Assembly: GCA_016125585.1 (NCBI GenBank)
Contig: WGLL01000004.1
Coordinates: forward strand, 146,308 to 210,307
Length of the DNA: 64,000 nucleotides
Direction: 5' to 3'
DNA from: Caulobacter sp.
GTDB taxonomy: Bacteria; Pseudomonadota; Alphaproteobacteria; Caulobacterales; Caulobacteraceae
In this document: positions 1 to 64,000 of the stretch, one piece after another
How the letters are laid out: every line of letters starts with the position of its first letter
How positions within the stretch are numbered: position 1 is the first letter of the stretch
Notes under the pieces: generated by a model
The model's input: the letters and a program-made list of their open reading frames with translations, nothing else
Told to the model about the DNA's origin: nothing
Databases searched by the model: none
Made by a program: the position numbers and the translations under genes

Positions 1-2
1 CC

Positions 3-407
3 ACCACCATCCAGAGCGGCTTCCTCGCCGACCAGCTGGGCGGCGACCTGTTCTCCGCCTTCCGCCAGGTCCAGGCCTATGTCGAGGCCAACGGCGACTT
101 CACCAGTCCGCTGACCGCCGCCCAGAGCAGCTTCCTCGAAGGGGTGATGGGCAGCTTCGACGCCGCCCGGACCGGCCTGACCGAGCAGGCGGCCCGCAAC
201 GGCCTGAACCAGAACCGGCTGGACGCGGCCACGGCCCAGCATGAGTCGCGGCAGATCATGCTGAAGGGCGTGATCTCGGACGTCGCCGACGTCGACATCG
301 CCGAGGCCATCACCCGCCTGCAACAGGCCCAGACCGCGCTGCAGGCCTCGGCCCAGGTGTTCAGCACCCTCAGGGACAGCTCGCTGCTGAACCTGCTGAG
401 CAACTGA
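3..407 (+). CDS. flgL: Flagellar hook-associated protein FlgL / flagellin C-terminal fragment (5' truncated)
   Basis: The reading frame is open from the window edge and stops at 405-407, so only the last 134 residues are seen. The end, running from ADVDIAEAITRLQQAQTALQ to a Leu-rich tail, matches the C-terminal D0 helix shared by flagellins and hook-filament junction protein FlgL, which packs in the filament core. The pattern of an acidic VDIAEA start followed by TALQAS resembles FlgL more than the major flagellins, but the N-terminal half is outside the window, so a flagellin is not excluded. FlgL joins hook to filament outside the cell. The upstream flagellar gene order cannot be seen. Confidence 0.7.
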   Translation, partial: TTIQSGFLADQLGGDLFSAFRQVQAYVEANGDFTSPLTAAQSSFLEGVMGSFDAARTGLTEQAARNGLNQNRLDAATAQHESRQIMLKGVISDVADVDIAEAITRLQQAQTALQASAQVFSTLRDSSLLNLLSN

Positions 408-608
408 CGCCCGGGCCGGCGTGAGGGCCGATCGCCCGTCCGGGCCCCGCCCTGGCCGACCCTCCCCCTCGATGGCGGCGCCTGACCGCCGCACGACGGG
501 CGGGGACGGCGAGACGACTTCAACTCCCCGGTTCGTGGGCGGGGGGCAGCCTGAAAAGCGGGCGCGACTCCGTTGGCCGCCGGCGGCGATTGCGGCTACA
601 TCGGCGGC

Positions 609-1007
609 ATGATGGTTTTCGGCACACTGAACCTGGCGATCATGATCGCCGTCATCGCCTGCTGCATCGGCGGCGTCATGGGCGGGCTGCGGCTGGCGAG
701 GCCGCAGGCGATCAAGCCGCGCGGCCGGGCCGAAGAGCGAGCCTTCGCCGGCATGCTGATCGCGGTTCACGCCGGGGCGGCGATGGCGCTGGGCTATGCG
801 CCGGGCGTCGGCCGGCTGATGGCCGCGGCGGTGGCGCTGGGCTGGCTGGGGTCGGCGGCCGGCCGGGTGCTGTCGCTGGTGCTGGACCGCCAGAGCGACC
901 CGATGCTGCGTCAGGCCCTGATTCTGGAGCTGCTGATGGCGGTGGCCCTGGGCCTGCCCTGGCTGGGCGTGGGCGTCGCCAGCTTGGGCGGCGGCGTCGA
1001 GGTCTAG
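609..1007 (+). CDS. Small integral membrane protein, function unknown
   Basis: The product has 132 residues and consists largely of hydrophobic stretches: about residues 3-25, 50-70, 72-95 and 105-128, suggesting four membrane segments. I chose the ATG at 609 because the encoded protein then begins directly with the first hydrophobic segment; a start 12 codons earlier adds only a poor Gly-rich extension. The size and layout resemble small DUF4345-like membrane proteins, but I cannot confirm the family. It lies 201 bases after the flagellar gene on the same strand and is probably transcribed separately. The stop codon is TAG. Confidence 0.6.
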   Translation: MMVFGTLNLAIMIAVIACCIGGVMGGLRLARPQAIKPRGRAEERAFAGMLIAVHAGAAMALGYAPGVGRLMAAAVALGWLGSAAGRVLSLVLDRQSDPMLRQALILELLMAVALGLPWLGVGVASLGGGVEV

Positions 1008-1069
1008 AGCCCGCCGCGGGCCGCCCCGTCCCCGATCCCTTTTGTTACGGCGAATTCATCCAGGGCGAA

Positions 1070-1098
1070 TTGACGGCAGATTACTTTGCGTTTTAAAG
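1070..1098 (+). promoter_or_regulatory. Putative sigma-70 promoter for the DUF2141 gene
   Basis: A TTGACG hexamer at 1070-1075 matches the Caulobacter -35 consensus. After 17 bases comes TTAAAG at 1093-1098 in a locally AT-rich stretch. The start codon of the next gene is 39 bases downstream. The -10 match is partial. Confidence 0.45.
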
Positions 1099-1136
1099 TG
1101 CATTGTCATTGGGCGATGGGCCCCGGAGAGACCGTC

Positions 1137-1553
1137 ATGAAATTCACCCCCTTCATCCTCGCCTCGGCGATCACCCTGGGCCTGGCCGGCACGGCCCTGG
1201 CCGCCGACGTCACCGTCAATCTGACCGGCGTGCAGGATCGCGGCGGCGCCATGCTGGTGTCGTTGCAGAGCCGCGAGCAGTTCATGAAGCCGATGGGCGC
1301 GGCCGGCGCCTTCGCCCCCGCCACGCCCGGGACGATGACCCTGGTGGTCCGCGACGTGCCGCCCGGCGACTATGCGGTGATGGTCATGCACGACGAGGAC
1401 AGCAACTGGACCCTGACCATGAAGGACGGCCGTCCGGGCGAGGGCCTGGCCAACACCGGCGCGAGGATCACCCGCGAGACCACATTCGACGACGTCAGGA
1501 TCGCCGTCCCGGCCGAGGGCGCTACGGTCACCCTGCCGATCACCTATCCCTGA
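1137..1553 (+). CDS. DUF2141 family exported protein
   Basis: The product has 138 residues with a clear N-terminal signal peptide (residues 1-23, ending ALA-AD). The mature part resembles the DUF2141/COG4704 fold: an N-terminal beta strand (VTVNLTGVQ), a central VRDVPPGDYAVMVMHDEDSN segment and a TVTLPITYP end. The family is secreted or periplasmic and of unknown function. The start at 1137 is preceded by GGAGAG at suitable spacing and begins the signal peptide; the longer upstream frame is rejected because it would bury the signal. The amidohydrolase starts 25 bases after the stop, so the two may be co-transcribed. Confidence 0.75.
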   Translation: MKFTPFILASAITLGLAGTALAADVTVNLTGVQDRGGAMLVSLQSREQFMKPMGAAGAFAPATPGTMTLVVRDVPPGDYAVMVMHDEDSNWTLTMKDGRPGEGLANTGARITRETTFDDVRIAVPAEGATVTLPITYP

Positions 1554-1578
1554 CGCGCCGGACCGGGAGGGCGGGACG

Positions 1579-2874
1579 ATGAGACAACCGATCCGCACCG
1601 CAATGGCGGTGATGGCGGCGGCGGCGCTGCTGGCCGGGAGCGCCCTGGCCGGGCCGCCGGGCGGCGGGGAGACACTGCGGTTCACCGGCGGCCACTGGTG
1701 GAGTCCGAGCGGCTTCGTCGAGGGCGACCGCTATGTGCGCGGCGGGGTCTTCGTCGCCCCGACGGCCGGGGCGCGGACCGTCGACCTGGCCGGCGGCTAT
1801 GTCACGCCGCCGTTCGGGGAGGCGCACAACCACAATCTGGACGCCCCACAGCAGGCCAGGGGCGTCAGCGACCAGTATCTGGCCAACGGGATCTTCTATG
1901 TGAAGAACCCCAACAGCCGCGCGGCCTTCACCAGCCAGACGCGGGCCCTGCTGAACCGGCAGGACACCGTCGACGCCCGGTTCGCCATGGGCGGCCTGAC
2001 CGCCGAGGGGGGCCATCCGATCCGCCTCTACGGGTTTCTGTCGCGGTTCAGCGGCCCCGAACAGCCGGGCGAGGCCTTCGAGGGCGACGCCTATCACGTG
2101 ATCCGCACCGCCGCCGACATCGAGCCGACCCTGGACCGGCTGCAGGCCCAGGGCGCCGACTTCGTGAAGACCTATCTGCTGCATTCGGAAGCCTATGAGG
2201 CCCGCCGGAGCGACAAGGCCTACTACGGTCTGCGGGGCCTGGACCCGGCCCTCTATCCAAAAATCATCCGCGCCGCCCACCGGCGGGGGCTGAAGGTCAG
2301 CGTCCATGTCGAGACCGCGGCGGACTTCCGCACCGCCGTCGCCGCGGGAGTCGATGAGGTGGCCCACCTGCCCGGCTACAACTGGGAGGCCGGCGAGGGG
2401 CCGGAGGTCTATCGCCTGACCCCGGCCGACGCCCGGGCCGCGGCCCGCGCCGGGGTGGTGGTGGTGACGACCACCGTCATCACCCGCGGCCTGAACCTGC
2501 CGACCGCCCGGCGCCAACAGATCCAGGCCCTGCAGGCCGCCAACCTGCGCCTGCTGATGGCCGCCGGGGTTCCGCTGGCCATCGGCTCGGACAGCTACAT
2601 GCAGACCTCGCGCGCCGAGATCGAGAACCTGTCCGACATGCAGGTGTTCGATACGCCGACCCTGCTGCGGCTGTGGATCCAGACCCCGAAGGTCGCGATC
2701 TTTCCCGGCCGCCGGGTCTCCTGCCTGACGCGGGGCTGCGAGGCCGACTTCCTGGTCCTGAAGGCCGACCCGACCCGCGACCTGGCGGCCACCCGGGACA
2801 TTGCCGCCGCCTGGAAGCAGGGCCGGCCCCTGACCCTGGTCGCGCGACGGGCCAGCATGCTGCCGGGAGGCTAG
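1579..2874 (+). CDS. Exported amidohydrolase-family protein
   Basis: This 431-residue protein begins with a signal peptide (about residues 1-25, ALAGP). The motif GEAHNHN near residue 80 fits the HxH metal site of the amidohydrolase superfamily. Further candidate metal ligands follow in KVSVHVETAADF and DEVAHLPG, and IGSDSYMQ near residue 338 matches the late Asp. The C-terminal part (FPGRRVSCLTRGCEADFLVLKADP) is the usual beta-strand tail of imidazolonepropionase-like members. The substrate cannot be told from sequence. It is likely periplasmic and follows the DUF2141 gene closely. Confidence 0.75.
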   Translation: MRQPIRTAMAVMAAAALLAGSALAGPPGGGETLRFTGGHWWSPSGFVEGDRYVRGGVFVAPTAGARTVDLAGGYVTPPFGEAHNHNLDAPQQARGVSDQYLANGIFYVKNPNSRAAFTSQTRALLNRQDTVDARFAMGGLTAEGGHPIRLYGFLSRFSGPEQPGEAFEGDAYHVIRTAADIEPTLDRLQAQGADFVKTYLLHSEAYEARRSDKAYYGLRGLDPALYPKIIRAAHRRGLKVSVHVETAADFRTAVAAGVDEVAHLPGYNWEAGEGPEVYRLTPADARAAARAGVVVVTTTVITRGLNLPTARRQQIQALQAANLRLLMAAGVPLAIGSDSYMQTSRAEIENLSDMQVFDTPTLLRLWIQTPKVAIFPGRRVSCLTRGCEADFLVLKADPTRDLAATRDIAAAWKQGRPLTLVARRASMLPGG

Positions 2875-3004
2875 GTCGGCGCAAGCGCCGAGGATCGGCC
2901 CCTGCTTGTCGGGCGGCCCGATCCTCGGCAAGGGACGGAAAAGACGATGGACTTCGGCCCCGCCCCCGGTGATCGTTGCCCGTGATCCGCCGGGAGCCGA
3001 GCCC

Positions 3005-4450
3005 TTGAGACCTCTGTGCATTGGACTGGTGTGTCTGCTCGGGTTGACCGCGGCCGCGAGGCCGCCCGAGCCGCCGGCCGAGGCGACCTGGTATGTCCTG
3101 TCGGCCGACGACGGCGCGCGGATCGGCTACGCCAGCCAGACGGTGACGCCGACGGCCAGCGGCCGGGAGATCGTCCAGGAGCAGCGGATCTCGCTGCAGG
3201 AGCGCAACGCCGCGGCGACCACCGTGGTCCTGCGGACGACCTATGTCGAGGACGCGGCCGGGGCCATCCGCGTCGTTCGCATGTCGAGGACCGCCGGCCG
3301 CAGCTGGTCGCGGCATGAGGCCCGGATCGAGGCCGGCCGGGCGCGGATCACCCACGAGACCGCTGCCGAACGGCGCGCCGTCGCCGTCGCCCTGCCCCCT
3401 GGCGTGCGCTTCGACGGCGGCGAGGCCCTGATGCGAACCTGGGATCCGTCGCAGACCCCGCGCCTCGAGTTCGACAGCCTGGACGTCGACGGGGCGGTTA
3501 TCGAGCATGTGGTCATCGAGCCCCTGCCCGCCGACGCGACCGACCCGCCCGGCGGCCTCAGCGCGCTGCGCAAGGGCTATGAGGACGGACAGCTGCAGAC
3601 CATCGCCCGGCTGAGACTGGACTCGGGCCGCCGGGTGATCTCGACGACCCGGCCGATGTTCGGGGCCAGCGCCACCCTCACGCTGTCGGACCGCGAAACC
3701 GCCCTGGAACCGCACCCGGCCTATCGCGTGCTGCCGCGGCTGATGACCAAGTCGCTGTTCCGCATCCAGCCGCCCGCCCTGCGCGGCCACATCCGCTATC
3801 GCTTCGAATTCAGGGACGGCGTCCAGTTCGACCTGCCGGCGACCGGAGAGCAGAAAGCCGTCGCCTCGCCGGGATCAGCGGTCATCGATATCTGCGACGA
3901 CTGCGGGCCCGGCCTGCCGACCGACGCGGCCTATCTGGCCGACGCCCGCAAGCCGACCGCCTGGCTGCAGAGCGACAGCCCCCGGCTGAAGGCCATCGCC
4001 GGCCCGGTGACGCGGATGCGGGTCTCCGACAGCCGCAAGATGGAAATCCTGCTGAAGAAGGCCCGGCCCTATCTGGGAAAGATCGACTTTGTCGGCCACT
4101 ATTCGGCGCTGGAGACCCTGAACCGGCGGGCCGGCGACTGCACCGAGGCCGCCGTGCTGCTGGCCGCCCTGGGCAGGGCGGCCGGGATCCCGACGAGGGT
4201 GGTCAACGGCCTGGTCTATTCCCGCGAACGCTATCACGGCGTCAGCAACGCCTTCTTGCCGCACAGCTGGACCCTGGCCTATGTTGACGGGGCCTGGCGC
4301 AGTTTCGATCTGGCGCTGGACAGTTTCGACGCCTCTCACATCGCCATCAGCATCGGCGACGGCGACGCGCGCAGCCTCTCGGCGGCCAGCCAGCTGGGCA
4401 GCCTGCTTCTGTGGCGGGACATGAGGGAAGTGCGCGCCCGGCCGCAATGA
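3005..4450 (+). CDS. Transglutaminase-like domain protein, exported or membrane-anchored
   Basis: I place the start at the TTG at 3005, eight bases after a GGGAG ribosome site; it begins a hydrophobic leader of about 16 residues. The product has 481 residues. The C-terminal third holds a transglutaminase-like core: RRAGDCTEAA (Cys near 379), LPHSWTLAY (His near 420) and SFDLALD (Asp near 434) give the Cys-His-Asp triad. The N-terminal 300 residues are beta-rich and unassigned. Such proteins act in the periplasm as peptidases or crosslinkers, here on an unknown substrate. The gene converges on the next one, with only 16 bases between stops. Confidence 0.7.
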   Translation: MRPLCIGLVCLLGLTAAARPPEPPAEATWYVLSADDGARIGYASQTVTPTASGREIVQEQRISLQERNAAATTVVLRTTYVEDAAGAIRVVRMSRTAGRSWSRHEARIEAGRARITHETAAERRAVAVALPPGVRFDGGEALMRTWDPSQTPRLEFDSLDVDGAVIEHVVIEPLPADATDPPGGLSALRKGYEDGQLQTIARLRLDSGRRVISTTRPMFGASATLTLSDRETALEPHPAYRVLPRLMTKSLFRIQPPALRGHIRYRFEFRDGVQFDLPATGEQKAVASPGSAVIDICDDCGPGLPTDAAYLADARKPTAWLQSDSPRLKAIAGPVTRMRVSDSRKMEILLKKARPYLGKIDFVGHYSALETLNRRAGDCTEAAVLLAALGRAAGIPTRVVNGLVYSRERYHGVSNAFLPHSWTLAYVDGAWRSFDLALDSFDASHIAISIGDGDARSLSAASQLGSLLLWRDMREVRARPQ

Positions 4451-4466
4451 GCCGGGCGCGAAACCG

Positions 4467-4931
4467 TCAGCCGCCGGCCGTGGCCTTGTCGGCGGGCGCG
4501 GCGCTCGCCGCCTGATCGACGGGCTCGTCCTCATAGACCACCGGCAGATCGGCCATCGCGCTGTCGGCAGAGTCTTCGACATATTCGAAGTTGGCCAGAT
4601 CGGTGATGCCGCCGACGATGATGTCCATATACTCCATCTCGGGGTCGGGCGCGGCGGCCGGAGGGACCATGTCCTGGGCCGCCGCCGCCGTCGGCAGGGC
4701 GGCGATCGCCACGGCGGCGCCGGCGGCGGCAAGCACCGGCCGCAGCGGGAAGCGGTAGGAGACGCAGACCTCCTCCTTGCAGGCGCTCAGAAAGGCCTGG
4801 CGCTGGCGGTCGTCCATCGCCGACAGGTCATGCACCTGACGCTGGCACATGCGGCAGGTGTCGCCGTCCATCAGGGCGCTCAGATTGGCCTTGTAGGGGC
4901 AGGGGCTTTGAATCTTCGGGAACCTGGACAT
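4467..4931 (-). CDS. Small Cys-rich protein with a membrane segment, hypothetical
   Basis: The product has 154 residues and its ATG at 4931 follows a good GGAGG site. Residues 1-55 contain five cysteines spaced as CPYK...DTCRMC...C...CVSY, with VHDLSAMDD between. This pattern recalls a putative metal-binding N-terminal domain common in Bacteroidetes proteins (C...FCxxCxKxVxDF). Residues about 63-86 are hydrophobic and Ala-rich, consistent with one membrane span. The rest is acidic (EYMDIIVGG, YEDEPVD). No function is known to me. It has its own transcription, because a terminator separates it from the TonB receptor gene upstream. Confidence 0.65.
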   Translation of the reverse strand: MSRFPKIQSPCPYKANLSALMDGDTCRMCQRQVHDLSAMDDRQRQAFLSACKEEVCVSYRFPLRPVLAAAGAAVAIAALPTAAAAQDMVPPAAAPDPEMEYMDIIVGGITDLANFEYVEDSADSAMADLPVVYEDEPVDQAASAAPADKATAGG

Positions 4932-5017
4932 CGGTCGATCCTCCACGGGCGGATCATGCCTGAACACCCGCGGAAGTCGAGGCTTTCCGCGCGGTCCGCC
5001 GCCGGGGAGCCCCGCGC

Positions 5018-5053
5018 AAAAAAATGGCCGCAGCCCATGGGAGGCTGCGGCCA
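5018..5053 (-). terminator. Rho-independent terminator of the TonB receptor gene
   Basis: On the minus strand an 11-bp perfect stem (TGGCCGCAGCC at 5025-5035 against 5043-5053) with a 7-base loop is followed by seven U at 5024-5018. It lies 81 bases after the receptor stop. The preceding UTR contains CCCTCCTC, so a 3'-UTR-derived small RNA is possible. Confidence 0.85.
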
Positions 5054-5134
5054 GTATGACGACTTGAGGAGGGTTACGCGTCGTCGAGGTAACAAGGTGG
5101 AGGCGGGGCCCGCGCGCGGGCTCCGCCCTGAAGA

Positions 5135-7981
5135 CTAGAACTTGTAGCTGACCGCCAGACCGTAGGTGCGGGGGTCGGTGTAGAAGGCGTTCCGGTACAG
5201 ACCCGAGCTGTCGTCGGTCAGGTAGGTATCGGTGATGGCCTCCTCGTCGGTGGCGTTCTTGACGAAGGCCTCCAGCGTCAGGCCGATCGTGGGATTGGCC
5301 ACCGTAAAGGTCAGGTTGACGTTCTGCCAGCCGTCGATCTTGTCCGCGTCGCTGTTGTAGATGCGGGCGAAGCTGTCGGCCTGGCGGTAGTAGTCGCCGC
5401 GCAGGGTCGCCGCCCAGTCGCCCATGTCCCAGGTGTACTGGGCGCCGACCGAGACGGTCCACGGCGGGGAGTTGGGCAGTTCCTTGCCCTTCAGATTGAC
5501 CGCCACGCCATCGCTGGGGGTCAGGCCGAAGGCGCCGAAGGCCCCGCTGCAGACGCCCAGGAAGTCGAAGACGTTGATCGGCCGCGGCGCCCCGCTGGTC
5601 GGGATGACCGGCGTCTGGTTGTTGAAGATGGTCATGAAGTTGGCGAGGGCCGCCGTCGAGACCACGCAGTTGGACGCGGTGCTGGACTTGATCAGCGTCA
5701 GGGTCGGATCGTCCTGGGTGCGGTTCAGGGTGTCGATCGAGGAGCCGTTGCTGATCGAGGTGTCGAGGAAGCCGATGTTGGCGTTCAGGGTCAGATCCCG
5801 CACCGGCTGCCAGATGGTCTCGATCTCGACGCCCTTGATCTTGGCGTCGATGTTCTCGTTGGTCGAGGACTGGTTGACGATCTTGGAGACCTGATAGCCC
5901 TGATAGTCATACATGAAGGCGGTCAGGTTGAGCTGCAGCGAGCCGTCGAGCAGGGTGTTCTTGGTCCCGATCTCGAAGGCGTTGACGAACTCGGGATCGA
6001 AGTCCGGACGCGGGCAGGAGGCCACGGCCGGGTTACAGGCCGGGTTGACGCCGCCGGCCTTGTAGCCCTTCGAGTAGAAGGCATAGATCAGGGTGTCGTC
6101 GGTGAAGCCCAGTTCCGGCTTCCAGTCGAAGCCCAGACGGCCGGTCCACTCCTTGAAGCGCACCTTCAGATAGGCCGGCGTGCCCACCACCGGGTCGGCC
6201 GGACCGGACCCGAAGGCCCCGAGGGCGACCGGGTGGTTCTCGACCGACTTGGAATCGTCGGTGTAGCGCAGGCCGCCGGTGATCTTGAAGTTGTCGAACA
6301 GCTGCCAGTAGACCTCGCCGAAGGCGGCGCGCGACTTCAGGTGATAGGGGCCGTAGCTGTCATAGTAGTTGTGACCGCTGCGGTCGGGCGTCTGGTTCGG
6401 ATCGATGAACACGCAGCCCGGCGTGGTGGCGGTGCAGTTGGCGCCGCCGGCCAGGGCGGTGTTCTGCACCTGGTAGTTGGCGGTGCCGGTGTTGAACATC
6501 ACGTAGTAGTCGCCGCTCGCCTTGTAGTCGAGGTAGATGGCCCCGACGTTGAAGTTGAACGGGCCGTCGAAGTCGGACTGCAGGCGCAGTTCCTGGGTGA
6601 ACTGCTTGGTGTCCGCCGAGGAGATGTCGAAGGTGGTGAAGCGGTCCTGGGCGCCGACCTGCGGGTCGGTGACCACGCCGCCGGGGAACAGGCCGGCATA
6701 GACCAGGTTGTAGACGCCGGGCGGGAATTGCGACCCGTAGGCGTTGACCGGGTTGGGCGTGGCGTTGAAGCCGATGTTCGGCACCGAGCGGTTGTAGTCC
6801 TGGCGGGTGAACAGGCTCAGTTCCGAATAGGACGACAGCGAGGTCAGTCGCAGGGTGTCGGTCAGATCCCAGTCGATGTTGAACTCATAGATGTCGGTCG
6901 ACGACTGGTAGATCGGGTTGGAGGCCGACTCGATGTTGCGGATGTTGGAATCCTGCACCTTGCCGGCGAAGGCGTCCCCGGTCTGCAGACCGGTCAGGGC
7001 GCCGAACAGGCCGCCCAGGGTGGCCTGGCTGTTGGGGGTGCCGGTGGAGACGCCGGGGGCGTAGAGCGAGACGTTCGAGCAACCCTGGCTGAGGAAGCCC
7101 TGCTCGACCTGGGCGATGACGCCCACGGGGAACAGGCCCACGCCGCCGACGCTGGTCTTGCCCGGGTCCTTGGCGCAGAACTGGCGACCGATCCGCGACC
7201 GGGAGTCGTCCTCGTCGAAGTGGTCATACAGCAGGTAGGTCGAGAAGTTGTCGGTCGGGGCCCAGGCCAGGGTGGCGCGGACGTCCCACAGCGAGCGGTC
7301 GTCGATGTCGTCGCCGGTGATGCTGTTCTTGCCGAAGCCGTCGCGGGTCACCGAAACGGCGGCGACGCGCAGGGCGGCGTCCTCGCCGAGGGGAAGGTTG
7401 ACCATCCCCTTCAGCTTCCAGGAATTGTAGTTGCCGTATTCGACCTTCGCCAGGGCGGAGAAGTCGCCGAGCTCGGGCTTGGCGGTGATCATGTTGACCA
7501 CGCCGCCGGTGGCGTTGCGGCCGTAGAGGGTGCCTTGCGGGCCGCGCAGGACCTCGACGCGCTCGACGTCGAAGAACTCGGCTTCGAACAGGTTGTTGGC
7601 GGTCAGCGGGGCGTTGTTCAGGTGGATGCCGGTGCCGGCGTCGCCGGAGGCGGCGACCAGCTTCGAGCCGACGCCGCGAATCTGGAAGTTATACCCGGTG
7701 AAGTTGCCCTTGGAGAAGTTCACATTGGGGATGGCGGTGACCAGGTTCGGCCCGCCGTCGATCTTCTGCTTCTCGAGCGAGCCCTGGCTGAAGGCCGAGA
7801 CGGCGATCGGCACGTCCTGAAGGGCCTCTTCCTTCTTCTGGGCGGTGACGATGATCTCGCCGACGACGTTGTCCGGCGTGGACCCGGCGTCCTGGGCCCA
7901 TGCGGGCGCGCTGGCGCCCAGGATGGCGGTCGCGGAAACGCCCACGGCAAGCAGGCTGCGCAATGGCAGTAGACTTCTCAT
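5135..7981 (-). CDS. TonB-dependent outer-membrane receptor
   Basis: The product has 948 residues, normal for this family. Residues 1-30 are a signal peptide ending AWAQ. A TonB-box-like GEIIVTAQKKEEALQDVP follows, then the plug domain, with VERVEVLRGPQGTLYGRNAT near 140 and GGVVNMITAKP next. The rest is a 22-strand-type barrel ending in LAVSYKF, with the terminal aromatic needed for outer-membrane assembly. The start has a strong GGAGG site 5 bases away. Such receptors import siderophores, sugars or other large substrates with TonB-ExbBD energy; the ligand is not evident. The divergent AraC-type gene is the likely regulator. Confidence 0.92.
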   Translation of the reverse strand: MRSLLPLRSLLAVGVSATAILGASAPAWAQDAGSTPDNVVGEIIVTAQKKEEALQDVPIAVSAFSQGSLEKQKIDGGPNLVTAIPNVNFSKGNFTGYNFQIRGVGSKLVAASGDAGTGIHLNNAPLTANNLFEAEFFDVERVEVLRGPQGTLYGRNATGGVVNMITAKPELGDFSALAKVEYGNYNSWKLKGMVNLPLGEDAALRVAAVSVTRDGFGKNSITGDDIDDRSLWDVRATLAWAPTDNFSTYLLYDHFDEDDSRSRIGRQFCAKDPGKTSVGGVGLFPVGVIAQVEQGFLSQGCSNVSLYAPGVSTGTPNSQATLGGLFGALTGLQTGDAFAGKVQDSNIRNIESASNPIYQSSTDIYEFNIDWDLTDTLRLTSLSSYSELSLFTRQDYNRSVPNIGFNATPNPVNAYGSQFPPGVYNLVYAGLFPGGVVTDPQVGAQDRFTTFDISSADTKQFTQELRLQSDFDGPFNFNVGAIYLDYKASGDYYVMFNTGTANYQVQNTALAGGANCTATTPGCVFIDPNQTPDRSGHNYYDSYGPYHLKSRAAFGEVYWQLFDNFKITGGLRYTDDSKSVENHPVALGAFGSGPADPVVGTPAYLKVRFKEWTGRLGFDWKPELGFTDDTLIYAFYSKGYKAGGVNPACNPAVASCPRPDFDPEFVNAFEIGTKNTLLDGSLQLNLTAFMYDYQGYQVSKIVNQSSTNENIDAKIKGVEIETIWQPVRDLTLNANIGFLDTSISNGSSIDTLNRTQDDPTLTLIKSSTASNCVVSTAALANFMTIFNNQTPVIPTSGAPRPINVFDFLGVCSGAFGAFGLTPSDGVAVNLKGKELPNSPPWTVSVGAQYTWDMGDWAATLRGDYYRQADSFARIYNSDADKIDGWQNVNLTFTVANPTIGLTLEAFVKNATDEEAITDTYLTDDSSGLYRNAFYTDPRTYGLAVSYKF

Positions 7982-8025
7982 ATTTCCTCCCCTTGGCGGC
8001 TGTTGAAATAACCCGGTTCAGGCTA

Positions 8026-8060
8026 GGTTATCGACCGCAACTTATCGGCGGTTATCTACC
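8026..8060. promoter_or_regulatory. Direct repeat, candidate operator between TonB receptor and AraC regulator
   Basis: GGTTATCGACC at 8026-8036 recurs as GGTTATCTACC at 8050-8060, ten of eleven bases the same and 24 bases apart, in the AT-richer region between the divergent genes. AraC-family proteins often bind such tandem direct repeats. The assignment to the adjacent regulator is inference. Confidence 0.45.
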
Positions 8061-8137
8061 GGCCTTTTTTCGGCGAAAGTTGACCTGAGGCGCGGAAAAC
8101 TTGACCGATCGCGCCGGTCCGTTCATTGCGAGGCCTT

Positions 8138-9151
8138 ATGGCGTCAGGGTTTGTGTCGAGTATTGCGTTAACGGGGTGTGCAGGCCTGATCGAGGAACTG
8201 GGCGGCGACCCCATCGCCCTGGCGGCGACTCTGGATATTTCCCCCGAGGCGCTGCGTGGTCCGCACGTCATGCTGACCGGCGAACAGGTGACCGGCCTGT
8301 TCGAACGGGCCGCCATCGAGCTTGGCGCGCGGGACTTTGGCCTGCGCCTGGCGTTGCGACAGGGGCCGAACCTGCTCAGTCCGCTATGGGTGCTGGCCCG
8401 GACCGCCGGAACGGTGCGCGCCGCCCTGACCGAGGTGGTCACCGCCTTCGACTTCTATGTCACCACCGCGGTGCTGGGTCTGGTCGAGGAGGGCCAGAGC
8501 CTGGCCCTGAGCTTCGACATGCGACTCAACGACGAGGGGCCCCAGGTTCAGGTGGTCGAGTTGAGCTTCGCCATCATCTGCCAGGAGTTGCAGAAGATGC
8601 TGGGGCCGCAATGGCGGCCGGCGGCGGTGCAGTTCCGCCATGCCGGCCCCCGGGAGATGCAGTCCCACCGGGCGCAGTTCGGCGAGATGATCCTGTTCAA
8701 CCAGGATCGCAACGCCATCCTGCTGGATCCCGCCAGCGCCAACGGCTCGCTTCGTTCGGCCTCGGCGCGGCTGCACCGCACCCTGAAACGGGACCTGGAC
8801 TCGCAGCGGGCCCTGAGCCGGCGCGATACGGTCGAACAGGCGGACCTTGCCTTGAGGACCCTGTTGCCCACCGGCCGGCATGACCTTGCCGCCGTGGCCG
8901 AGAAGATGGGAATGGCGCCCCGTACGCTGCAATCGCGGCTGGCCGCGTCCGGCTCCAGCTTCCAGGTCCTGATCGACCGGGCGCGGCTGGATCTGGCGCG
9001 GCGCTACCTGCTGGATTCCGACCTGAGCATGACCCAGATCGCCGACCTGCTGTCGTTTTCCGGGGCCAGCGCCTTTTCCCGCTTCGTGCGGCTGCAGACT
9101 GGCCGAAGCCCGCGGGCGATCCGCGCCGAGGCCCGCGACCGGCCGCGTTGA
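8138..9151 (+). CDS. AraC-family transcriptional regulator
   Basis: The product has 337 residues. The N-terminal 200 residues match the Arabinose_bd-type ligand domain (LDISPEALRGP, LGARDFGLRLAL, SPLWVLARTAGTVRAAL). The C-terminal 100 residues carry the double helix-turn-helix: DLAAVAEKMGMAPRTLQSRL, then ARRYLLDSDLSMTQIADLLS and FSGASAFSRFVRLQTGRSP. The ATG at 8138 has GCGAGG just upstream; a TTG at 8126 is an alternative. It is divergent from the TonB receptor gene and probably controls it in answer to a nutrient or its degradation product. Confidence 0.88.
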   Translation: MASGFVSSIALTGCAGLIEELGGDPIALAATLDISPEALRGPHVMLTGEQVTGLFERAAIELGARDFGLRLALRQGPNLLSPLWVLARTAGTVRAALTEVVTAFDFYVTTAVLGLVEEGQSLALSFDMRLNDEGPQVQVVELSFAIICQELQKMLGPQWRPAAVQFRHAGPREMQSHRAQFGEMILFNQDRNAILLDPASANGSLRSASARLHRTLKRDLDSQRALSRRDTVEQADLALRTLLPTGRHDLAAVAEKMGMAPRTLQSRLAASGSSFQVLIDRARLDLARRYLLDSDLSMTQIADLLSFSGASAFSRFVRLQTGRSPRAIRAEARDRPR

Positions 9152-9169
9152 TCGCGCGGATCGGCGCCG

Positions 9170-9940
9170 TCAGGCGGCCGGGGCGGAAACGTCTTGACGC
9201 AGGAAGCTCTCGAACCGGTGCAGGTTTTCCCGGGTCAGCGCCGCATCACGCCGCATCGGCGAGACGCTGAGCAACAGCTCCTGCGGCTGATCGAAGGCGT
9301 GGGTGCCCGCAACCGTCACCGTCTGCACCGCGCAGCCCGCCGTCCGGGCCCTGGCGTAGGCCCGTTCATGCAGATGGGGCCCGCCAAGATGGTCCGAGGC
9401 GGCGATGATCCCCTGGACCCGCGGGCGGTAGCGCCAATCGCGGCGGCCGCCCCGCGTGCCAAGCCCGACGTAGGGATAGTTGAGATAAAGACCGGTGACG
9501 CCCTCCATCAGCGCCGGCGTCGCGCCGGCGACCCGCGCCTCGGCCGGCCGGTCGAGGGCCATGGTCATCAGGTCCATGATGGCCCAGCCGCCGTGGCTCC
9601 AGCCGGCGAGAACGATGTTGCCGGGATCGACGTCGTCGCGCCGCGACAACCCGTGGATCGAGGCCAGGACGTCGCCGGCCCGCTCGAACCCCCAGAACCG
9701 GGCGCCGGTGCAGACCAGGCTCAGGCCGTAGGCCCGGCTCCAGCCGCGGGGGGCGAAGCTGTCGATCACCGCCGCCCGCCAGCCGGCGGCGACAGCGGCG
9801 GCGGCATAGTCATCCAGATGCGCCTGCACCCCGCCACAGCCATGAAACAACAGGGCCAGGGGACGGCGCTTGCCGTCCGCCGGGCCGGTGACGGCGGCGT
9901 GGGCGGCCAAGCGTTCCCAGCGGGCGTCGAGGGTGTCCAT
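9170..9940 (-). CDS. Alpha/beta hydrolase, dienelactone-hydrolase-like
   Basis: From the ATG at 9940 the product has 256 residues; an ATG four codons upstream (9952) is an alternative. LALLFHGCGGV near residue 30 supplies the oxyanion region, VLAGWSHGGWAIMD holds the nucleophile Ser (GWSHGG), and VAGTHAFDQP near the end supplies the His. The layout resembles dienelactone-hydrolase-type cytosolic enzymes. There is no signal peptide. It is divergent from the pst operon, and the Pho box lies in the shared upstream region, so phosphate control is possible but unproven. The substrate is unknown. Confidence 0.75.
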   Translation of the reverse strand: MDTLDARWERLAAHAAVTGPADGKRRPLALLFHGCGGVQAHLDDYAAAAVAAGWRAAVIDSFAPRGWSRAYGLSLVCTGARFWGFERAGDVLASIHGLSRRDDVDPGNIVLAGWSHGGWAIMDLMTMALDRPAEARVAGATPALMEGVTGLYLNYPYVGLGTRGGRRDWRYRPRVQGIIAASDHLGGPHLHERAYARARTAGCAVQTVTVAGTHAFDQPQELLLSVSPMRRDAALTRENLHRFESFLRQDVSAPAA

Positions 9941-10066
9941 GCCAGTCCCCATTCCTGTGTCGTCCAGGGGATATGCGGATGATCGCGCGGCGGCGCCAGT
10001 CCCCCGGCCTGAACCGTCCCGGGTCAGGCTCCGGGGTCGCGCGGCCATGCGCCGCAAGGCGGGGCA

Positions 10067-10095
10067 TCGTCATCAAACTGTCATGTAAATGTCGC
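10067..10095 (+). promoter_or_regulatory. Pho box (PhoB binding site) upstream of pstC
   Basis: Three heptamers at an 11-base period are visible: TCGTCAT (10067-10073), CTGTCAT (10078-10084) and ATGTCGC (10089-10095), with spacers CAAA and GTAA. The middle one equals the PhoB consensus half-site. The array lies 75 bases before the pstC start, so phosphate limitation should induce the operon through PhoB. Confidence 0.85.
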
Positions 10096-10169
10096 ACAGG
10101 GCCAGCACGGACGCGGCATGGAAGGCCAGCGGCCTCCAACGCCGACTCATCAGGTCCCCCGCCCGCGCC

Positions 10170-11609
10170 ATGAGCCTTACCGTCGTTATCGTTCTCCTGC
10201 TGGCCTTTTCGGGCGGCGTCTACTGGCTCGGCCGTCGCCGGGCGGTCGCCCAGGCCGGGGCCGCCACGCCGCTGCATTCCCTGCCCGGCTACTATGGAAC
10301 CTGGGTGGCGCTGTGGACCGGGGTTCCGGCCCTGCTGCTGCTGTTGCTGTTTCTCACCGTGGGCCCGAAGGTCGGCGAGGCGATGCTGTCGGCCAATCCG
10401 CCGGCCGCCGTCGCCGAAATGCCCGCCGAGACGGCCCAGGCCTTCTGGAGCGACGCCCGGGCCATCGCCGGCGGCCACGCCACCAGCGCCCAGCCCTGGA
10501 CGCCCGAGCAGCGGGCGATCCTCGACGCCAAGGTCCAGGAGGCCCGGCGCTTTCACAATACCCTGACCTACGGCGCCTTCGCCCTGGCGGGGGTGCTGGC
10601 CCTGGCCGGCTTCCTGCTGGCCTGGCCGCGCATCGCTCCGGGCCTGCGAGCCCGAAACCGGGTCGAGGGCTGGCTCAACATCGCCCTGATCGCCTGTTCG
10701 GCCGTGGCGGTGCTGACCACCGTGGGGATCGTCGCCTCGCTGATGTTCGAGTCGCTGCGGTTCTTCCAGGTGATCTCGCCGCTGGACTTCCTGTTCGGCC
10801 TGGACTGGCAGCCGCAGATCGCCATGCGCGCCGACCAGGTCGCGGCCAAGGGCGCCTTCGGGGCGGTGCCGCTGTTCGCCGGCACCTTCCTGATCATGCT
10901 GATCGCCATGTGCGTGGCGGCCCCGGTGGGCCTGTTCTGCGCCATCTATCTGTCGGAATACGCCGGCAGCCGCACCCGGTCGGTGATCAAGCCGCTGCTG
11001 GAGGTCCTGGCCGGGGTGCCGACCGTGGTCTACGGCTTCTTCGCGGTGCTGACGGTGGGCCCGGCCTTCCGCGCCTTCTTCAACTACATCGGCAGCTGGC
11101 TGGTCGAGGGACCGATCGATCCGGTCGGCCGCTATCTGATGGGGGTGCAGGGCGAGATGGCCCTGACCGCCGGCTTCGTCATGGGGATCATGCTGATCCC
11201 CTACATCTCCTCCCTGTCCGACGACATCATCAACGCCGTGCCCCAGAGCCTGCGCGACGGCAGCTATGCGATGGGGGCGACCCGGTCGGAGACGGTCAAG
11301 AAGGTGATCCTGCCGGCCGCCCTGCCGGGGGTGATGGGCGCCATGCTGCTGGCCATCTCCCGCGCCATCGGCGAGACCATGATCGTCACCATGGCCGCCG
11401 GCTCCCAGGCGCGGATCACCGCCAATCCGCTGGACTCGGTGACCACCGTGACCCGCCAGATGGTCGAGCTGCTGACCGGCGACCAGGCCTTCGACAACGC
11501 CATGACCCTGTCGGCCTTCGGCCTGGGCCTGACCCTGTTTGTCGTCACCCTGACCCTCAATGTGATCGCGCTGCGCGTCGTCCAGAAATACCGGCAGGCC
11601 TATGACTGA
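10170..11609 (+). CDS. pstC: Phosphate ABC transporter permease PstC
   Basis: The product has 479 residues from the ATG at 10170, which opens directly with a membrane segment (SLTVVIVLLLAFSGG). Six or more membrane helices follow. The permease signature AIGETMIVTMAAG lies in the C-terminal half, after GVPTVVYGFFAVLTVGP and YIGSWLVEGP. PstC and PstA form the channel of the high-affinity phosphate importer. The protein is longer than the E. coli one because of an N-terminal extension with a soluble loop (residues about 65-130), common in alphaproteobacteria. No pstS is present in this window, so the binding protein must be elsewhere. The end overlaps pstA by 8 bases. Confidence 0.93.
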   Translation: MSLTVVIVLLLAFSGGVYWLGRRRAVAQAGAATPLHSLPGYYGTWVALWTGVPALLLLLLFLTVGPKVGEAMLSANPPAAVAEMPAETAQAFWSDARAIAGGHATSAQPWTPEQRAILDAKVQEARRFHNTLTYGAFALAGVLALAGFLLAWPRIAPGLRARNRVEGWLNIALIACSAVAVLTTVGIVASLMFESLRFFQVISPLDFLFGLDWQPQIAMRADQVAAKGAFGAVPLFAGTFLIMLIAMCVAAPVGLFCAIYLSEYAGSRTRSVIKPLLEVLAGVPTVVYGFFAVLTVGPAFRAFFNYIGSWLVEGPIDPVGRYLMGVQGEMALTAGFVMGIMLIPYISSLSDDIINAVPQSLRDGSYAMGATRSETVKKVILPAALPGVMGAMLLAISRAIGETMIVTMAAGSQARITANPLDSVTTVTRQMVELLTGDQAFDNAMTLSAFGLGLTLFVVTLTLNVIALRVVQKYRQAYD

Positions 11610-12873
11610 TCCGATCCTGACCGCCGCCGCCGAACGCCGGCTCAAGAAGCGCCACGCCGCCGAGCGCCGCTTCCGGCTCTACGGCCAGCTGGCCATCCTC
11701 TTCGCCCTCGGCTTCCTGGCCATCCTGCTGGGCCGGGTGGTCCAGCAGGGCTACACTACCTTCTGGACCCACTCGATCACCGCCCACGTCTATCTGGACC
11801 CGGCGCGGATCGACACCAGCGACCTGGAAGGCAACAATTTCGACTATCTGGCCGCCGGCGACCTGCTCAAGCGGATCGGCGTCAAGGACGACGAACTGGG
11901 CCTGGCCTCCGGCGAGGCCATGGACCTGGTGTCGCGCGACCTGGGTTTCCGCATCCTCGACCGCATCAAGGCCGACCCCGGGATCATCGGCCAGACCCTG
12001 ACCTTCACCGTGCCGGTCAAGGCCAACGCCGACCTCTACTACAAGGGCGAGATCAAGCGCTCGACCCCGGCCGGCGACCGCAAGCTGAGCGACCGGCAGA
12101 TGGACTGGCTGGACATCCTGAAGGCCAAGGGCCTGGTCAGGGGCCACTTCAACACCGGTTTCTTCACCCGCTCCGACTCCACAGAACCCGAACAGGCCGG
12201 CGTGCTGGGCGCGGTGGTCGGCTCGGCCCTGATGCTGCTGGTGGCGGCGCTGATAGCCATTCCCGTCGGGGTGCTGGGCGCCGTCTGGCTGGAGGAGTTC
12301 GCCACCAAGGGCCGCATCAGCAGCTTCATCGAGGTGAACATCAACAACCTCGCCGCGGTGCCCTCGATCGTCTTCGGTCTGCTGGGGCTGGTGCTGTTCG
12401 TCAACTGGATGGGCTTTCCCCGTTCGGCGCCCCTGACCGGCGGTCTGGTGCTGTCCTTGCTCAGCCTGCCGACCATCATCATCGCCACCCGCGCGGCGCT
12501 GAAGGCGGTGCCGCCCTCGATCCGCGAGGCGGCGCTCGGCATGGGCGCCAGCCGCACCCAGACCGTCTTCCACCATGTCCTGCCCCAGGCCTCGCCGGGG
12601 GTGATGACCGGCATCATCCTGTCGATGTCCCACGCCCTTGGCGAGACCGCGCCGCTGCTGATGATCGGCATGGTCGCCTTCACCCCGGGCCTGCCCGAAA
12701 CCCTGTCCAGCGCCGCCAGCGTGCTGCCCGTCCAGGTCTATATCTGGGAGAGCGCCGCCGAGGCGGCCTTCCATGAGCGGACCGCCGGGGCCATCCTGGT
12801 GCTGCTGGCCTTCATGATCGTGATGAACGCGGCCGCGGTGATCCTGCGCCGCCGGTTCGAGAAGAGGTGGTGA
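11602..12873 (+). CDS. pstA: Phosphate ABC transporter permease PstA
   Basis: The product has 423 residues, longer than E. coli PstA. After one N-terminal membrane helix (residues about 30-48) comes a large periplasmic insert up to about residue 200, matching the DUF3333 domain of alphaproteobacterial PstA. The permease core then follows: [50 protein letters not shown] (EAA loop) and [14 protein letters not shown]. It starts inside the pstC stop region and ends in a TGATG junction with pstB, showing tight translational coupling. It is the second half of the phosphate channel. Confidence 0.93.
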
Positions 12874-13739
12874 TGAGCGATCGCGCCCCGACCAATTCCT
12901 CCGAAGGCTCCCCCATGCCCCATGACACCCGCGTCCATCCGCCCGTCGCCAGCGTCTCGACCCATGCCGCCGTGGCCACGGCCGGGGTGAAGATTCACTG
13001 CCAGGACGTCAGCGCCTACTACGGCGACAAACAGGCGCTGTACGACATCACCCTGGACATCCCCGATCGCTCGGTAACCGCCTTTATCGGCCCGTCCGGC
13101 TGCGGAAAGTCGACCTTCCTGCGCTGCATCAACCGGATGAACGACACCATCCCCGGCGCCCGGGTCACTGGCCGCATCGAAATCGACGGCCAGGACGTCA
13201 ACGCCAGCGACGTCGACCCGGTGGTGCTGCGCAGCCGCGTCGGCATGGTGTTCCAGAAGCCCAATCCCTTCCCCAAGTCGATCTTCGAGAACGTCGCCTA
13301 CGGCCCGCGCATCCACGGCCTGGCCTCGGGCAAGACCGAGCTGGAGGGCGTGGTCGAAAGCGCCCTGAAGAAGGCTGGCCTGTGGACCGAGGTCGCCGAC
13401 CGCCTGCACCAGCCGGGCACCAGTCTGTCCGGCGGCCAGCAACAGCGGCTGGTCATCGCCCGGGCCATCGCCGTGCAGCCGCGGGTCATCCTGATGGACG
13501 AACCCTGCTCGGCCCTGGACCCGATCGCCACCGCCCGGATCGAGGAACTGATCGACGAGCTGCGCCAGCAGTACTGCATCGTCATCGTCACCCACTCCAT
13601 GGCCCAGGCCGCGCGGGTGTCGCAGCGCACCGCCTTCTTCCACCTTGGCAATCTGGTCGAGCAGGGCACGACCGAGGAGATCTTCACCAATCCCCGGGAA
13701 AAGCGCACCCAGGACTACATCACCGGCCGCTACGGCTGA
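12873..13739 (+). CDS. pstB: Phosphate ABC transporter ATPase PstB
   Basis: The product has 288 residues from the ATG at 12873, whose A is also the last base of the pstA stop. Walker A is GPSGCGKST, the Q loop is [17 protein letters not shown] (typical of PstB), the signature is LSGGQQQRL, Walker B is [14 protein letters not shown], and the switch His is in IVTHSM. The first 35 residues are a poorly conserved extension; an ATG at 12915 is an alternative start. It energises phosphate uptake and is part of the PhoR-PhoU signalling complex. Confidence 0.95.
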
Positions 13740-13747
13740 GGACCGCC

Positions 13748-14440
13748 ATGCAACAGCACATCGTCACCTCCTTCGAGGAAGAACTGAATCACCTGACCGC
13801 CGAGGTGGCCCGCATGGGCGGCCTGGCCGAGGCCCAGGTGTCCGACGCCATCCAGGCCTTCTCGCGCCGCGACATCGCCCTGGCCGAGGTCATCGTCCAG
13901 CGGGACAAGCGCCTCGACGCCCTCGAGGTGGAGATCGAACGGGCGGCCATCCGCCTGATCGCCCTGCGCCAGCCGATGGCCGTCGACCTGCGCCGCACCG
14001 TGGCGGCGATGAAGATCGCCTCCAACCTCGAGCGTTGCGGCGACCTGGCCAAGAACATCGCCCGCCGCTCGCTGGTGCTGGCCGAGACCGACCCGGCCGG
14101 GCCGGTGTCGCGCTCGATCGAGCGCATGGGCAAGCTGGTCTCCAGCCGGCTGAAGGATGTGCTCGACGCCTATACCGGCGGCGACCTGGAGACGGCGACC
14201 AGCGTCTGGTCGCGCGACGACGAGGTCGACGAGCATTACGAGAGCCTGTTCCGCGAGCTGCTCACCTACATGATGGGCGATCCGCGAACCATCACCCCGG
14301 GCGCCCATCTGCTGTTCGTGGCCAAGAACCTCGAGCGGATCGGCGACCACGCCACCAATATCGCCGAGATCGTCCACTACGAGATCACCGGCGACGAGCT
14401 GACCGAACAGCGGCCGAAGGGAGACACCGGCGCGCCATGA
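13748..14440 (+). CDS. phoU: Phosphate signalling protein PhoU
   Basis: The product has 230 residues, with two PhoU repeats of three helices each. Each carries the metal-binding pattern E/DxxxD: IASNLERCGDLAKNIA near residue 95 and AKNLERIGDHATNIAEI near residue 200. The second is the classic PhoU signature. It links the Pst transporter to PhoR and represses the regulon when phosphate is plentiful. It starts 8 bases after pstB and its stop overlaps the phoB start as ATGA. Confidence 0.95.
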   Translation: MQQHIVTSFEEELNHLTAEVARMGGLAEAQVSDAIQAFSRRDIALAEVIVQRDKRLDALEVEIERAAIRLIALRQPMAVDLRRTVAAMKIASNLERCGDLAKNIARRSLVLAETDPAGPVSRSIERMGKLVSSRLKDVLDAYTGGDLETATSVWSRDDEVDEHYESLFRELLTYMMGDPRTITPGAHLLFVAKNLERIGDHATNIAEIVHYEITGDELTEQRPKGDTGAP

Positions 14441-15129
14441 GCATTCCGACCATCATCATCGCCGAGGACGAGGACGCCCTCGCCACCCTGCTGCAGTACA
14501 ACCTCGAGAAGGAGGGCTATCGGGTCCTGATCGCCGGCGACGGCGAGGAGGCCCTGATGGTCATCGACGAGCAGAAGCCCGACATCCTGCTGCTCGACTG
14601 GATGCTGCCCAAGGTTTCCGGCATCGAGGTCTGCCGCCGCCTGCGGCAGAAGACCGAGACCCGCAACCTGCCGATCCTGATGCTGACCGCGCGGGGCGAG
14701 GAGAGCGACCGGATCCGCGGCCTCGACACCGGGGCCGACGACTATGTGGTCAAGCCCTTCTCGATGACCGAGCTGATGGCCCGCATCCGCGCCGTCCTGC
14801 GCCGCATCCGTCCGGGCCTGGCCGACGACCGCCTCAGCCACGGCGACATCATCGTCGACCGCGTCGCCCACCGGGTGAAGCGCCAGGGCCGCGAAGTGCA
14901 TCTGGGCCCGACGGAGTTCCGCCTGCTCGATCACCTGATCCAGCATCCGGGCCGGGTGTTCAGCCGCGAACAGCTGCTCGACGCGGTCTGGGGCTCGGAC
15001 GTCTATGTCGAGGCCCGCACCGTCGATGTCCACATCGGCCGGCTGCGCAAGGCGCTGAACAACGCCACCGAGGTCGACCCGATCCGCACCGTCCGCTCGG
15101 CCGGCTATTCGCTGGACATGGAGGCTTGA
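14437..15129 (+). CDS. phoB: Phosphate regulon response regulator PhoB
   Basis: The product has 230 residues. The receiver domain has the acidic pair ED at 10-11, phospho-acceptor Asp54 (LLLDWMLPK), Thr in MLTARGE and Lys in YVVKPFS. The C-terminal OmpR/PhoB winged-helix domain has EVHLGPTEFRLLDHLIQ, GRVFSREQLLDAVWG and RTVDVHIGRLRKAL. It should bind the Pho box before pstC. It overlaps phoU by four bases. Its kinase gene phoR is on the opposite strand, beyond the glycerophosphodiesterase-like gene. Confidence 0.95.
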   Translation: MSIPTIIIAEDEDALATLLQYNLEKEGYRVLIAGDGEEALMVIDEQKPDILLLDWMLPKVSGIEVCRRLRQKTETRNLPILMLTARGEESDRIRGLDTGADDYVVKPFSMTELMARIRAVLRRIRPGLADDRLSHGDIIVDRVAHRVKRQGREVHLGPTEFRLLDHLIQHPGRVFSREQLLDAVWGSDVYVEARTVDVHIGRLRKALNNATEVDPIRTVRSAGYSLDMEA

Positions 15130-15134
15130 GGCGG

Positions 15135-15231
15135 GAGCGCGTTCCGATAAGTGGGAACCGGTTATCGGATCAAACGCGCGACAAACAAAGACCTGGCGCG
15201 GCGCGGTTTGAGTTCATCAAATCGCGCCCGC
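15135..15231 (-). repeat. Extragenic palindrome, family 1, copy 1 (two modules)
   Basis: It fills the gap between the convergent phoB and glycerophosphodiesterase-like genes. One module (15135-15187) is the inverted form of the sequence also found at 36539, 49803, 50196 and 63814, with a GTTCCGATAA...TTATCGGAT stem. The second is a hairpin of GCGCGGTTTGA (15201-15211) against 15217-15227. The same order of the two modules occurs at 50196-50298. Confidence 0.8.
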
Positions 15232-15232
15232 C

Positions 15233-16333
15233 CTAGGCCTTCGCTCCGATGAACCGGTTGCGGGCGGCGACGCCCTGGCGGGGGTTGTCGGTGAACAGCC
15301 CATCGACCCCGGCGTCGAACAGCGCCTGAAAGACCGGATCGACGTCGCCATGCAGGCGCGGTTCCTCCGGCGTCACGGCGGCCGGCAAAGCCCGCAGCGA
15401 ACGCGGCAGGAAGTAGTTCTCGATGCGCACGGTCCAGGGATGGACCTTCAGGCCGGCGGCGTGGGCGTCGCCCACTAGGGCGGTCGGCGCCAGCAGCTGC
15501 TCGCCATCGGTCGGCACGACCATCGCCTTGTCGGGGCCGACCCCGTCGGCATAGGCGGCGATGGCCCGCATCCCGGCGGCGCCCAGCATGTCGCCATAGC
15601 GGACCGACGGCAGGTCGGCCGGGCCGCCGGCGTCGGCGAGCAGCTGGATCAGCGGACTGTCGATCAGGCCGCGCAGGGTCTTCAACGGACCGACCTCGAA
15701 ACACTGCACGAAGATCGGGGCCTTGCGGGCGTTGTAGCCCCTGGCCTTGATCACCGCCGCCAGCCGCTGCTCCATCGGCAGGCCGACCGAGGCGAAATGG
15801 CGGGGATGCTTGAGCTCCGGATAGACGCCGATGACCCGGCCCCGCGCCGTCGACTCCGAGCGGGCCAGGGCGATCACCTCCTCGAAGGTCGGGATCGCCT
15901 CCTGGCCGTCATAGGCGGCGTTGCCCGGCCGCAGCTGCGGCAAGCGCTCGCGGCAGCGCAGGGTCTTCAGTTCCGCCAGGGTGAAGTCCTCGGTGAACCA
16001 GCCGGTCAGGGTCTCGCCGTCGATGACCTTCGTCGTCTTGCGGGCGGCGAACTCGGGGCGGGCGGCGATGTCGGTGGTCCCGGAAATCTCGTTCTCGTGC
16101 CGGCAGAGGAAGTGGCCGTCGCGGCTGAGCACCAGATCCGGTTCGATGAAGTCGGCGCCGACCTCGATGGCCAGGCGATAGGCCATCAGGGTGTGTTCCG
16201 GCCGCTCGCCGCTGGCCCCGCGATGGGCGATGATGATCGGGACCCGGCCGGGCGCGCGGGCCCGCACAGGACCGGCCGCCAGGGCGGCGAGCCCCGCAAG
16301 GCCCGTGGCGGCGAAGCTGCGGCGATCGATCAT
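15233..16333 (-). CDS. Glycerophosphodiester phosphodiesterase (GlpQ-like), Tat-exported
   Basis: The product has 366 residues. It opens with a twin-arginine signal (DRRSFAATG plus a hydrophobic stretch to residue 25). The GDPD core begins at IIIAHRGASGERPEHT (His37, Arg38); FIEPDLVLSRDGHFLCRHE supplies the metal-binding Glu/Asp and second His. The C-terminal part contains VHPWTVR and DGLFTDNPRQG, the usual GDPD ending. It hydrolyses glycerophosphodiesters to alcohol and glycerol-3-phosphate in the periplasm, a phosphate-scavenging job that fits its place. Its ATG overlaps the phoR stop by four bases, so the two are co-expressed. The stop lies at the edge of a palindromic repeat. Confidence 0.88.
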   Translation of the reverse strand: MIDRRSFAATGLAGLAALAAGPVRARAPGRVPIIIAHRGASGERPEHTLMAYRLAIEVGADFIEPDLVLSRDGHFLCRHENEISGTTDIAARPEFAARKTTKVIDGETLTGWFTEDFTLAELKTLRCRERLPQLRPGNAAYDGQEAIPTFEEVIALARSESTARGRVIGVYPELKHPRHFASVGLPMEQRLAAVIKARGYNARKAPIFVQCFEVGPLKTLRGLIDSPLIQLLADAGGPADLPSVRYGDMLGAAGMRAIAAYADGVGPDKAMVVPTDGEQLLAPTALVGDAHAAGLKVHPWTVRIENYFLPRSLRALPAAVTPEEPRLHGDVDPVFQALFDAGVDGLFTDNPRQGVAARNRFIGAKA

Positions 16334-17577
16334 TCGGCGGCTCCCTTCTCCGCCAGCGGCAGCCAGACGGTGAAGCTGGCCCCCTGCCCCTCGGCGCTTT
16401 CCACGGCCATGCCGCCGCGGTGGCGGTTGGCGATGTGCTTGACGATGGCCAGGCCAAGGCCGGTGCCGGCCCGCTCGCCGCCGCTCTTCTGGCCCTCGAC
16501 GCGGTAGAAGCGTTCGGTCAGCCGGGGCAGCCGGTCGCGGGGAATGCCGGGCCCGGCGTCGGTGACCCGCAGCAGGGCGTAGCGCCGCCCCTGCGGCCTG
16601 TCCGGCGCCAGCAGGGTGGTCCGGGCGGCGGCGGGATTGGCCGGCGCGGCGGCGGAGACGTCAGCCACCGGCGCCGACACCGCCAGGGACAGGGTCCCGC
16701 CCCGGGCGGAGTATTTGATCGCGTTCTCGACCAGGTTCTGGATCACCTGCAGAATCTGGTCGCGGTCGCCGTCGACATCGGCCACCCCCCGGAGCGGAAA
16801 ATCGGTGGTCACCACCAGTTCCTTTTCCCGGATCAGCGGCACCAGGGCGTCCAGCACGTCGGTCGCCGCCAGCGACAGGTCCAGCCGCCCCTCCGGCGCG
16901 ATATGTTCGTTCAGCTCGATCCGCGACAGCGACAGCAGATCGTCGATCAGCCGGGCCATCCTTTCGGCCTGGGCCTGCATGATGCCGAGGAACTTCTCCC
17001 GAGCCCCGACGTCGTCGCGGGCGTGGCCGCGCAGGGTCTCGATGAAGCCGGAGAGCGAGGCCAGCGGGGTGCGCAGTTCATGGCTGGCGTTGGCCAGGAA
17101 ATCGACCCGCATCCGCTCGGCCCGCCGCACATCGGTCTCGTCGCGCAGGGTCAGCAGCGCCAGCGGGCCGGCCTGGCCCCGTCCCAGCGGCCGGGTCTGG
17201 GCGGTCCAGACCCGCTCCTGCGCCCCGCCGGTCTCCATCAGGGCCTGGCCGGCAACCCCCAGCAGGGCCTCGTCGACCGCTTCCAGCACCTCGGGATTGC
17301 GCACGGCGGTGACCAGGCGGGCCCCCTCAACCCGAATCGGAAACAGCAGCCTGGCGGCGGCGTTGGCGAAGACGATGCGGCGCGAGGCCGGCTCGTCAGG
17401 GTCGCCCTCGATGACCAGCACCGGATCGGGCAGGCTTTCGACCAGGGTGCGGAACGGCCCCGGCGGCTCGGCGCCGGCGGGCGCGGCGGCGGCCGGCGCC
17501 GAGCCGCCCTGATCGGCCGGGGCCGACGGCTCCGCCCCGGCGGTGCGCTGGGGCCACAGGGCCTTCAGGATCGACAT
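16330..17577 (-). CDS. phoR: Phosphate regulon sensor histidine kinase PhoR, no visible membrane segment
   Basis: The product has 415 residues. Residues 1-40 are an Ala/Pro/Gly-rich linker with no hydrophobic span, unlike the usual PhoR. A PAS-like domain follows (about 41-145), then the DHp helix FLANASHELRTPL with His166 and a HATPase domain (NLVENAIKYS, DAGPGIP, TGLGLAIVKHIANRH). The GAGGT site 6 bases before the ATG supports this start. The kinase should phosphorylate PhoB under phosphate limitation. In Caulobacter relatives phoR usually precedes pstC on the same strand; here it is opposite and downstream. The assignment rests on context and family resemblance. Confidence 0.85.
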   Translation of the reverse strand: MSILKALWPQRTAGAEPSAPADQGGSAPAAAAPAGAEPPGPFRTLVESLPDPVLVIEGDPDEPASRRIVFANAAARLLFPIRVEGARLVTAVRNPEVLEAVDEALLGVAGQALMETGGAQERVWTAQTRPLGRGQAGPLALLTLRDETDVRRAERMRVDFLANASHELRTPLASLSGFIETLRGHARDDVGAREKFLGIMQAQAERMARLIDDLLSLSRIELNEHIAPEGRLDLSLAATDVLDALVPLIREKELVVTTDFPLRGVADVDGDRDQILQVIQNLVENAIKYSARGGTLSLAVSAPVADVSAAAPANPAAARTTLLAPDRPQGRRYALLRVTDAGPGIPRDRLPRLTERFYRVEGQKSGGERAGTGLGLAIVKHIANRHRGGMAVESAEGQGASFTVWLPLAEKGAAE

Positions 17578-17772
17578 GGACGACCTCGATTCGATCGGAG
17601 AGGGTCATTATGCTGCATGGCTGCAATGATGCACGGACGTATGGCGCCCTGTTGAACCTTGCGATAGACGAGGTGGGCTGTCTGATTAGGGGACGCGGCG
17701 AATTGTTGGACGCATTTTCGCCGCATCACAGAGACACGACGGTGTTTGTTCTGGTTGCGGGAAACATTACCC

Positions 17773-20700
17773 ATGGTTCGTAAACGTCTGATCGCCTCGG
17801 TGGCGGTCGCCCCGCTGCTGCTGTTCGCCGGCTCGGCCTTCGCCGAAACGACGATCACCAACACCCGCACGACGGGCGTTTCGACCGCGACGATCAACAA
17901 CGGCGCGCCGGACGACATCGCGGTCAACGGCGGCGGCAAGTTCGAGCTGACCGCCGGCGGCCCGGCGATCACCCAGAACAGCAGCAACAACGTCAACAAC
18001 GCGGGCCAGATCACCACCAAGGCGATCGACAACGCCGTCGGCGTCCTGGTCGACACCAGCGGCGGCGACATCACCGGCAACCTGACCAATTCCGGCAACA
18101 TCAGCCATACCGACGACTATACCCCGGTCGACGAGGACAAGGACGGCAACCTCGACGGCGTCTTCGCCAAGGGCACCGGCAAGTACGGCATCCGGGTGAC
18201 CGGCGCCGGCGACATGATCGGCTCGATCCTGAACTCCGGCTCGATCACCATCGAAGGCAACGACTCCACCGGCATCAGCGTCGAGAGCGACGTCACCGGA
18301 ACCCTGCGCAACTACGGCCAGATCTCGGTGACCGGGGACAATGCGGTCGGTCTGAGGATCAGCGGCAACGTCACCGGCGGCGCCGCCGCGGATCAGCCGC
18401 GCGGCGTCTACACCAGCGGCGCGATCTCGGTGAAGGGCGAAGGCGCCGTCGGGGTCGATGTGTCCGGCGACATCGGCGACAACGCCAACCCCACCGCCCT
18501 GGTGATCCAGGGCGCGGTGACCGCCAGCGGCTATCGCTATTCCAACCGCCCCACCAATGCGGAAGACCGCGCCAATCTGGGCGCCGACGACACCCTGCAG
18601 GGCGGACCGGCGGTGCGGGTCACCGGCAACGTCTATGGCGGCATTCTGCTGGGCAAGCCGCACATCGACGACACCACCACCACCGACGACGACGGCGACG
18701 GGATTCTCGACGCCGACGATCCCGATGACGACAACGACGGCATCCCCGACGCCAACGAGGGCATCGCCAACCTGCAGGTCTATGGCGAAGCGCCGGCGCT
18801 GCTGATCGGATCGACCACCCAGGACATCGTCATCGGCAATGTCGCCGACGCCGATGACGGCGGCTACGGTCTGGTGATCCAGGGCTCGGTGTCGTCCGAC
18901 GGCCTGCTCGACAACGTCTCCTCGACGGCCATCCAGATCGGCGGCTCGCTGGCCAACGGCGATCCGGCCGGCTTCGCGGTCGACCTCAACGGCGGCCTGC
19001 GGCTGGACGGCAACGTCACTGCCCGCGCCTACAACGCCCGCGCCCGCGGCATCTTCCTGCGCGACGGCGCCTCGGCCGACGAACTGCGCATCGACGGCGC
19101 CCTGATCGCCGTGGCCTCGACCACCTCGGCGCCCCTGCCCGACGGCGTCGCCGGCGCCGGCGCCGTGCCCGGAACCGCCGACCAGGAAACCGCGACCGAA
19201 TCCGTGGCCCTCGACATCGAGAGCGGCGCCAGCGTCGGAACCCTCAACGTCGGCGGCTTCGTCTCGGCCGGGGCGCTCGGCGAAAACGTCGACGCCATCG
19301 CCATCCGCGACAACTCCGGCAGCGTCAGCGTGGTCAACATCACCGGCGTGATCTCGGCCTCGATCTCGGCCAATGACGACGCCAACGACACCGACGACGA
19401 CGACCTGCTGGCCGGCAACGAGAAGATCCTCGGCAAGGCCGTGGCGCTGGACCTGTCGAAGAACACGTCCGGCGTGGCCGTCACCATGGACGGCATCGTC
19501 AGCACCGCGACCGACATCGTCGACGCCGACGGCGACGGCGTGCCGGACGCCAACGAGCCGATCATCAAGGGCGCGGTGCTGTTCGGCTCGGGCGACGACA
19601 CCCTGAACCTCAAGAACGGCACCCTGACCGGCGACATGGCCTTCGGCGACGGCGCCGACACCCTGAGCATTTCCGGCGGGGCCACGGCCACCGGCGGCCT
19701 GACCGACAGCGATGGCCAGCTGGCGGTGAACGTCGCCAATGGCCGGCTGACGGCGACCAACGCCGAGACGATCAACCTCACCAGCCTGGATGTCGGCGCC
19801 GCCGGCGAGCTGTATGTGACGGCCGACCCCGCCGCCAACGCCAACACCAGCTTCAATGTCTCGGGCACGGCCAACATCGCCTCCGGGGCCACCGTCGGCC
19901 TGGCCCTCAACGGCCTGATCGACGGCCCGCAGAGCTATCTGATCGTCAAGGCCGGAACCCTCAACGTCGGGGCGGATCTGGACCTGTCGCCGCTGGAGAA
20001 CGTCTCCTACTTCTACCGCACGACGCTGACGACCGACGTGCCGGCCGGCGAACTGCGGCTGGACGTGCGTCGCCAGACGGCGGCGGAAATGGGCCTGAAC
20101 GACAACCAGGGCGCGGCCCTGGACGCGGTCTACGCCGCCCTGCTGGGCACGGACGACACCGCCATCGCCGACTCCTTCCTGGGCGTCAGCAACAAGAAGG
20201 ACTTCCTCAAGCTCTACGACCAGCTTCTGCCCGACCAGGGCGAGGGCCTGTTCTCGGCGCTGAATACCTCCAGCCAGGCCCTGTTCCGCCTCACCGCGAC
20301 CCGGCCCGACATGGGCCAGCGCTACGGACCCGACAGCTTCTGGGTCCAGGAAATCAACATCGGGGTCCTGCGCGACAACGGCGCCAGCCTGGGCTCGGAA
20401 ACCAAGGCCTTCGGCTTCATCGGCGGCTACGAGAGCATGGACGAGAAGGGCGGCGCCCTGGGCGCGACCCTGTCCTACATGAACGCCGAGGAGAAGGACG
20501 ACGTCGCCCAGATCGGCGAGCAGACCAACGTCTCCCTGCTGGAAGCCGGCGTCTACTGGCGCAAGTCCACCGGCAGCTGGCTGTTCGCGGCCCGCGGCTC
20601 GGCCGGCTACGGCTGGTTCGAGGGCGAGCGCCGCTTCATCGATCCCGCCACCGCCACCTACCGCCAGGCCAGCGCCACCTGGGGCGGCTGGACCGGGGCG

Positions 20701-21159
20701 GCCAACGCCATGGTCGGCTATGAAGCCCGCTTCGGCCGCTTCTACGCCCGGCCGACCATCAGCCTCGACTACCTCTATCTGTCCGAAGGCGACCGCAGCG
20801 AAAGCGGCGACAGCTCCGCCTTCAGCCTCGACGTCGACAGCCGCACCAGCAGCCGCCTGTCGGCCGCGGTCGAGCTGGCCCTGGGCGCCACCTTCGGGCG
20901 GGACAACTGGTGGCGGCCCGAGGTTCGGGTCGGCTATCGCCAGCATCTCGCCGGCGAGATCGGCGACACCACCGCCCGCTTCGTCGGCGGCGGCGGCTTC
21001 ACCCTGACCCCGACCCAGGCCGGAGACGGCTCGACGATCGTCGGCATCTCGCTGAAGGCCGGCACGCCGATGAGCTATGTGGCGCTGGAAGGCGACTTCG
21101 AGACCACCGACGGCGAAGACCGCTACAACCTGCGCCTCGCCGGCCGGATGATGTTCTAG
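17773..21159 (+). CDS. Large autotransporter (type Va) with Ca-binding-type Asp repeats
   Basis: The product has 1128 residues. The signal peptide is MVRKRLIASVAVAP to AFAET. A long beta-helical passenger (about 25-800) is rich in Asn, Gly, Thr, Ser and Val, with recurring NSGxI and VxGNVxG units. Two Asp-rich stretches (DDDGDGILDADDPDDDNDG near 307-325, DADGDGVPDANEP near 590) resemble thrombospondin type-3 calcium repeats. The last 270 residues form the autotransporter barrel, ending in AGRMMF with a terminal Phe. It should sit in the outer membrane with the passenger outside. The function (adhesin, S-layer-like or enzyme) is unknown. The ATG at 17773 is preferred to one nine codons earlier because it begins the signal peptide. 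Confidence 0.85.
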   Translation: MVRKRLIASVAVAPLLLFAGSAFAETTITNTRTTGVSTATINNGAPDDIAVNGGGKFELTAGGPAITQNSSNNVNNAGQITTKAIDNAVGVLVDTSGGDITGNLTNSGNISHTDDYTPVDEDKDGNLDGVFAKGTGKYGIRVTGAGDMIGSILNSGSITIEGNDSTGISVESDVTGTLRNYGQISVTGDNAVGLRISGNVTGGAAADQPRGVYTSGAISVKGEGAVGVDVSGDIGDNANPTALVIQGAVTASGYRYSNRPTNAEDRANLGADDTLQGGPAVRVTGNVYGGILLGKPHIDDTTTTDDDGDGILDADDPDDDNDGIPDANEGIANLQVYGEAPALLIGSTTQDIVIGNVADADDGGYGLVIQGSVSSDGLLDNVSSTAIQIGGSLANGDPAGFAVDLNGGLRLDGNVTARAYNARARGIFLRDGASADELRIDGALIAVASTTSAPLPDGVAGAGAVPGTADQETATESVALDIESGASVGTLNVGGFVSAGALGENVDAIAIRDNSGSVSVVNITGVISASISANDDANDTDDDDLLAGNEKILGKAVALDLSKNTSGVAVTMDGIVSTATDIVDADGDGVPDANEPIIKGAVLFGSGDDTLNLKNGTLTGDMAFGDGADTLSISGGATATGGLTDSDGQLAVNVANGRLTATNAETINLTSLDVGAAGELYVTADPAANANTSFNVSGTANIASGATVGLALNGLIDGPQSYLIVKAGTLNVGADLDLSPLENVSYFYRTTLTTDVPAGELRLDVRRQTAAEMGLNDNQGAALDAVYAALLGTDDTAIADSFLGVSNKKDFLKLYDQLLPDQGEGLFSALNTSSQALFRLTATRPDMGQRYGPDSFWVQEINIGVLRDNGASLGSETKAFGFIGGYESMDEKGGALGATLSYMNAEEKDDVAQIGEQTNVSLLEAGVYWRKSTGSWLFAARGSAGYGWFEGERRFIDPATATYRQASATWGGWTGAANAMVGYEARFGRFYARPTISLDYLYLSEGDRSESGDSSAFSLDVDSRTSSRLSAAVELALGATFGRDNWWRPEVRVGYRQHLAGEIGDTTARFVGGGGFTLTPTQAGDGSTIVGISLKAGTPMSYVALEGDFETTDGEDRYNLRLAGRMMF

Positions 21160-21287
21160 GGGTCCGTCGGCACTCGGCGAGTTGATCCATTTCCTTCCGC
21201 TCACCCTGGCGACCCGAAGGGCGGCGAAGCCATTGCCGGGGCCCATCCGCCGGAACGTAGCGCCCCCTGCGCGCGTTCCGGCCGGCG

Positions 21288-21548
21288 ATGTCAAACCCCT
21301 GGATCAATGCCGTCGGCGTGGGCGCCGCCCTGTGCTCGATGGCCAGTTTCACGCCGCAGATCTTCAAGATGTGGCGGGAGCGGGACGCCTCCAGCCTGTC
21401 GCTGCGCATGTTCTCCCTGACCGTGGCCGGTTTCTGCCTGTGGACGGCCTACGGCGCCCTGTCGGGCAGCTGGCCGGTGGTGCTGTCCAACGTCGTCTGC
21501 CTGGCGCTGTCGGGCGTCATCCTGGGCCTGAAAATTCGCTTCGGCTGA
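21288..21548 (+). CDS. SemiSWEET-type small sugar transporter
   Basis: The product has 86 residues with three membrane helices, the size of bacterial SemiSWEETs (MtN3/PQ-loop family). The PQ motif is in CSMASFTPQIFKMW, followed by the charged turn RERDASSLSLRMF and VAGFCLWTAYGALSG. These proteins dimerise to pass sugars down a gradient across the inner membrane. The gene stands alone between the autotransporter and a glycosyltransferase. The substrate is not readable. Confidence 0.88.
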   Translation: MSNPWINAVGVGAALCSMASFTPQIFKMWRERDASSLSLRMFSLTVAGFCLWTAYGALSGSWPVVLSNVVCLALSGVILGLKIRFG

Positions 21549-21613
21549 GGCCGCCGTGGCCGGCGCGCGTCGCAAAGCCTTAACCACGCTCCCTAACCGC
21601 GTTGAAAGCGGTG

Positions 21614-22411
21614 ATGGGCGAGACTGCGGCCATGGAACACGCCGTCGTCATCCCCAGCCCGCGCCTTCGCATCCTCGGCGGCGAGGTCGATCCGTTGACG
21701 CCGGACAGCATGCTGGCCGCGACCGAGGCCTTTGTGGCCGGCGGCGGCACGGCGGTGATCGCCAACCACAACGCCCACAGCCTGGCCCTGCTGCGCCAGT
21801 CGCCGGCCATGCGGGCCTTCTTCGACGACGCCGACCTGGTGCAGATCGATTCCCTGCCGATGATCCTCTGGGGCCGGCTGATGGGACAGCCGGTCGGCCG
21901 CGAGCACCGCTCGACCTATCTCGACTGGCGCGAGGCCTTCTGGGCCCGGGCGGCCGAATGCGGCTGGCGAGTGTTTCACGTCGGCGGCGCGCCCGGCGTC
22001 GGCGCCCAGGCCCGCGAAGCCATCCTCGCCCGCCACCCGACCCTGAACCTCGCCGAGCACCACGGCTACTTCAACGTCGAGGGGCTGGAGAACCACGCCG
22101 TGCTGCGGCGGATCGCCGAGTTCGGCCCCGACATCATCCTGGTCGGCATGGGCATGCCCCGCCAGGAGGCCTGGATCGCCGCCAACCGCTATCGCATCGG
22201 CCGGGGCGTCTTCTTCCCGGTCGGCGCCGCTTTCGACTATGAGGCCGGGGTCCAGCCGCCGGCGCCGCGCTGGATGGGCAAGGCCGGGCTGGAATGGCTG
22301 TTTCGCCTGGCCTCGCAGCCGGGCCGCCTGGCCTGGCGCTATCTGGTCGAGCCCTGGAGCCTGACCCCGGCGATGCTGGCCGACCTGCGGGCCGCCGCCG
22401 CACGGCGGTAG
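21614..22411 (+). CDS. WecG/TagA/CpsF family glycosyltransferase
   Basis: From the ATG at 21614 the product has 265 residues; starts at 21602 (TTG) and 21632 are alternatives. Family features are AVIANHNAHSLALLRQSP, DLVQIDSLPMILWGRL, WRVFHVGGAPGVGAQAREAI and the signature LVGMGMPRQEAWIAANR. These enzymes (GT26) transfer ManNAcA, ManNAc or similar sugars to a lipid-linked intermediate for surface polysaccharide or teichoic acid. No other polysaccharide genes are nearby, so the pathway is unknown. The C-terminal WRYLVEPW helix is the usual membrane-contact end. Confidence 0.85.
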   Translation: MGETAAMEHAVVIPSPRLRILGGEVDPLTPDSMLAATEAFVAGGGTAVIANHNAHSLALLRQSPAMRAFFDDADLVQIDSLPMILWGRLMGQPVGREHRSTYLDWREAFWARAAECGWRVFHVGGAPGVGAQAREAILARHPTLNLAEHHGYFNVEGLENHAVLRRIAEFGPDIILVGMGMPRQEAWIAANRYRIGRGVFFPVGAAFDYEAGVQPPAPRWMGKAGLEWLFRLASQPGRLAWRYLVEPWSLTPAMLADLRAAAARR

Positions 22412-22443
22412 AGTCGCGGCCGTCCAGCCGCTAGCCTGCTCTG

Positions 22444-22830
22444 ATGATTGCCCCGCAAGACGCCATCCGCGCTCGTCGCCGGCTGACCAACAGGTTCATC
22501 GCCGCGAAACAGGCCGATCGCCTACGGCCCTTTTTCGCGCCCGACGCCCATCTCACAGGGGGCGAGGGCGGCCTGCTGATCGGGGCCGGGGCCATCATCG
22601 AGGCCTTTGCGGCGCAGTTCGCCGACCCCGACTTCATCGCCTACGACCGCACGCCCGGCGAGATCACCGTCGATGACGCCGGCCAGAGGGCGGCCGAGGC
22701 CGGGCGCTGGGTCGGCAGGTGGAAGGACCAGACCCTGGGCGGCGACTATCTCGCGGTCTGGCGCAAGGTCACCGGCCAATGGGTCCTGGAACAGGAGCTC
22801 TATGTCACACTGACGCGGGACCCGGCTTGA
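22444..22830 (+). CDS. NTF2-like (SnoaL/DUF4440-type) protein
   Basis: The product has 128 residues with the cone-shaped NTF2-like pattern: an N-terminal helix (IRARRRLTNRFIAAKQADRLRPFF), APDAHLTGG, a second helix (IIEAFAAQFADPDF) and C-terminal strands (GRWVGRWKDQ, GDYLAVWRKVTGQWVLEQELY). Its stop lies 26 bases inside the convergent MATE gene. Many members are of unknown function; no catalytic residues can be assigned here. Confidence 0.75.
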   Translation: MIAPQDAIRARRRLTNRFIAAKQADRLRPFFAPDAHLTGGEGGLLIGAGAIIEAFAAQFADPDFIAYDRTPGEITVDDAGQRAAEAGRWVGRWKDQTLGGDYLAVWRKVTGQWVLEQELYVTLTRDPA

Positions 22831-24238
22831 CCGCCCTCTGGCCCCAGGGGGTCAGGGCGACAAAGCCGGCGGTCATCACGCCCATCACCACCATGCCGAA
22901 GGCGACCAGGGCGAACAGGGCCCAGGACGGCGCCCCGGTCCGGATCAGAATCCAGCCGCCGACGGCGATCACCAGCAGCCGGGCTGTTCCCGCCAGCAGC
23001 GGCCCCAGGATCCGGCCAGCCCCCTGGGAGGCGAAATACAGGGCCAGGCTCAGCCCGAAGAAGATGAAGGCCGGGCCGGCGAACCGCAGATAGAGGGCGG
23101 CGGCGGCCCGCACCCCTTCGTCGCGGGTGAAGATGGTCACCCAGAGGTCCGGCGCCAGGCTGAGCAGGATGCCGATCGCGCCCAGGCCGGCGGCCCCCAT
23201 GGCCCCGGCCGTCCAGGCCACGCGCCGGGCGCGCGCCACATCGCCGGCGCCGATCGCCAGGCCGACCATCGGCAGGGAGGCGACGCCGACCGAAAAGGCG
23301 ATGGGCACCAGCAGGAACTCCAGCCGCGAGCCGATGCCGTAGCCGGCCAGGGTCTCGACGCCGAAGCGGGCGGCGATGGCGGTGATCACCAGAATGGTGC
23401 CAACCGTCTGGATCGGCGACAGCAGGGCCGGGCCGCCGACCTTGAGGATGTCGGCGAAATGCTCGCGCTTCAGCGGCGGACCCTTGAGGTGCAGCCTGAC
23501 CCGCGCCGTCGGCGAGCGGAGCATCATGAACATCAGGCTGGCGCCGAGCACCGCGGCGATGGCTTGGCCCAGCCCGACCCCGACGATGCCCAGGCGCGGC
23601 GCCGGACCCAGCCCGAAGCACAGCGTCCCGCCCAGCACCACCTGCAGCCCGGCCATCGACATCATCGCCACCGAGGGTCCGACCATGTTGCCCGAGCCGC
23701 GCAACACCGAGGCGAAGATGTTGCTCAGCCAGATGAAGCAGGCGGCCAGGAAGATAATGGCGGCATAGGCGCTGGCCTGGGCCAGGGTCTCGCCCTCGCC
23801 GCCGAGCAGGCGGAACAGCGCCTGGCCAAAGCCGCTCAGCAGGACGGTGAACACCAGTCCCAGTCCAAGACCGATGACGGCGGCATGGCGGGCCAGAGTC
23901 TCGGCCCGGGCGTCGTCGCCCGCGCCCAGCGCCCGGCTGACCGCCGAGGAGACGCCGCCGCCCATGGCCCCGGCGCTCATCATGCCCATCAGCATGATCA
24001 TCGGCAGCACCAGCGCCGCGGCCGCGAGCGAATGGGCGCCCAGACGGCCGATATAGGCGGTTTCGGCGATCGAGACGGCGGTGGCCGCGCTCATGCCCAG
24101 CAGATTGGGCGCGGCCAGCCGGGCCAGGGTGGCGGCGACCGGCGCGACCAGCAGAGGATGCGGCGCCGGCGGCGGCGCGGCGAAGACCGGTGTGGCGTGC
24201 GGCGGCGCGGCGGCCCCGGGATCGGCTGGCATGTCCAT
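22805..24238 (-). CDS. MATE family efflux transporter
   Basis: The product has 477 residues with about 12 hydrophobic helices in two related halves, the usual MATE size. Recognisable parts are LAAPNLLGMSAATAVSIAET near residue 40, GMMSAGAMGGGVSSAVSRALGAGD near 95 and FSVGVASLPMVGLAIGAGD in the second half, the paired MATE motifs. It exports drugs or metabolites across the inner membrane using Na+ or H+. The start ATG at 24238 has no strong ribosome site; an ATG two codons later is possible. It converges on the NTF2-like gene with a 26-base overlap. Confidence 0.9.
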   Translation of the reverse strand: MDMPADPGAAAPPHATPVFAAPPPAPHPLLVAPVAATLARLAAPNLLGMSAATAVSIAETAYIGRLGAHSLAAAALVLPMIMLMGMMSAGAMGGGVSSAVSRALGAGDDARAETLARHAAVIGLGLGLVFTVLLSGFGQALFRLLGGEGETLAQASAYAAIIFLAACFIWLSNIFASVLRGSGNMVGPSVAMMSMAGLQVVLGGTLCFGLGPAPRLGIVGVGLGQAIAAVLGASLMFMMLRSPTARVRLHLKGPPLKREHFADILKVGGPALLSPIQTVGTILVITAIAARFGVETLAGYGIGSRLEFLLVPIAFSVGVASLPMVGLAIGAGDVARARRVAWTAGAMGAAGLGAIGILLSLAPDLWVTIFTRDEGVRAAAALYLRFAGPAFIFFGLSLALYFASQGAGRILGPLLAGTARLLVIAVGGWILIRTGAPSWALFALVAFGMVVMGVMTAGFVALTPWGQRAVKPGPASV

Positions 24239-24284
24239 GGTCGTAAGCTAATCAGTTTCTTTTCAATACGGATAGCGCAAACTG

Positions 24285-24557
24285 TCAGGGCGCCGCGACC
24301 CGCCAGCCGCGACCGACGCTGCGCACCGCCGCCAGGGCCTCAAGCCGCCGGCCGATCAGCTCTGCCCGGGCGTCGCTGACGCCGCTGGCCTCGATGGCGA
24401 TGACCAGGCCGCCGGCGCGGCGATCCAGCCGGATGTCGGCGATCGTCGCCTCCTGCACGGCGAACGGCCCCAGGACCCTGATCAGGATGTCGCTCTCCGC
24501 CGCCGCCGCGACCACGAAGGTGTGCAGCCTGTCCGGCTCCGGTTTGTCGTCATCCAT
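24285..24557 (-). CDS. Small ACT-domain protein, IlvM-like
   Basis: The product has 90 residues. After a short polar start (MDDDKPEPDR) the whole protein reads as one ACT fold: HTFVVAAAA (strand), ILIRVLGPFAVQEATIADI (helix and strand), GGLVIAIEAS (strand), ARAELIGRRLEALAAVRSV (helix and last strand). The length and pattern resemble the small subunit of acetolactate synthase II (IlvM), but no large subunit is nearby. The start overlaps the stop of the 117-residue gene by 8 bases, so they are coupled. The attenuator-like leader upstream suggests amino-acid control. Confidence 0.55.
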   Translation of the reverse strand: MDDDKPEPDRLHTFVVAAAAESDILIRVLGPFAVQEATIADIRLDRRAGGLVIAIEASGVSDARAELIGRRLEALAAVRSVGRGWRVAAP

Positions 24558-24903
24558 GGCGGCCGCTCCCGGCCAGATAGGTGCGCCGCAGCAGCACCCG
24601 GCCGGCCTCGTCGAAGGCCGCCAGCCGGACATCCTGGGGCGCCAGCCCAGCCCCCTCGCCCGCCCACATCATCTCGCGCAGCGGCGCGCGACGGTCTTCC
24701 CGCGACGGCCAGGCCCGGGTCAGCCCCTCCTCCAGGGCGAAGAGATCCTCGAGACTGCCGGCGGCCGACAGGGTCGCCTCGACCCGGGCGGTCACCTCGA
24801 GCAGGCGGGTCCAGGCCAGGGCCTGGGTAAAGCGGCGGGCGGCGAGGCCGGCCGGGGGTTCGGTTCCGGCCGCGGCCGGGTCGGGAGGAGGGGTCTGGGT
24901 CAT
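24550..24903 (-). CDS. Hypothetical 117-residue protein upstream of the ACT-domain gene
   Basis: I do not recognise this protein. It has 117 residues: a Pro-rich start, then mostly helical, Ala/Leu/Arg-rich sequence (FTQALAWTRLLEVTARVEAT, SLEDLFALEEGLTRAW) and a C-terminal strand-like segment (DVRLAAFDEAGRVLLRRTYL). There is no signal peptide or membrane segment. An AAGGTGGAGG-type ribosome site lies upstream of the ATG at 24903. It is the first gene after the leader and terminator at 24949-25078 and is coupled to the ACT-domain gene by an 8-base overlap, so the two probably work together. Confidence 0.55.
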   Translation of the reverse strand: MTQTPPPDPAAAGTEPPAGLAARRFTQALAWTRLLEVTARVEATLSAAGSLEDLFALEEGLTRAWPSREDRRAPLREMMWAGEGAGLAPQDVRLAAFDEAGRVLLRRTYLAGSGRHG

Positions 24904-24948
24904 GGTCTGGTCCTTAAGGTGGAGGGGTGAGGACCGACGGCGCGCAAC

Positions 24949-24981
24949 AAAAAACCCCGCTGCCTGGAAGGGAGCGGGGTT
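24949..24981 (-). terminator. Intrinsic terminator in a leader (candidate attenuator)
   Basis: On the minus strand AACCCCGCT (24981-24973) pairs with AGCGGGGTT (24961-24953), followed by six U. It lies 45 bases before the first coding ATG (24903) and 31 bases after a short leader ORF. Just upstream, GGACGGGAG could pair with CTCCCTTCC in the terminator, a possible antiterminator with one mismatch. Confidence 0.7.
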
Positions 24982-25012
24982 GCGATCTTGCGATCCGTCG
25001 GCGGGGGCGACC

Positions 25013-25078
25013 TCAGGTCGCTCGCGCGTCTCCCGTCCCTGGCGAGGGGGTTTTGCTAATGGACATCATAATGGTCAT
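25013..25078 (-). CDS. Candidate leader peptide of an attenuator
   Basis: A 21-codon ORF reads MTIMMSISKTPSPG and ends near GDARAT, with its stop 31 bases before the terminator stem. Its first ten codons include three Met, two Ile, two Thr and two Ser plus Lys, a bias toward aspartate-family and branched-chain amino acids. No strong ribosome site is visible, and the frame can be extended in-frame to an ATG at 25159. The position fits a ribosome-mediated attenuator; the peptide is unproven. Confidence 0.4.
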   Translation of the reverse strand: MTIMMSISKTPSPGTGDARAT

Positions 25079-25511
25079 GACGCGCGCGCAGATCGCCGCG
25101 GACGGAGCCGTCCGGGCGGTCAGGGTGCGGGCGTGGGTCAGACCAGAGATCATGTTCATCCGGCGGCAAACGGGTCGGCGGTGCGCAAATAGGTCAGCCA
25201 TCGCCGTTCGGCAAGATTTTCTTATTCGTCCCCGTCATCCCGGCCGCAGCGCGCAGCGCGGAGCGCCGGGACCCAGGCGGCATGACGGCAGAGTGCGGCT
25301 GTAGCCCCCCGCCCTCGAACCGCCCCACAAACCCCGCGCCTCGACCCACGCGCCGACCTACGCTCTGGGCCACATCTGCGCGGCCCCGGCCCACGCAAAG
25401 GCCCACAGCGCAAGGGATTCGTCCCCCTCCACCGCCGATTTCGCAAGACGCCGCCTGTAGTGTGGGTCGCGCGGGGGCGCTACAATGGCCCGGCGCTTCG
25501 ATAGGGCCCCT
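25079..25511. other. Gene-poor stretch between attenuator leader and pantothenate-kinase-like gene
   Basis: I see no credible gene here. The stretch holds a family-2 palindrome at 25232-25288 and a cytosine-rich run at 25300-25440. A TACAAT hexamer at 25480-25485 could be a plus-strand -10 element but no gene follows it. The promoter of the attenuated operon should lie at its left end. Confidence 0.5.
25232..25288. repeat. Extragenic palindrome, family 2, copy 1
   Basis: Outer arms CCGTCAT (25232-25238) and ATGACGG (25282-25288) enclose inner arms CCCGGC (25239-25244) and GCCGGG (25265-25270), followed by ACCCAG. The same nested arms occur at 51973-52098. Repeats of this form are common between genes in alphaproteobacteria. 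Confidence 0.75.
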
Positions 25512-26231
25512 TCAGGCGGGCCGTTGCCGCACCAGGCTCAGCCGGTGATCCGCCGCCTTGCGCAGGACGATATCGGCCCGGTCGCGGACCTGGACGATGT
25601 GCTCCCGCAAGTTGGGCAGGTTGATCCCGGCCCAGACGCCGCGGGCGAAGGTCACCGCCTCGGGCTCGGTCATGCTGCGGAACTGGGCGTAGAAGGAGGT
25701 CGGATCGTGCTCGGCGTCGCGCCAGAAGCCGAGGAAGCGCGTCAGGAACCAGGCCTCCAGATCGGCCTCCTCGGCGTCGAGGTAGATCAGCAGATCCAGC
25801 GCCCCGGCGGCGGCCTCCCCCTGCGGCGGGGAAAATCCCAGCCCTTCCAGCAACAGGATGTCCGGCTGGTCCACCAGCCGGTCGCGAGCCGGATCGACGT
25901 CGTAGGTCATGTGGCAGTAGCCGGGAAACACCGTCGGCTCGCCGCGCGCCTGGCTGATGGCGGCCAGCATGCGGTCGGCGTCGTAGGACTCCGGATAGCC
26001 CTTGCGCAGGCTGAGACCGAGGTCGGCCAGCCGCGCGTTCGGCAGGATGAAGCCGTCGGTCGACAGGGACCCGACCCTGTGGTGGATGGCCAGCTCTTTG
26101 ACCAGGGCCGCGCCAAGCGTGCTCTTGCCCACCGCCACCGACCCGGTCAGCCCGACCACCAGCACCTGGCCGGGGACGACGCGGCGAGAGAGACCGGCGG
26201 CGAGATCGGCAAGAAGGGCGGTGTCCGACAT
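25512..26231 (-). CDS. Pantothenate kinase (type I, CoaA)-like P-loop kinase, short form
   Basis: The product has 239 residues from the ATG at 26231. The P-loop is VVGLTGSVAVGKST (residues 26-38). STDGFILPNARLADLGLSLR and KGYPESYD match the type I pantothenate kinase motifs that bind pantothenate and close the active site. PDILLLEGLGF, YLDAEEADLEAWFLTRF and GINLPNLREHIVQVRDRADIVLRK also follow CoaA. It would phosphorylate pantothenate in the first step of CoA synthesis. E. coli CoaA has 316 residues; this one lacks most of the N-terminal part, so another substrate in the same family is possible. Confidence 0.75.
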   Translation of the reverse strand: MSDTALLADLAAGLSRRVVPGQVLVVGLTGSVAVGKSTLGAALVKELAIHHRVGSLSTDGFILPNARLADLGLSLRKGYPESYDADRMLAAISQARGEPTVFPGYCHMTYDVDPARDRLVDQPDILLLEGLGFSPPQGEAAAGALDLLIYLDAEEADLEAWFLTRFLGFWRDAEHDPTSFYAQFRSMTEPEAVTFARGVWAGINLPNLREHIVQVRDRADIVLRKAADHRLSLVRQRPA

Positions 26232-26372
26232 GCCGCTATCCTGCCGCAAGGGGCGCGGGGCACAAGAGCCGGCGGGGCGGCGGTCCGGCGGTCACGAGCC
26301 GCAAGGCCGCTCCAGGGCGGCGTAGTCAGCATGACGGGTCACAGGGGGCCGCCACTTCGGCCCGGGTCGATT

Positions 26373-26759
26373 TTATCTTAGACGGACCACCTTCACCAAG
26401 ATGTCGTCCTGACCGTAGAACAGTTTCAGGTTGAGGCCGCAGGTATCAGCGCTCCCAGCCCGAACCGAAACTGAACCTTCCTCAATGACCTCGCCTTCCA
26501 CGTTGCCTTTGGATGGGTCCGCCGAGAGTTCCACGACACGAAGATCGCCTTCTTTATATAGAAAAATCGCCATGCAGTTCTTATCGAGGGCGCTTTCAGG
26601 GACGCGCCTTAGAGACATTGAAAGAATGCCGGCAAATTCTGGCGGAATTTCCGAAACGCCTTGCGTCAAAGGTTCAGCCGCTTCTGCAACGGCAGGGCCG
26701 ACGCTCAGACCCGCGCTGATCGCGAGAAACAATCCTGAAAGGATAGAGGCCAGCCTCAT
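26373..26759 (-). CDS. Small exported protein, lower GC than neighbours
   Basis: The product has 128 residues. It has a signal peptide (MRLASILSGLFLAISAG, cleavage near AVAEA). The mature part has two cysteines (KNCMAIFLY, DTCGLNLKLFYG) that could form a disulphide, and alternating strands such as LRVVELSAD and DILVKVVRLR. I do not recognise the family. A hand count over 26401-26640 gives about 53% G+C, clearly below the surrounding genes. Together with the neighbouring tRNA-Arg this suggests acquired DNA. Confidence 0.65.
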   Translation of the reverse strand: MRLASILSGLFLAISAGLSVGPAVAEAAEPLTQGVSEIPPEFAGILSMSLRRVPESALDKNCMAIFLYKEGDLRVVELSADPSKGNVEGEVIEEGSVSVRAGSADTCGLNLKLFYGQDDILVKVVRLR

Positions 26760-26862
26760 GTGAAATCTCTTTTTTTGGCGGATACACTTTTGAACGGCCG
26801 AGCGAGCAAAGAGCGGCCCTGACTGCCCAGCCCACAGTTCATAAAAATTGAGCGATGGAAAA

Positions 26863-26939
26863 TGGCGCGCCCGGAACGATTCGAACGTCCGACCCTCAGA
26901 TTCGTAGTCTGATGCTCTATCCAGCTGAGCTACGGGCGC
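26863..26939 (-). tRNA. tRNA-Arg (anticodon ACG)
   Basis: The minus strand folds as a standard tRNA. The acceptor stem is GCGCCCG with CGGGCGC, the D arm begins TAGCTCAGCTGG, the anticodon loop CTACGAA gives anticodon ACG, the T loop is TTCGAAT, and CCA is encoded at 26865-26863. The length is 77 bases. Confidence 0.95.
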
Positions 26940-27032
26940 GCACTTCGGCGGGGTCCCAGAAGGGTCCGGCGAGGGCGCGGAACCTAGTCGCGGGCGCTGG
27001 GAAAGGCAAGCGGTCTTGCGCGGCTTTTTTTG

Positions 27033-28070
27033 TCAGCCGTCGCGCCAGCAGCGGACATCGGTTCCGGGCCAGGGCGAGGCCTCGAAAACGCCCCGGGCGA
27101 TGGCCCTGGCCAGGGTGTCGGCGGCCAGGGCGCCGATGCGGGCGATCTCCCCGGCCGGGGGCTGGCCAAGCGGGCGGCGGGCGGTGGAGATGACGAAGAC
27201 GATGTCGCCGTCCTGCGGCGCATGGGCGGGGCGGATGGCGCGGGCCAGGCCGTCCTGGGCCATGATGGCGACCCGCTTGCACTGGCCAGGATCGAGGGCG
27301 ACGTTGACGGCGACGCAGGCGATGGTGGTGTTCTGGCGCGGGGCGGGGTTGGACTTGGCCATGTTCCAGTTGTCGGGCGCGGTGGTCAGGCCGGCGGGGC
27401 CGAGGCCGCCGAACTCCCCGTCCAGTTCATAGGGGCTGGCCCAGAAGGTGCGGTCGTCACCGGCGGTGACCGAGCCGATGGAATTGACCGCCGCCAGGGC
27501 CCCGACGATCAGCCCGTCCGGGGTGGCCACCGAGGCGCTGCCGGTCCCGCCCTTCCAGAGACCGGCCATGGCCCCATAGCCGGCGCCGGCGGTTCCCAGG
27601 GCGATGTCGAGGCCGGCCGGCCCCAGGGCCGCCTCGGCGGCCTCGATCCCGAGGCGGCGGTAGGGCGGCTCCAGCCCCCAGGCCTTGTCGCCGCCGTTGG
27701 CCAGGTCGAAGAGGATGGCGGCCGGCACGATCGGGGCCGTCGGCACCCCCGGCCGGCTGGAGACGGCGAATCCCCTGCCCTGCGCGCCCAGCCAGGCCGC
27801 CACGCCGTCGGCGGCGCCCAGGCCGTACATCGAGCCCCCGGACAGGACCACGGCGTCGACGGTGGCGCCGATCAGGTTCTCGGGATTGAGGGCGTCGGTC
27901 TCCCGCGTGCCGGGGCCGCCGCCGCGGACGTCCACCGCGCAGACGCTGCGCTCGTCCGGCAGAATGACGGTCACCCCGGTGCGAACGGCGGCGTCCACCG
28001 CCTGTCCCACCCTGAGGCCGGGCACGTCGACCAGGCTGTTGCTGCGGCCGGGACGGGGGATGGCGGTCAT
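27033..28070 (-). CDS. P1 family (DmpA/S58-type) peptidase
   Basis: The product has 345 residues from the ATG at 28070. Family features are NSLVDVPGLRVGQAVD at the start, VDVRGGGPGTRETDALNPEN, AVVLSGGSMYGLGAADGV, then GGTGSASV followed by DGLIVGALAAVNSIGSV. This is the L-aminopeptidase/D-esterase fold, in which the chain cuts itself and the new N-terminal Ser or Thr becomes the nucleophile; which residue is used here I cannot fix. No signal peptide is visible. The substrate is unknown (aminopeptidase, beta-peptidase or amidase). It is divergent from the gamma-glutamyltransferase gene. Confidence 0.85.
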   Translation of the reverse strand: MTAIPRPGRSNSLVDVPGLRVGQAVDAAVRTGVTVILPDERSVCAVDVRGGGPGTRETDALNPENLIGATVDAVVLSGGSMYGLGAADGVAAWLGAQGRGFAVSSRPGVPTAPIVPAAILFDLANGGDKAWGLEPPYRRLGIEAAEAALGPAGLDIALGTAGAGYGAMAGLWKGGTGSASVATPDGLIVGALAAVNSIGSVTAGDDRTFWASPYELDGEFGGLGPAGLTTAPDNWNMAKSNPAPRQNTTIACVAVNVALDPGQCKRVAIMAQDGLARAIRPAHAPQDGDIVFVISTARRPLGQPPAGEIARIGALAADTLARAIARGVFEASPWPGTDVRCWRDG

Positions 28071-28276
28071 GCGGCTAAACTCCTCGCCGGCGATGGATGC
28101 GGCCGGCCCTTGGCCTTTATTCGCCAGCACAGGCGTTGTTGTCCATGCGGCGGCCGCTATGGTGGGCGCAACGGCGGGAAGGCGGGATCAACGGAAGGTC
28201 CCGCCGTCTCGCGTTTTCTTTCTGTGGAACCTCACCCCGTCAGCGACGCTGTTGGGGGGTTCCAGACGGAGTGTCC

Positions 28277-29977
28277 ATGCGTTCGCTGCTTGCCGGCCTG
28301 ACGGCCCTGTCCCTGGTTCTATCCGGCTGCGCCACAGCCCCCGCCTCGCCCCCGGAGCCGACCGCCCCGACGGGGATGATCGCGGCGGCCAATCCCCTGG
28401 CCGTGGACGCGGGCCTGGCGGTGCTGCGGCGCGGCGGCAGCGCCGTGGACGCCGCCGTGGCGGTGCAGGCGGTGCTGGGCCTGGTCGAGCCACAGTCCAG
28501 CGGCCTGGGCGGCGGGGCCTTCATGGTCTTCTACGACGCCAAGACCCACAAGGTGACCGCCTATGACGGGCGCGAGACCGCCCCCGCCGGCGCCGACCCC
28601 GGCATGTTCCTGAGCGATGACGGCAAGCCGATGGACTTTGTCCAGGCCATCCTCAGCGGCCGCTCGACCGGCGCGCCCGGCGCCATCGCCATGCTGGCCA
28701 TGGCCCAGAAGGACCACGGCCGCCTGCCCTGGAGCGAGCTGTTCGGCGACGCCGAGAAGCTGGCCGAGGAGGGCTTCACGGTCAGTCCGAGACTGGCGGG
28801 GATGATCGCCTCGCCCTTCCCCCAGGCCAAGGCGCCCGACGCGGTGCGCTATTTCACCAAGCCCGGCGGCGGCCGCTATGTCGCCGGCGACACCCTGAAA
28901 AACCCGGCCTACGCCGCCAGCCTGCGGACCATCGCCGCCCAGGGGCCGGACGGTCTGCTGAAGGGCGAGATCGCCCAGGCCATCGTCAACCGCATCGGCG
29001 AGGCGCCCCGGCCCGGAACCCTGAGCCTGTCGGACCTGGCCGGCTACAGGCCGCTGCGCAAGCCGGCGCTCTGCGCCCCCTATCGGATCTATGTCGTCTG
29101 CACGGCCCAGCCGGCCTCCAGCGGCGTCTCGCTGCTCCAGGCCCTGGCCCTGCTCGAGCGGACCGACATCGCCACCCGCAGCCCGCATGATCCGGTGGCC
29201 TGGATCGAACTGGCCGAGGCCGAGCGGCTGATGTACGCAGACCGCGACCGCTATGTCGGAGATCCGGCCTTTGTCTCGGTGCCGGTTCAGGGCCTGCTCA
29301 ACCCCGCCTATGTCGCCGGGCGCTCGAAGCTGATCGGCGACCGGATGGGTCCCGAACCCGAGGCCGGCATGCCGCCGGGGGCCGAGCCCCGCTCACCTGA
29401 CGCCACCATCGAGCCCGGCGGCACCAGCCACATGGTCATCGTCGACGCCGAAGGAAATGTGGTGTCGATGACCACCACCGTGGAAAGCATTTTCGGCTCG
29501 GGCCGGATGGCCGCCGGCTTCTTCCTCAACAACCAGCTGACCGACTTCAACTTCAGCCCGCTGGACCCGGACGGCGCCCCGGCGGCCAATGCCGTGGCGG
29601 CGGGCAAGCGTCCGCGCTCCTCGATGTCGCCGGTCATCGTGCTGGACCGCAAGGGGCGGTTCGTGGCCGCCCTGGGCAGCCCCGGCGGCTCATCGATCCT
29701 GTCCTACAATCTCAAGGCCCTGGTCGGGGTCCTGGACTGGAACCTGAGCATGCAGCAGGCCGTCGACCTGCCCAACCTGATTGCCCGGAGCGGGACGGTG
29801 GTCGGCGAGGTCGACCGCTTCGGACCCGACATGGTGCAGGCGCTGGCCGCCCGCGGCCTGACGCTGCGCTCGTCCGGCGGCGAGAATTCCGGGCTGCACG
29901 GCGTCATCGTCCGGGACGGCGGCCGTCTGGAAGGCGGCGCAGACTCGCGCCGGGAAGGCGTCGCCAGGGTTCCCTGA
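28277..29977 (+). CDS. Gamma-glutamyltransferase (lipoprotein form)
   Basis: The product has 566 residues. The ATG at 28277 follows GGAG by 5 bases and opens a lipoprotein signal with lipobox LSGC, so the protein should be lipid-anchored in the envelope. MIAAANPLAVDAGLAVLRRGG and GLGGGAFMVFYD start the fold. Self-cleavage would occur before the Thr in GGTSHMVIVDAEGNVVSMT (about residue 382), which is then the nucleophile. GSGRMAAGFFLNNQLTDF and SSMSPVIV complete the small subunit. It removes gamma-glutamyl groups from glutathione and related peptides in the periplasm. Confidence 0.93.
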   Translation: MRSLLAGLTALSLVLSGCATAPASPPEPTAPTGMIAAANPLAVDAGLAVLRRGGSAVDAAVAVQAVLGLVEPQSSGLGGGAFMVFYDAKTHKVTAYDGRETAPAGADPGMFLSDDGKPMDFVQAILSGRSTGAPGAIAMLAMAQKDHGRLPWSELFGDAEKLAEEGFTVSPRLAGMIASPFPQAKAPDAVRYFTKPGGGRYVAGDTLKNPAYAASLRTIAAQGPDGLLKGEIAQAIVNRIGEAPRPGTLSLSDLAGYRPLRKPALCAPYRIYVVCTAQPASSGVSLLQALALLERTDIATRSPHDPVAWIELAEAERLMYADRDRYVGDPAFVSVPVQGLLNPAYVAGRSKLIGDRMGPEPEAGMPPGAEPRSPDATIEPGGTSHMVIVDAEGNVVSMTTTVESIFGSGRMAAGFFLNNQLTDFNFSPLDPDGAPAANAVAAGKRPRSSMSPVIVLDRKGRFVAALGSPGGSSILSYNLKALVGVLDWNLSMQQAVDLPNLIARSGTVVGEVDRFGPDMVQALAARGLTLRSSGGENSGLHGVIVRDGGRLEGGADSRREGVARVP

Positions 29978-30000
29978 GCGGCCCTGACGGGGCGGCCGGG

Positions 30001-33000
30001 TCAGCCCCGGCCGCGCCCCGCCGCCTCGGCCAGTTCGCGCAGGGCGGCGTTGGCGATGGTCAGCTTGGCGAAGGTCCAGCCGCCGCCGGCGCTTTCGATC
30101 TCCTCCACCGTGCGGCGCACGGCGCGTCCCGGCCCGGAGTGGATAGCGGCCCAGCTGTTGACCGTCTGGCGCGCCTGTTCCGGCGTCTCGCCGGCCTGGG
30201 CGTTGGTCGCGAAGGTCATCACCGCCCGGGTGACGGCCGTCTGTTCGCCCAGCATGTCCTCGATCAGGCGCCGGACGGCCATCCGCTCATAGTGATCGCC
30301 GCCGCGCTTTTCGCCGGCCGCGGCCCGCAGCTTGTCGAAGTTGAAGGCCGCCCCAACCTGGTGATAGAGGCGCGCCGCCGACGCCGCCGGCCAGTCCATG
30401 GAGGCGGCGACGTCGATCAGGTCGGCGGCGGTGGTCAGGGGCTGCAGCGAGGCCACGGCCTGGGCCAGGGCCTCCGGCGCGCCGTCGGCGAGGAAGGCCT
30501 TGGCGCGGCGGGCGACCGCCTTCTGCTCGAAGGGCGAGAGGATGGCCGGCGTCACCGCCGCCAGCTCCTGCACCGCCGGCCGGTAGCGATCGACCAGGGC
30601 CTGGACCCCCTCCCCGGTCTTGGCGCGGCGCGCCATCCAGTAGGTCTGGCTGCGGATCAGGTGGGAGAGGGCGCGGAACAGGGCCAGCTGCCCCTGGGCC
30701 GGCGCCTTGCCGTCCAGGGCGGCGACCTGATCCCACAGGGCGTCGACGCCCAGAACCCGGCGGCCGGCCTCGAACCCGACCACCAGGGCCGCGTCGTCGG
30801 CCCCGGCGGAGGCCTTCAGCCGGCTGGCGAAGGTGGGCCCGCAGCGGTTGACGATCTGGTTGGACAGCACCGTGGCGATGATTTCCCGCCGCAGGCGATG
30901 GCGACGCATCTCGTCGTCGTACTTGCGCAGGCCGTCGGGGAAATAGGCCTCCAGGGTAGCCTGGAAGGCCGGATCGTCCGGCCCCTTGCCGGCGACCATG
31001 TCGCTGAACAGGTCGAGCTTGCCATAGGCCAGCAGCACCGCCAGCTCCGGCCGCGACAGGCCCTGGCCGGCCTTGGCCATGTCCTGCAGCGCCAGCGGAT
31101 CGGGAAGACCCTCGACCCTGCGGTCCAGTTTCCCGTCGGTCTCGAGCTCGGCCATGAAGCGGGCGTGGTTGTCGACCTCGCCGACCGCGTCCTGCTGCAG
31201 CAGGGAGAGCGCCAGGGTCTGGTCGTAGTTGTGGGCCAGCACATGGGCGGCGACATCGTCGGTCATGGAGACCAGCAGCTTGTTGCGGTCTGTCCGCGTC
31301 AGGTTTCCGGCCCGCTCGACCATGCCGGTGAGGATCTTGATGTTGACCTCATGGTCGGAGCTGTCGACCCCGGCGGAATTGTCGATGGCGTCGGTGTTGA
31401 TCCGGCCGCCATTGCGGGCGAACTCGATGCGGCCGGCCTGGGTCAGACCCAGGTTGGCCCCCTCGCCCACCACCTTGACCCGCAGGTCGGCGCCGTCGAT
31501 GCGGATGGCGTCGTTCGCCTTGTCGCCGGCATCGTGCTGGCTCTCGCGCCGCGCCTTCACATAGGTGCCGATGCCGCCGAGGTAGAGCAGTTCGGCCCGC
31601 GACTTGAGGATGGCGGTCATCAGTTCGGCCGGGCTGAGCTTGTCGGCCTTGATGTCGAAGGCGGCCTTGATCTCCGGGGTCAGGGGGATGCTCTTCAGCG
31701 ACCGGGCGAAGACGCCGCCGCCCTTGCTGATGGCCGCGCGGTCATAGTCGTCCCAGGACGAGCGCGGCAGGGCGAACATCCGCTCGCGCTCGGCATAGCT
31801 GATCTTGGGGTCCGGATCGGGATCGATGAAGATGTGGCGGTGATCAAAGGCGGCGAGCAGCCGGGTGTGCCTGGACAGCAGCATGCCGTTGCCGAACACG
31901 TCGCCGGACATGTCGCCGACGCCGACGACGGTGAAGGGCTCCTTCTGGATGTCCTTGCCCATCTCGCGGAAGTGGCGCTTGACCGCCTCCCAGGCGCCGC
32001 GGGCGGTGATGCCCATGACCTTGTGGTCGTAGCCGGCCGAGCCGCCGGAGGCAAAGGCGTCGCCCAGCCAGAAGCCGTAGGATTCGGCGATGCCGTTGGC
32101 GATGTCGCTGAAGGTCGCCGTGCCCTTGTCGGCGGCCACGACCAGATAGGGATCGTCGCCCTCGTGCACGATCACCCCGGCGGGAGGGATGACCTCATTG
32201 TCGGCGTTGATGTTGTCGGTGATGTCCAGGAGGCCGGACAGGAAGGTGGTGTAGGCGGCGACGCCGGCGGCCCGGACCTGATCGGGGGCCCCGCCCCGCG
32301 GCAGCTGCTTGGGATAGAAGCCGCCCTTGGAACCGACCGGCACGATCACCGCGTTCTTGACCTGCTGCGCCTTGACCAGGCCCAGCACCTCGGTGCGGAA
32401 GTCGTCGCGACGGTCCGACCAGCGCAGGCCGCCCCGGGCCACCGGACCGAACCGCAGGTGCACGCCCTCGACCTGCGGCGACCAGACGAAGATCTCGCGA
32501 TAGGGCTTGGGGTCGGGCAGGTCGTCCAGCTCGCGGCTGGCGATCTTGAAGCTGATGTAGGGCTTGTGATCCCCGCCCTCGCCGAGCTGATAGAAGTTGG
32601 TGCGCTTGATGGCCATGACCAGCAGGGCGAGGCGGCGCAGGGCGCGGTCGGCGTCCAGGCTCTCCACCGCCTGCAGGGCCTCGACGATCTGGCCCATCAC
32701 CGCCTCGGCCTGGGTCAGGCGGGCGGCGTTGTCGACGGCGATGGCGGTGTCGAACTTGACGCGGAACAGGTCGAGGATCAGCCGGGCGACGCCGGGATTG
32801 TCGGCCAGGGCCTGTTCCTGCACCGACTGGCTGGGGTCCAGCCCCGACTGCAGGCGATAGCGGGCCAGGGCCCGGACCAGGGCGGCCTCGCGCCAGGAGA
32901 CCCCCAGTTCGAGGACCAGGCGGTTGAAGCCGTCGCTTTCGGTCTGACCCAGCCAGACCGCGGTGAACAGCGCCTCGAAGGCGGCCTTGATGTCGGCGAA

Positions 33001-34851
33001 CACCAGATGTTCGCCCGCCCGGTCTTCGAGCAGGAATTCGTGAACCCAGACGGTTTCGGTCCCGTCCGCTCCGACCGGCGTCAGCTCGAAGGCGTCCTCG
33101 ATCAGGGCGCGGAGGCCCATGTGCTCGAGGATCGGCGTCACATCGGCCAGCGGCACATGCTCGCCCCGGCGATAGAGCTTGAAGCGGAAGCGCATGGCGC
33201 TGTCGCCGACCTTGCGGAAGGCCCGGACCCGGAAATCGTCGCCGGGCGCCATGGCGTCGACCTCGCCCAGATCGGCCAGGGCCTCCTCGGCGGGGTAGAA
33301 GTCGCGGTAGCCGCCGCTGAAGGCCTCGGCCCAGCGGTGCAGGGCCGGGGTGGTCGGCAGGCCCGAGGCGCGGACGGCCGCCTCGAAGCGATCACCCCAG
33401 GTGCGGGCGGCCTCGGCCACCTCGGCCTCGAGGGCGGCGACATCGGGATCGGCGTGATCGCCGGGCGTGACCCCGATGATGTAGTGAACCCGCGCCAGGG
33501 GCGAGTCCGAGAAGCTGGGGTAATAGGCCGAGACCCTGCCCCCGTAGGCGGCGGCGATCAGCCTGCCTGCCCGCTCGCGCAGGCCGCTGTCGTAGCGGTC
33601 GCGCGGCACGAACAGCAGCACCGAGAAGAAGCGGTCGAAGGGGTCCTTGCGGGCGAACAGCTTCAGGCGCGGCCGGTCGTAGAGATGCAGGATGCCGGTG
33701 GCCTGGGTGAGCAGTTCATCCTCGCCCATCTGGAACAGTTCGTCCCGGGGATAGGTCTCGATGATGTTGCGCAGACGCTTTTCGCTGTGGCCGCCGGGCA
33801 GGACCTGGGCCGCCGCCAGGGCCAGCCGAACCTTGCGCCGGATCAGCGGCGCCTCATGGGCCGGGGTCTCATAGGCCTCGGCGGTGAACAGGCCGACAAA
33901 GCGGACCTCCCCGGACGGCAGGCCGTCGGCGCCGTAGCGCTTGACGCCGACGTAATCCATGTAGGCCCGGCGATGGACCCGCGAGCGCAGGTTCGACTTG
34001 GCCACGGTCAGGGCGGGACCGGATTCCAGGTGGCGGCGCACCTGGGAGGACAGCACGGCCGGCTCGTTGGCCCGGCGCAGCACGGCCCGCGACTGGTCCC
34101 GCAGGACCCCGAGATTGTCTTCCGGCTGATGCAGCGGGGCCTGGGCGGCGTAGCCGCCGTCCTCGGTGCGGGGATACTCATAGACGCGGCTTCCGAGGAA
34201 GACGAAGTGCTCGCCCTCCAGCCAGCGCAGGAAGGTAAGCTGCTCGGCCCGCTCGTCCGGATCGGCGCCGCCCAGCGGCGTGGCCTCGAACTCGTCGATG
34301 GTCCGCCGCATCAGGTCCTTCATGGCGGTGAAGTCCTCGACCGCCGCGACGACATCGGCCAGGCTTTCGGCGACCGCCTCGATCAGACCCTCGACCCGGT
34401 CCTCGCCGACGGGATCGAGATGCACCTGAATCAGGGAGCGGGCCTTGCCGCCGACATCGACGACCGGGTGGAACATCGCCCGCACGGCCAGGCCCAGCTC
34501 CGTGATCTGGCCCATGATGCTGTCGACCAGGAAGGGCCGGTCGTCCTGAACGATCTCCAGCAGGTCGCGGCCGAGATCGCGGCCGTCGGAATCAGTCCAG
34601 CGGCGCAGTCGGATGGCGGGGTCGCGATCACCCGCCGAGACGGCGAATTGCCAGAATTCGGCGAACATCGCGGCAAGCCCGGCGTCCGACACCGGCGGCA
34701 GTTCCTCGGCCTGCAGATCGGCGGCCAACTGGTCCAGAAAGGCGACTTCCTCGGGCCCCGGCGGGCTCATGCGCCCCAGGCTGGCGGCGAAGGCGTCCGC
34801 CAGACGCCGACCCGTGCCCTGAACCGAAAGGTCGCTTTTCGCGCCGCTCAT
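30001..34851 (-). CDS. gdhZ: NAD-specific glutamate dehydrogenase, large (180-kDa) class
   Basis: The product has 1616 residues, the size of the GDH-180 class found in Caulobacter, Pseudomonas and Streptomyces. The long N-terminal region contains ACT-like segments (for example DILEIVQDDRPFLVDSIMGQ-type sequence near residue 100). The catalytic domain has RGGLRWSDRRDDFRTEV, VPVGSKGGFYPKQLP near residue 845 and GDMSGDVFGNGMLLS in the NAD-binding region. The enzyme converts glutamate to 2-oxoglutarate and ammonia. In C. crescentus the homologue is linked to cell-division control through KidO, which is established there but not shown here. The gene stands alone. Confidence 0.95.
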   Translation of the reverse strand: MSGAKSDLSVQGTGRRLADAFAASLGRMSPPGPEEVAFLDQLAADLQAEELPPVSDAGLAAMFAEFWQFAVSAGDRDPAIRLRRWTDSDGRDLGRDLLEIVQDDRPFLVDSIMGQITELGLAVRAMFHPVVDVGGKARSLIQVHLDPVGEDRVEGLIEAVAESLADVVAAVEDFTAMKDLMRRTIDEFEATPLGGADPDERAEQLTFLRWLEGEHFVFLGSRVYEYPRTEDGGYAAQAPLHQPEDNLGVLRDQSRAVLRRANEPAVLSSQVRRHLESGPALTVAKSNLRSRVHRRAYMDYVGVKRYGADGLPSGEVRFVGLFTAEAYETPAHEAPLIRRKVRLALAAAQVLPGGHSEKRLRNIIETYPRDELFQMGEDELLTQATGILHLYDRPRLKLFARKDPFDRFFSVLLFVPRDRYDSGLRERAGRLIAAAYGGRVSAYYPSFSDSPLARVHYIIGVTPGDHADPDVAALEAEVAEAARTWGDRFEAAVRASGLPTTPALHRWAEAFSGGYRDFYPAEEALADLGEVDAMAPGDDFRVRAFRKVGDSAMRFRFKLYRRGEHVPLADVTPILEHMGLRALIEDAFELTPVGADGTETVWVHEFLLEDRAGEHLVFADIKAAFEALFTAVWLGQTESDGFNRLVLELGVSWREAALVRALARYRLQSGLDPSQSVQEQALADNPGVARLILDLFRVKFDTAIAVDNAARLTQAEAVMGQIVEALQAVESLDADRALRRLALLVMAIKRTNFYQLGEGGDHKPYISFKIASRELDDLPDPKPYREIFVWSPQVEGVHLRFGPVARGGLRWSDRRDDFRTEVLGLVKAQQVKNAVIVPVGSKGGFYPKQLPRGGAPDQVRAAGVAAYTTFLSGLLDITDNINADNEVIPPAGVIVHEGDDPYLVVAADKGTATFSDIANGIAESYGFWLGDAFASGGSAGYDHKVMGITARGAWEAVKRHFREMGKDIQKEPFTVVGVGDMSGDVFGNGMLLSRHTRLLAAFDHRHIFIDPDPDPKISYAERERMFALPRSSWDDYDRAAISKGGGVFARSLKSIPLTPEIKAAFDIKADKLSPAELMTAILKSRAELLYLGGIGTYVKARRESQHDAGDKANDAIRIDGADLRVKVVGEGANLGLTQAGRIEFARNGGRINTDAIDNSAGVDSSDHEVNIKILTGMVERAGNLTRTDRNKLLVSMTDDVAAHVLAHNYDQTLALSLLQQDAVGEVDNHARFMAELETDGKLDRRVEGLPDPLALQDMAKAGQGLSRPELAVLLAYGKLDLFSDMVAGKGPDDPAFQATLEAYFPDGLRKYDDEMRRHRLRREIIATVLSNQIVNRCGPTFASRLKASAGADDAALVVGFEAGRRVLGVDALWDQVAALDGKAPAQGQLALFRALSHLIRSQTYWMARRAKTGEGVQALVDRYRPAVQELAAVTPAILSPFEQKAVARRAKAFLADGAPEALAQAVASLQPLTTAADLIDVAASMDWPAASAARLYHQVGAAFNFDKLRAAAGEKRGGDHYERMAVRRLIEDMLGEQTAVTRAVMTFATNAQAGETPEQARQTVNSWAAIHSGPGRAVRRTVEEIESAGGGWTFAKLTIANAALRELAEAAGRGRG

Positions 34852-35236
34852 GGGGATTTCCCTGAAATTTTCTTCGTTTTGCCGCTCTGGCCGGTCGATC
34901 TAACCGGATTTTCGGGCGCTTTCGCGCAGAATCGACTTGGCCGACAGAAATTCTTGCGGAGGACTGTAGCGCCCATGGTCGCGCTTCATAACCCCACGCG
35001 GGGCATCCCGGCGCCGTCAATTGTTTGCGAAGGTCATGCCCCGCAGGACAGGTCCTGACGGGGTCCGGATACGAGAGCGCCGCCGGAGGGGGGATCCGGC
35101 GGCGCAGGTCCCGCGGGGGGCGGGACATTCGGGAGATTCGCCGTCTTCGGGGGGAGAAGTGGGCGCTCCATCTGCCCGGGGAACAGGGGGGAGGGGGCCC
35201 CGGACAAGACTGTAGATGGGAGGCCGAATGGCCGGT
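34852..35236. other. Intergenic stretch upstream of NAD-GDH, with GC-rich hairpins
   Basis: No credible gene is visible. A 10-bp perfect stem GCGCCGCCGG (35077-35086) against 35096-35105 is followed by a second stem GTCCCGC...GCGGGAC (about 35108-35126). Neither has a T-run on either strand. The left part is AT-richer and should hold the NAD-GDH promoter on the minus strand. Confidence 0.5.
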
Positions 35237-36358
35237 TCAAGAGGCCGGCGACTCAGTCTTTTCAGGCGGCTTGTCGCGGGTGGCGGCGGCGTGGGCCGGG
35301 GAGCTGCGGCCGTGGTCTCCGGCGGGATCGCCGTCCGCCGACAGCAGCACGGCGATCCAGTGCGAGCCCTCGAACTGGGCGAGGATGATCATCGCCATCA
35401 CGGTCAGCGGCGTGGACAGGAACATCCCCGGCATGCCCCAGACCAGGCCCCAGAATCCGAGGGCCAGCAGCACCACCACCGGGTCGATGTTGAGGCTGTC
35501 GCCCTGCATCTTGGGCTGCACGACATTGCCGACCACGAACTGGATCACCCAGAGCACGATCAGCAGCACCGCCGCCTGCCACCAGCCGGGAAACTGCACC
35601 AGGGCGAAGAGCGGCGGGAAGGCGATGCCGATGAAGCCGCCGATGATCGGGATATAGGAGGCCAGGAAGATCAGGAAGGCCCAGAACAGCGCATTGTCGA
35701 GACCCAGCAGCAGCATCACCGCCAGCGACCCGGCGCCGATCATCAGGCCGGTCACCGTCTGCACCCACAGATACTGTTCGACCCCGTCGCGGATGCGCTG
35801 GAAGCTCTGCACCGCCTCGTCGCGATGATGGTTGTGCGGGAACATGGCGACCACCTTGCGCCGGAAGCCGCGCTGCGAGGCGATGATGAAGGCCAGGTAG
35901 ATCAGCACGAAGAAGGTGTCGGACAGCACGCTCTGGGCGCTCTGGGCCACGGCGCCCGCGAACTGGCCGGGATTGGCCCGCCGGATCAGTTCCGACAGGC
36001 TGACCGCCTCGACCCCGACGGCCTCGGCCGCCTGGGCCAGCAGCGCCTCCAGCTTCGGGGCGTAGCCGGTCAGCTGGTTGGCGAAGGCCACGCCCTGGTC
36101 GGCGATCACCACCACGATGCCGATGAGCACCAGGATGGTCAGGATGATCGCCGTGGGCAGGGCGACCGGCTTGGGCAGCCTGGGCCAGCGCTGATTGAGG
36201 GTGCGCGAGAAGCCGTCGATGATCACCGCCAGGAAGACGGCCAGGGCCAGTTGGGTCAGGACACCGCGCAACAGCCACAGCGTGGCGCCGCAGGCGATGA
36301 CCGCGAGGATCACCAGGGCGTTTCGCGAGACGCCGTCGGTCGTGGACTGGCTGGACAT
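35237..36358 (-). CDS. AI-2E/PerM family membrane permease
   Basis: The product has 373 residues with about eight hydrophobic helices. Features are ALVILAVIACGATLWLLRGVL, LAVFLAVIIDGF at the start, a soluble region (residues about 90-160), and then LVIYLAFIIASQRGF, LMIGAGSLAVMLLLGLDNA, ASYIPIIGGFIG and a conserved end with GNVVQPKMQG, PVVVLLALGFWG and GMPGMFLSTPL. This is the AI-2E transporter (PF01594) pattern. Members export autoinducer-2, ions or unknown substrates. It is divergent from the HerA-like gene across a 268-base gap. Confidence 0.88.
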   Translation of the reverse strand: MSSQSTTDGVSRNALVILAVIACGATLWLLRGVLTQLALAVFLAVIIDGFSRTLNQRWPRLPKPVALPTAIILTILVLIGIVVVIADQGVAFANQLTGYAPKLEALLAQAAEAVGVEAVSLSELIRRANPGQFAGAVAQSAQSVLSDTFFVLIYLAFIIASQRGFRRKVVAMFPHNHHRDEAVQSFQRIRDGVEQYLWVQTVTGLMIGAGSLAVMLLLGLDNALFWAFLIFLASYIPIIGGFIGIAFPPLFALVQFPGWWQAAVLLIVLWVIQFVVGNVVQPKMQGDSLNIDPVVVLLALGFWGLVWGMPGMFLSTPLTVMAMIILAQFEGSHWIAVLLSADGDPAGDHGRSSPAHAAATRDKPPEKTESPAS

Positions 36359-36538
36359 GGTGAACCTGCGTAACGTGGGCGACGACTGTCAGATCAGCCC
36401 GGACCCGCGTCAACAATCAACAGGCGCCGGCGTTCCGCCCCAGGCGAGAATAACGACGACGGGCGCCTGCGACCCGGTGCACGCGGACGCAGAACGGCAG
36501 GAGACGGCCTCGCGTCGCCGGCTCCTGGGCCCCTGATT

Positions 36539-36590
36539 ATCGTGGGTTTGATCCGATAACCGGTTTCCCCTGATCGGAACCCGCTCTAAG
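36539..36590 (+). repeat. Extragenic palindrome, family 1, copy 2
   Basis: The core TTTGATCCGATAACCGG followed by a diverged loop and TGATCGGAACCCGCTCT lies in the plus orientation, 37 bases before the HerA-like gene start. It is a single-module copy and sits upstream of a gene, unlike the other copies, which lie at gene 3' ends. Confidence 0.75.
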
Positions 36591-36626
36591 CCTTGGACAG
36601 GATAAGGACGGCAAGGAATCGCACGG

Positions 36627-38183
36627 ATGGTCGAGGTGGCGGACGGGACCCTGTTCATCGGCAAGGCGGAGGCGCCCGAGACCCTGAGGCTGGACCGGGC
36701 CAATCGCCACGGCCTCGTCGCCGGCGCGACCGGCACCGGCAAGACCGTCACCCTGCAGATCCTGGCCCAGGGCTTTTCCGACGCCGGGGTCCCGGTATTC
36801 GCCGCCGATGTGAAGGGCGATCTGTCGGGCGTCTGCCAGCCGGGCAGCCCCAACGAGAAGATGCTGGCCCGGGCCGCGAAGATGGACCTGGACCTGCGGC
36901 CCGACGCGCCGCCGACTGTCTTCTGGGATCTGTTCGGAGAGCAGGGCCATCCGGTGCGCTCGACCGTCTCGGAGATGGGACCGCTGCTGCTGTCGCGGAT
37001 GCTGGAGCTCAACGACGTCCAGGAAGGCGTGCTCAACATCGTCTTCAGGATGGCCGACGACGAGGGGCTGCTGCTGCTCGACCTGAAGGATCTGCAGGCG
37101 GCGCTGAAATACGTCGGCGAGAACGAGAAGGAGATCGACCTCAAGTACGGCAACGTCTCCGCCGCCACCATCGGCACCATCCAGCGCGGCCTGCTGACCC
37201 TGGAGACCCAGGGCATCAGCCATCTGTTCGGCGAACCGGCCCTGAGGCTGAGCGACCTGATGCGGGTGGACGGCTCCGGGCGCGGGATCGTCTCGATCCT
37301 GGCCGCCGACAAGCTGATCCGCAGCCCCCGCCTCTATGCGACCTTCCTGCTCTGGCTGTTGTCGGAACTGTTCGAGGAGATGCCGGAGATCGGCGATCCG
37401 GAAAAGCCGCGCATGGTGTTCTTCTTCGACGAGGCCCATCTGCTGTTCCGCGACGCCCCGCGCGCCCTGCTGGAGAAGGTCGAGCAGGTGGTGCGGTTGA
37501 TCCGGTCCAAAGGGGTCGGCGTCTATTTCGTCACCCAGAACCCGGCCGATATTCCGGAGACGGTGCTGGCCCAACTGGGCAACCGCTTCCAGCACGCCCT
37601 GCGCGCCTATACGCCGGCCGAGCAGAAGGGGCTGCGCGCCGCGGCCGCCTCGTTCCGGCCCAACCCGGCCTTCGACACCGCCGAGGCGATCCAGAACCTG
37701 GGGGTCGGCGAGGCCCTGGTCTCTGTCCTGGACGAAAAAGGCGCGCCGACCATCACCGCCCGCACCCTGATCCGGCCGCCGGCCTCGCGGCTGGGCCCGG
37801 CGACGCCCGCGGAGCGCGCGACGATCATGGCCGCCAGTCCGGTGCGCGGTCTCTACGACCAGGTGCAGGATCGCGAGTCGGCCTTCGAGATGCTGAAGAG
37901 CCGGGCCGACGCCGCCCAGCGTCAGGCCGAGGCCGCCGCCGCCGAGGCCGAGATCCTCAAGAAGCGGGAGGCCGAGGAGAAGGCCTGGGAAAAGCAGCAG
38001 GTACAGCGGGAACGCGAGGCCGCGCGAGCCAGCCGCACCGCGCCGCGGACGACGTCACGGCCGCGCGGCTCCAGTCGCCAGAGCATGGGCGAGGCCTTCG
38101 CCAAGTCGATGCTGCGCACCGTCGGCAGCCAACTCGGCCGCGAGCTGTTGCGCGGCCTCCTGGGCGGGCTGAAGCGGCGGTAG
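36627..38183 (+). CDS. HerA-like ATPase, DUF853 family (YjgR-like)
   Basis: The product has 518 residues. Walker A is GATGTGKT (residues 33-40) and Walker B is [13 protein letters not shown] near residue 270. [33 protein letters not shown] is the family's sensor and arginine region. The C-terminal 120 residues are charged coiled-coil ([23 protein letters not shown]) and then Arg/Ser-rich. DUF853 proteins are related to HerA and FtsK, hexameric ATPases that act on DNA; the cellular role of this subgroup is not established. The ATG follows AAGGA. Confidence 0.88.
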
Positions 38184-38186
38184 CCG

Positions 38187-40634
38187 TCAGGCCGCCCGGG
38201 TTCGCCGGACGGCGGCTTTGGGCGCGGATCGGGTGGGGCTCTTGACCGCCACCAGCGGCTCTCCGTTGGTCCAGGCGCCGAGGGTCTCGGCCGGAGCGGG
38301 GCGGCCGATCGCGTAGCCCTGCAGCTCGGCGCAGTGTTCGCCGCGCAGGAACTCGCGCTGCTCTTCGGTCTCCACCCCTTCGGCGACGACCGGGATGTTC
38401 AGGCTGCGGCCGAGGCCCAGCACCGCGCGGACGATGACGGTCGCCCGCTCGTCGCGGTGGATGTTCTCGACGAAGCTCTTGTCGACCTTGATCTTGTCGA
38501 AGGGGAAGGACTGCAGGGTCGACAGCGAGGAGAAGCCGGTGCCGAAATCGTCCATGGCGATGCGGACGCCGAGCGCCTTGAGGCGGCGCAGGTTGTCCAG
38601 CGCCCGCTGGTAGTCCTTGAACAGAGCGCTCTCGGTGATCTCCAGCTCCAGCCGGGCCGGCGACAGGCCGGTCTGGATCAGCACCTCGTGCACCAGGGTC
38701 GGAAGCGCCGGATTGTTGAGCTGGAGCGGAGAGAGGTTGACGGCGATGCGCAGCGGCTTGTCCCAGGCGGCCGCGTCGGCGCAGGCCCGGCGCAGGACCC
38801 ACTCGCCCAGCGGCCCGATCAGGCCGCTCTCCTCCGCGACAGGGATGAAGTCCAGCGGCGGGATCATGCCCCGCACCGCATGTTTCCAGCGGACCAGCGC
38901 CTCGAAGCCGCAGACCTCGCCATCGCTGGCGCGGGCCAGCGGCTGGTAGTGGACGATCAGGTCCTCGTCGGCGATCGCCTGGCGCAGTTCGCGGGCCAGG
39001 CTGCGGCGCTCGCGGATGCTCTCATCCATCTCGCGCTTGAAGAAGCGATAGGCGCCGCGACCGCTTTCCTTGGCCCTGTAGAGCGCCATGTCGGCGTTGG
39101 TCAGCAGCGCCTCGGCCGTGCGGCCGTCGTCAGGGAACAGGGAGACGCCGAGGCTGGCGCCCATGGCCAGTTCCTGACCTTCGAAGGTGGTGGCGGCGTT
39201 GAGGGTTTCGAGCAGCTCGCCGGCCAGTTCGGCGGCGGCGCCCGGCTGGTCCTGGTCGGTGATCTGGACGACGACAAATTCATCGCCGCCGAGGCGCGCG
39301 GCGAAGCTGGGACCCGAGATCGAGGCCTGCAGACGGCGGGCGGCCTCGACCAGAACCTGGTCGCCGGCCACGTGGCCATGCAGGTCGTTGGCCTCCTTGA
39401 AGTGGTCGAGGTCGATGCAGACCACCGAAAGGCTTTCCCCCGAGGCCTCGACCCGGTCCAGCGCGGCGGCAAGGCGGCGCTGCAGGGCATGGCGGTTGGG
39501 CAGACCGGTGAGGCCGTCATGCTCGGCGAGATAGCGGATCTTCTCCTCGGCCGAGCGGCGCTCGCGCAGGTCGCGGATGGCCAGGACCGTCAGGCCGGAA
39601 GTCTCGACCCGGGCGCCGTCGTCCATCAGTCGGGAGAAGACCTCGACCGGGATGGAGATCGCCTCACCCACCGGTTGAAGGTGCGCCTCGCGGCGCTGGT
39701 CGGCGGCTTGCAGTTCGTCATCAAAGGTCAGCAGCCCGGCGAGGAGCGGTCGTCCGACCAGCTCGGACAGCGGCGCGCCGGCCAGCTCGCAGAAGGCGGA
39801 ATTGGCGTCGTTGATCTTGCCGTTCTGGATCACCACGATGCCTTCATAGGCGGCATTGGCGAGGGTGCGGATCCGCTCAAGCGCCGAACGGGTGGTCTGG
39901 CTCTCGATCAGCATGGCGCCCAGACCGCCCAGGATGATCAGGCCGGTGATGGACGCCACGGCGAAGGTCATGACCCCGACGCTCATCAACTGCGCCGGCA
40001 CCACCACGGTGGCGTCCGGCACGATGGTGATCGCGCCCATGCCCGTATAGTGCATGGCCGAAACCCCGAGGGCGAAGACACCCCCCGCGGCCGCCTGTTG
40101 CCAGAGCTTGCGGCCGCGGCCGACCAGGATGAGCGATCCGGTCGCGCCGGCGATCCCCAGAACCACCGAGGCGGCGATGATCGCCGGCTCCCAGACAATG
40201 CGGCCCTCGGTGACGAAGGCCGACATGCCGGTATAGTGCATGGCGCTGATGCCGATGCCGATCAGCAGGCCGCCGGCGATCTGGTTGGACCGCTCGTCGT
40301 CGACCAGGATGGAGGCATAGAAGCCTCCGCCCATGAAGGCGACCGCCACCATCAGCGAGGCGATGGTGCCGGTTGAGGAAAATCCGGTGTTGAGACCCGG
40401 CGAATAGGCCAGCATGGCCAGGAAGTGAGCCGCCCAGACCCCCGAGCCCGCCACCAGGGCGGTCAGCAGCAGCCATGCCCCGCGGACGAGGCCCTTGGCG
40501 CCTGTCATCCGGGAATAGAGTCTGAACGCCGTCAGACTGGCGCAGAGACAGACGACAACCGCCAGCATGGATAGCCGGACGTCATGCTGATTCACGAGCA
40601 CGGAAAAGACTTTGAACACGCCCCACCCCTTCAA
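38187..40634 (-). CDS. MHYT-PAS-GGDEF-EAL membrane protein (cyclic-di-GMP turnover)
   Basis: The product has 815 residues. The first 240 form a seven-helix MHYT sensor with SAMHYTGMSAF and SAMHYTGMGAI, thought to bind metal. A PAS domain follows (GIVVIQNGKINDANSAFCEL). The GGDEF domain (about 380-540) has the intact motif AARLGGDEFVVV, and the EAL domain (about 550-800) has GFEALVRWKH, plus ITESALF and AMDDFGTGFSSL. Both catalytic signatures look complete, so it may make or break cyclic-di-GMP, or one domain may be regulatory. In Caulobacteraceae this messenger controls motility, stalk and holdfast. It ends three bases from the convergent HerA-like gene. Confidence 0.93.
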   Translation of the reverse strand: MKGWGVFKVFSVLVNQHDVRLSMLAVVVCLCASLTAFRLYSRMTGAKGLVRGAWLLLTALVAGSGVWAAHFLAMLAYSPGLNTGFSSTGTIASLMVAVAFMGGGFYASILVDDERSNQIAGGLLIGIGISAMHYTGMSAFVTEGRIVWEPAIIAASVVLGIAGATGSLILVGRGRKLWQQAAAGGVFALGVSAMHYTGMGAITIVPDATVVVPAQLMSVGVMTFAVASITGLIILGGLGAMLIESQTTRSALERIRTLANAAYEGIVVIQNGKINDANSAFCELAGAPLSELVGRPLLAGLLTFDDELQAADQRREAHLQPVGEAISIPVEVFSRLMDDGARVETSGLTVLAIRDLRERRSAEEKIRYLAEHDGLTGLPNRHALQRRLAAALDRVEASGESLSVVCIDLDHFKEANDLHGHVAGDQVLVEAARRLQASISGPSFAARLGGDEFVVVQITDQDQPGAAAELAGELLETLNAATTFEGQELAMGASLGVSLFPDDGRTAEALLTNADMALYRAKESGRGAYRFFKREMDESIRERRSLARELRQAIADEDLIVHYQPLARASDGEVCGFEALVRWKHAVRGMIPPLDFIPVAEESGLIGPLGEWVLRRACADAAAWDKPLRIAVNLSPLQLNNPALPTLVHEVLIQTGLSPARLELEITESALFKDYQRALDNLRRLKALGVRIAMDDFGTGFSSLSTLQSFPFDKIKVDKSFVENIHRDERATVIVRAVLGLGRSLNIPVVAEGVETEEQREFLRGEHCAELQGYAIGRPAPAETLGAWTNGEPLVAVKSPTRSAPKAAVRRTRAA

Positions 40635-40753
40635 CCGAGGATATGCAGGCGAGTATCGAAGCGAGTTACGAAAAAAGCGTTTCGGAACAGGGGTCCGGAA
40701 CGCTTATTCCCGAAAATGGGTATATGGGGCGTCGGACCGGCCGACGGCGGCGA

Positions 40754-41155
40754 TCAGGCGGCGGAGCGCTTGGTCTCGCCGCCGGACAGGGCCCGCGCCA
40801 CCGAGACCACCGCCGTGCGCGACTGGGCGTCCTCGATGGCGGTGTAGGCGTGCAGCAGGTCGATGGCGCCCGGGAAGGCCAGCATCGTCAGCAGGGTTTC
40901 GTCGGTCGGGAAGCCGCCGGGCTCCTCACCAACCAGGAAGGCCACCGGACAGTCGAGGCGCTTGGCGGCGCGCACCAGCATGGACGCCGACACCCGGTTG
41001 GCGCCGCGCTCATACTTCTGAACCTGCTGGAAGGTGATGCCCAGGGCTTCGGCCAGCGCGGTCTGCGTCAGACCAAGCGTCTTGCGGCGCATGCGTATCC
41101 GGGCGCCAACAGCGATATCAATGGGGTCGGGCGCAGAATGCTGAGGACGGGGCAA
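40754..41155 (-). CDS. XRE-family transcriptional regulator
   Basis: The product has 133 residues. The helix-turn-helix is IAVGARIRMRRKTLGLTQTALAEALGITFQQVQKYERGANRVSAS-type, a textbook Cro/CI domain (residues about 14-75). The tail is helical (ETLLTMLAFPGAIDLLHAYTAIED) and ends in a Lys/Arg segment. It resembles the short XRE regulators common in alphaproteobacteria, such as the PraR type, but the target is unknown. It follows the MHYT gene by 119 bases on the same strand. Confidence 0.85.
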   Translation of the reverse strand: MPRPQHSAPDPIDIAVGARIRMRRKTLGLTQTALAEALGITFQQVQKYERGANRVSASMLVRAAKRLDCPVAFLVGEEPGGFPTDETLLTMLAFPGAIDLLHAYTAIEDAQSRTAVVSVARALSGGETKRSAA

Positions 41156-41599
41156 ATTAGTATCTCCGATGTTAACCAGTCCCTCTGGATACGCGGACGA
41201 GGCAATAGGTCGTTAGAGGTTGCATTACACACAACCTCGCCTCGCGCTTTTCGACCAATGCCGCCTTGGATGCAAGAGACGGCGACTAATGGCCGCAGAA
41301 ATTAAGCCCATTCTGTGGGGGTTTTCGACAATTTCTGTCCCTGTTTCTCGCAAAAGACGAGATTTTGCAAGAAGAACCCCAACGGCGCGAGCAAAACCCT
41401 TGGGGGAACGCTGGTTGATTCGCGTGACCTTGGCCCAAGCGGCCGCGAGAACCTCGCACAACCTGAACGATTTCATATCGAACAACGGTTGCTGATCGCC
41501 GGCGGTCGAGACCTTTCAGGATCGCCGATGAGGGTTCAGGGCCGCTGTCAGCAGGACCCTTCGATCGAGCTGCGATACAGGTTCCGGATTTTGTAGGGA
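41156..41599. other. Gene-free stretch between XRE regulator and tRNA-Val
   Basis: Short frames exist on both strands, but none has a ribosome site or plausible composition. The DNA is AT-richer than the average. The right end follows the tRNA-Val 3' end and the left end should carry the XRE promoter. A loose inverted repeat (GGGGGTTTTC near 41318 and GAAGAACCCC near 41372) is visible, of unknown meaning. Confidence 0.45.
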
Positions 41600-41674
41600 T
41601 GGTGGACGTGACAGGGATTGAACCTGTGACCCCCTCGATGTCAACGAGGTGCTCTCCCGCTGAGCTACACGTCC
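41600..41674 (-). tRNA. tRNA-Val (anticodon GAC)
   Basis: The minus strand folds as a standard tRNA. The acceptor stem is GGACGTG with CACGTCC, the D arm begins TAGCTCAGCGGGAGAGC, the anticodon stem-loop CTCGTTGACATCGAG gives GAC, the T loop is TTCAATC, and ACCA ends it with encoded CCA. The length is 75 bases. Confidence 0.95.
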
Positions 41675-41741
41675 GTACCGGCAGGAAGGCGGGGTCTATA
41701 CAAAGGCTTTGAGCCGGACGCAACCGGCCATCTGCATGCGA

Positions 41742-42101
41742 TCAGGCGGCGGCCATCATCCGGTCCACCTCGGTGACGATTTCCCGCAGGTGGATGGGCT
41801 TCGAAAGCACCTTGGCCCCGGCCGGGGCCCGCTCGCCCGCCGACAGGGCCACGGCGGCAAAACCGGTGATGAACATGATCCGCAAACCGGGGTGGCGCGC
41901 CGCCGCATGGCGGGCGACCTCGATTCCGTCCATGCCCGGCATGACGATGTCGGTCAGCAACAGATCCCAGTCCTCGTCGAGGCAGCCGGCCGCTTCCTCG
42001 CCATCGGCGCAGGCGCGCACGTCATACCCGGCGCGCTCAAGGGCCCGAGACAGGAAGTTGCGCAGGGAGTCGTCGTCTTCGGCCAACAGGATGCGGGGCA
42101 T
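41742..42101 (-). CDS. cpdR: Single-domain response regulator CpdR
   Basis: The product has 119 residues and is a receiver domain with no output domain. The phospho-acceptor is Asp51 (LLLTDIVMPGMDGIEVARHA); the acidic residues are EDDD near 8-11; MFITGFAAVAL and AKVLSKPIHLREIV complete the site. The wording around Asp51 and the FITGFAAVAL stretch follow C. crescentus CpdR closely. CpdR, unphosphorylated, brings ClpXP substrates such as PdeA and, indirectly, CtrA to the protease at the pole. It is regulated by the CckA-ChpT phosphorelay. The next gene, N-formylglutamate amidohydrolase, is divergent, an arrangement I recall from Caulobacter. Confidence 0.9.
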   Translation of the reverse strand: MPRILLAEDDDSLRNFLSRALERAGYDVRACADGEEAAGCLDEDWDLLLTDIVMPGMDGIEVARHAAARHPGLRIMFITGFAAVALSAGERAPAGAKVLSKPIHLREIVTEVDRMMAAA

Positions 42102-42247
42102 GGGGACCTTGGGACCTCGCCAGAAACTTTGTTGCTTAACCCTAGCCCGGGAGACGTAAAGGGCGCGTGAACCTGACCCCCGTGGCGTAATGCATCAAAG
42201 GCGGCGAAAGGCTTTGACCCTGCGCCGGGGGCGGACGAAATAGAGGC

Positions 42248-43174
42248 ATGACCTTGACCGATCCGGCCAGAATCCCGGTCACGGACCAGACCACAGGCCT
42301 GGCCGGGGATGCGGCGCCGCCCCCCTTCCGGATCTGTCGCCCGGCGAGGGGAACGGCGAGCACGCCGCTGATCTTCGCCTCGCCGCACTCGGGCACCGTC
42401 TATCCGGCGGAGATGCTCGCCGCCGCGGCCGTCGGCAAGGCCCTGATGCGGCGCTCCGAAGACGCGCTGGTCGACGAGTTGATCGCCGCCGCCCCCGCCG
42501 CCGGGGTCACCACCCTGACGGCCAGCTTCGCCCGCGCCTATATCGATCTCAATCGCGACGCCTGGGAGCTGGACCCGGCGATGTTCGAGGATGATCTGCC
42601 GCCGCACGTCCAGGGCCGCAGCGCCCGGGTGGCGGCCGGACTGGGCGCCATCGCCAGGCTGGCCGGGGAAGGCCAGAAGATCTACGCCCGCAAGCTGACC
42701 TTCGACGAAGCGCGGCAAAGGATAGAGACCGCCCACCGTCCCTACCATGAAGCCTTGGCCGGCCTGATCGCCGAGGCCCGCGCCGCCCACGGCCTGGCCA
42801 TTCTGATCGACTGGCATTCGATGCCCTCGGCGGCGGCCCGCAGCGTGGTCACGCCGCGTCACGGCAAGGGATGCGACATGGTGCTGGGCGATCGCTTCGG
42901 CGCCGCCTGTTCGCCAGCCCTGATCCGGATGGTCGAAAAGACGCTTGAATCTCTCGATTATCGGGTGGTCCGCAACATGCCCTACGCCGGCGGCTACACC
43001 ACCGAATACTACGGCCGGCCGGCGCAGCAGGTTCACGCCCTGCAGATCGAAATCGATCGCGGCCTCTATCTCGACGAAGCGAGCCTGGAGCCGACGGAGG
43101 GTCTGGAAGGTCTGAAGACCATGGCCGCGAGCCTGACCGCGGCCCTGGCCGAAGGCTGGAAATCCCTGCTTTAG
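42248..43174 (+). CDS. N-formylglutamate amidohydrolase family protein
   Basis: The product has 308 residues. Family motifs are PLIFASPHSGTVYP near residue 40 (metal-binding His), ARAYIDLNRDAWELDPAMF, LIDWHSMPSAA and CDMVLGDRFGAACSPAL, with the late GYTTEYYGRPAQQVHALQIEI. The enzyme releases formate from N-formylglutamate at the end of some histidine pathways; many members act on other N-formyl or small amide substrates. No hut genes are nearby. The frame begins at 42248 with no obvious SD. It is followed by the small-RNA candidate on the opposite strand. Confidence 0.85.
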   Translation: MTLTDPARIPVTDQTTGLAGDAAPPPFRICRPARGTASTPLIFASPHSGTVYPAEMLAAAAVGKALMRRSEDALVDELIAAAPAAGVTTLTASFARAYIDLNRDAWELDPAMFEDDLPPHVQGRSARVAAGLGAIARLAGEGQKIYARKLTFDEARQRIETAHRPYHEALAGLIAEARAAHGLAILIDWHSMPSAAARSVVTPRHGKGCDMVLGDRFGAACSPALIRMVEKTLESLDYRVVRNMPYAGGYTTEYYGRPAQQVHALQIEIDRGLYLDEASLEPTEGLEGLKTMAASLTAALAEGWKSLL

Positions 43175-43238
43175 GGCGCCGCCGGCAGCCTTCGCGGGAT
43201 AAACGTCGGCTCCGGATAAACTGCCCTGGCGACCGCGC

Positions 43239-43269
43239 AAAAAAAACGGCCGAACCCGAGGGTCCGGCC
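43239..43269 (-). terminator. Rho-independent terminator of a minus-strand transcript
   Basis: Nine pairs (one G-U) of GGCCGGACC (43269-43261) with GGTTCGGCC (43256-43248), tetraloop CTCG, are followed by eight U (43246-43239). There is no T-run in the plus direction and no minus-strand gene upstream. Confidence 0.85.
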
Positions 43270-43323
43270 AGTTCATTAGGGAGGAAACGCCCAGGAAGGG
43301 CAGAGGCGGCGAGGCCGCCTCAC
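43239..43323 (-). ncRNA. Putative small RNA with three hairpins and anti-SD loops
   Basis: A terminator (next entry) ends a minus-strand transcript with no coding sequence. Reading 5' to 3', an 8-bp hairpin GAGGCGGC (43321-43314 against 43310-43303) comes first. A GCCC/GGGC hairpin with loop TTCCT (43301-43289) and a single-stranded TTTCCTCCC (43287-43279) follow. The C/U-rich loops could pair with ribosome sites. A promoter TTGCCG, 17-base spacer and TACCTT (43358-43330) would start it near 43323. Length about 85 bases. This is a prediction only. Confidence 0.55.
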
Positions 43324-43338
43324 AATTGAAAGGTAGGG

Positions 43339-43564
43339 TGCGGCGCACAAAACGGCAAGGGAAAAATGTGCGCCGCAGCGAAGATTTAGAGGAAGCGGCT
43401 TCAGAAATCCCCGTTCCGCAAGGTCATATGACCCCCTCATAGCCATGCCGCAGCGCACAAAAATCACGCAGACCCTGTCCAAATTCATAGATCGATGAAT
43501 AAAAACAAGCGTTTGAAGGCGCCCGGAACAGCGTCACATCGCCGGGGTGGCTTTGTGCGCCGCA
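43339..43564. promoter_or_regulatory. Cluster of TGC-N3-GCA palindromes (PhaR-like boxes)
   Basis: TGCGGCGCA at 43339-43347 and TGCGCCGCA at 43369-43377 and 43556-43564 fit TGC-N3-GCA, and CGCAGCGCA at 43449-43457 differs by one base. Three of the four are followed by CAAA on one strand. The first lies within the spacer of the predicted small-RNA promoter. PhaR-type regulators of polyhydroxybutyrate metabolism bind such sites; the link is inference. Confidence 0.45.
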
Positions 43565-43695
43565 CTCGCGTAAAAGCGCGCGCCTCAGCCTGTTCGGACC
43601 AGCGGTGACGCTGGCCCCGGCTCAAACAGGTCTGAATCCATAACTTTAATGGCTGATCACCGCCGCAACCGGTTTCCTTTCGCGGTGGTCAGTCG

Positions 43696-43724
43696 TTAGC
43701 GCTCCCGCCGGCCCTCCATATAAA
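43696..43724 (+). promoter_or_regulatory. Promoter of typA, giving a nearly leaderless mRNA
   Basis: TTAGCG (43696-43701), a 17-base spacer and TATAAA (43719-43724) end only 10 bases before the typA ATG. Transcription would begin about 4 bases before or at the start codon. No ribosome site is visible, consistent with leaderless initiation, which is common in Caulobacter. Confidence 0.6.
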
Positions 43725-43734
43725 GCCCGTTCGA

Positions 43735-45567
<1,833 letters not shown>

Positions 45568-45608
45568 TCGATCCGGAGCGTTCCTTCTCCCGCTCGCCGG
45601 GAGAAGGA

Positions 45609-47177
45609 TCAGTCCAGCTTCACCGCCTTGGCCAGACCCGCCGCCGCCTCGGCGGGCGAAACCTTTCCGTCGTCGCGGTCGACGGCATAGTTGGCCTTGC
45701 GCATCTCCTCGACCGGGATCGCGCCGACCAGCGGCCGCAACGCTTCGATCAACCGTTTGTCGCCGGCGCGCTTGGGTGAGATCAGGATCACCGCGTCATA
45801 GCTGGGCACGGCGCCTTTCGGATCGCCGAGCACCACCAGGTCCTGGGCGGCGATGCGGCCGTCGCTGGAAAAGGCCGAGATGACGTCGGCGTCGCCGCTG
45901 CCCAGGGCGCGGTACATGAAGGTGGGGTTGAAGGACTTCTGCCGCCGGAACCGCAGGCCGTAGGCCTTCTTCATCGAGGCCCATTCCGGCCGGGACAGAA
46001 ATTCCAGATCGCCGCCGATGGTCAGGGCCGAGGACTGGGTCGCCAAATCCGACAGGGTCTCGACGCCCAGGGAGGTCGCCAGCTTGCGCTCCATCGCCAG
46101 GGCATAGGCGTTTTCAAAGCCCAGCGAGCCCAGCACGGTGACCCCCTTCTCCCGAGCCATCCAGTCGGTCAGTTGAGCCATCAACTCGGCGCGGGGCGGC
46201 GTGTCCTTGCGGCCCATGACATTGGTCCACAGGGTGCCGCTGTAGTCGACATAGACGTCGATCTCGCCGGCCTCCAGGGCGCGGAAGGCAATGGCCGAGC
46301 CGAGGCCGTCACGCCGGGTCACCGCGCCGCCGGCGTTCTGCAGCCGGGTCGAGATCAGGTCGGCGAGAATATATTGCTCGGAGAAGTTCTTGGCCCCGAC
46401 GACATAGGCCGGGGTCGCGGCGCGCAACAGCTGCGGCGCCAGGGCCGCGCCGACTCCGACCAGGAGCAGCAACAGCCCGATGACCGCCGGACGGGGGTCC
46501 CGGCGCGCGGCGCCGCGCTCGATCAGGCCCAGAAGCTGGTCGACGATCAGGGCGAGGCCGGCGGAAGCGGCGCAACCGAACAGGACATAGACCCAGTTCT
46601 CGGTCTGCAGTCCCGAGAAGATGTAGTTGCCCAGACTGGTCTGGCCGACCGGGGTGGACAGGGTGGCGGCGCCGATCGTCCAGACGGCGGCGGTGCGGAT
46701 GCCGGCCATCACCACCGGGGCCGCGAGCGGCGCCTCGACGCGAAGCAGCTTCTGGCGCGGGGTCATGCCGACCCCGTCGGCGGCCTCGCGCACGGCGGGA
46801 TCGACACCCAACAACCCGGCGACGCCATTGCGCAGGATCGGCAGCATTGAATAGAGGGTCAGGGCCAGCAGCGCCGGCAGAAAGCCCAGGGCCTGTATGC
46901 GAAATCCCATCGCCCCGGCGGTGAAGGCCGACAGCGCCAACAGCAGCGGATAGAACAGCGCCAGCAGGGCAAGGCCCGGAATGGTCTGGATCACGCCGGT
47001 CAGGGTCAGGGCCGGCCAGCGGACCATTGGATTGCGCGCGGCCAGGACGCTGAGCGGCAGGCTGATCGCCACCCCCAGGGCCAGGGCCGAGGCGCTGAGC
47101 AGCACATGCTGCGACAGGTAGTCGGGCAGCAGGGCCCAGGCCGCCGCGATCTGGCTCTGGGCCGCCCCGGCCGCCAT
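45609..47177 (-). CDS. Osmoprotectant-type ABC transporter, fused permease and substrate-binding protein
   Basis: The product has 522 residues in two parts. Residues 1-210 are a permease with five to six helices and the EAA-like loop GVDPAVREAADGVGMTPRQKLLRVEAPL. After a membrane helix near 215-235, residues 245-522 are an OpuAC-type substrate-binding domain (YVVGAKNFSEQYILADLIS, VYVDYSGTLWTNVMGRKD, GGDLEFLSRPEW, DVISAFSSDGRIAAQDLVVLGD). Such fusions take up glycine betaine, choline or related compounds. Its ATG overlaps the ATPase stop by one base (TGATG). Confidence 0.88.
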   Translation of the reverse strand: MAAGAAQSQIAAAWALLPDYLSQHVLLSASALALGVAISLPLSVLAARNPMVRWPALTLTGVIQTIPGLALLALFYPLLLALSAFTAGAMGFRIQALGFLPALLALTLYSMLPILRNGVAGLLGVDPAVREAADGVGMTPRQKLLRVEAPLAAPVVMAGIRTAAVWTIGAATLSTPVGQTSLGNYIFSGLQTENWVYVLFGCAASAGLALIVDQLLGLIERGAARRDPRPAVIGLLLLLVGVGAALAPQLLRAATPAYVVGAKNFSEQYILADLISTRLQNAGGAVTRRDGLGSAIAFRALEAGEIDVYVDYSGTLWTNVMGRKDTPPRAELMAQLTDWMAREKGVTVLGSLGFENAYALAMERKLATSLGVETLSDLATQSSALTIGGDLEFLSRPEWASMKKAYGLRFRRQKSFNPTFMYRALGSGDADVISAFSSDGRIAAQDLVVLGDPKGAVPSYDAVILISPKRAGDKRLIEALRPLVGAIPVEEMRKANYAVDRDDGKVSPAEAAAGLAKAVKLD

Positions 47178-47950
47178 CAGCCGGCCTCCATCAGGGCGGA
47201 GATGGCGCGGGCCTGGCGCGCGGGCGTGTCCATCAGGGCGGCGACGACCGGGTCGGGATGGCCGGCCAGCAAGGCTCTTGGCGCATCATCGGCCAGCACC
47301 CGGCCCTGGGCCATGACAATGATGCGGTCGGCCAGGATCACAGCCTCCTGGACGTCGTGGGTGACCATCAGGGTCGTCAGGCCGAGTTTCTCATGCAGCG
47401 ACCGGGTCGCCAGCCCGAGCGCCTCGCGGGTCACCGGATCGAGGGCGCCGAAGGGCTCGTCCATCAGCAGGATTCCCGGCCGCGCCGCCAGAGCCCGCGC
47501 CACCCCGACCCGCTGGCGCTCGCCGCCGGACAGCTGGTCGGGCAGTCGGCGGCGGTAGTCGAGCGGCAGGCTGACCAGCGACAGCAGGGCATCGACCCGG
47601 GCGTCGATGTCTTCGGTCGACCAGCCCAGCAGCCGGGGAGTGATGGCGATGTTCTCGGCGACGCTCATGTGGGGAAACAGGCCCACGCCCTGAAACACGT
47701 AGCCGATGCGCCGGCGCAGCCCGACCGGGTCTTCCCCGGCGACGTCCCTGCCCTCGACCAGAACCTGGCCGTCGTCCGGCTCGGTCAGGCGGTTGACGGT
47801 CTTCAACAGGGTGGTCTTGCCCGACCCCGAGGCGCCGACCACGGCGACGAACTGCCCGGCCGGGATGGACAGGGACACGGCGTCGACCGCCGCCTTGCCG
47901 GCGTAGCGCCGGGAGACGTCCTGAAAGGCGATGGCGGGCGCGTCAGGCAT
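47177..47950 (-). CDS. ABC transporter ATPase, glycine betaine/osmoprotectant type
   Basis: The product has 257 residues. Walker A is VVGASGSGKTTLL, the Q loop IGYVFQGVGLFPHMSVAENI, the signature LSGGERQRVGVARAL, Walker B ILLMDEPFGALDP, and the switch His is in MVTHDVQEA. It lacks the C-terminal CBS domains seen in longer ProV/OpuA ATPases. It is the first gene of a two-gene unit with the fused permease and binding protein, which together make a complete importer. The ligand is not identified. Confidence 0.92.
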   Translation of the reverse strand: MPDAPAIAFQDVSRRYAGKAAVDAVSLSIPAGQFVAVVGASGSGKTTLLKTVNRLTEPDDGQVLVEGRDVAGEDPVGLRRRIGYVFQGVGLFPHMSVAENIAITPRLLGWSTEDIDARVDALLSLVSLPLDYRRRLPDQLSGGERQRVGVARALAARPGILLMDEPFGALDPVTREALGLATRSLHEKLGLTTLMVTHDVQEAVILADRIIVMAQGRVLADDAPRALLAGHPDPVVAALMDTPARQARAISALMEAG

Positions 47951-47976
47951 GAAGGATCGTCAAGACGGGCTCCGCC

Positions 47977-48432
47977 CTAACGTGAGTTGGCGTCGGGAAA
48001 CCACTGCCGCTCCCAGTCGTCATAGGCGTCCTCGGAGACCAGGGTTCGCGGGCCGGGTTCGAACGGGACGAAGACGACCAGAGGCTCGCCGCTCCGCACC
48101 CGGGCGCGGAGGCCGCGCAGAATTGTCTCGGCCTGCTCCTTTGCGCCCAGGGCCCTCGCGTTCAGCCGCTCCCGGATATCCATATACATGGCCCGGTCGA
48201 CCTCGCCCCCGGCGATGCGGGCCGGATCAAGGGCGGGGAGCGGCGGCGGGACGGCGCGGGCGGTTTGAGCGGCGGTCGGCCCGGTCGGCGCAGCGGCGAT
48301 CAGCCCCGCCGGCGCCTCCCGATCGAGGGTTTTCTTGCGCAGCCCGCGCAGGATCAGCCACAGCACCAGGGCGGCCGCGCCGATCACGGCCAGCCACGCC
48401 AGGATCCGGGACAGGGGAACGGAACGCGCCAT
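47977..48432 (-). CDS. Membrane-anchored hypothetical protein
   Basis: The product has 151 residues from the ATG at 48432. One membrane helix (ILAWLAVIGAAALVLWLILRG) is followed by a Pro/Ala-rich linker and a C-terminal domain with RAMYMDIRERLNARALGAKEQAETILRGLRAR, then GEPLVVFVPFEPGPRTLVSEDAYDDWERQWF. I do not recognise the family. It ends 27 bases upstream of the ABC ATPase start on the same strand, so it may be transcribed ahead of the transporter genes. Confidence 0.6.
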   Translation of the reverse strand: MARSVPLSRILAWLAVIGAAALVLWLILRGLRKKTLDREAPAGLIAAAPTGPTAAQTARAVPPPLPALDPARIAGGEVDRAMYMDIRERLNARALGAKEQAETILRGLRARVRSGEPLVVFVPFEPGPRTLVSEDAYDDWERQWFPDANSR

Positions 48433-48512
48433 GACCGCACCATACGACGAAATCGGCGGCCCGCCATCGTCGTCGCCTGTCCGGTGTTGTTGTCCCGGCC
48501 TATGATCGCGGC

Positions 48513-49112
48513 ATGACCGCCCTCTCCTCACCCGCGACCGCCCGCAACCGGGATGTGATCCTCGATGTGCTGCGCACTGAACTGCCGGAGACGGGGACCA
48601 TTCTGGAGATCGCCTCGGGCGCCGGAGAGCACGCCCTGCACATGGCGCGACACCTGCCGGGCGTCACATGGCGGCCAAGCGATCCGGACCCGTCGGCCCT
48701 GGCCAGCATCGCCGCCTGGCGGGAGGCCGAAGGTCCGGCCAACCTGCTGGCGCCGGTCCGGCTCGACGCCGCCGACCCTGACCAGTGGCCGGTGACGGAG
48801 GCCGACGCCATGGTCTGCATCAACATGATCCACATCTCGCCCTGGGCCGCGACGCAGGGCCTGATGGCGGGGGCGGAAGCGCTGCTGCCGTCAGGCGGAC
48901 TCCTCTACCTCTACGGCCCCTATCTGGAAGACGGGGTGGAGACCGCGCCCTCCAATCTCGCCTTCGACGCCAGCCTGAGAAGCCGCGATCCGGCATGGGG
49001 CATACGGCGGCGGGAAGACATCGAGGCCCTGGCCGCCGCCCACGGTCTGACCCTGTCGCGGCGGGTCGCCATGCCGGCCAACAACCTCAGCCTCTGCTTC
49101 CGGCGGGGCTGA
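48513..49112 (+). CDS. DUF938 family SAM-dependent methyltransferase-like protein
   Basis: The product has 199 residues. The pattern NRDVILDVLRTELPETGTILEIASGAGEHALHMA gives the SAM-binding GxGxG equivalent (IASGAGEH). WRPSDPDPSALASIAAW, ADAMVCINMIHISPW and GGLLYLYGPYLEDG are typical of DUF938. Family members have no established substrate. The divergent partner is the membrane-anchored hypothetical gene 80 bases upstream. There is no signal or membrane segment. Confidence 0.85.
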   Translation: MTALSSPATARNRDVILDVLRTELPETGTILEIASGAGEHALHMARHLPGVTWRPSDPDPSALASIAAWREAEGPANLLAPVRLDAADPDQWPVTEADAMVCINMIHISPWAATQGLMAGAEALLPSGGLLYLYGPYLEDGVETAPSNLAFDASLRSRDPAWGIRRREDIEALAAAHGLTLSRRVAMPANNLSLCFRRG

Positions 49113-49236
49113 AGATGAACGGCAGATGAGCAAAGCCGTTCAGGTTGGGCTCAAGCAGGACGGCGCATAACCCCTCTCAACAGCGGGGGACCTCGGATGG
49201 TCCGACACCCTCCCCGCCGGGAGAGAGGATTAGACC

Positions 49237-49722
49237 ATGAAGAAGTTTCTGATCGCCGCTGTCGCCCTGTCCGTTCTGGGCTCCGCCGGCGTCGCCGCGG
49301 CCCAGCCTTATGGCGGCCAGCGCAGCGACGACCGCTATGAGCGTCGCGACGACCGCCAGGACCGCCGCCAGGATCGTCGCGATGACCGCCAGGACAATCG
49401 CTACGACCGCCGCGATGACCGTCAGGACAATCGCTACGAGCGCCGGTCGCGCCGCAGCGAGACCCGCTACGAACGCCGGGCCGAGCGTCGCTACAACGCC
49501 GGCCGCTACTACGCGCCGCGTGGCTACCAGGCCCGCTACTGGCGCCGGGGCGAGTACCTGCCGCCGGCCTATCGGGGCCGCGGCTACTACGTCGACTACC
49601 GGGCCTATCGCCTGCCCCCGCCCCCGCGCGGCTATGCCTACTACCGCAACGGCGACGACGTCATCCTGACGGCCATCGCCACCGGTCTGATCGCCTCGGT
49701 GCTGTTCGACCTGTTCGATTGA
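49237..49722 (+). CDS. RcnB-like periplasmic protein with Arg/Asp repeats
   Basis: The product has 161 residues. A signal peptide (to AAAQP) is followed by charged tandem units built on RRDDRQDNRY (residues about 28-72). The C-terminal half (YWRRGEYLPPAYRGRGYYVDYRAYRLPPPP-type, then GDDVILTAIATGLI) matches the RcnB family (nickel/cobalt homeostasis in E. coli). Arg/Asp repeats in place of His make a metal role uncertain. An AGAGAGGAT ribosome site precedes the ATG. A strong hairpin follows the stop. Confidence 0.8.
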   Translation: MKKFLIAAVALSVLGSAGVAAAQPYGGQRSDDRYERRDDRQDRRQDRRDDRQDNRYDRRDDRQDNRYERRSRRSETRYERRAERRYNAGRYYAPRGYQARYWRRGEYLPPAYRGRGYYVDYRAYRLPPPPRGYAYYRNGDDVILTAIATGLIASVLFDLFD

Positions 49723-49748
49723 GACTGAGCCGCTACCAAGACATGGGC

Positions 49749-49783
49749 GCCTCCGGAGGGAAACCTCCGGGGGCGTCTTGTTG
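49749..49783 (+). terminator. Terminator-like hairpin after the RcnB-like gene
   Basis: GCCTCCGGAGG (49749-49759) pairs with CCTCCGGGGGC (49764-49774) through a GAAA tetraloop, 11 pairs with one G-U. The following GTCTTGTTG is T-rich rather than a pure T-run. Confidence 0.65.
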
Positions 49784-50195
49784 TCCGGCGGGCGCCTCGC
49801 GCTGCTCCAGCGTCCTGGTTGTCGCGTGTCGGGTCCAATAGCCGGCTTCCACCGGGCGGACCTGGCCCTGGCGAAGCGGCGTCCATTGTACCGCAGGTCG
49901 CCACAGGCAAAACAGCGCCGTCATCACTCGAAAGCCGGCGGAAACGCCCAGATTGTTGGCTTTTCCGGTGGCCGGAGCGTGGTGAACGTGGGCCGCGGCG
50001 TAGGCGCCGCGTAGGCCCGGGCGCGGGGATTGTAGGCGCCATGTGACCGGGGCCATGTCAGCGGACGTCCTCGATTTCCGCGCGGTCGTCGGTGGCGCGG
50101 CAGGGCGACTCTGGCCGCCCATCATTTTACCCGGACATATTGAAAAGCCCGCTTGGCGCAGGGGTCGTCGATCGGGCTCGCGATCCCCGGACGCC
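49784..50195. other. Gene-poor stretch holding degenerate repeats
   Basis: I see no convincing gene. The left part carries a diverged family-1 palindrome (49803-49860). A 52-codon plus-strand frame (50055-50213) ends inside the next palindrome and lacks support. Confidence 0.45.
49803..49860 (+). repeat. Extragenic palindrome, family 1, copy 3 (degenerate)
   Basis: GCTCCAG, GTTGTCGCGTGT and a diverged CCAATAGCCGGCTTCCACC are in the same order as in the copies at 50196 and 63814. The right arm has drifted, so the stem is weakened. Confidence 0.65.
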
Positions 50196-50298
50196 TGGAG
50201 CAGCGCGTTTTGATGGACTCAACCCGCTCTGCTCCAGGGTCTTCTTTTGTCGCGTGTCTGGTCCGATTACCGGTTCCCACCAATCGGAACACGCTCTA
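50196..50298 (+). repeat. Extragenic palindrome, family 1, copy 4 (two modules)
   Basis: Module one pairs TGGAGCAG (50196-50203) with CTGCTCCA (50229-50236). Module two (50246-50298) starts TTGTCGCGTGT and has GTCCGATT...AATCGGAAC arms. The final CTA (50296-50298) is the stop codon of the GNAT gene on the minus strand. Confidence 0.85.
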
Positions 50299-50763
50299 CG
50301 GCAACGGCCGCTCCATCCAGACATTGCAGCGGGCGTAGGGCGTGTCGCGGGCCTCGAGGTCGGCAAAGCCCATGGCGCGATAGAGGGCCAGGGCCGGGGC
50401 CAGGCTGTCGTTGGTCTCGAGATACAGCCGGGCGGCGCCCATCTCGGCCGCCCGGTCGATGCAGGCCTGAAGCAGGGCGCGGCCAAGGCCCGTGCCGCGC
50501 GCCGCCTCCGCGACCGTCATCTTGACCACTTCCAGCCCGCCGCCGCGTTCCGGCGGCAGAACCATCAGCCCGACGCAGCCGATGGCCTCGCCCGCGTCAT
50601 CCTCGGCCATCAAGATGCGGCCGCCGGGGGCCAGAACCTGTCCCTGCGGATCGTCGAGGACCTTGCGGTCGCTGGGCTCGATCATGAAGTGGCGGGATAT
50701 CCAGGCCTCGTTGAGCCGCTTCCAGGCTTCGGCGTGGCGGGGTTCGAAATCGACGATGCGCAT
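50296..50763 (-). CDS. GNAT family N-acetyltransferase
   Basis: The product has 155 residues. It is one GNAT domain: MRIVDFEPRHAEAWKRLNEAW at the start, LEVVKMTVAEAARGTGLGRALLQ (acetyl-CoA-binding QxxGxG/A-type loop ARGTGLGRA) and ARLYLETNDSLAPALALYRAMGF (strand 5 and helix 4). The substrate is unknown. The start at 50763 is preferred to a longer frame that would overlap the aminotransferase. Its stop codon is formed by the end of a palindromic repeat. It is divergent from the aminotransferase gene. Confidence 0.85.
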   Translation of the reverse strand: MRIVDFEPRHAEAWKRLNEAWISRHFMIEPSDRKVLDDPQGQVLAPGGRILMAEDDAGEAIGCVGLMVLPPERGGGLEVVKMTVAEAARGTGLGRALLQACIDRAAEMGAARLYLETNDSLAPALALYRAMGFADLEARDTPYARCNVWMERPLP

Positions 50764-50814
50764 GGCATGAAGCATTAGTCGCGGCCGCGCCGCCCGCAAG
50801 CTCTCGGAGGCCCT

Positions 50815-51990
50815 GTGGTTCACCCCGTCTACGCCGATCTGCCGACCACCATCTTCGAGGTGATGAGCGGCCTGGCGCGCGAGCACGGCGCCATCAATCT
50901 GGGCCAGGGCTTTCCCGACGAACCGGGCCCCCTGGCCGTGCGGCAGCGGGCGGCGAGCGAGAGCGTCGAGGGCTACAACCAGTATCCGCCGATGCGCGGA
51001 CTGCCGGCGCTGCGCGAGGCGGCGGCCCGCCACTATGCACGGTTCCAGGGTCTGGACCTGGACGCCGGGACCGAGGTGACGGTGACCTCCGGCGCCACCG
51101 AGGCCCTGGCGGCGGCCTTCCTGTCGCTGATCTCGCCGGGGGACGAGGTGGTGCTGTTTCAGCCGCTGTACGACGCCTATCTGCCGATGGTGCGGCGGGC
51201 GGGCGGCATCCCGAAGCTGGCCACGCTCAAGCCGCCGCATTTCCGCATCGACCGGGCCATGCTGGAGGCGGTGTTCAGCCCGCGCACGCGGATGGTGGTG
51301 CTGAACAATCCGGTCAATCCGGCGGCGACGCTGTGGGCGGACGAGGACCTGGCCCTGCTGGCGGAGTTCTGCGTCGCCCACGACGCCGTGGCCGTCTGCG
51401 ACGAGGTCTGGGAGCAGATCGTCTTCGAGGGACGGACGTTCAAACCGCTTATGGCCTTCCCCGGCATGCGCGAGCGGACGGTGAAGATCGGCTCGGCGGG
51501 CAAGATGTTCGCCCTGACCGGCTGGAAGGTCGGCTTCCTCTGCGCGGCGCCCGCGTTGATGAAGGCCCTGGCCGGCGCCCACCAGTTCCTGACCTTCACG
51601 ACCCCGCCCAACCTGCAGGCGGCGGTGGCCTGGGGCCTGGACAACAGCGCCGACTGGTTCGCGGCGATGCCCGGCGATCTGCAACGCTCGCGGGACCGGC
51701 TGACGGCGGGACTGACGGACGCCGGGTTCAAGGTGCTGCCGGCGGCGGGGACCTATTTTCTCAATGTCGATCTGGCGGCCTCAGGCATCGATGAGCCGGA
51801 CCATGCCTTCTGCCTGCGGGCCGCGAAGGACCACGGTGTCGCCGCCATCCCGATCAGCGCCTTCTATGAGGAAGACGCGCCGACCCACCTGATCCGGCTC
51901 TGCTTCGCCAAGGGGGATGGGACGCTGGATGCAGGGGTAGAGCGGTTGGCGCGGGCGCGGGGCCAGCCCAATCCGTCATCCCGGCCGTAG
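50815..51990 (+). CDS. Class I/II PLP aminotransferase (methionine/kynurenine-aminotransferase-like)
   Basis: The product has 391 residues with a GTG start after GGAGG. The fold type I features are AINLGQGFPDEPGP, YNQYPPMRGLPALREA, TVTSGATEALAAAF, NNPVNPAA, VCDEVWEQIVF and IGSAGKMFALTGWKVGF, where Lys near 230 binds PLP. The GQGFP start places it with the YbdL/kynurenine-aminotransferase group, which act on methionine or kynurenine. The final residues NPSSRP and the TAG stop are encoded by a family-2 palindrome, so the native C-terminus has probably been replaced. Confidence 0.9.
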   Translation: MVHPVYADLPTTIFEVMSGLAREHGAINLGQGFPDEPGPLAVRQRAASESVEGYNQYPPMRGLPALREAAARHYARFQGLDLDAGTEVTVTSGATEALAAAFLSLISPGDEVVLFQPLYDAYLPMVRRAGGIPKLATLKPPHFRIDRAMLEAVFSPRTRMVVLNNPVNPAATLWADEDLALLAEFCVAHDAVAVCDEVWEQIVFEGRTFKPLMAFPGMRERTVKIGSAGKMFALTGWKVGFLCAAPALMKALAGAHQFLTFTTPPNLQAAVAWGLDNSADWFAAMPGDLQRSRDRLTAGLTDAGFKVLPAAGTYFLNVDLAASGIDEPDHAFCLRAAKDHGVAAIPISAFYEEDAPTHLIRLCFAKGDGTLDAGVERLARARGQPNPSSRP

Positions 51991-52098
51991 CGAAGCGAAG
52001 AGCCGGGACCCAGCGAGGGCGTGATCTCGCTGTCGCAACCGCCTTTGGGCGCCGTCCCTGGGTCCCGGATCAGCCCTGCGGGCCGTCCGGGATGACGG
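51973..52098. repeat. Extragenic palindrome, family 2, copy 2 (long form)
   Basis: Outer arms CCGTCAT (51973-51979) and ATGACGG (52092-52098), and inner GCCGGGACCCAG near 52002 against CTGGGTCCCGGAT near 52058, fold into a long nested hairpin. Its left end encodes the last residues and stop of the aminotransferase. The right end lies 13 bases before the SDR stop. Confidence 0.85.
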
Positions 52099-52111
52099 TG
52101 AGCTGGGGGGT

Positions 52112-52888
52112 CTAGATCGTCGCCCCGCCGTCGACGACCAGCGATTGGCCGGTCATGAAGCTGCCGGCGTCGGAGGCCAGATAGACGGCCGCCCCGGCGA
52201 TCTCGTCGGGCTCGCCGATGCGGCGCAGCGGCACCGGGTCGGTGGCCCGGCGCAGGGTTTCGGGATTGGACCACAGGGCCTTGGCGAAGTCGGTCTTGAT
52301 CAGGCCGGGGGCGATACAGTTCACCCGCACGCCGTCCTTGCCGTATTCATGGGCCAGATTGCGGGCCAGCTGGAAGTCGGCGGCCTTGGAGACATTGTAG
52401 GCGCCGATCACCGGGCTGCCGCGCAGGCCGCCGATCGAGGAGACGATGATCACGCTGCCGTTCTTGCGCTCGATCATCTCCGGCACGACCATGCTGATCA
52501 GCCAGTGGTTGGCGATGACGTTGTTCTCGAGGATCTTGCGGAACTGGTCATCCTCGATGCCGGCCATCGGGCCGTAATAGGGGTTGGACGCGGCGTTGCA
52601 GACGACGATGTCGACCTTGCCGAAGGCCTTGCGGGTCTCGTCGACCAGACGCTGAAGGTCGTCCTTGGAGGAGATGTTGGCCGGGACGGCGATGGCCGCG
52701 CCCTCGCCATTGGCCTTGTTGATCTCGGCGGCCACCTCCTCGCAGGGTCCGGCCTTGCGGGAGGAGATCACCACCTTGGCGCCATGCTGGGCCATGCGCT
52801 CGGCGATGGCCTTGCCGATGCCCCGCGAGGATCCGGTGATGATGGCGACCTTGCCGGTCAGATCGAACAGCGTGCCTTCAGCGGCCAT
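52112..52888 (-). CDS. SDR family NAD(P)-dependent oxidoreductase
   Basis: The product has 258 residues from the ATG at 52888, preceded by GAGGG. The cofactor motif TGSSRGIG (residues 19-26), CNAASNP (NAG equivalent), the catalytic Ser in IIVSSIGG and YNVSK near 160 (YxxxK) are all present, plus GLIKTDFAKALW and the family's end IAGAAVYLASDAGSFMTGQSLVVDGG. It is a classical SDR, 250-residue form. Its substrate is not clear. ISSRKAGP at the second strand's end suggests NADP preference. It lies alone between the repeat and the fucosidase-like gene. Confidence 0.9.
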   Translation of the reverse strand: MAAEGTLFDLTGKVAIITGSSRGIGKAIAERMAQHGAKVVISSRKAGPCEEVAAEINKANGEGAAIAVPANISSKDDLQRLVDETRKAFGKVDIVVCNAASNPYYGPMAGIEDDQFRKILENNVIANHWLISMVVPEMIERKNGSVIIVSSIGGLRGSPVIGAYNVSKAADFQLARNLAHEYGKDGVRVNCIAPGLIKTDFAKALWSNPETLRRATDPVPLRRIGEPDEIAGAAVYLASDAGSFMTGQSLVVDGGATI

Positions 52889-52952
52889 GGCGTTTCCCTC
52901 TAAAACAGTTGTTTGAAGTTGGCGCGCAAACTGCGGCCAACCTCTCCCGACG

Positions 52953-54098
52953 TCAAGCGGGGCCGGTGGCCAGGCGGGCAAACTCCAGCAGGGCCTTTGA
53001 CTGGATGTCCGGGATCGAACCGTCGGCGCGAGGCCCGACGTTGAGCAGCAGATTGCCGCCGTCCCGTTTCACCTCGGCGAACAGGGCGGCGATGTCGGCG
53101 CCGGTCATGTAGTCGCCGGTCGGCTCGGCGGCGTTGTAGCCGAAGGCCAGACCCAGGCCCCGGGTCGATTCCCACTTCTGTCCGGCCAGATGGGCGCCGG
53201 ACCCATATTCCACGGTGCGGAAATCGCAATGCGGCGGCGGGGCGGAAGGCGCATGCACCCCCTGCTCGGCGATCCGCGCCTTGACCATGCTGTTGAAGGC
53301 GTCGCAGGCGGCCGGATCGCGCAGGCCCTCGAACAGGACCGACGTCCCCATCCAGCGGTCGTTGATCACCCCGTCCGGCACGGCATCGTAATAGTAGGCG
53401 AAGAGGTCCGGCAGGTCCTCGGCGTTGGGCCAGGCGATGTCGTTCCACAGGACCGACGGTTTGTAGCGGTCGATCAGTTCCTTGACTTGGGCGACGGCGT
53501 AGGCTCGATAGGCGTCGTCGGTCGGCACGGCGGCGAACATCTCGCCCAGATTGCGGATCAGCCGCGGATGGGCCGTCCAGTCCAGACCGCCGGAATAATA
53601 GAGCCCGAACCGCATCCCCCGGGCCCGAACCGCCTCCGCCAGTTCGCCGACGAAGTCGCGCCGGCTGTTCCAGCCCGGCCGCCAGGGGTTGGCGACATCG
53701 GTCGGCCACAGGCAGAAGCCGTCATGGTGCTTGGTGACGAAGACGACGTAACGGGCTCCGGCCGCCGCGAAGAGGTCCGCCCAGGCGCCCGCGTCAAAGG
53801 CCTGGGCCGCCGCCTCGAACGGCGCCCGGAAGTCGGCGTAGGGTGCGTCGCCATAGTGCTGGCGGTGGTGGGCCGAGGTCGGACTGGCCGGATCGCGCAG
53901 GGCGTTGTCATACCACTCCGCATACGGACCATCGACGAAGGCGGTGTCGTAGTCGGTCTCGAACAGCGCGGTGATGGACCGCCCGGCCGGCGCATAGGCG
54001 GGCAGCGAGAAGATGCCCCAGTGGATGAACACCCCGAACTGCGGCTCGGCATACCAGTCCGGGCAGGCCCGCCCCTGAAACGCGCTGAAATCAGCCAT
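52953..54098 (-). CDS. Alpha-L-fucosidase (GH29-like)
   Basis: The product has 381 residues. GH29 features are PDWYAEPQFGVFIHWGIFSLPAY, YADFRAPFEAAAQAFDAGAWADLFAAAGARYVVFVTKHHDGFCLW-type sequence and PSVLWNDIAWP, where Asp near 219 is the expected nucleophile. NLLLNVGPRADGSIP is the conserved end. It would release terminal fucose. There is no signal peptide, so it is probably cytosolic and acts on imported oligosaccharides. The C-terminal beta-sandwich of longer members is missing. The next gene upstream on the same strand is the extensin-like one, 103 bases away. Confidence 0.9.
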   Translation of the reverse strand: MADFSAFQGRACPDWYAEPQFGVFIHWGIFSLPAYAPAGRSITALFETDYDTAFVDGPYAEWYDNALRDPASPTSAHHRQHYGDAPYADFRAPFEAAAQAFDAGAWADLFAAAGARYVVFVTKHHDGFCLWPTDVANPWRPGWNSRRDFVGELAEAVRARGMRFGLYYSGGLDWTAHPRLIRNLGEMFAAVPTDDAYRAYAVAQVKELIDRYKPSVLWNDIAWPNAEDLPDLFAYYYDAVPDGVINDRWMGTSVLFEGLRDPAACDAFNSMVKARIAEQGVHAPSAPPPHCDFRTVEYGSGAHLAGQKWESTRGLGLAFGYNAAEPTGDYMTGADIAALFAEVKRDGGNLLLNVGPRADGSIPDIQSKALLEFARLATGPA

Positions 54099-54201
54099 CT
54101 CGTTCCTCCCGCGCCCGCTTCTGATGGCGGATCGGAAACAGCCTAGGCAGGCGTCGCCGGCGCAACAACCCGTGACGCGAGGGCAGGCCGTTCGATTTGC
54201 C

Positions 54202-54960
54202 TCAGGCGCATTTGGGCCAGCCGCCCATGTCGAGGTGGAAGTGGTTGGCGTGTTCGACGTTGTAGTCGGGGCTCAGCGTCGTGAGAAACACCTTGCAGGC
54301 GCCGTCCCGCACCCGGTGCAGGAACCGGCCCTTGGAACCCGTATCATTCCAGTCCTTCAGCACCGAAATGCTGGTCCCGTCGGCGAGGCGAAAGGCGGCG
54401 ACATCGATGGCGTTGGCCAGGGCGTGCTCGCTGACCTGGCCGTCCTCCTTGCCGTAGATGCGGCGGCAGCTGTAGCTGCCGTAGTGGTCGATGCCGACCA
54501 CGGCCTGGTCCAGTTCGGCGAAGGCGGCGGTCTGCACCACCTGGCGCTCCCAGATGGCCAGGGCCAGCGCTTCCTTGCAGGTCATCTGGGCGTCGGCGGG
54601 CCGCAGAGGCGCCATGCCGGAGGTGATGCGCAGGGCGTCGCTGACCGTGCAGAAGCCGCTGGAATGGGCGGGCGCCTCGGTGAACTCGATACCGCCGGCC
54701 GCGAGCACGGCCCGGCAGGCGGCCGGATCGGCCCCGGCGCGGGCGGCCTTGACCTTGGTGGCGGCCCCGACCGGATCGACCAGGGTCAGCTTCTTCCACG
54801 GCAAATGCTGACCCGGAATGGCCCGGTCGGCGACAAAGGCCATCACCCCGACCAGCAGCCACATCAGCAGGAATCCGACCGCGCGCGCGACCAGGGTCTG
54901 GCGACGGGCATGGTGCGCGATATGCGGCTTGTCGGGATGTGGAACGCGGTAGGCGGCCAT
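54202..54960 (-). CDS. Extensin-like family protein (putative metallopeptidase fold)
   Basis: The product has 252 residues from the ATG at 54960. One membrane helix (VARAVGFLLMWLLVGVMAFV) is near residues 25-45. The C-terminal domain (Extensin-like_C) has GSYSCRRIYG, SEHALANAIDVAAFRLADG (His and Asp) and EHANHFHLDMGGWPKCA (HxHxD-like). These residues are arranged as in M15-type zinc peptidases of the cell wall. Paired cysteines suggest a periplasmic, disulphide-bonded domain. The precise activity is unproven. Confidence 0.85.
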   Translation of the reverse strand: MAAYRVPHPDKPHIAHHARRQTLVARAVGFLLMWLLVGVMAFVADRAIPGQHLPWKKLTLVDPVGAATKVKAARAGADPAACRAVLAAGGIEFTEAPAHSSGFCTVSDALRITSGMAPLRPADAQMTCKEALALAIWERQVVQTAAFAELDQAVVGIDHYGSYSCRRIYGKEDGQVSEHALANAIDVAAFRLADGTSISVLKDWNDTGSKGRFLHRVRDGACKVFLTTLSPDYNVEHANHFHLDMGGWPKCA

Positions 54961-55055
54961 GGGGCGGAAAAACGTCAACGGGGAGGGCGCTGGCCTTTAC
55001 CACGCCCGGCCCACCCCGTCTTCCCGCCTCGCCTTCCCGGTGGCTATGGCAGGGG

Positions 55056-55442
55056 TCAGGCGGTCGGCCACTGCGCCAGAAGCGTCTGGATCTCGCAGTA
55101 GTCGCGCCAGTAGGTGATCAGGCCGTCCTTCACCTCGAACACCCCGGTCACCGGCAGCTCGACCCATTTGTCGGCCAGCTGATGGCGGTCCAGCCGCTCC
55201 ATGAACACCACCGGTCCCGAGACCGCTTGCCGCAGGATCCGGAACTCATTGGTCACCGTCGGGGCGAAGAAGGGCTCCAGCACCGCGCGGATGGCGGCGG
55301 GGCCATGCACGGTGCCGAGCGGCGGGGGGTTGGTGTATTCGCAGTCGGGCGCGACCAGCTTCAGGGCGCCGTCATAGTCGAGGACCTCCATCGCTTTCAG
55401 GAATTGGCGGATGACGTCGACGGGGGAGGAATCGGTGGTCAT
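55056..55442 (-). CDS. Limonene-epoxide-hydrolase/SnoaL-like protein
   Basis: The product has 128 residues from the ATG at 55442. It has the NTF2-like fold of the LEH family: SPVDVIRQFLKAMEVLDYDGALKLVAPDCEYTNPPPLGT-type start, HGPAAIRAVLEPFF, and the strands VVFMERLDRHQL, WVELPVTGVFEVKDGLITYWRDYCE. In LEH the residues D-R-D catalyse; FMERLDRH and WRDYCE could supply Arg and Asp. The substrate is unknown. It lies 75 bases after an XRE regulator on the same strand. Confidence 0.8.
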   Translation of the reverse strand: MTTDSSPVDVIRQFLKAMEVLDYDGALKLVAPDCEYTNPPPLGTVHGPAAIRAVLEPFFAPTVTNEFRILRQAVSGPVVFMERLDRHQLADKWVELPVTGVFEVKDGLITYWRDYCEIQTLLAQWPTA

Positions 55443-55517
55443 GACGAGGAACCTTTCTGCTGTGTTCCCCGGCATTGGACGCCCCCGCCGGCGCCGCCGC
55501 AATTACGCGGGAGGTCA

Positions 55518-56351
55518 TCATCCGGACGCGGCGGCGGCGTTTCTGAACAGGGCCTCGGTGACCGGATCGGCGGGATAGAGGGTCTCGATGCGCAGCTCGT
55601 CGGCGGTGACATCCTGGGCGGTGCCGAGGGTCGCGATGATGGCGAACATCGAGATCGCTTGGCCCTGGACCATCATCTGGAAGGCCATCACCGGATTGAG
55701 CGTCGTGTCGACCGCCGACCACAGGACATCCGCGTCCTGATAGGGCGCCAGCTCGGCCAGCACCGCCTTCATCTCCGCCCCACCGAGGGTCTCGGCCTCC
55801 TTGCAGGCCCGCCGCCAGATCAGCGGCCCGACCGTAGCCCAGTTGGTGACCAGCGGCCGGATGCCCTGCGGATGAAAGAACAGCCGCATGAGATTGCGCT
55901 GCCCGCCGCCGATCCGCGCCCAGAGATCCTCGCCCAGCATGGTCCCGAGAAGGTCGAACGGGCCGTTCGACATCAGCACGTTCCAGGCCCTATCCAGGGC
56001 GATGGCCGGGAAGGGTTCATGGGCGGCCAGCATCATCCGCACGGCGCTCATCACCTGACCCATCTGCGGATCATCCAGCGGCCGGATCTGGAACAGCGGG
56101 GCGAACCCCGCCGCCGTCAGCCAGGCGTTGCGCTCCCGCAGGGGCACATCGAGGGTCTCGCTGAGCTGCAGGATCATCGACCGGCTGGGGTTGGCCCGGC
56201 CCGATTCCAGAAAGCTGACGTGGCGCTGGGAGACATCGGAGGCCAGGGCCAGATCGAGCTGCGACAACCGCCGCTTCTGTCGCCATTGCCGCAACAGCGC
56301 GGGAAAGCCGCCATGGGAGTCGGGACGCAGGTCCAGGGTCGAAACGGACAA
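55518..56351 (-). CDS. XRE regulator with MmyB-like ligand-binding domain
   Basis: The product has 277 residues from a TTG at 56351, seven bases after AAGGAGG; upstream in-frame starts lack this site. The N-terminal helix-turn-helix is LRQWRQKRRLSQLDLALASDVSQRHVSFLESGRANPS. LSETLDVPLRERNAWLTAAGFAPLF and the rest match the MmyB-like PAS domain (PF17765): AIALDRAWNVLMSN, NLMRLFFHPQG, ADELRIETLYPADPVTEALF. Such proteins bind fatty-acid-like ligands and control small nearby genes, so the downstream LEH-like gene is a likely target. Confidence 0.88.
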   Translation of the reverse strand: MSVSTLDLRPDSHGGFPALLRQWRQKRRLSQLDLALASDVSQRHVSFLESGRANPSRSMILQLSETLDVPLRERNAWLTAAGFAPLFQIRPLDDPQMGQVMSAVRMMLAAHEPFPAIALDRAWNVLMSNGPFDLLGTMLGEDLWARIGGGQRNLMRLFFHPQGIRPLVTNWATVGPLIWRRACKEAETLGGAEMKAVLAELAPYQDADVLWSAVDTTLNPVMAFQMMVQGQAISMFAIIATLGTAQDVTADELRIETLYPADPVTEALFRNAAAASG

Positions 56352-56404
56352 CAGTGATCCTCCTTGGCTCAGCCTTCCCTCAAACACCGCCGCCGGCGAT
56401 TCAA

Positions 56405-57190
56405 TTACCCGACAGGTAATAGTCCGGCGCGCGGCGGCCGGATCTCCATCCACGGGGCGACGGTCTGCAGGGCGGCCAGGATGTCCTGCGGCGTCGCCCG
56501 GATCACCCTCAGGCTGACCTCGATCTCGTCGATATCGGGCCAGCCCTCCCGCAGGCCCGAGCGGTCGGCGCCCTCGGCCAGCACGACCCTGAAACTGAAC
56601 GGCATGGCCGCGGGGTCGATCACCACCGCCTCCACCGATCGCCAGCCCAGCCGGTCGATCCCGTCCTCCGGCGCGGCGATGCCGTAGAGATCAAGCGCCA
56701 GAAGCACCGGCCGCCTGAGGGCGCGAAAGGCCGCGGCGCCGAGGAATGCGGCGCAGAGCGCCAGGATGGCGACGCCGACCGCCAGTCTCGGCCAGTCCCC
56801 GGCCTGCCAGATGGCCGGCAGCCGCGACAGGTTGGCCGCCTGGCTGGCCAGAAGACCCAGCCCCCACAGCGCCACCGCCAGCGACCAGCTGAGGGGCCGT
56901 CGCCAGAGCTTGCCGCCGCCGGCGGACCGCGGCCCGGTCCGGACGAAGTTTCCGATCAACAGCGCCAGACCGATCAGGACAAGGGGCGCGACCCGGAGGG
57001 TGGCAGCGAACTCAGGCGGAATCCGCCGCGGATAGCCTCCCGGAAACCAGCTGGCCAGGAACAGCGCCCCGACGATCAAGGCGATGACCCAGAGGACGGC
57101 GAAGCCGCCCCTGAACAGCTGGATCCCGCCCGCCAGACGCTGATCCAGCCCCCGCCGGGCCAGCTGACTGTTATTGAGGGACCTCGGCAT
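56405..57190 (-). CDS. Membrane protein, function unknown
   Basis: The product has 261 residues from the ATG at 57190, after a G-rich GGTGGGG stretch. Four membrane helices are visible (near residues 28-48, 68-85, 101-120, 133-155). The C-terminal half is soluble and beta-rich (DLYGIAAPEDGIDRLGWRSVEAVVID, PFSFRVVLAEG), reminiscent of bacterial PH-like domains in membrane proteins. I do not recognise the family. The gene faces away from the MFS transporter. Confidence 0.65.
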   Translation of the reverse strand: MPRSLNNSQLARRGLDQRLAGGIQLFRGGFAVLWVIALIVGALFLASWFPGGYPRRIPPEFAATLRVAPLVLIGLALLIGNFVRTGPRSAGGGKLWRRPLSWSLAVALWGLGLLASQAANLSRLPAIWQAGDWPRLAVGVAILALCAAFLGAAAFRALRRPVLLALDLYGIAAPEDGIDRLGWRSVEAVVIDPAAMPFSFRVVLAEGADRSGLREGWPDIDEIEVSLRVIRATPQDILAALQTVAPWMEIRPPRAGLLPVG

Positions 57191-57270
57191 GCCCCCCACC
57201 TTGACCCGAAGGGCGACGCGCCGCCAAGAGAAACCATGGCACTGACAGCAACGCCGCAGGCCGCGATCCG

Positions 57271-58659
57271 ATGAGCAAGCCGCAGGACCCAGAAGGCTGG
57301 CGCGCCATCCTCGCCCCGCAATATCTGCCCCGGTTTCTGTTCCTGTGCCTTGGGGTCTGGCTGAACGCGGCCGATTCCCTGGTCACCGTGACCATCACCC
57401 CCAGCATCGCCGCCGAGATCGGCGGGTTTCGCTATTTCGCCTGGTCGGTCGCCGCCTTTCTGCTGGCCTCGATCCTGTCGGGGGCGGTGTCCGGCCGCCT
57501 GTCCCTGCGCCTTGGCCTGCGCAACGCCCTGGTCGTCTCGGCGCTGATCTATGCGGTCGGCTGCGGCCTCAGCGCCATCGCCCCGACCTTCCTGACCTTC
57601 GTCGCCGGACGACTGGTCCAGGGTCTGGGGGCCGGCGCCATCATGGCCCTCTGCTATGTCGCCACCACCGCCCTGTTTCCCGAGCGACTGTGGGCGCGGG
57701 TGTTCGGGGCCATCGCCGGGGTCTGGGGCATCGCCACGGTGCTGGGTCCGCTGATCGGCGGCGTCTTCGCCGGCGCCGGCCTCTGGCGCTGGGCCTTCTG
57801 GGTCTTCGGCATCCAGGGACTGATCTTCACCGTGGCCACTCTGGCGATGATCGCCCGCGAGCCGCCCCGGATCGTCGATCCGGACGCCCCGCCGGCAGCC
57901 TGGGCCCAGCTGGCCGCCCTGACGGCCTCGGTCATCCTGATCGCCCTGGCCGGAGTGGTCGGATCGCCCCTGCTGGCGGCGGGGATGGGCCTCGCCGGCC
58001 TTGCCGCCCTGGCCTGGATGATCGCCGTCAACAGCCGCACCCGCGGCGCCCTGCTGCCCCGCGCCATCAGCGACCTCGCCGGCCAGGCGGCGGCCGGATA
58101 TCTGATGATCTTCGCCTTCGAGGCCGCCGCCATCGGCTTCAGCGTCTATGGGCCGGCGATGATTCAGGTCATGCACCAGGCCTCGCCGCTGGTCGCCGGC
58201 TATGTGGTCACCGCCATCGCCGGCGGATGGACCGTCGTCGCCCTGGCCGTGGCCGGAGTGCAGAACCGCGACGGCCTGATGATCCGCCTGGGCGCAGGCG
58301 TGATCCTGGCCGGGATTGTCTTCAGCGCCTGGGCCCTGCCGCGCGGGGCGCTTTGGACCATCGTCGTCGGCATGGCGACCATCGGCGCCGGCTTTGGCCT
58401 CAGCTGGGCCTTCGCCACCCGCCGCATCCTCACCGGGCTCGACGAGGAACAGCAGGCCCTCGCCTCCTCCGCCGTCCCGACCGCCCAGTTGATCGGCGGG
58501 GCCGTGGGTTCGGCGGCGGCCGGCGCCATCGCCAATGCGCTGGGCTTCGCCGGCGGGATCGACCCGGCCACGGCGCCAGAAGGCGGCCTGTGGCTGTTCG
58601 GCGCCTTCCTGCCGGTCGCGGTGCTGGGATGGTGGGGAGCGTGGCGGCTGGGGCGCTGA
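57271..58659 (+). CDS. MFS transporter, drug:H+ antiporter (14-TM) type
   Basis: The product has 462 residues with twelve to fourteen hydrophobic helices. Motif A-like SGRLSLRLGLRNALVVSALIYAVG, motif C-like GIATVLGPLIGGVFAGAGLWRWAFWVFGIQG and the early LFLCLGVWLNAADSLVTVTI with an Asp in the first helix fit DHA2-type exporters. The substrate is not known. Its stop and the convergent ecm stop are five bases apart. Confidence 0.88.
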   Translation: MSKPQDPEGWRAILAPQYLPRFLFLCLGVWLNAADSLVTVTITPSIAAEIGGFRYFAWSVAAFLLASILSGAVSGRLSLRLGLRNALVVSALIYAVGCGLSAIAPTFLTFVAGRLVQGLGAGAIMALCYVATTALFPERLWARVFGAIAGVWGIATVLGPLIGGVFAGAGLWRWAFWVFGIQGLIFTVATLAMIAREPPRIVDPDAPPAAWAQLAALTASVILIALAGVVGSPLLAAGMGLAGLAALAWMIAVNSRTRGALLPRAISDLAGQAAAGYLMIFAFEAAAIGFSVYGPAMIQVMHQASPLVAGYVVTAIAGGWTVVALAVAGVQNRDGLMIRLGAGVILAGIVFSAWALPRGALWTIVVGMATIGAGFGLSWAFATRRILTGLDEEQQALASSAVPTAQLIGGAVGSAAAGAIANALGFAGGIDPATAPEGGLWLFGAFLPVAVLGWWGAWRLGR

Positions 58660-58664
58660 CGTCG

Positions 58665-60665
58665 CTACGCCTGCGTCAGGACGCTTTCCTCAACCACCCG
58701 CACGACATCGGCCATGATCTGGGTCAGCTTGAAATCCTTGGGCGTATAGACCCGGCGCACGCCCATCTGCTTGAGGATCAGGGCGTCCTCGGGGGGGATG
58801 ATTCCCCCGACGACCAGCGGCACCTCGCCGATGCCCTCGGCCCGCATCAGCCGCACGACCTCCTGCACCAGATCCAGGTGCGAGCCCGACAGGATCGACA
58901 GGCCGATGACGTGGGACTTCGCCTCGATGGCCCGGCGGACGATCTCTTCCGGCGTCGAGCGAATGCCGTCATAGACCACCTCCATGCCGCAGGCCCGGGC
59001 CCGGGTGGCGATCTGTTCGGCGCCGTTGCTGTGGCCGTCGAGGCCCGGCTTGCCGATCATGTAGTTCAGGGTCCGGCCCAGCGCCTTCGACACTCGCTCG
59101 ACCTCGGCCTTGACCGCCTCGATGTCTTCCTGGCCTTCGGGCGCGTCGCCGCTGGCCACGACCAAAGCCACCCCGGTGGGTCCGCGATACTCGCCGAACA
59201 CCTCCCGCAGGGCGAAGCTCCACTCGCCGGTCGTGACTCCGGCGCGGGCGGCGGCGATAGACGCCTCCATGATGTTGCGGCCCTCGGAAGCGGTTTTCTT
59301 CAGTATACGGATCGATTCGTCGGCCGCGACCTGATCCCGCGCCGCCCGCCAGGCCTTCAGCTTCCCGACGACCTCGGCTTCCAGCTTAGGATCGACCGTC
59401 TCGATGGAGCCTTCGCCGGCCGAGAGGGGGCTGGCCTCGCTGTCGGTCCAGCGGTTGACCCCGACCACGGTCATCTCGCCGGTCTCGATCTTGCGGAAGC
59501 GGTCGGCGTTGGACCCGACCAGCTGTTCCTTCATATAGCCGATCGCCGCCGCGGCCCCGCCCATGGCGTCGATCTTGGCCAGCTCCGCCATGGCCCCGCT
59601 CTTCAGCTGGGCGACCTTGGCCTCGACCACATGGCTGCCGTCGAACAGGTCCTCATATTCCAGAAGGTCGGTCTCATAGGCCAGAACCTGCTGCATCCGC
59701 AGGCTCCACTGCTGGTCCCAGGGCCGGGGCAGCCCCAGCGCCTCGTTCCACGCCGGCAGCTGCAGGGCCCGGGCGCGGGCGCCCTTGGACAGGGTCACGG
59801 CCAGGGCTTCCAGCAGGATGCGATAGGGATTGTTCTCCGGCTGCTGCTCGGTCAGGCCCAGGCTGTTGACCTGGACGCCATAGCGGAACCGCCGGGCCTT
59901 GAGGTCCTGCACGCCATAGCGGTCCTGCAGGATCTCATCCCACAGGGCGGTGAAGCTGCGCATCTTGCACAGCTCGGTGACGAAGCGGACGCCGGCGTTG
60001 ACGAAGAAACTGATCCGTGAACAGACGATCTCGAAATCGGCTTCGGGAACCTGCCCCCCGGCCCGCACCGTATCGAGCACCGAAATCGCCGTCGCCAGAG
60101 CGTAGGCCAGCTCCTGTTCCGGCGTCGCCCCGGCTTCCTGCAGGTGATAGCTGCAGACATTGATCGGGTTCCATTTGGGCGTCTCGCGATAGCACCAGGC
60201 CACCATGTCGCCGATCAGCTTCAGGCTCGGCTCGGGCGGGAAGATGTAGGTGCCGCGGGAAAGATATTCCTTGATCAGATCATTCTGGGTGGTGCCGGCC
60301 AGCTTGGCGCGGGGCGCGCCCTGCTCATCAGCGAGGGCCACATACATGGCCAGCAGCCAGGCCGCCGGCGCATTGATGGTCATGGAGGTGTTCATGCGAT
60401 CCAGCGGGATCGCCTCGAACAGGGTCCGCATGTCGCCCAGATGCCCGATCGGCACCCCGACCTTGCCCACCTCGCCCCGCGCCAGGATGTGATCGGCGTC
60501 GTAGCCGGTCTGGGTCGGCAGGTCGAAGGCTACCGACAGGCCTGTCTGGCCGGCCTCGAGATTGCGCCGGTAGAGGGCGTTGGACTTGGCCGCGTTGGAG
60601 TGTCCCGCATAGGTGCGGAAAATCCACGGGGCGTCGGCGGCGTGCTGGAAGGGTTTGTCTGTCAT
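58665..60665 (-). CDS. ecm: (2R)-Ethylmalonyl-CoA mutase
   Basis: The product has 666 residues. The substrate domain starts FRTYAGHSNAAKSNALYRRNLEAGQTGLSVAFDLPTQTGYD-like; DLPTQTGYD marks Ecm, whereas methylmalonyl-CoA mutases have DLATHRGYD. The C-terminal 130 residues are the B12-binding domain with DGHSNG (DxHxxG) and GLSILSGSHL. It turns ethylmalonyl-CoA into methylsuccinyl-CoA in the ethylmalonyl-CoA pathway, which lets cells assimilate acetyl-CoA without the glyoxylate shunt. Its partner ccr is 1.9 kb away. No strong ribosome site precedes the ATG at 60665. Confidence 0.93.
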   Translation of the reverse strand: MTDKPFQHAADAPWIFRTYAGHSNAAKSNALYRRNLEAGQTGLSVAFDLPTQTGYDADHILARGEVGKVGVPIGHLGDMRTLFEAIPLDRMNTSMTINAPAAWLLAMYVALADEQGAPRAKLAGTTQNDLIKEYLSRGTYIFPPEPSLKLIGDMVAWCYRETPKWNPINVCSYHLQEAGATPEQELAYALATAISVLDTVRAGGQVPEADFEIVCSRISFFVNAGVRFVTELCKMRSFTALWDEILQDRYGVQDLKARRFRYGVQVNSLGLTEQQPENNPYRILLEALAVTLSKGARARALQLPAWNEALGLPRPWDQQWSLRMQQVLAYETDLLEYEDLFDGSHVVEAKVAQLKSGAMAELAKIDAMGGAAAAIGYMKEQLVGSNADRFRKIETGEMTVVGVNRWTDSEASPLSAGEGSIETVDPKLEAEVVGKLKAWRAARDQVAADESIRILKKTASEGRNIMEASIAAARAGVTTGEWSFALREVFGEYRGPTGVALVVASGDAPEGQEDIEAVKAEVERVSKALGRTLNYMIGKPGLDGHSNGAEQIATRARACGMEVVYDGIRSTPEEIVRRAIEAKSHVIGLSILSGSHLDLVQEVVRLMRAEGIGEVPLVVGGIIPPEDALILKQMGVRRVYTPKDFKLTQIMADVVRVVEESVLTQA

Positions 60666-60705
60666 CGGGCGCGGATCATGGCGATCAGCCTGCTGCGGCG
60701 CAACA

Positions 60706-60743
60706 GGGGACAGGTTGATCGCGACAGCGAGCTACCTGTCCCC
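60706..60743 (+). repeat. RAYT-associated palindrome, left
   Basis: Ten-base arms GGGGACAGGT (60706-60715) and ACCTGTCCCC (60734-60743) enclose an inner TCGC-GACA-GCGA hairpin (60719-60730). Confidence 0.85.
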
Positions 60744-60751
60744 AGCCAACC

Positions 60752-60780
60752 TTGACATCCAACAGGCAACGAGCACATTT
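60752..60780 (+). promoter_or_regulatory. Putative promoter of the RAYT gene
   Basis: TTGACA (60752-60757), a 17-base spacer and ACATTT (60775-60780) lie 29 bases before the start codon in an AT-rich stretch. The -10 match is weak. Confidence 0.4.
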
Positions 60781-60809
60781 GTTCTTTAATTGTTCTCCTC
60801 GAGGCTCGC

Positions 60810-61511
60810 ATGGCCCGAACCGCGCGCATCGTTCTGCCCGGCTTGCCGCATCATGTTATGCAGCGCGGCAATCGTCGGCAGGCGATCTTCCTCAAGGCTG
60901 GTGACGAAAAGCGCTATCTGCACATGCTTGCCGCCCAGTGCGAGCGTTGGCGGGTCGAGGTCTGGGCCTATTGCCTCATGCCCAACCATGTTCATCTGGT
61001 CCTGACGCCACGGAGCGTTGAGGGCCTGGCGCGGGTCGTTGGCGAGACACACCGCCAATACTCCAGATTCATCAACCGTCGCGAAGGTTGGACCGGCCAT
61101 TTGTTTCAGGATCGCTTTGCCTCCAGCCCGATGGACGAGAGGCATCTGATCGCCGCCTTTCGATATCTCGCGCTCAATCCTGTCCGAGCAGGTTTGGTCG
61201 ACCGGGCCCAGGACTGGTCGTGGTCGAGCGTGCACGCGCACCTGATGCGGCGTGACGGGCGGCTGGTGCGGGTGGCGCCGTTGCTGGACCGCGTGGATGA
61301 CGTGGAGGGATTGTTTGCGCCCGACCCTCGAACCGACAGGCGTTGGGCGGCGGAGATCGCGACGATCCGTGCCGGAGCAGCAGCCGGAGCGCCTGTGGGG
61401 ACAAGGAACTTTGTCGCCAGAGTGCGAGCGTCGGCTGCAAGAGCATGGGCAGCGCAGGTCGGCGCCGATCGGGGACAGGTAGCTCGCGAATGCGAGCAAC
61501 CTGTCCCCTAG
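60810..61511 (+). CDS. REP-associated tyrosine transposase (RAYT, Y1/IS200-like)
   Basis: The product has 233 residues. The HUH motif is in CLMPNHVHLVL (His60, His62), and the candidate catalytic Tyr is Tyr84 in HRQYSRFINRR. GHLFQDRFAS and YLALNPVRAGLV are RAYT signatures. These enzymes bind and cut single-stranded REP hairpins. The last 13 codons (GQVARECEQPVP and stop) are encoded by the right palindrome itself. The gene lies between ecm and the enoyl-CoA hydratase-like gene. The TAG stop overlaps the stop of that convergent gene in a shared CTAG. Confidence 0.9.
   Translation: MARTARIVLPGLPHHVMQRGNRRQAIFLKAGDEKRYLHMLAAQCERWRVEVWAYCLMPNHVHLVLTPRSVEGLARVVGETHRQYSRFINRREGWTGHLFQDRFASSPMDERHLIAAFRYLALNPVRAGLVDRAQDWSWSSVHAHLMRRDGRLVRVAPLLDRVDDVEGLFAPDPRTDRRWAAEIATIRAGAAAGAPVGTRNFVARVRASAARAWAAQVGADRGQVARECEQPVP
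61471..61508 (-). repeat. RAYT-associated palindrome, right (inverted)
   Basis: GGGGACAGGT (61471-61480) and ACCTGTCCCC (61499-61508) enclose an inner GCTCGC-GAAT-GCGAGC stem (61482-61497). It lies inside the 3' end of the RAYT gene. Confidence 0.85.
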
Positions 61512-62236
61512 GATCGACCGAACACCGGCGTTTCCTTTCGCGAGAAGGCCGCCAGGGCGGCCTGGTGGTCGGCGCTGTGGAACAGGGCGGCCAGTTCGGC
61601 CCGCTCGTCGAAGGGGCGGCCGACGACGCGCTTGACCGCCTCGACCGACAGGGGCGCGCGGCTGGCGATGCGGGCGGCGATGGCCAGGGCCTCGGCCAGC
61701 ACCTGCTCATGCACCCCGGTGACCAGGCCCCGGACCAGGGCGGTGTCGGCGTCGATGGGCGAACCGGTCAGCAGCATGGCCTTGGCCGGCCCCTCGCCGA
61801 TCAGCCGGGGCAGGCGTTTGACCGAGGCCATCAGCCCGACATTGACCCCCGAGGCGGTGAAGATGGCGTCCGGCGAGGCCAGGCGGATATCGCAGGCCAG
61901 GGACAGCTCCAGCCCGCCGCCCATGGCCCAGCCGTTGACCGCGGCGATGACCGGAACCCGCAGCGCCTCGATCCGGCTCATCAGCAGGTTGAAACCGTAG
62001 ACGGCCTCCAGCCCCTCAGCCGGCGGCCTGGCGGCGGCCTCCATCAGGTCGTCGCCGGCGCAGAAGGCCCGGCCCCGCCCGGTCAGGACCACCGCCCGCA
62101 CCGCCAGATCGGCGTCCGCCTCGGTCAGCGCCAGCTCCAGGGCGGTCCGCATCGCCATGCCCAGCGTGTTGGCCGGAGGCGCGTCCAGTTCGATCAGAAC
62201 GACATCATGCGAGGGACGGCTGACGTGCAGGGGCAT
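61508..62236 (-). CDS. Enoyl-CoA hydratase/isomerase family protein
   Basis: The product has 242 residues from the ATG at 62236. The crotonase fold has AVVLTGRGRAFCAGDDLME (first oxyanion strand) and AAVNGWAMGGGLELSLACDIRLAS (second oxyanion turn, with one Glu). The place where hydratases carry their second catalytic Glu (usually PE..LG) reads VNVGLMASVKRLPR here and lacks it, so isomerase, hydrolase or another crotonase activity is more likely than hydration. It is divergent from ccr. Its stop codon includes the last base of the RAYT palindrome, so the C-terminus has been set by that repeat. Confidence 0.85.
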   Translation of the reverse strand: MPLHVSRPSHDVVLIELDAPPANTLGMAMRTALELALTEADADLAVRAVVLTGRGRAFCAGDDLMEAAARPPAEGLEAVYGFNLLMSRIEALRVPVIAAVNGWAMGGGLELSLACDIRLASPDAIFTASGVNVGLMASVKRLPRLIGEGPAKAMLLTGSPIDADTALVRGLVTGVHEQVLAEALAIAARIASRAPLSVEAVKRVVGRPFDERAELAALFHSADHQAALAAFSRKETPVFGRS

Positions 62237-62306
62237 GGACCATCCTTGGGACCGGGATGGCGGGTTGTAAATATCACCCGCGGGGCGGCGACGGGCCCGG
62301 CGATGC

Positions 62307-62315
62307 TGCAACGCA
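62307..62315. promoter_or_regulatory. TGC-N3-GCA palindrome upstream of ccr
   Basis: TGCAACGCA followed by CAAA lies in the 294-base gap between the divergent enoyl-CoA hydratase-like gene and ccr. It has the same form and flank as the sites near 43.4 kb. PhaR or another acetyl-CoA-flux regulator could bind it; this is inference. Confidence 0.35.
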
Positions 62316-62530
62316 CAAAGATTCTGCTTGCCACAATCACGCATTCGTCACACGATCCTGCCCCGGTGGAGGCCTGCAGACGCCCGAACAAGGTAAATCT
62401 TGCTCGCAAACCGCCGATCTGACGAATCGAACGGCCTTTACCCCGGGTGAATGGCCGCCAACGGTTCGCGGTGCGCCGGAACCGGCGCGGGAACGACCGC
62501 ATTGCAACAGGAACGCAACGAGAGCCGCGC

Positions 62531-63805
62531 ATGACCACCGCCACCCTCGATAAAACCGAATTGAAGGACCTCTACGAGATCGGCGAGATCCCGCCCCTCG
62601 GCCATGTCCCCGCGAAGATGTACGCCTGGGCCATCCGCAAGGAACGCCATGGCCGGCCGGACAAGGCCATGCAGGTCGAGGTGGTGCCCACCTGGGAGAT
62701 CGGCGAGGACGAGGTGCTGGTGCTCGTGATGGCCGCCGGCGTGAACTACAACGGCGTCTGGGCCTCGCTGGGCGAGCCGATCAGCCCGCTGGACGGGCAC
62801 AAGCATCCCTACCACATCGCCGGCTCCGACGCCTCGGGCATCGTCTACAAGGTCGGCGCCAAGGTGAAGCGCTGGAAGGTCGGCGACGAGGTGGTCGTCC
62901 ACTGCAATCAGGACGACGGCGACGACGAGGAGTGCAACGGCGGCGACCCGATGTATTCGACCAGCCAGCGGATCTGGGGCTACGAGACCCCGGACGGCAG
63001 CTTCGCCCAGTTCTGCCGGGTGCAGTCGCGTCAGCTGATGCCCCGCCCCCAGCACCTGACCTGGGAAGAGAGCGCCTGCTACACCCTGACCCTGGCCACC
63101 GCCTATCGCATGCTGTTCGGCCACCAGCCCCATGAGCTGAAACCCGGCCAGAACGTGCTGGTCTGGGGCGCTTCTGGCGGTCTCGGCGTCTTCGCCGTGC
63201 AGCTGGCCGCGGTCACCGGGGCCAACGCCATCGGCGTGGTCAGCTCCGAGGACAAGGTCGACTATGTGCTCAGCCAGGGCGCCAAGGCGGTGCTCAATCG
63301 CAACGACTTCAACTGCTGGGGCCAGCTGCCGACCGTCAACGGACCGGAATTCTCCGACTACATGAAGGAAACCCGGAAATTCGGTAAAGCCATCTGGCAG
63401 ATCACCGGCAACCGCGACGTCGACATGGTCTTCGAACATCCGGGTGAAGCGACCTTCCCGGTCAGCGTTTTCCTGGTCAAGCGCGGCGGCATGGTCGCCA
63501 TCTGCGCCGGCACGAGCGGCTACAACCTGACCATGGACGCCCGCTTCCTGTGGATGCGCCAGAAGCGCGTCCAGGGCAGCCACTTCGCCAACCTGATGCA
63601 GGCCTCGGCCGCCAACCAGCTGGTCATCGACCGCCGCATCGACCCCTGCCTGTCGGAGGTCTTCACCTGGGACGACATTCCCGCCGCCCACGAGAAGATG
63701 CTCGATAACAAGCACCCGCCCGGAAACATGGGGGTGCTGGTCTGCGCCCAGAAGCCGGGCCTGCGGACCTTCGAGGAAGTTCAGGACCTCAGCGCGCCGC
63801 TCTAG
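62531..63805 (+). CDS. ccr: Crotonyl-CoA carboxylase/reductase
   Basis: The product has 424 residues. The medium-chain reductase fold begins at KDLYEIGEIPPLGHVPAKMYAW, a Ccr hallmark. VNYNGVWASLGEPIS (near 71-85) holds the Asn of the CO2 pocket. VLVWGASGGLGVFAVQLA (near 210) binds NADPH. DVDMVFEHPGEATFPVSVFL and GTSGYNLTMDARFLWMRQKRVQGSHFA are also typical. It reduces and carboxylates crotonyl-CoA to ethylmalonyl-CoA, the committed step of the ethylmalonyl-CoA pathway. With ecm this shows the pathway is present. The TAG stop lies at the edge of a family-1 palindrome. Confidence 0.96.
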   Translation: MTTATLDKTELKDLYEIGEIPPLGHVPAKMYAWAIRKERHGRPDKAMQVEVVPTWEIGEDEVLVLVMAAGVNYNGVWASLGEPISPLDGHKHPYHIAGSDASGIVYKVGAKVKRWKVGDEVVVHCNQDDGDDEECNGGDPMYSTSQRIWGYETPDGSFAQFCRVQSRQLMPRPQHLTWEESACYTLTLATAYRMLFGHQPHELKPGQNVLVWGASGGLGVFAVQLAAVTGANAIGVVSSEDKVDYVLSQGAKAVLNRNDFNCWGQLPTVNGPEFSDYMKETRKFGKAIWQITGNRDVDMVFEHPGEATFPVSVFLVKRGGMVAICAGTSGYNLTMDARFLWMRQKRVQGSHFANLMQASAANQLVIDRRIDPCLSEVFTWDDIPAAHEKMLDNKHPPGNMGVLVCAQKPGLRTFEEVQDLSAPL

Positions 63806-63813
63806 AGTCTTGG

Positions 63814-63866
63814 TTGTCGCGTGTTTGTTCCGATTACCGGTTCCCACCAATCGGAACACGCTCTAG
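63814..63866 (+). repeat. Extragenic palindrome, family 1, copy 5
   Basis: TTGTCGCGTGT, then GTTCCGATT (arm), ACCGGTTCCCACC (loop) and AATCGGAAC (arm), ending ACGCTCTAG. It is the cleanest copy of the family in the window. Its right CTAG touches the IS5 transposase stop. Confidence 0.85.
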
Positions 63867-64000
63867 GTCGTGGACTCATAAGCTCTGAGCCACAGGCGTG
63901 TCGATGCGAGTAGGACGGCGGCGAGGAAGTTTCTGGCCAGCTTGTCGAAGCGGGTTGCGATGCGCCGGAAGTGCTTGAGCTTGCAGAAGAAGCGCTCGAC
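63863..64000 (-). CDS. IS5-family transposase, C-terminal end (partial)
   Basis: The minus strand is open from the window edge to a TAG at 63865-63863. The 45 residues seen include VERFFCKLKHFRRIATRFDK and FLAAVLLASTRLWLRAYEST, the familiar end of IS5/IS427-group transposases (DDE type; the final catalytic Glu lies in VERFF, in line with the family). The rest of the element is outside the window. Its stop abuts the family-1 palindrome, so the insertion sequence appears to have entered at or beside it. Confidence 0.85.
   Translation of the reverse strand, partial: VERFFCKLKHFRRIATRFDKLARNFLAAVLLASTRLWLRAYESTT

Follow-up and report, generated by a model that had tools for sequence, protein, structure and literature searches.

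A single-copy TIRtron between an enoyl-CoA hydratase-like gene and ecm in Caulobacter, with gene-less pairs of mismatch-marked hairpins, likely copied by its enzyme, in sister genomes

RAYT-like genes that lie between inverted repeats, several of which carry the tag GGGGWSAS, were described by Di Nocera et al. (2013; PMC3733652), who named the units 'TIRtrons' and their enzymes TIRYT. In that description the repeats form moderately abundant families in some species, with some members arranged as dimers. Quentin et al. (2018; PMC6006769) placed 20 of 26 TIRtron examples in subclass 2.1 of the TnpA-Y1 enzymes, which is characterized by an NHVH motif and a median length of 238 amino acids, and reported that REP-like sequences were not found near subclass 2.1 genes. 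Two further systems bear on the locus described here. The REPIN/RAYT system, as presented by Bertels and Rainey (2011; PMC3116915), combines extragenic pairs of hairpins in inverted orientation, separated by a variable spacer, with one HUH enzyme, an arrangement that recurs in our material; single hairpins are taken in that work as remnants. The TnpA-REP enzyme of E. coli, according to the work reported in PMC8266576, needs a bulge in the stem of its hairpin and processes REP sequences but not inverted REP sequences.

The unit that we analyzed lies in the window, a 64,000-nucleotide stretch of Caulobacter sp. DNA from the genome that we call G000, and has the composition of a TIRtron: a RAYT-like HUH gene of about 230 codons with an NHVH motif, flanked by inverted repeats that carry the GGGGWSAS tag, as in the published examples (PMC3733652; PMC6006769). 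Both self-complementary repeats and overlap of a repeat with the 3′ end of the gene, which we also observed here, are known among the TIRtrons listed by Di Nocera et al. (PMC3733652). The original prediction had described two 38-nucleotide palindromes with identical 10-nucleotide arms set in inverse orientation around a single Y1/HUH gene, and both were found as described (Table 1), with the outer arms GGGGACAGGT/ACCTGTCCCC shared by the two palindromes and a GGGGACA-type tag at both ends of the unit (GGGGACAG). The gene order was likewise as predicted, with an ecm-like mutase gene (minus strand), the unit, the enoyl-CoA hydratase-like gene (minus strand), and ccr (plus strand), and the transposase gene is an intact ORF. 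When folded as single-stranded DNA, the plus strand of the left palindrome reached −17.0 kcal/mol and that of the right palindrome −19.8 kcal/mol (z of −8.33 and −8.95, respectively, against shuffled sequences). The palindromes are imperfect, pair 11 forming a T-T mismatch on one strand and an A-A mismatch on its complement. Because the polarity of this mismatch is opposite at the two ends, the 'inverse orientation' of the hairpins is a meaningful property, and owing to the inversion any one strand has a T-T hairpin at one end of the unit and an A-A hairpin at the other.

Table 1. Features of the TIRtron and its neighbors in the window (positions are those of the 64,000-nucleotide stretch)
Feature	Position	Strand	Remarks
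ecm-like gene, methylmalonyl-CoA mutase family	58665..60665	-	the name 'ecm' is suggested by the adjoining ccr
Conserved block preceding ecm, TTGCGCYGCAGCA...CATGATC	60666..60705	-	left intact by the insertion; possibly promoter-like
Left terminal palindrome, 38 nt	60706..60743	+	T-T at pair 11 and A-G mismatch at pair 13 (plus strand)
Transposase gene, TIRYT-type Y1/HUH, 233 aa	60810..61511	+	NHVH at residues 59-62; Y119 in YLALNP
Right terminal palindrome, 38 nt	61471..61508	-	T-T on the minus strand, A-A on the plus strand; doubles as the last 13 transposase codons
TAG stop of the enoyl-CoA hydratase-like gene	61508..61510	-	shares its G (61508) with the right palindrome, of which this is the outermost base
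Enoyl-CoA hydratase/isomerase-like gene (ECH)	61508..62236	-	start codon picked by inspection
ccr, crotonyl-CoA carboxylase/reductase	62531..63805	+	start codon picked by inspection

Judged by its sequence, the unit is a TIRtron with a TIRYT enzyme rather than a RAYT associated with GTAG REPs. The protein matched the Pfam transposase family Y1_Tnp (E = 5.9e-14), and in an alignment of 28 homologues every sequence has H60 and H62 and at least 90% have Y119. A phmmer comparison with 4er8, the structure of TnpA-REP with a REP hairpin, gave 3.4e-5, and the AlphaFold model of the transposase (pLDDT 91.4), which has extra C-terminal helices, found the same structure as its top fold match (E = 8.1e-9, 19% identity), followed by the IS608 and ISDra2 transposases. 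A C-terminal extension resembling helix-turn-helix domains is among the traits of the TIRYT class; no Pfam HTH match to the protein was found up to an E value of 10. Of the label RAYT in the original prediction, the part that stands is membership in the Y1/HUH group of the RAYT superfamily, as indicated by the Y1_Tnp match and the closest fold. The unit is not a canonical RAYT, because the protein scored 68.6 bits against the NCBIfam model REP_Tyr_transpos (NF047646), below the cutoff of 80, because the hairpin foot is GGGGACA rather than the canonical GTAG or GTGG, and because the unit fits the TIRYT/TIRtron description; a canonical GTAG REPtron was rejected on the foot and the score. The motifs NHVH and YLALNP conform to the Y1 HUH core of the TIRYTs (NH[VYF]H and Y---NP), and in length, motifs, and tag the transposase matches subclass 2.1. 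The tag is also widespread among homologues: of 88 loci, 64 have GG[GT]GACA upstream of the gene, 60 have the complement of this tag downstream, and 50 have the two together, whereas the reversed motif occurs in 4, 2, and 0 of the same loci, respectively (the 88 were retained from 110 homologue loci after removal of 7 fragments, 5 duplicates, and loci with short flanks). Comparison of the G000 enzyme with that of the sister genome G019 gave a dN/dS of ~0.13 (0.19/1.49, with dS saturated), and the gene shows in this the signature of purifying selection.

As predicted, the right palindrome is read as the end of the enzyme: beginning at the second base of codon 221, it covers codons 221–233 and is followed directly by the TAG stop. 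The further claim that gene and substrate DNA are fused fared less well. The palindrome overlaps the 3′ end of the ORF in all four elements that we found at the ECH–ecm site, and the frames of G000, G019, and G039 run through it; the G060 element reads it in another frame and ends three codons into it. Residues 221–233 are among the least confident of the AlphaFold model. Because the reading frame is not kept in G060, we rejected fusion as a conserved design; the overlap looks incidental and is better seen as tight packing, and overlap with the 3′ end of the gene is a category in the figure legends of Di Nocera et al. (2013; PMC3733652).

We surveyed the site in 75 genomes of the genus, of which 40 had a match to the hydratase gene; 30 of these loci were read, and 15 contained ecm as well. 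At these 15 loci, the comparison among sister species that had been proposed with the original prediction found a transposase in 4 (G000, G019, G060, and G039) and none in 11, two of which (G059 and G105) have 600–900 nucleotides of other sequence between the two genes. In a quick tree of 98 enzymes (12 of the 110 homologue loci, comprising 7 fragments and 5 duplicates, were left out), the enzymes of G000, G019, and G060 formed one clade (SH-aLRT 100, ~70% identity), each of these three species having one copy of the clade at one site. The G039 enzyme fell outside this clade (55% identity), and the palindromes of its element have another stem and long loops, so that it is probably a separate arrival at the ECH–ecm site. 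Host trees made from the hydratase and ecm DNA placed G014, in which the site is empty, inside the G019/G060/G039 group and G000 outside it, with the two trees disagreeing within the group. The simplest reading of these trees would be one old insertion, followed by loss in G014 and by separate arrival or replacement in G039. The transposase-free gap of G014 (L145) reads TGAGGACACTCCGATG, whose GGACA is similar to the inner bases of the tag and may represent an excision scar or have arisen by chance. A block like the one upstream of ecm in the window (TTGCGCYGCAGCA...CATGATC) also precedes ecm in most of the other ECH–ecm loci, and in the window, as in its nearest relatives, the ecm start codon falls a few bases past this block, like that of a leaderless promoter.

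The exact motif GGGGACAGGT-N8-30-ACCTGTCCCC occurs in the 3.96-Mb window genome only at the two ends of the unit, and its reversed control gave no match there; a half-palindrome search of the same genome with up to three mismatches was at chance level (380/336 matches, compared with 372/325 for the reversed control). We then searched for the hairpin class by pattern in seven genomes and with a covariance model built from 17 palindromes in the 75 genomes of the genus. These wider searches added two places in the window genome to the two unit ends: a 69-nucleotide form at C4:188637 and, at C9:6280, a 70-nucleotide relative without the mismatch. Few offspring of the unit are left in the window genome. 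The 69-nucleotide form (C4:188637–188705), which recurs at G060:C12:110063–110131, has a long loop together with the same 10-nucleotide arm and T-T mismatch. A G019 relative (L227) has the same two flanks as a complete hairpin pair of G060 (L240). At G000:C3:37221–37298 (L016, L017), GGGGACAGG heads point outward on either side of a different hairpin-rich repeat (GTCATCCCGG...).

Covariance matches better than 1e-6 were confined to five of the 75 genomes (G000, G019, G060, G039, and G014); across the other 70 the best match was 6.9e-4, and seven of them had 1–4 weak matches each. At an E value of 0.01 or better, there were 75 matches in G060, 53 in G019, 14 in G014, 8 in G039, and 7 in G000, the number of places being lower than the number of matches because palindromes can match on both strands. 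Among the matches listed, at least 30 hairpin places in G019 and at least 51 in G060 lie apart from the resident element; 24 of the former make up 12 pairs, and 36 of the latter 18 pairs. Pairs within 200 nucleotides account for 60 of the 81 places listed for the two genomes, a share taken from this match list rather than from the 38 sister loci that we picked by hand, pairs first, for closer reading. Of the 36 loci analyzed, 28 were pair-like, 25 with both ends recognized by a strict rule, and the pairs that were read are inverted and 123–175 nucleotides long. The original prediction had named, as the case that would speak against it, a genome lacking further copies together with relatives that all keep a conserved RAYT with different repeats. 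We found instead two further members of the hairpin class in the window genome and two relatives that keep the same kind of repeat at the site alongside large populations. G014 has nine hairpin places at an E value of 0.01 or better yet lacks the enzyme at the ECH–ecm site, and G039 has an inverted pair of the window class though its resident element has other palindromes, so enzyme and hairpin population can part. Two of the G019 pairs (L216 and L217) lie ~2 kb apart, and their outer flanks are joined at a single pair in G060 (L229), as if the segment between them had been lost or gained by recombination between pairs. A literature search of titles and abstracts found no description of this hairpin class.

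The ends of the pairs follow, with some variants, the scheme GGGGACnGGT-T-stem-loop-stem-T-ACCTGTCCCC, which in many copies is followed by GGTCAGCGCCGG or a close form, the subterminal sequence of the gene-bearing units of G019 and G060. When read outer arm first, pair 11 was T-T in all 50 ends of the 25 recognized pairs, and the inner partner at pair 7 was T in 50 of 50, with a variable outer base 7 (C in 20, G in 16, A in 10, and T in 4). Across distinct places, after removal of overlapping duplicates, the T-T was present at 72 of 73 (76 of 77 with overlaps), as counted by a rule that ignored pair 11 among hairpins fetched with a model that contained T at that pair. Stem pairs 12–15, which were free in the fetching pattern, each showed changes on both sides (compensatory changes); the first solo hairpins had been fetched with the outer 8 pairs fixed, and only the inner pairs test covariation. 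The mismatch region of the A-A strand (bases 9–12) is GTAG in 44 of 72 places (including the right palindrome of the window, plus strand, 61479–61482), GTAC at 17, and otherwise at 11, and this inner-stem GTAG may echo the GTAG of canonical REPs as a hidden link.

Many of these hairpins abut genes. At 37 of 50 scorable hairpin ends in the sister loci, the stop codon of a gene lies −11 to +1 nucleotides away, including 12 ends at +1, where the first G of the hairpin completes a TAG; at the remaining 13 the stop is farther away or the gene frame runs into the element. The 50 ends are those with a GC3 frame among 72 ends of 36 loci (of the 38 fetched, one was overlapped by a neighbor and one lay at a contig end), and the loci are not all independent because some sites are common to G019 and G060. 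For comparison, ~6% of intergenic bases lie within 11 nucleotides of a stop, a crude null that was derived from GC3-called frames and in which missed genes inflate the gaps. One site (L243) has a pair in G060 and is cleanly empty in six genomes (G000, G014, G019, G039, G017, and G110); by inspection, the empty site in G014 and G039 has a TAG directly followed by TCA, like two abutting convergent stops. At the site next to a gene that we take to be eno-like, the pair is present in G060 only, the neighbors have changed in relatives, and no clean empty site was found; at L217 the pair is present in G019 and absent from G039, the neighboring sequence differs, and again no clean empty site was found. 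No target duplication was noticed. Supply of stop codons by hairpins has a precedent, because GTAG REPs, as described by Di Nocera et al. (PMC3733652), often supply the TAG stop of a flanking ORF; their foot itself carries the TAG, whereas the Caulobacter hairpin gives only the G of TA|G.

The window genome contains a second TIRtron (L002; G000:C4:147346–148321), between what are presumably ahcY-like and kinase-like genes, whose TIRYT (at C4:147508) is 51% identical to the window enzyme and whose palindromes are longer, with the arm GGTGACAGTCACTTTTTTC. Allowing up to one mismatch, this arm occurs 18 times in G000 and 24 times in G048, while none of the other 73 genomes has it more than twice. 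G000 and G048 are both known to hold the second enzyme, their two copies being 92% alike, in a search that covered 61 of the 75 genomes. From the distributions of GGTGACAGTCACTTTTTTC and of the window hairpin, we therefore recognize two enzyme lineages, each with its own hairpin family. None of five scorable ends of the second family lies within 11 nucleotides of a stop, and because this family does not hug stops, the stop preference is not general to the TIRtron class.

Compared with the described TIRtrons, the Caulobacter repeats are distinguished by being short, mismatch-marked hairpins, many of them at stop codons, and by the fact that most of the listed gene-less copies are inverted pairs with a common subterminal sequence. 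They have the arrangement of REPINs, namely dispersed inverted pairs outside genes that are linked to one transposase, and so the population is REPIN-like in a subclass for which Quentin et al. (PMC6006769) reported no REP-like sequences. In contrast to REPINs and their RAYTs, however, the hairpins lack the GTAG foot, the enzyme belongs to another subclass, and the copies number tens rather than hundreds. The closest solved fold, that of E. coli TnpA-REP (PMC8266576; 4er8), recognizes a hairpin with an internal stem mismatch, as we propose here, although the window foot is GGGGACA rather than GTAG, the mismatch is a single T-T rather than an AA-GC bulge, and the two proteins are 19% identical across the aligned fold.

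Together, these observations make it probable, in our assessment, that the unit is a single-copy TIRtron inserted between the stop codon of the hydratase-like gene and ecm, with an enzyme that is predicted to bind T-T-mismatch hairpins as single strands and that has likely copied gene-less pairs in the sister genomes. Its likely role in spreading hairpins follows from the sister genomes, where hairpins of this kind occur without a gene in tens of copies and often adjoin stop codons; mobility by this enzyme is an inference. By analogy with the bulge of E. coli REPs, the T-T mismatch would tell the enzyme which strand to bind or process, and by analogy with REPINs, the inverted hairpin pair would be the copied mobile unit and single hairpins its remnants. 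An element that lands just past a gene, with a G able to complete a TAG, would make a harmless insertion.

We regard it as unlikely, though the least so among the alternatives, that the gene has been domesticated and is autoregulated by its flanking palindromes, with the scattered copies being relics that no longer move by the action of the enzyme. Such a history would fit the purifying selection on the gene, the finding that each of three species has an enzyme of the clade just once, at a single site, and the small number of hairpins left in the window genome. It is harder to reconcile with the G060 pair at L243 and its clean empty counterpart in six genomes. In addition, four G019 loci (L214–L217), lying in two neighboring couples, have an identical left hairpin, which suggests fairly recent copying, with segmental duplication also possible.

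The position of many copies at 3′ ends, several of them between convergent frames, raises the alternative that the hairpins persist chiefly because they serve as gene-end signals in RNA or DNA, either terminating transcription in both directions or stabilizing mRNA, with the transposase a passenger or former source, and maintenance of stem pairing by compensatory change would be expected of such signals too. We nevertheless consider this explanation improbable. An intrinsic terminator and a known RNA family were both rejected, since the window palindromes gave no terminator signal and the hairpins no Rfam family match. Relative to the outside of the element, the T-T and the inner base of pair 7 are oriented the same way in all 50 ends, a constancy for which a symmetric terminator would have no use, and strong matches occur in only five genomes, all related and three of them with the enzyme clade. 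Lastly, an ordinary IS200/IS605 insertion sequence, excised as a single strand between two same-strand hairpins, would account for the HUH/Y1 fold and the fold matches to IS608 and ISDra2, but we rejected it as very improbable because the ends are inverted, leaving only one T-T hairpin per strand, because the sole other match in the same genome is 51% identical rather than a near-identical second copy, and because the enzyme has YLALNP where Quentin et al. (2018; PMC6006769) give Y---Q for IS200.

Returning to the preferred reading of a TIRtron whose enzyme has likely spread hairpin pairs, a broader proposal can be put forward tentatively, as something that we find possible but on balance doubtful: that a TIRYT branch thought to be free of REPs runs its own REPIN system in Caulobacter. 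Such a system would combine a constant GGGGACA tag, an obligatory T-T that marks the strand, inverted pairs that target stop codons and can rebuild the TAG with their own first base, so that insertion would be harmless by design, and a private stem for each enzyme lineage. TIRtrons have been defined by way of their repeats, and whether TIRYT enzymes drive repeat populations was left open in the accounts of Di Nocera et al. (PMC3733652) and Quentin et al. (PMC6006769). In Caulobacter, the same 75 genomes allow two enzyme lineages to be traced, each together with its private hairpin family, and the window family, with its near-invariant mismatch and its filled and empty sites, offers a small testable system. 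This system could show how HUH enzymes recognize a hairpin strand when the foot is not GTAG, and how repeat populations are maintained or lost under domesticated transposases.
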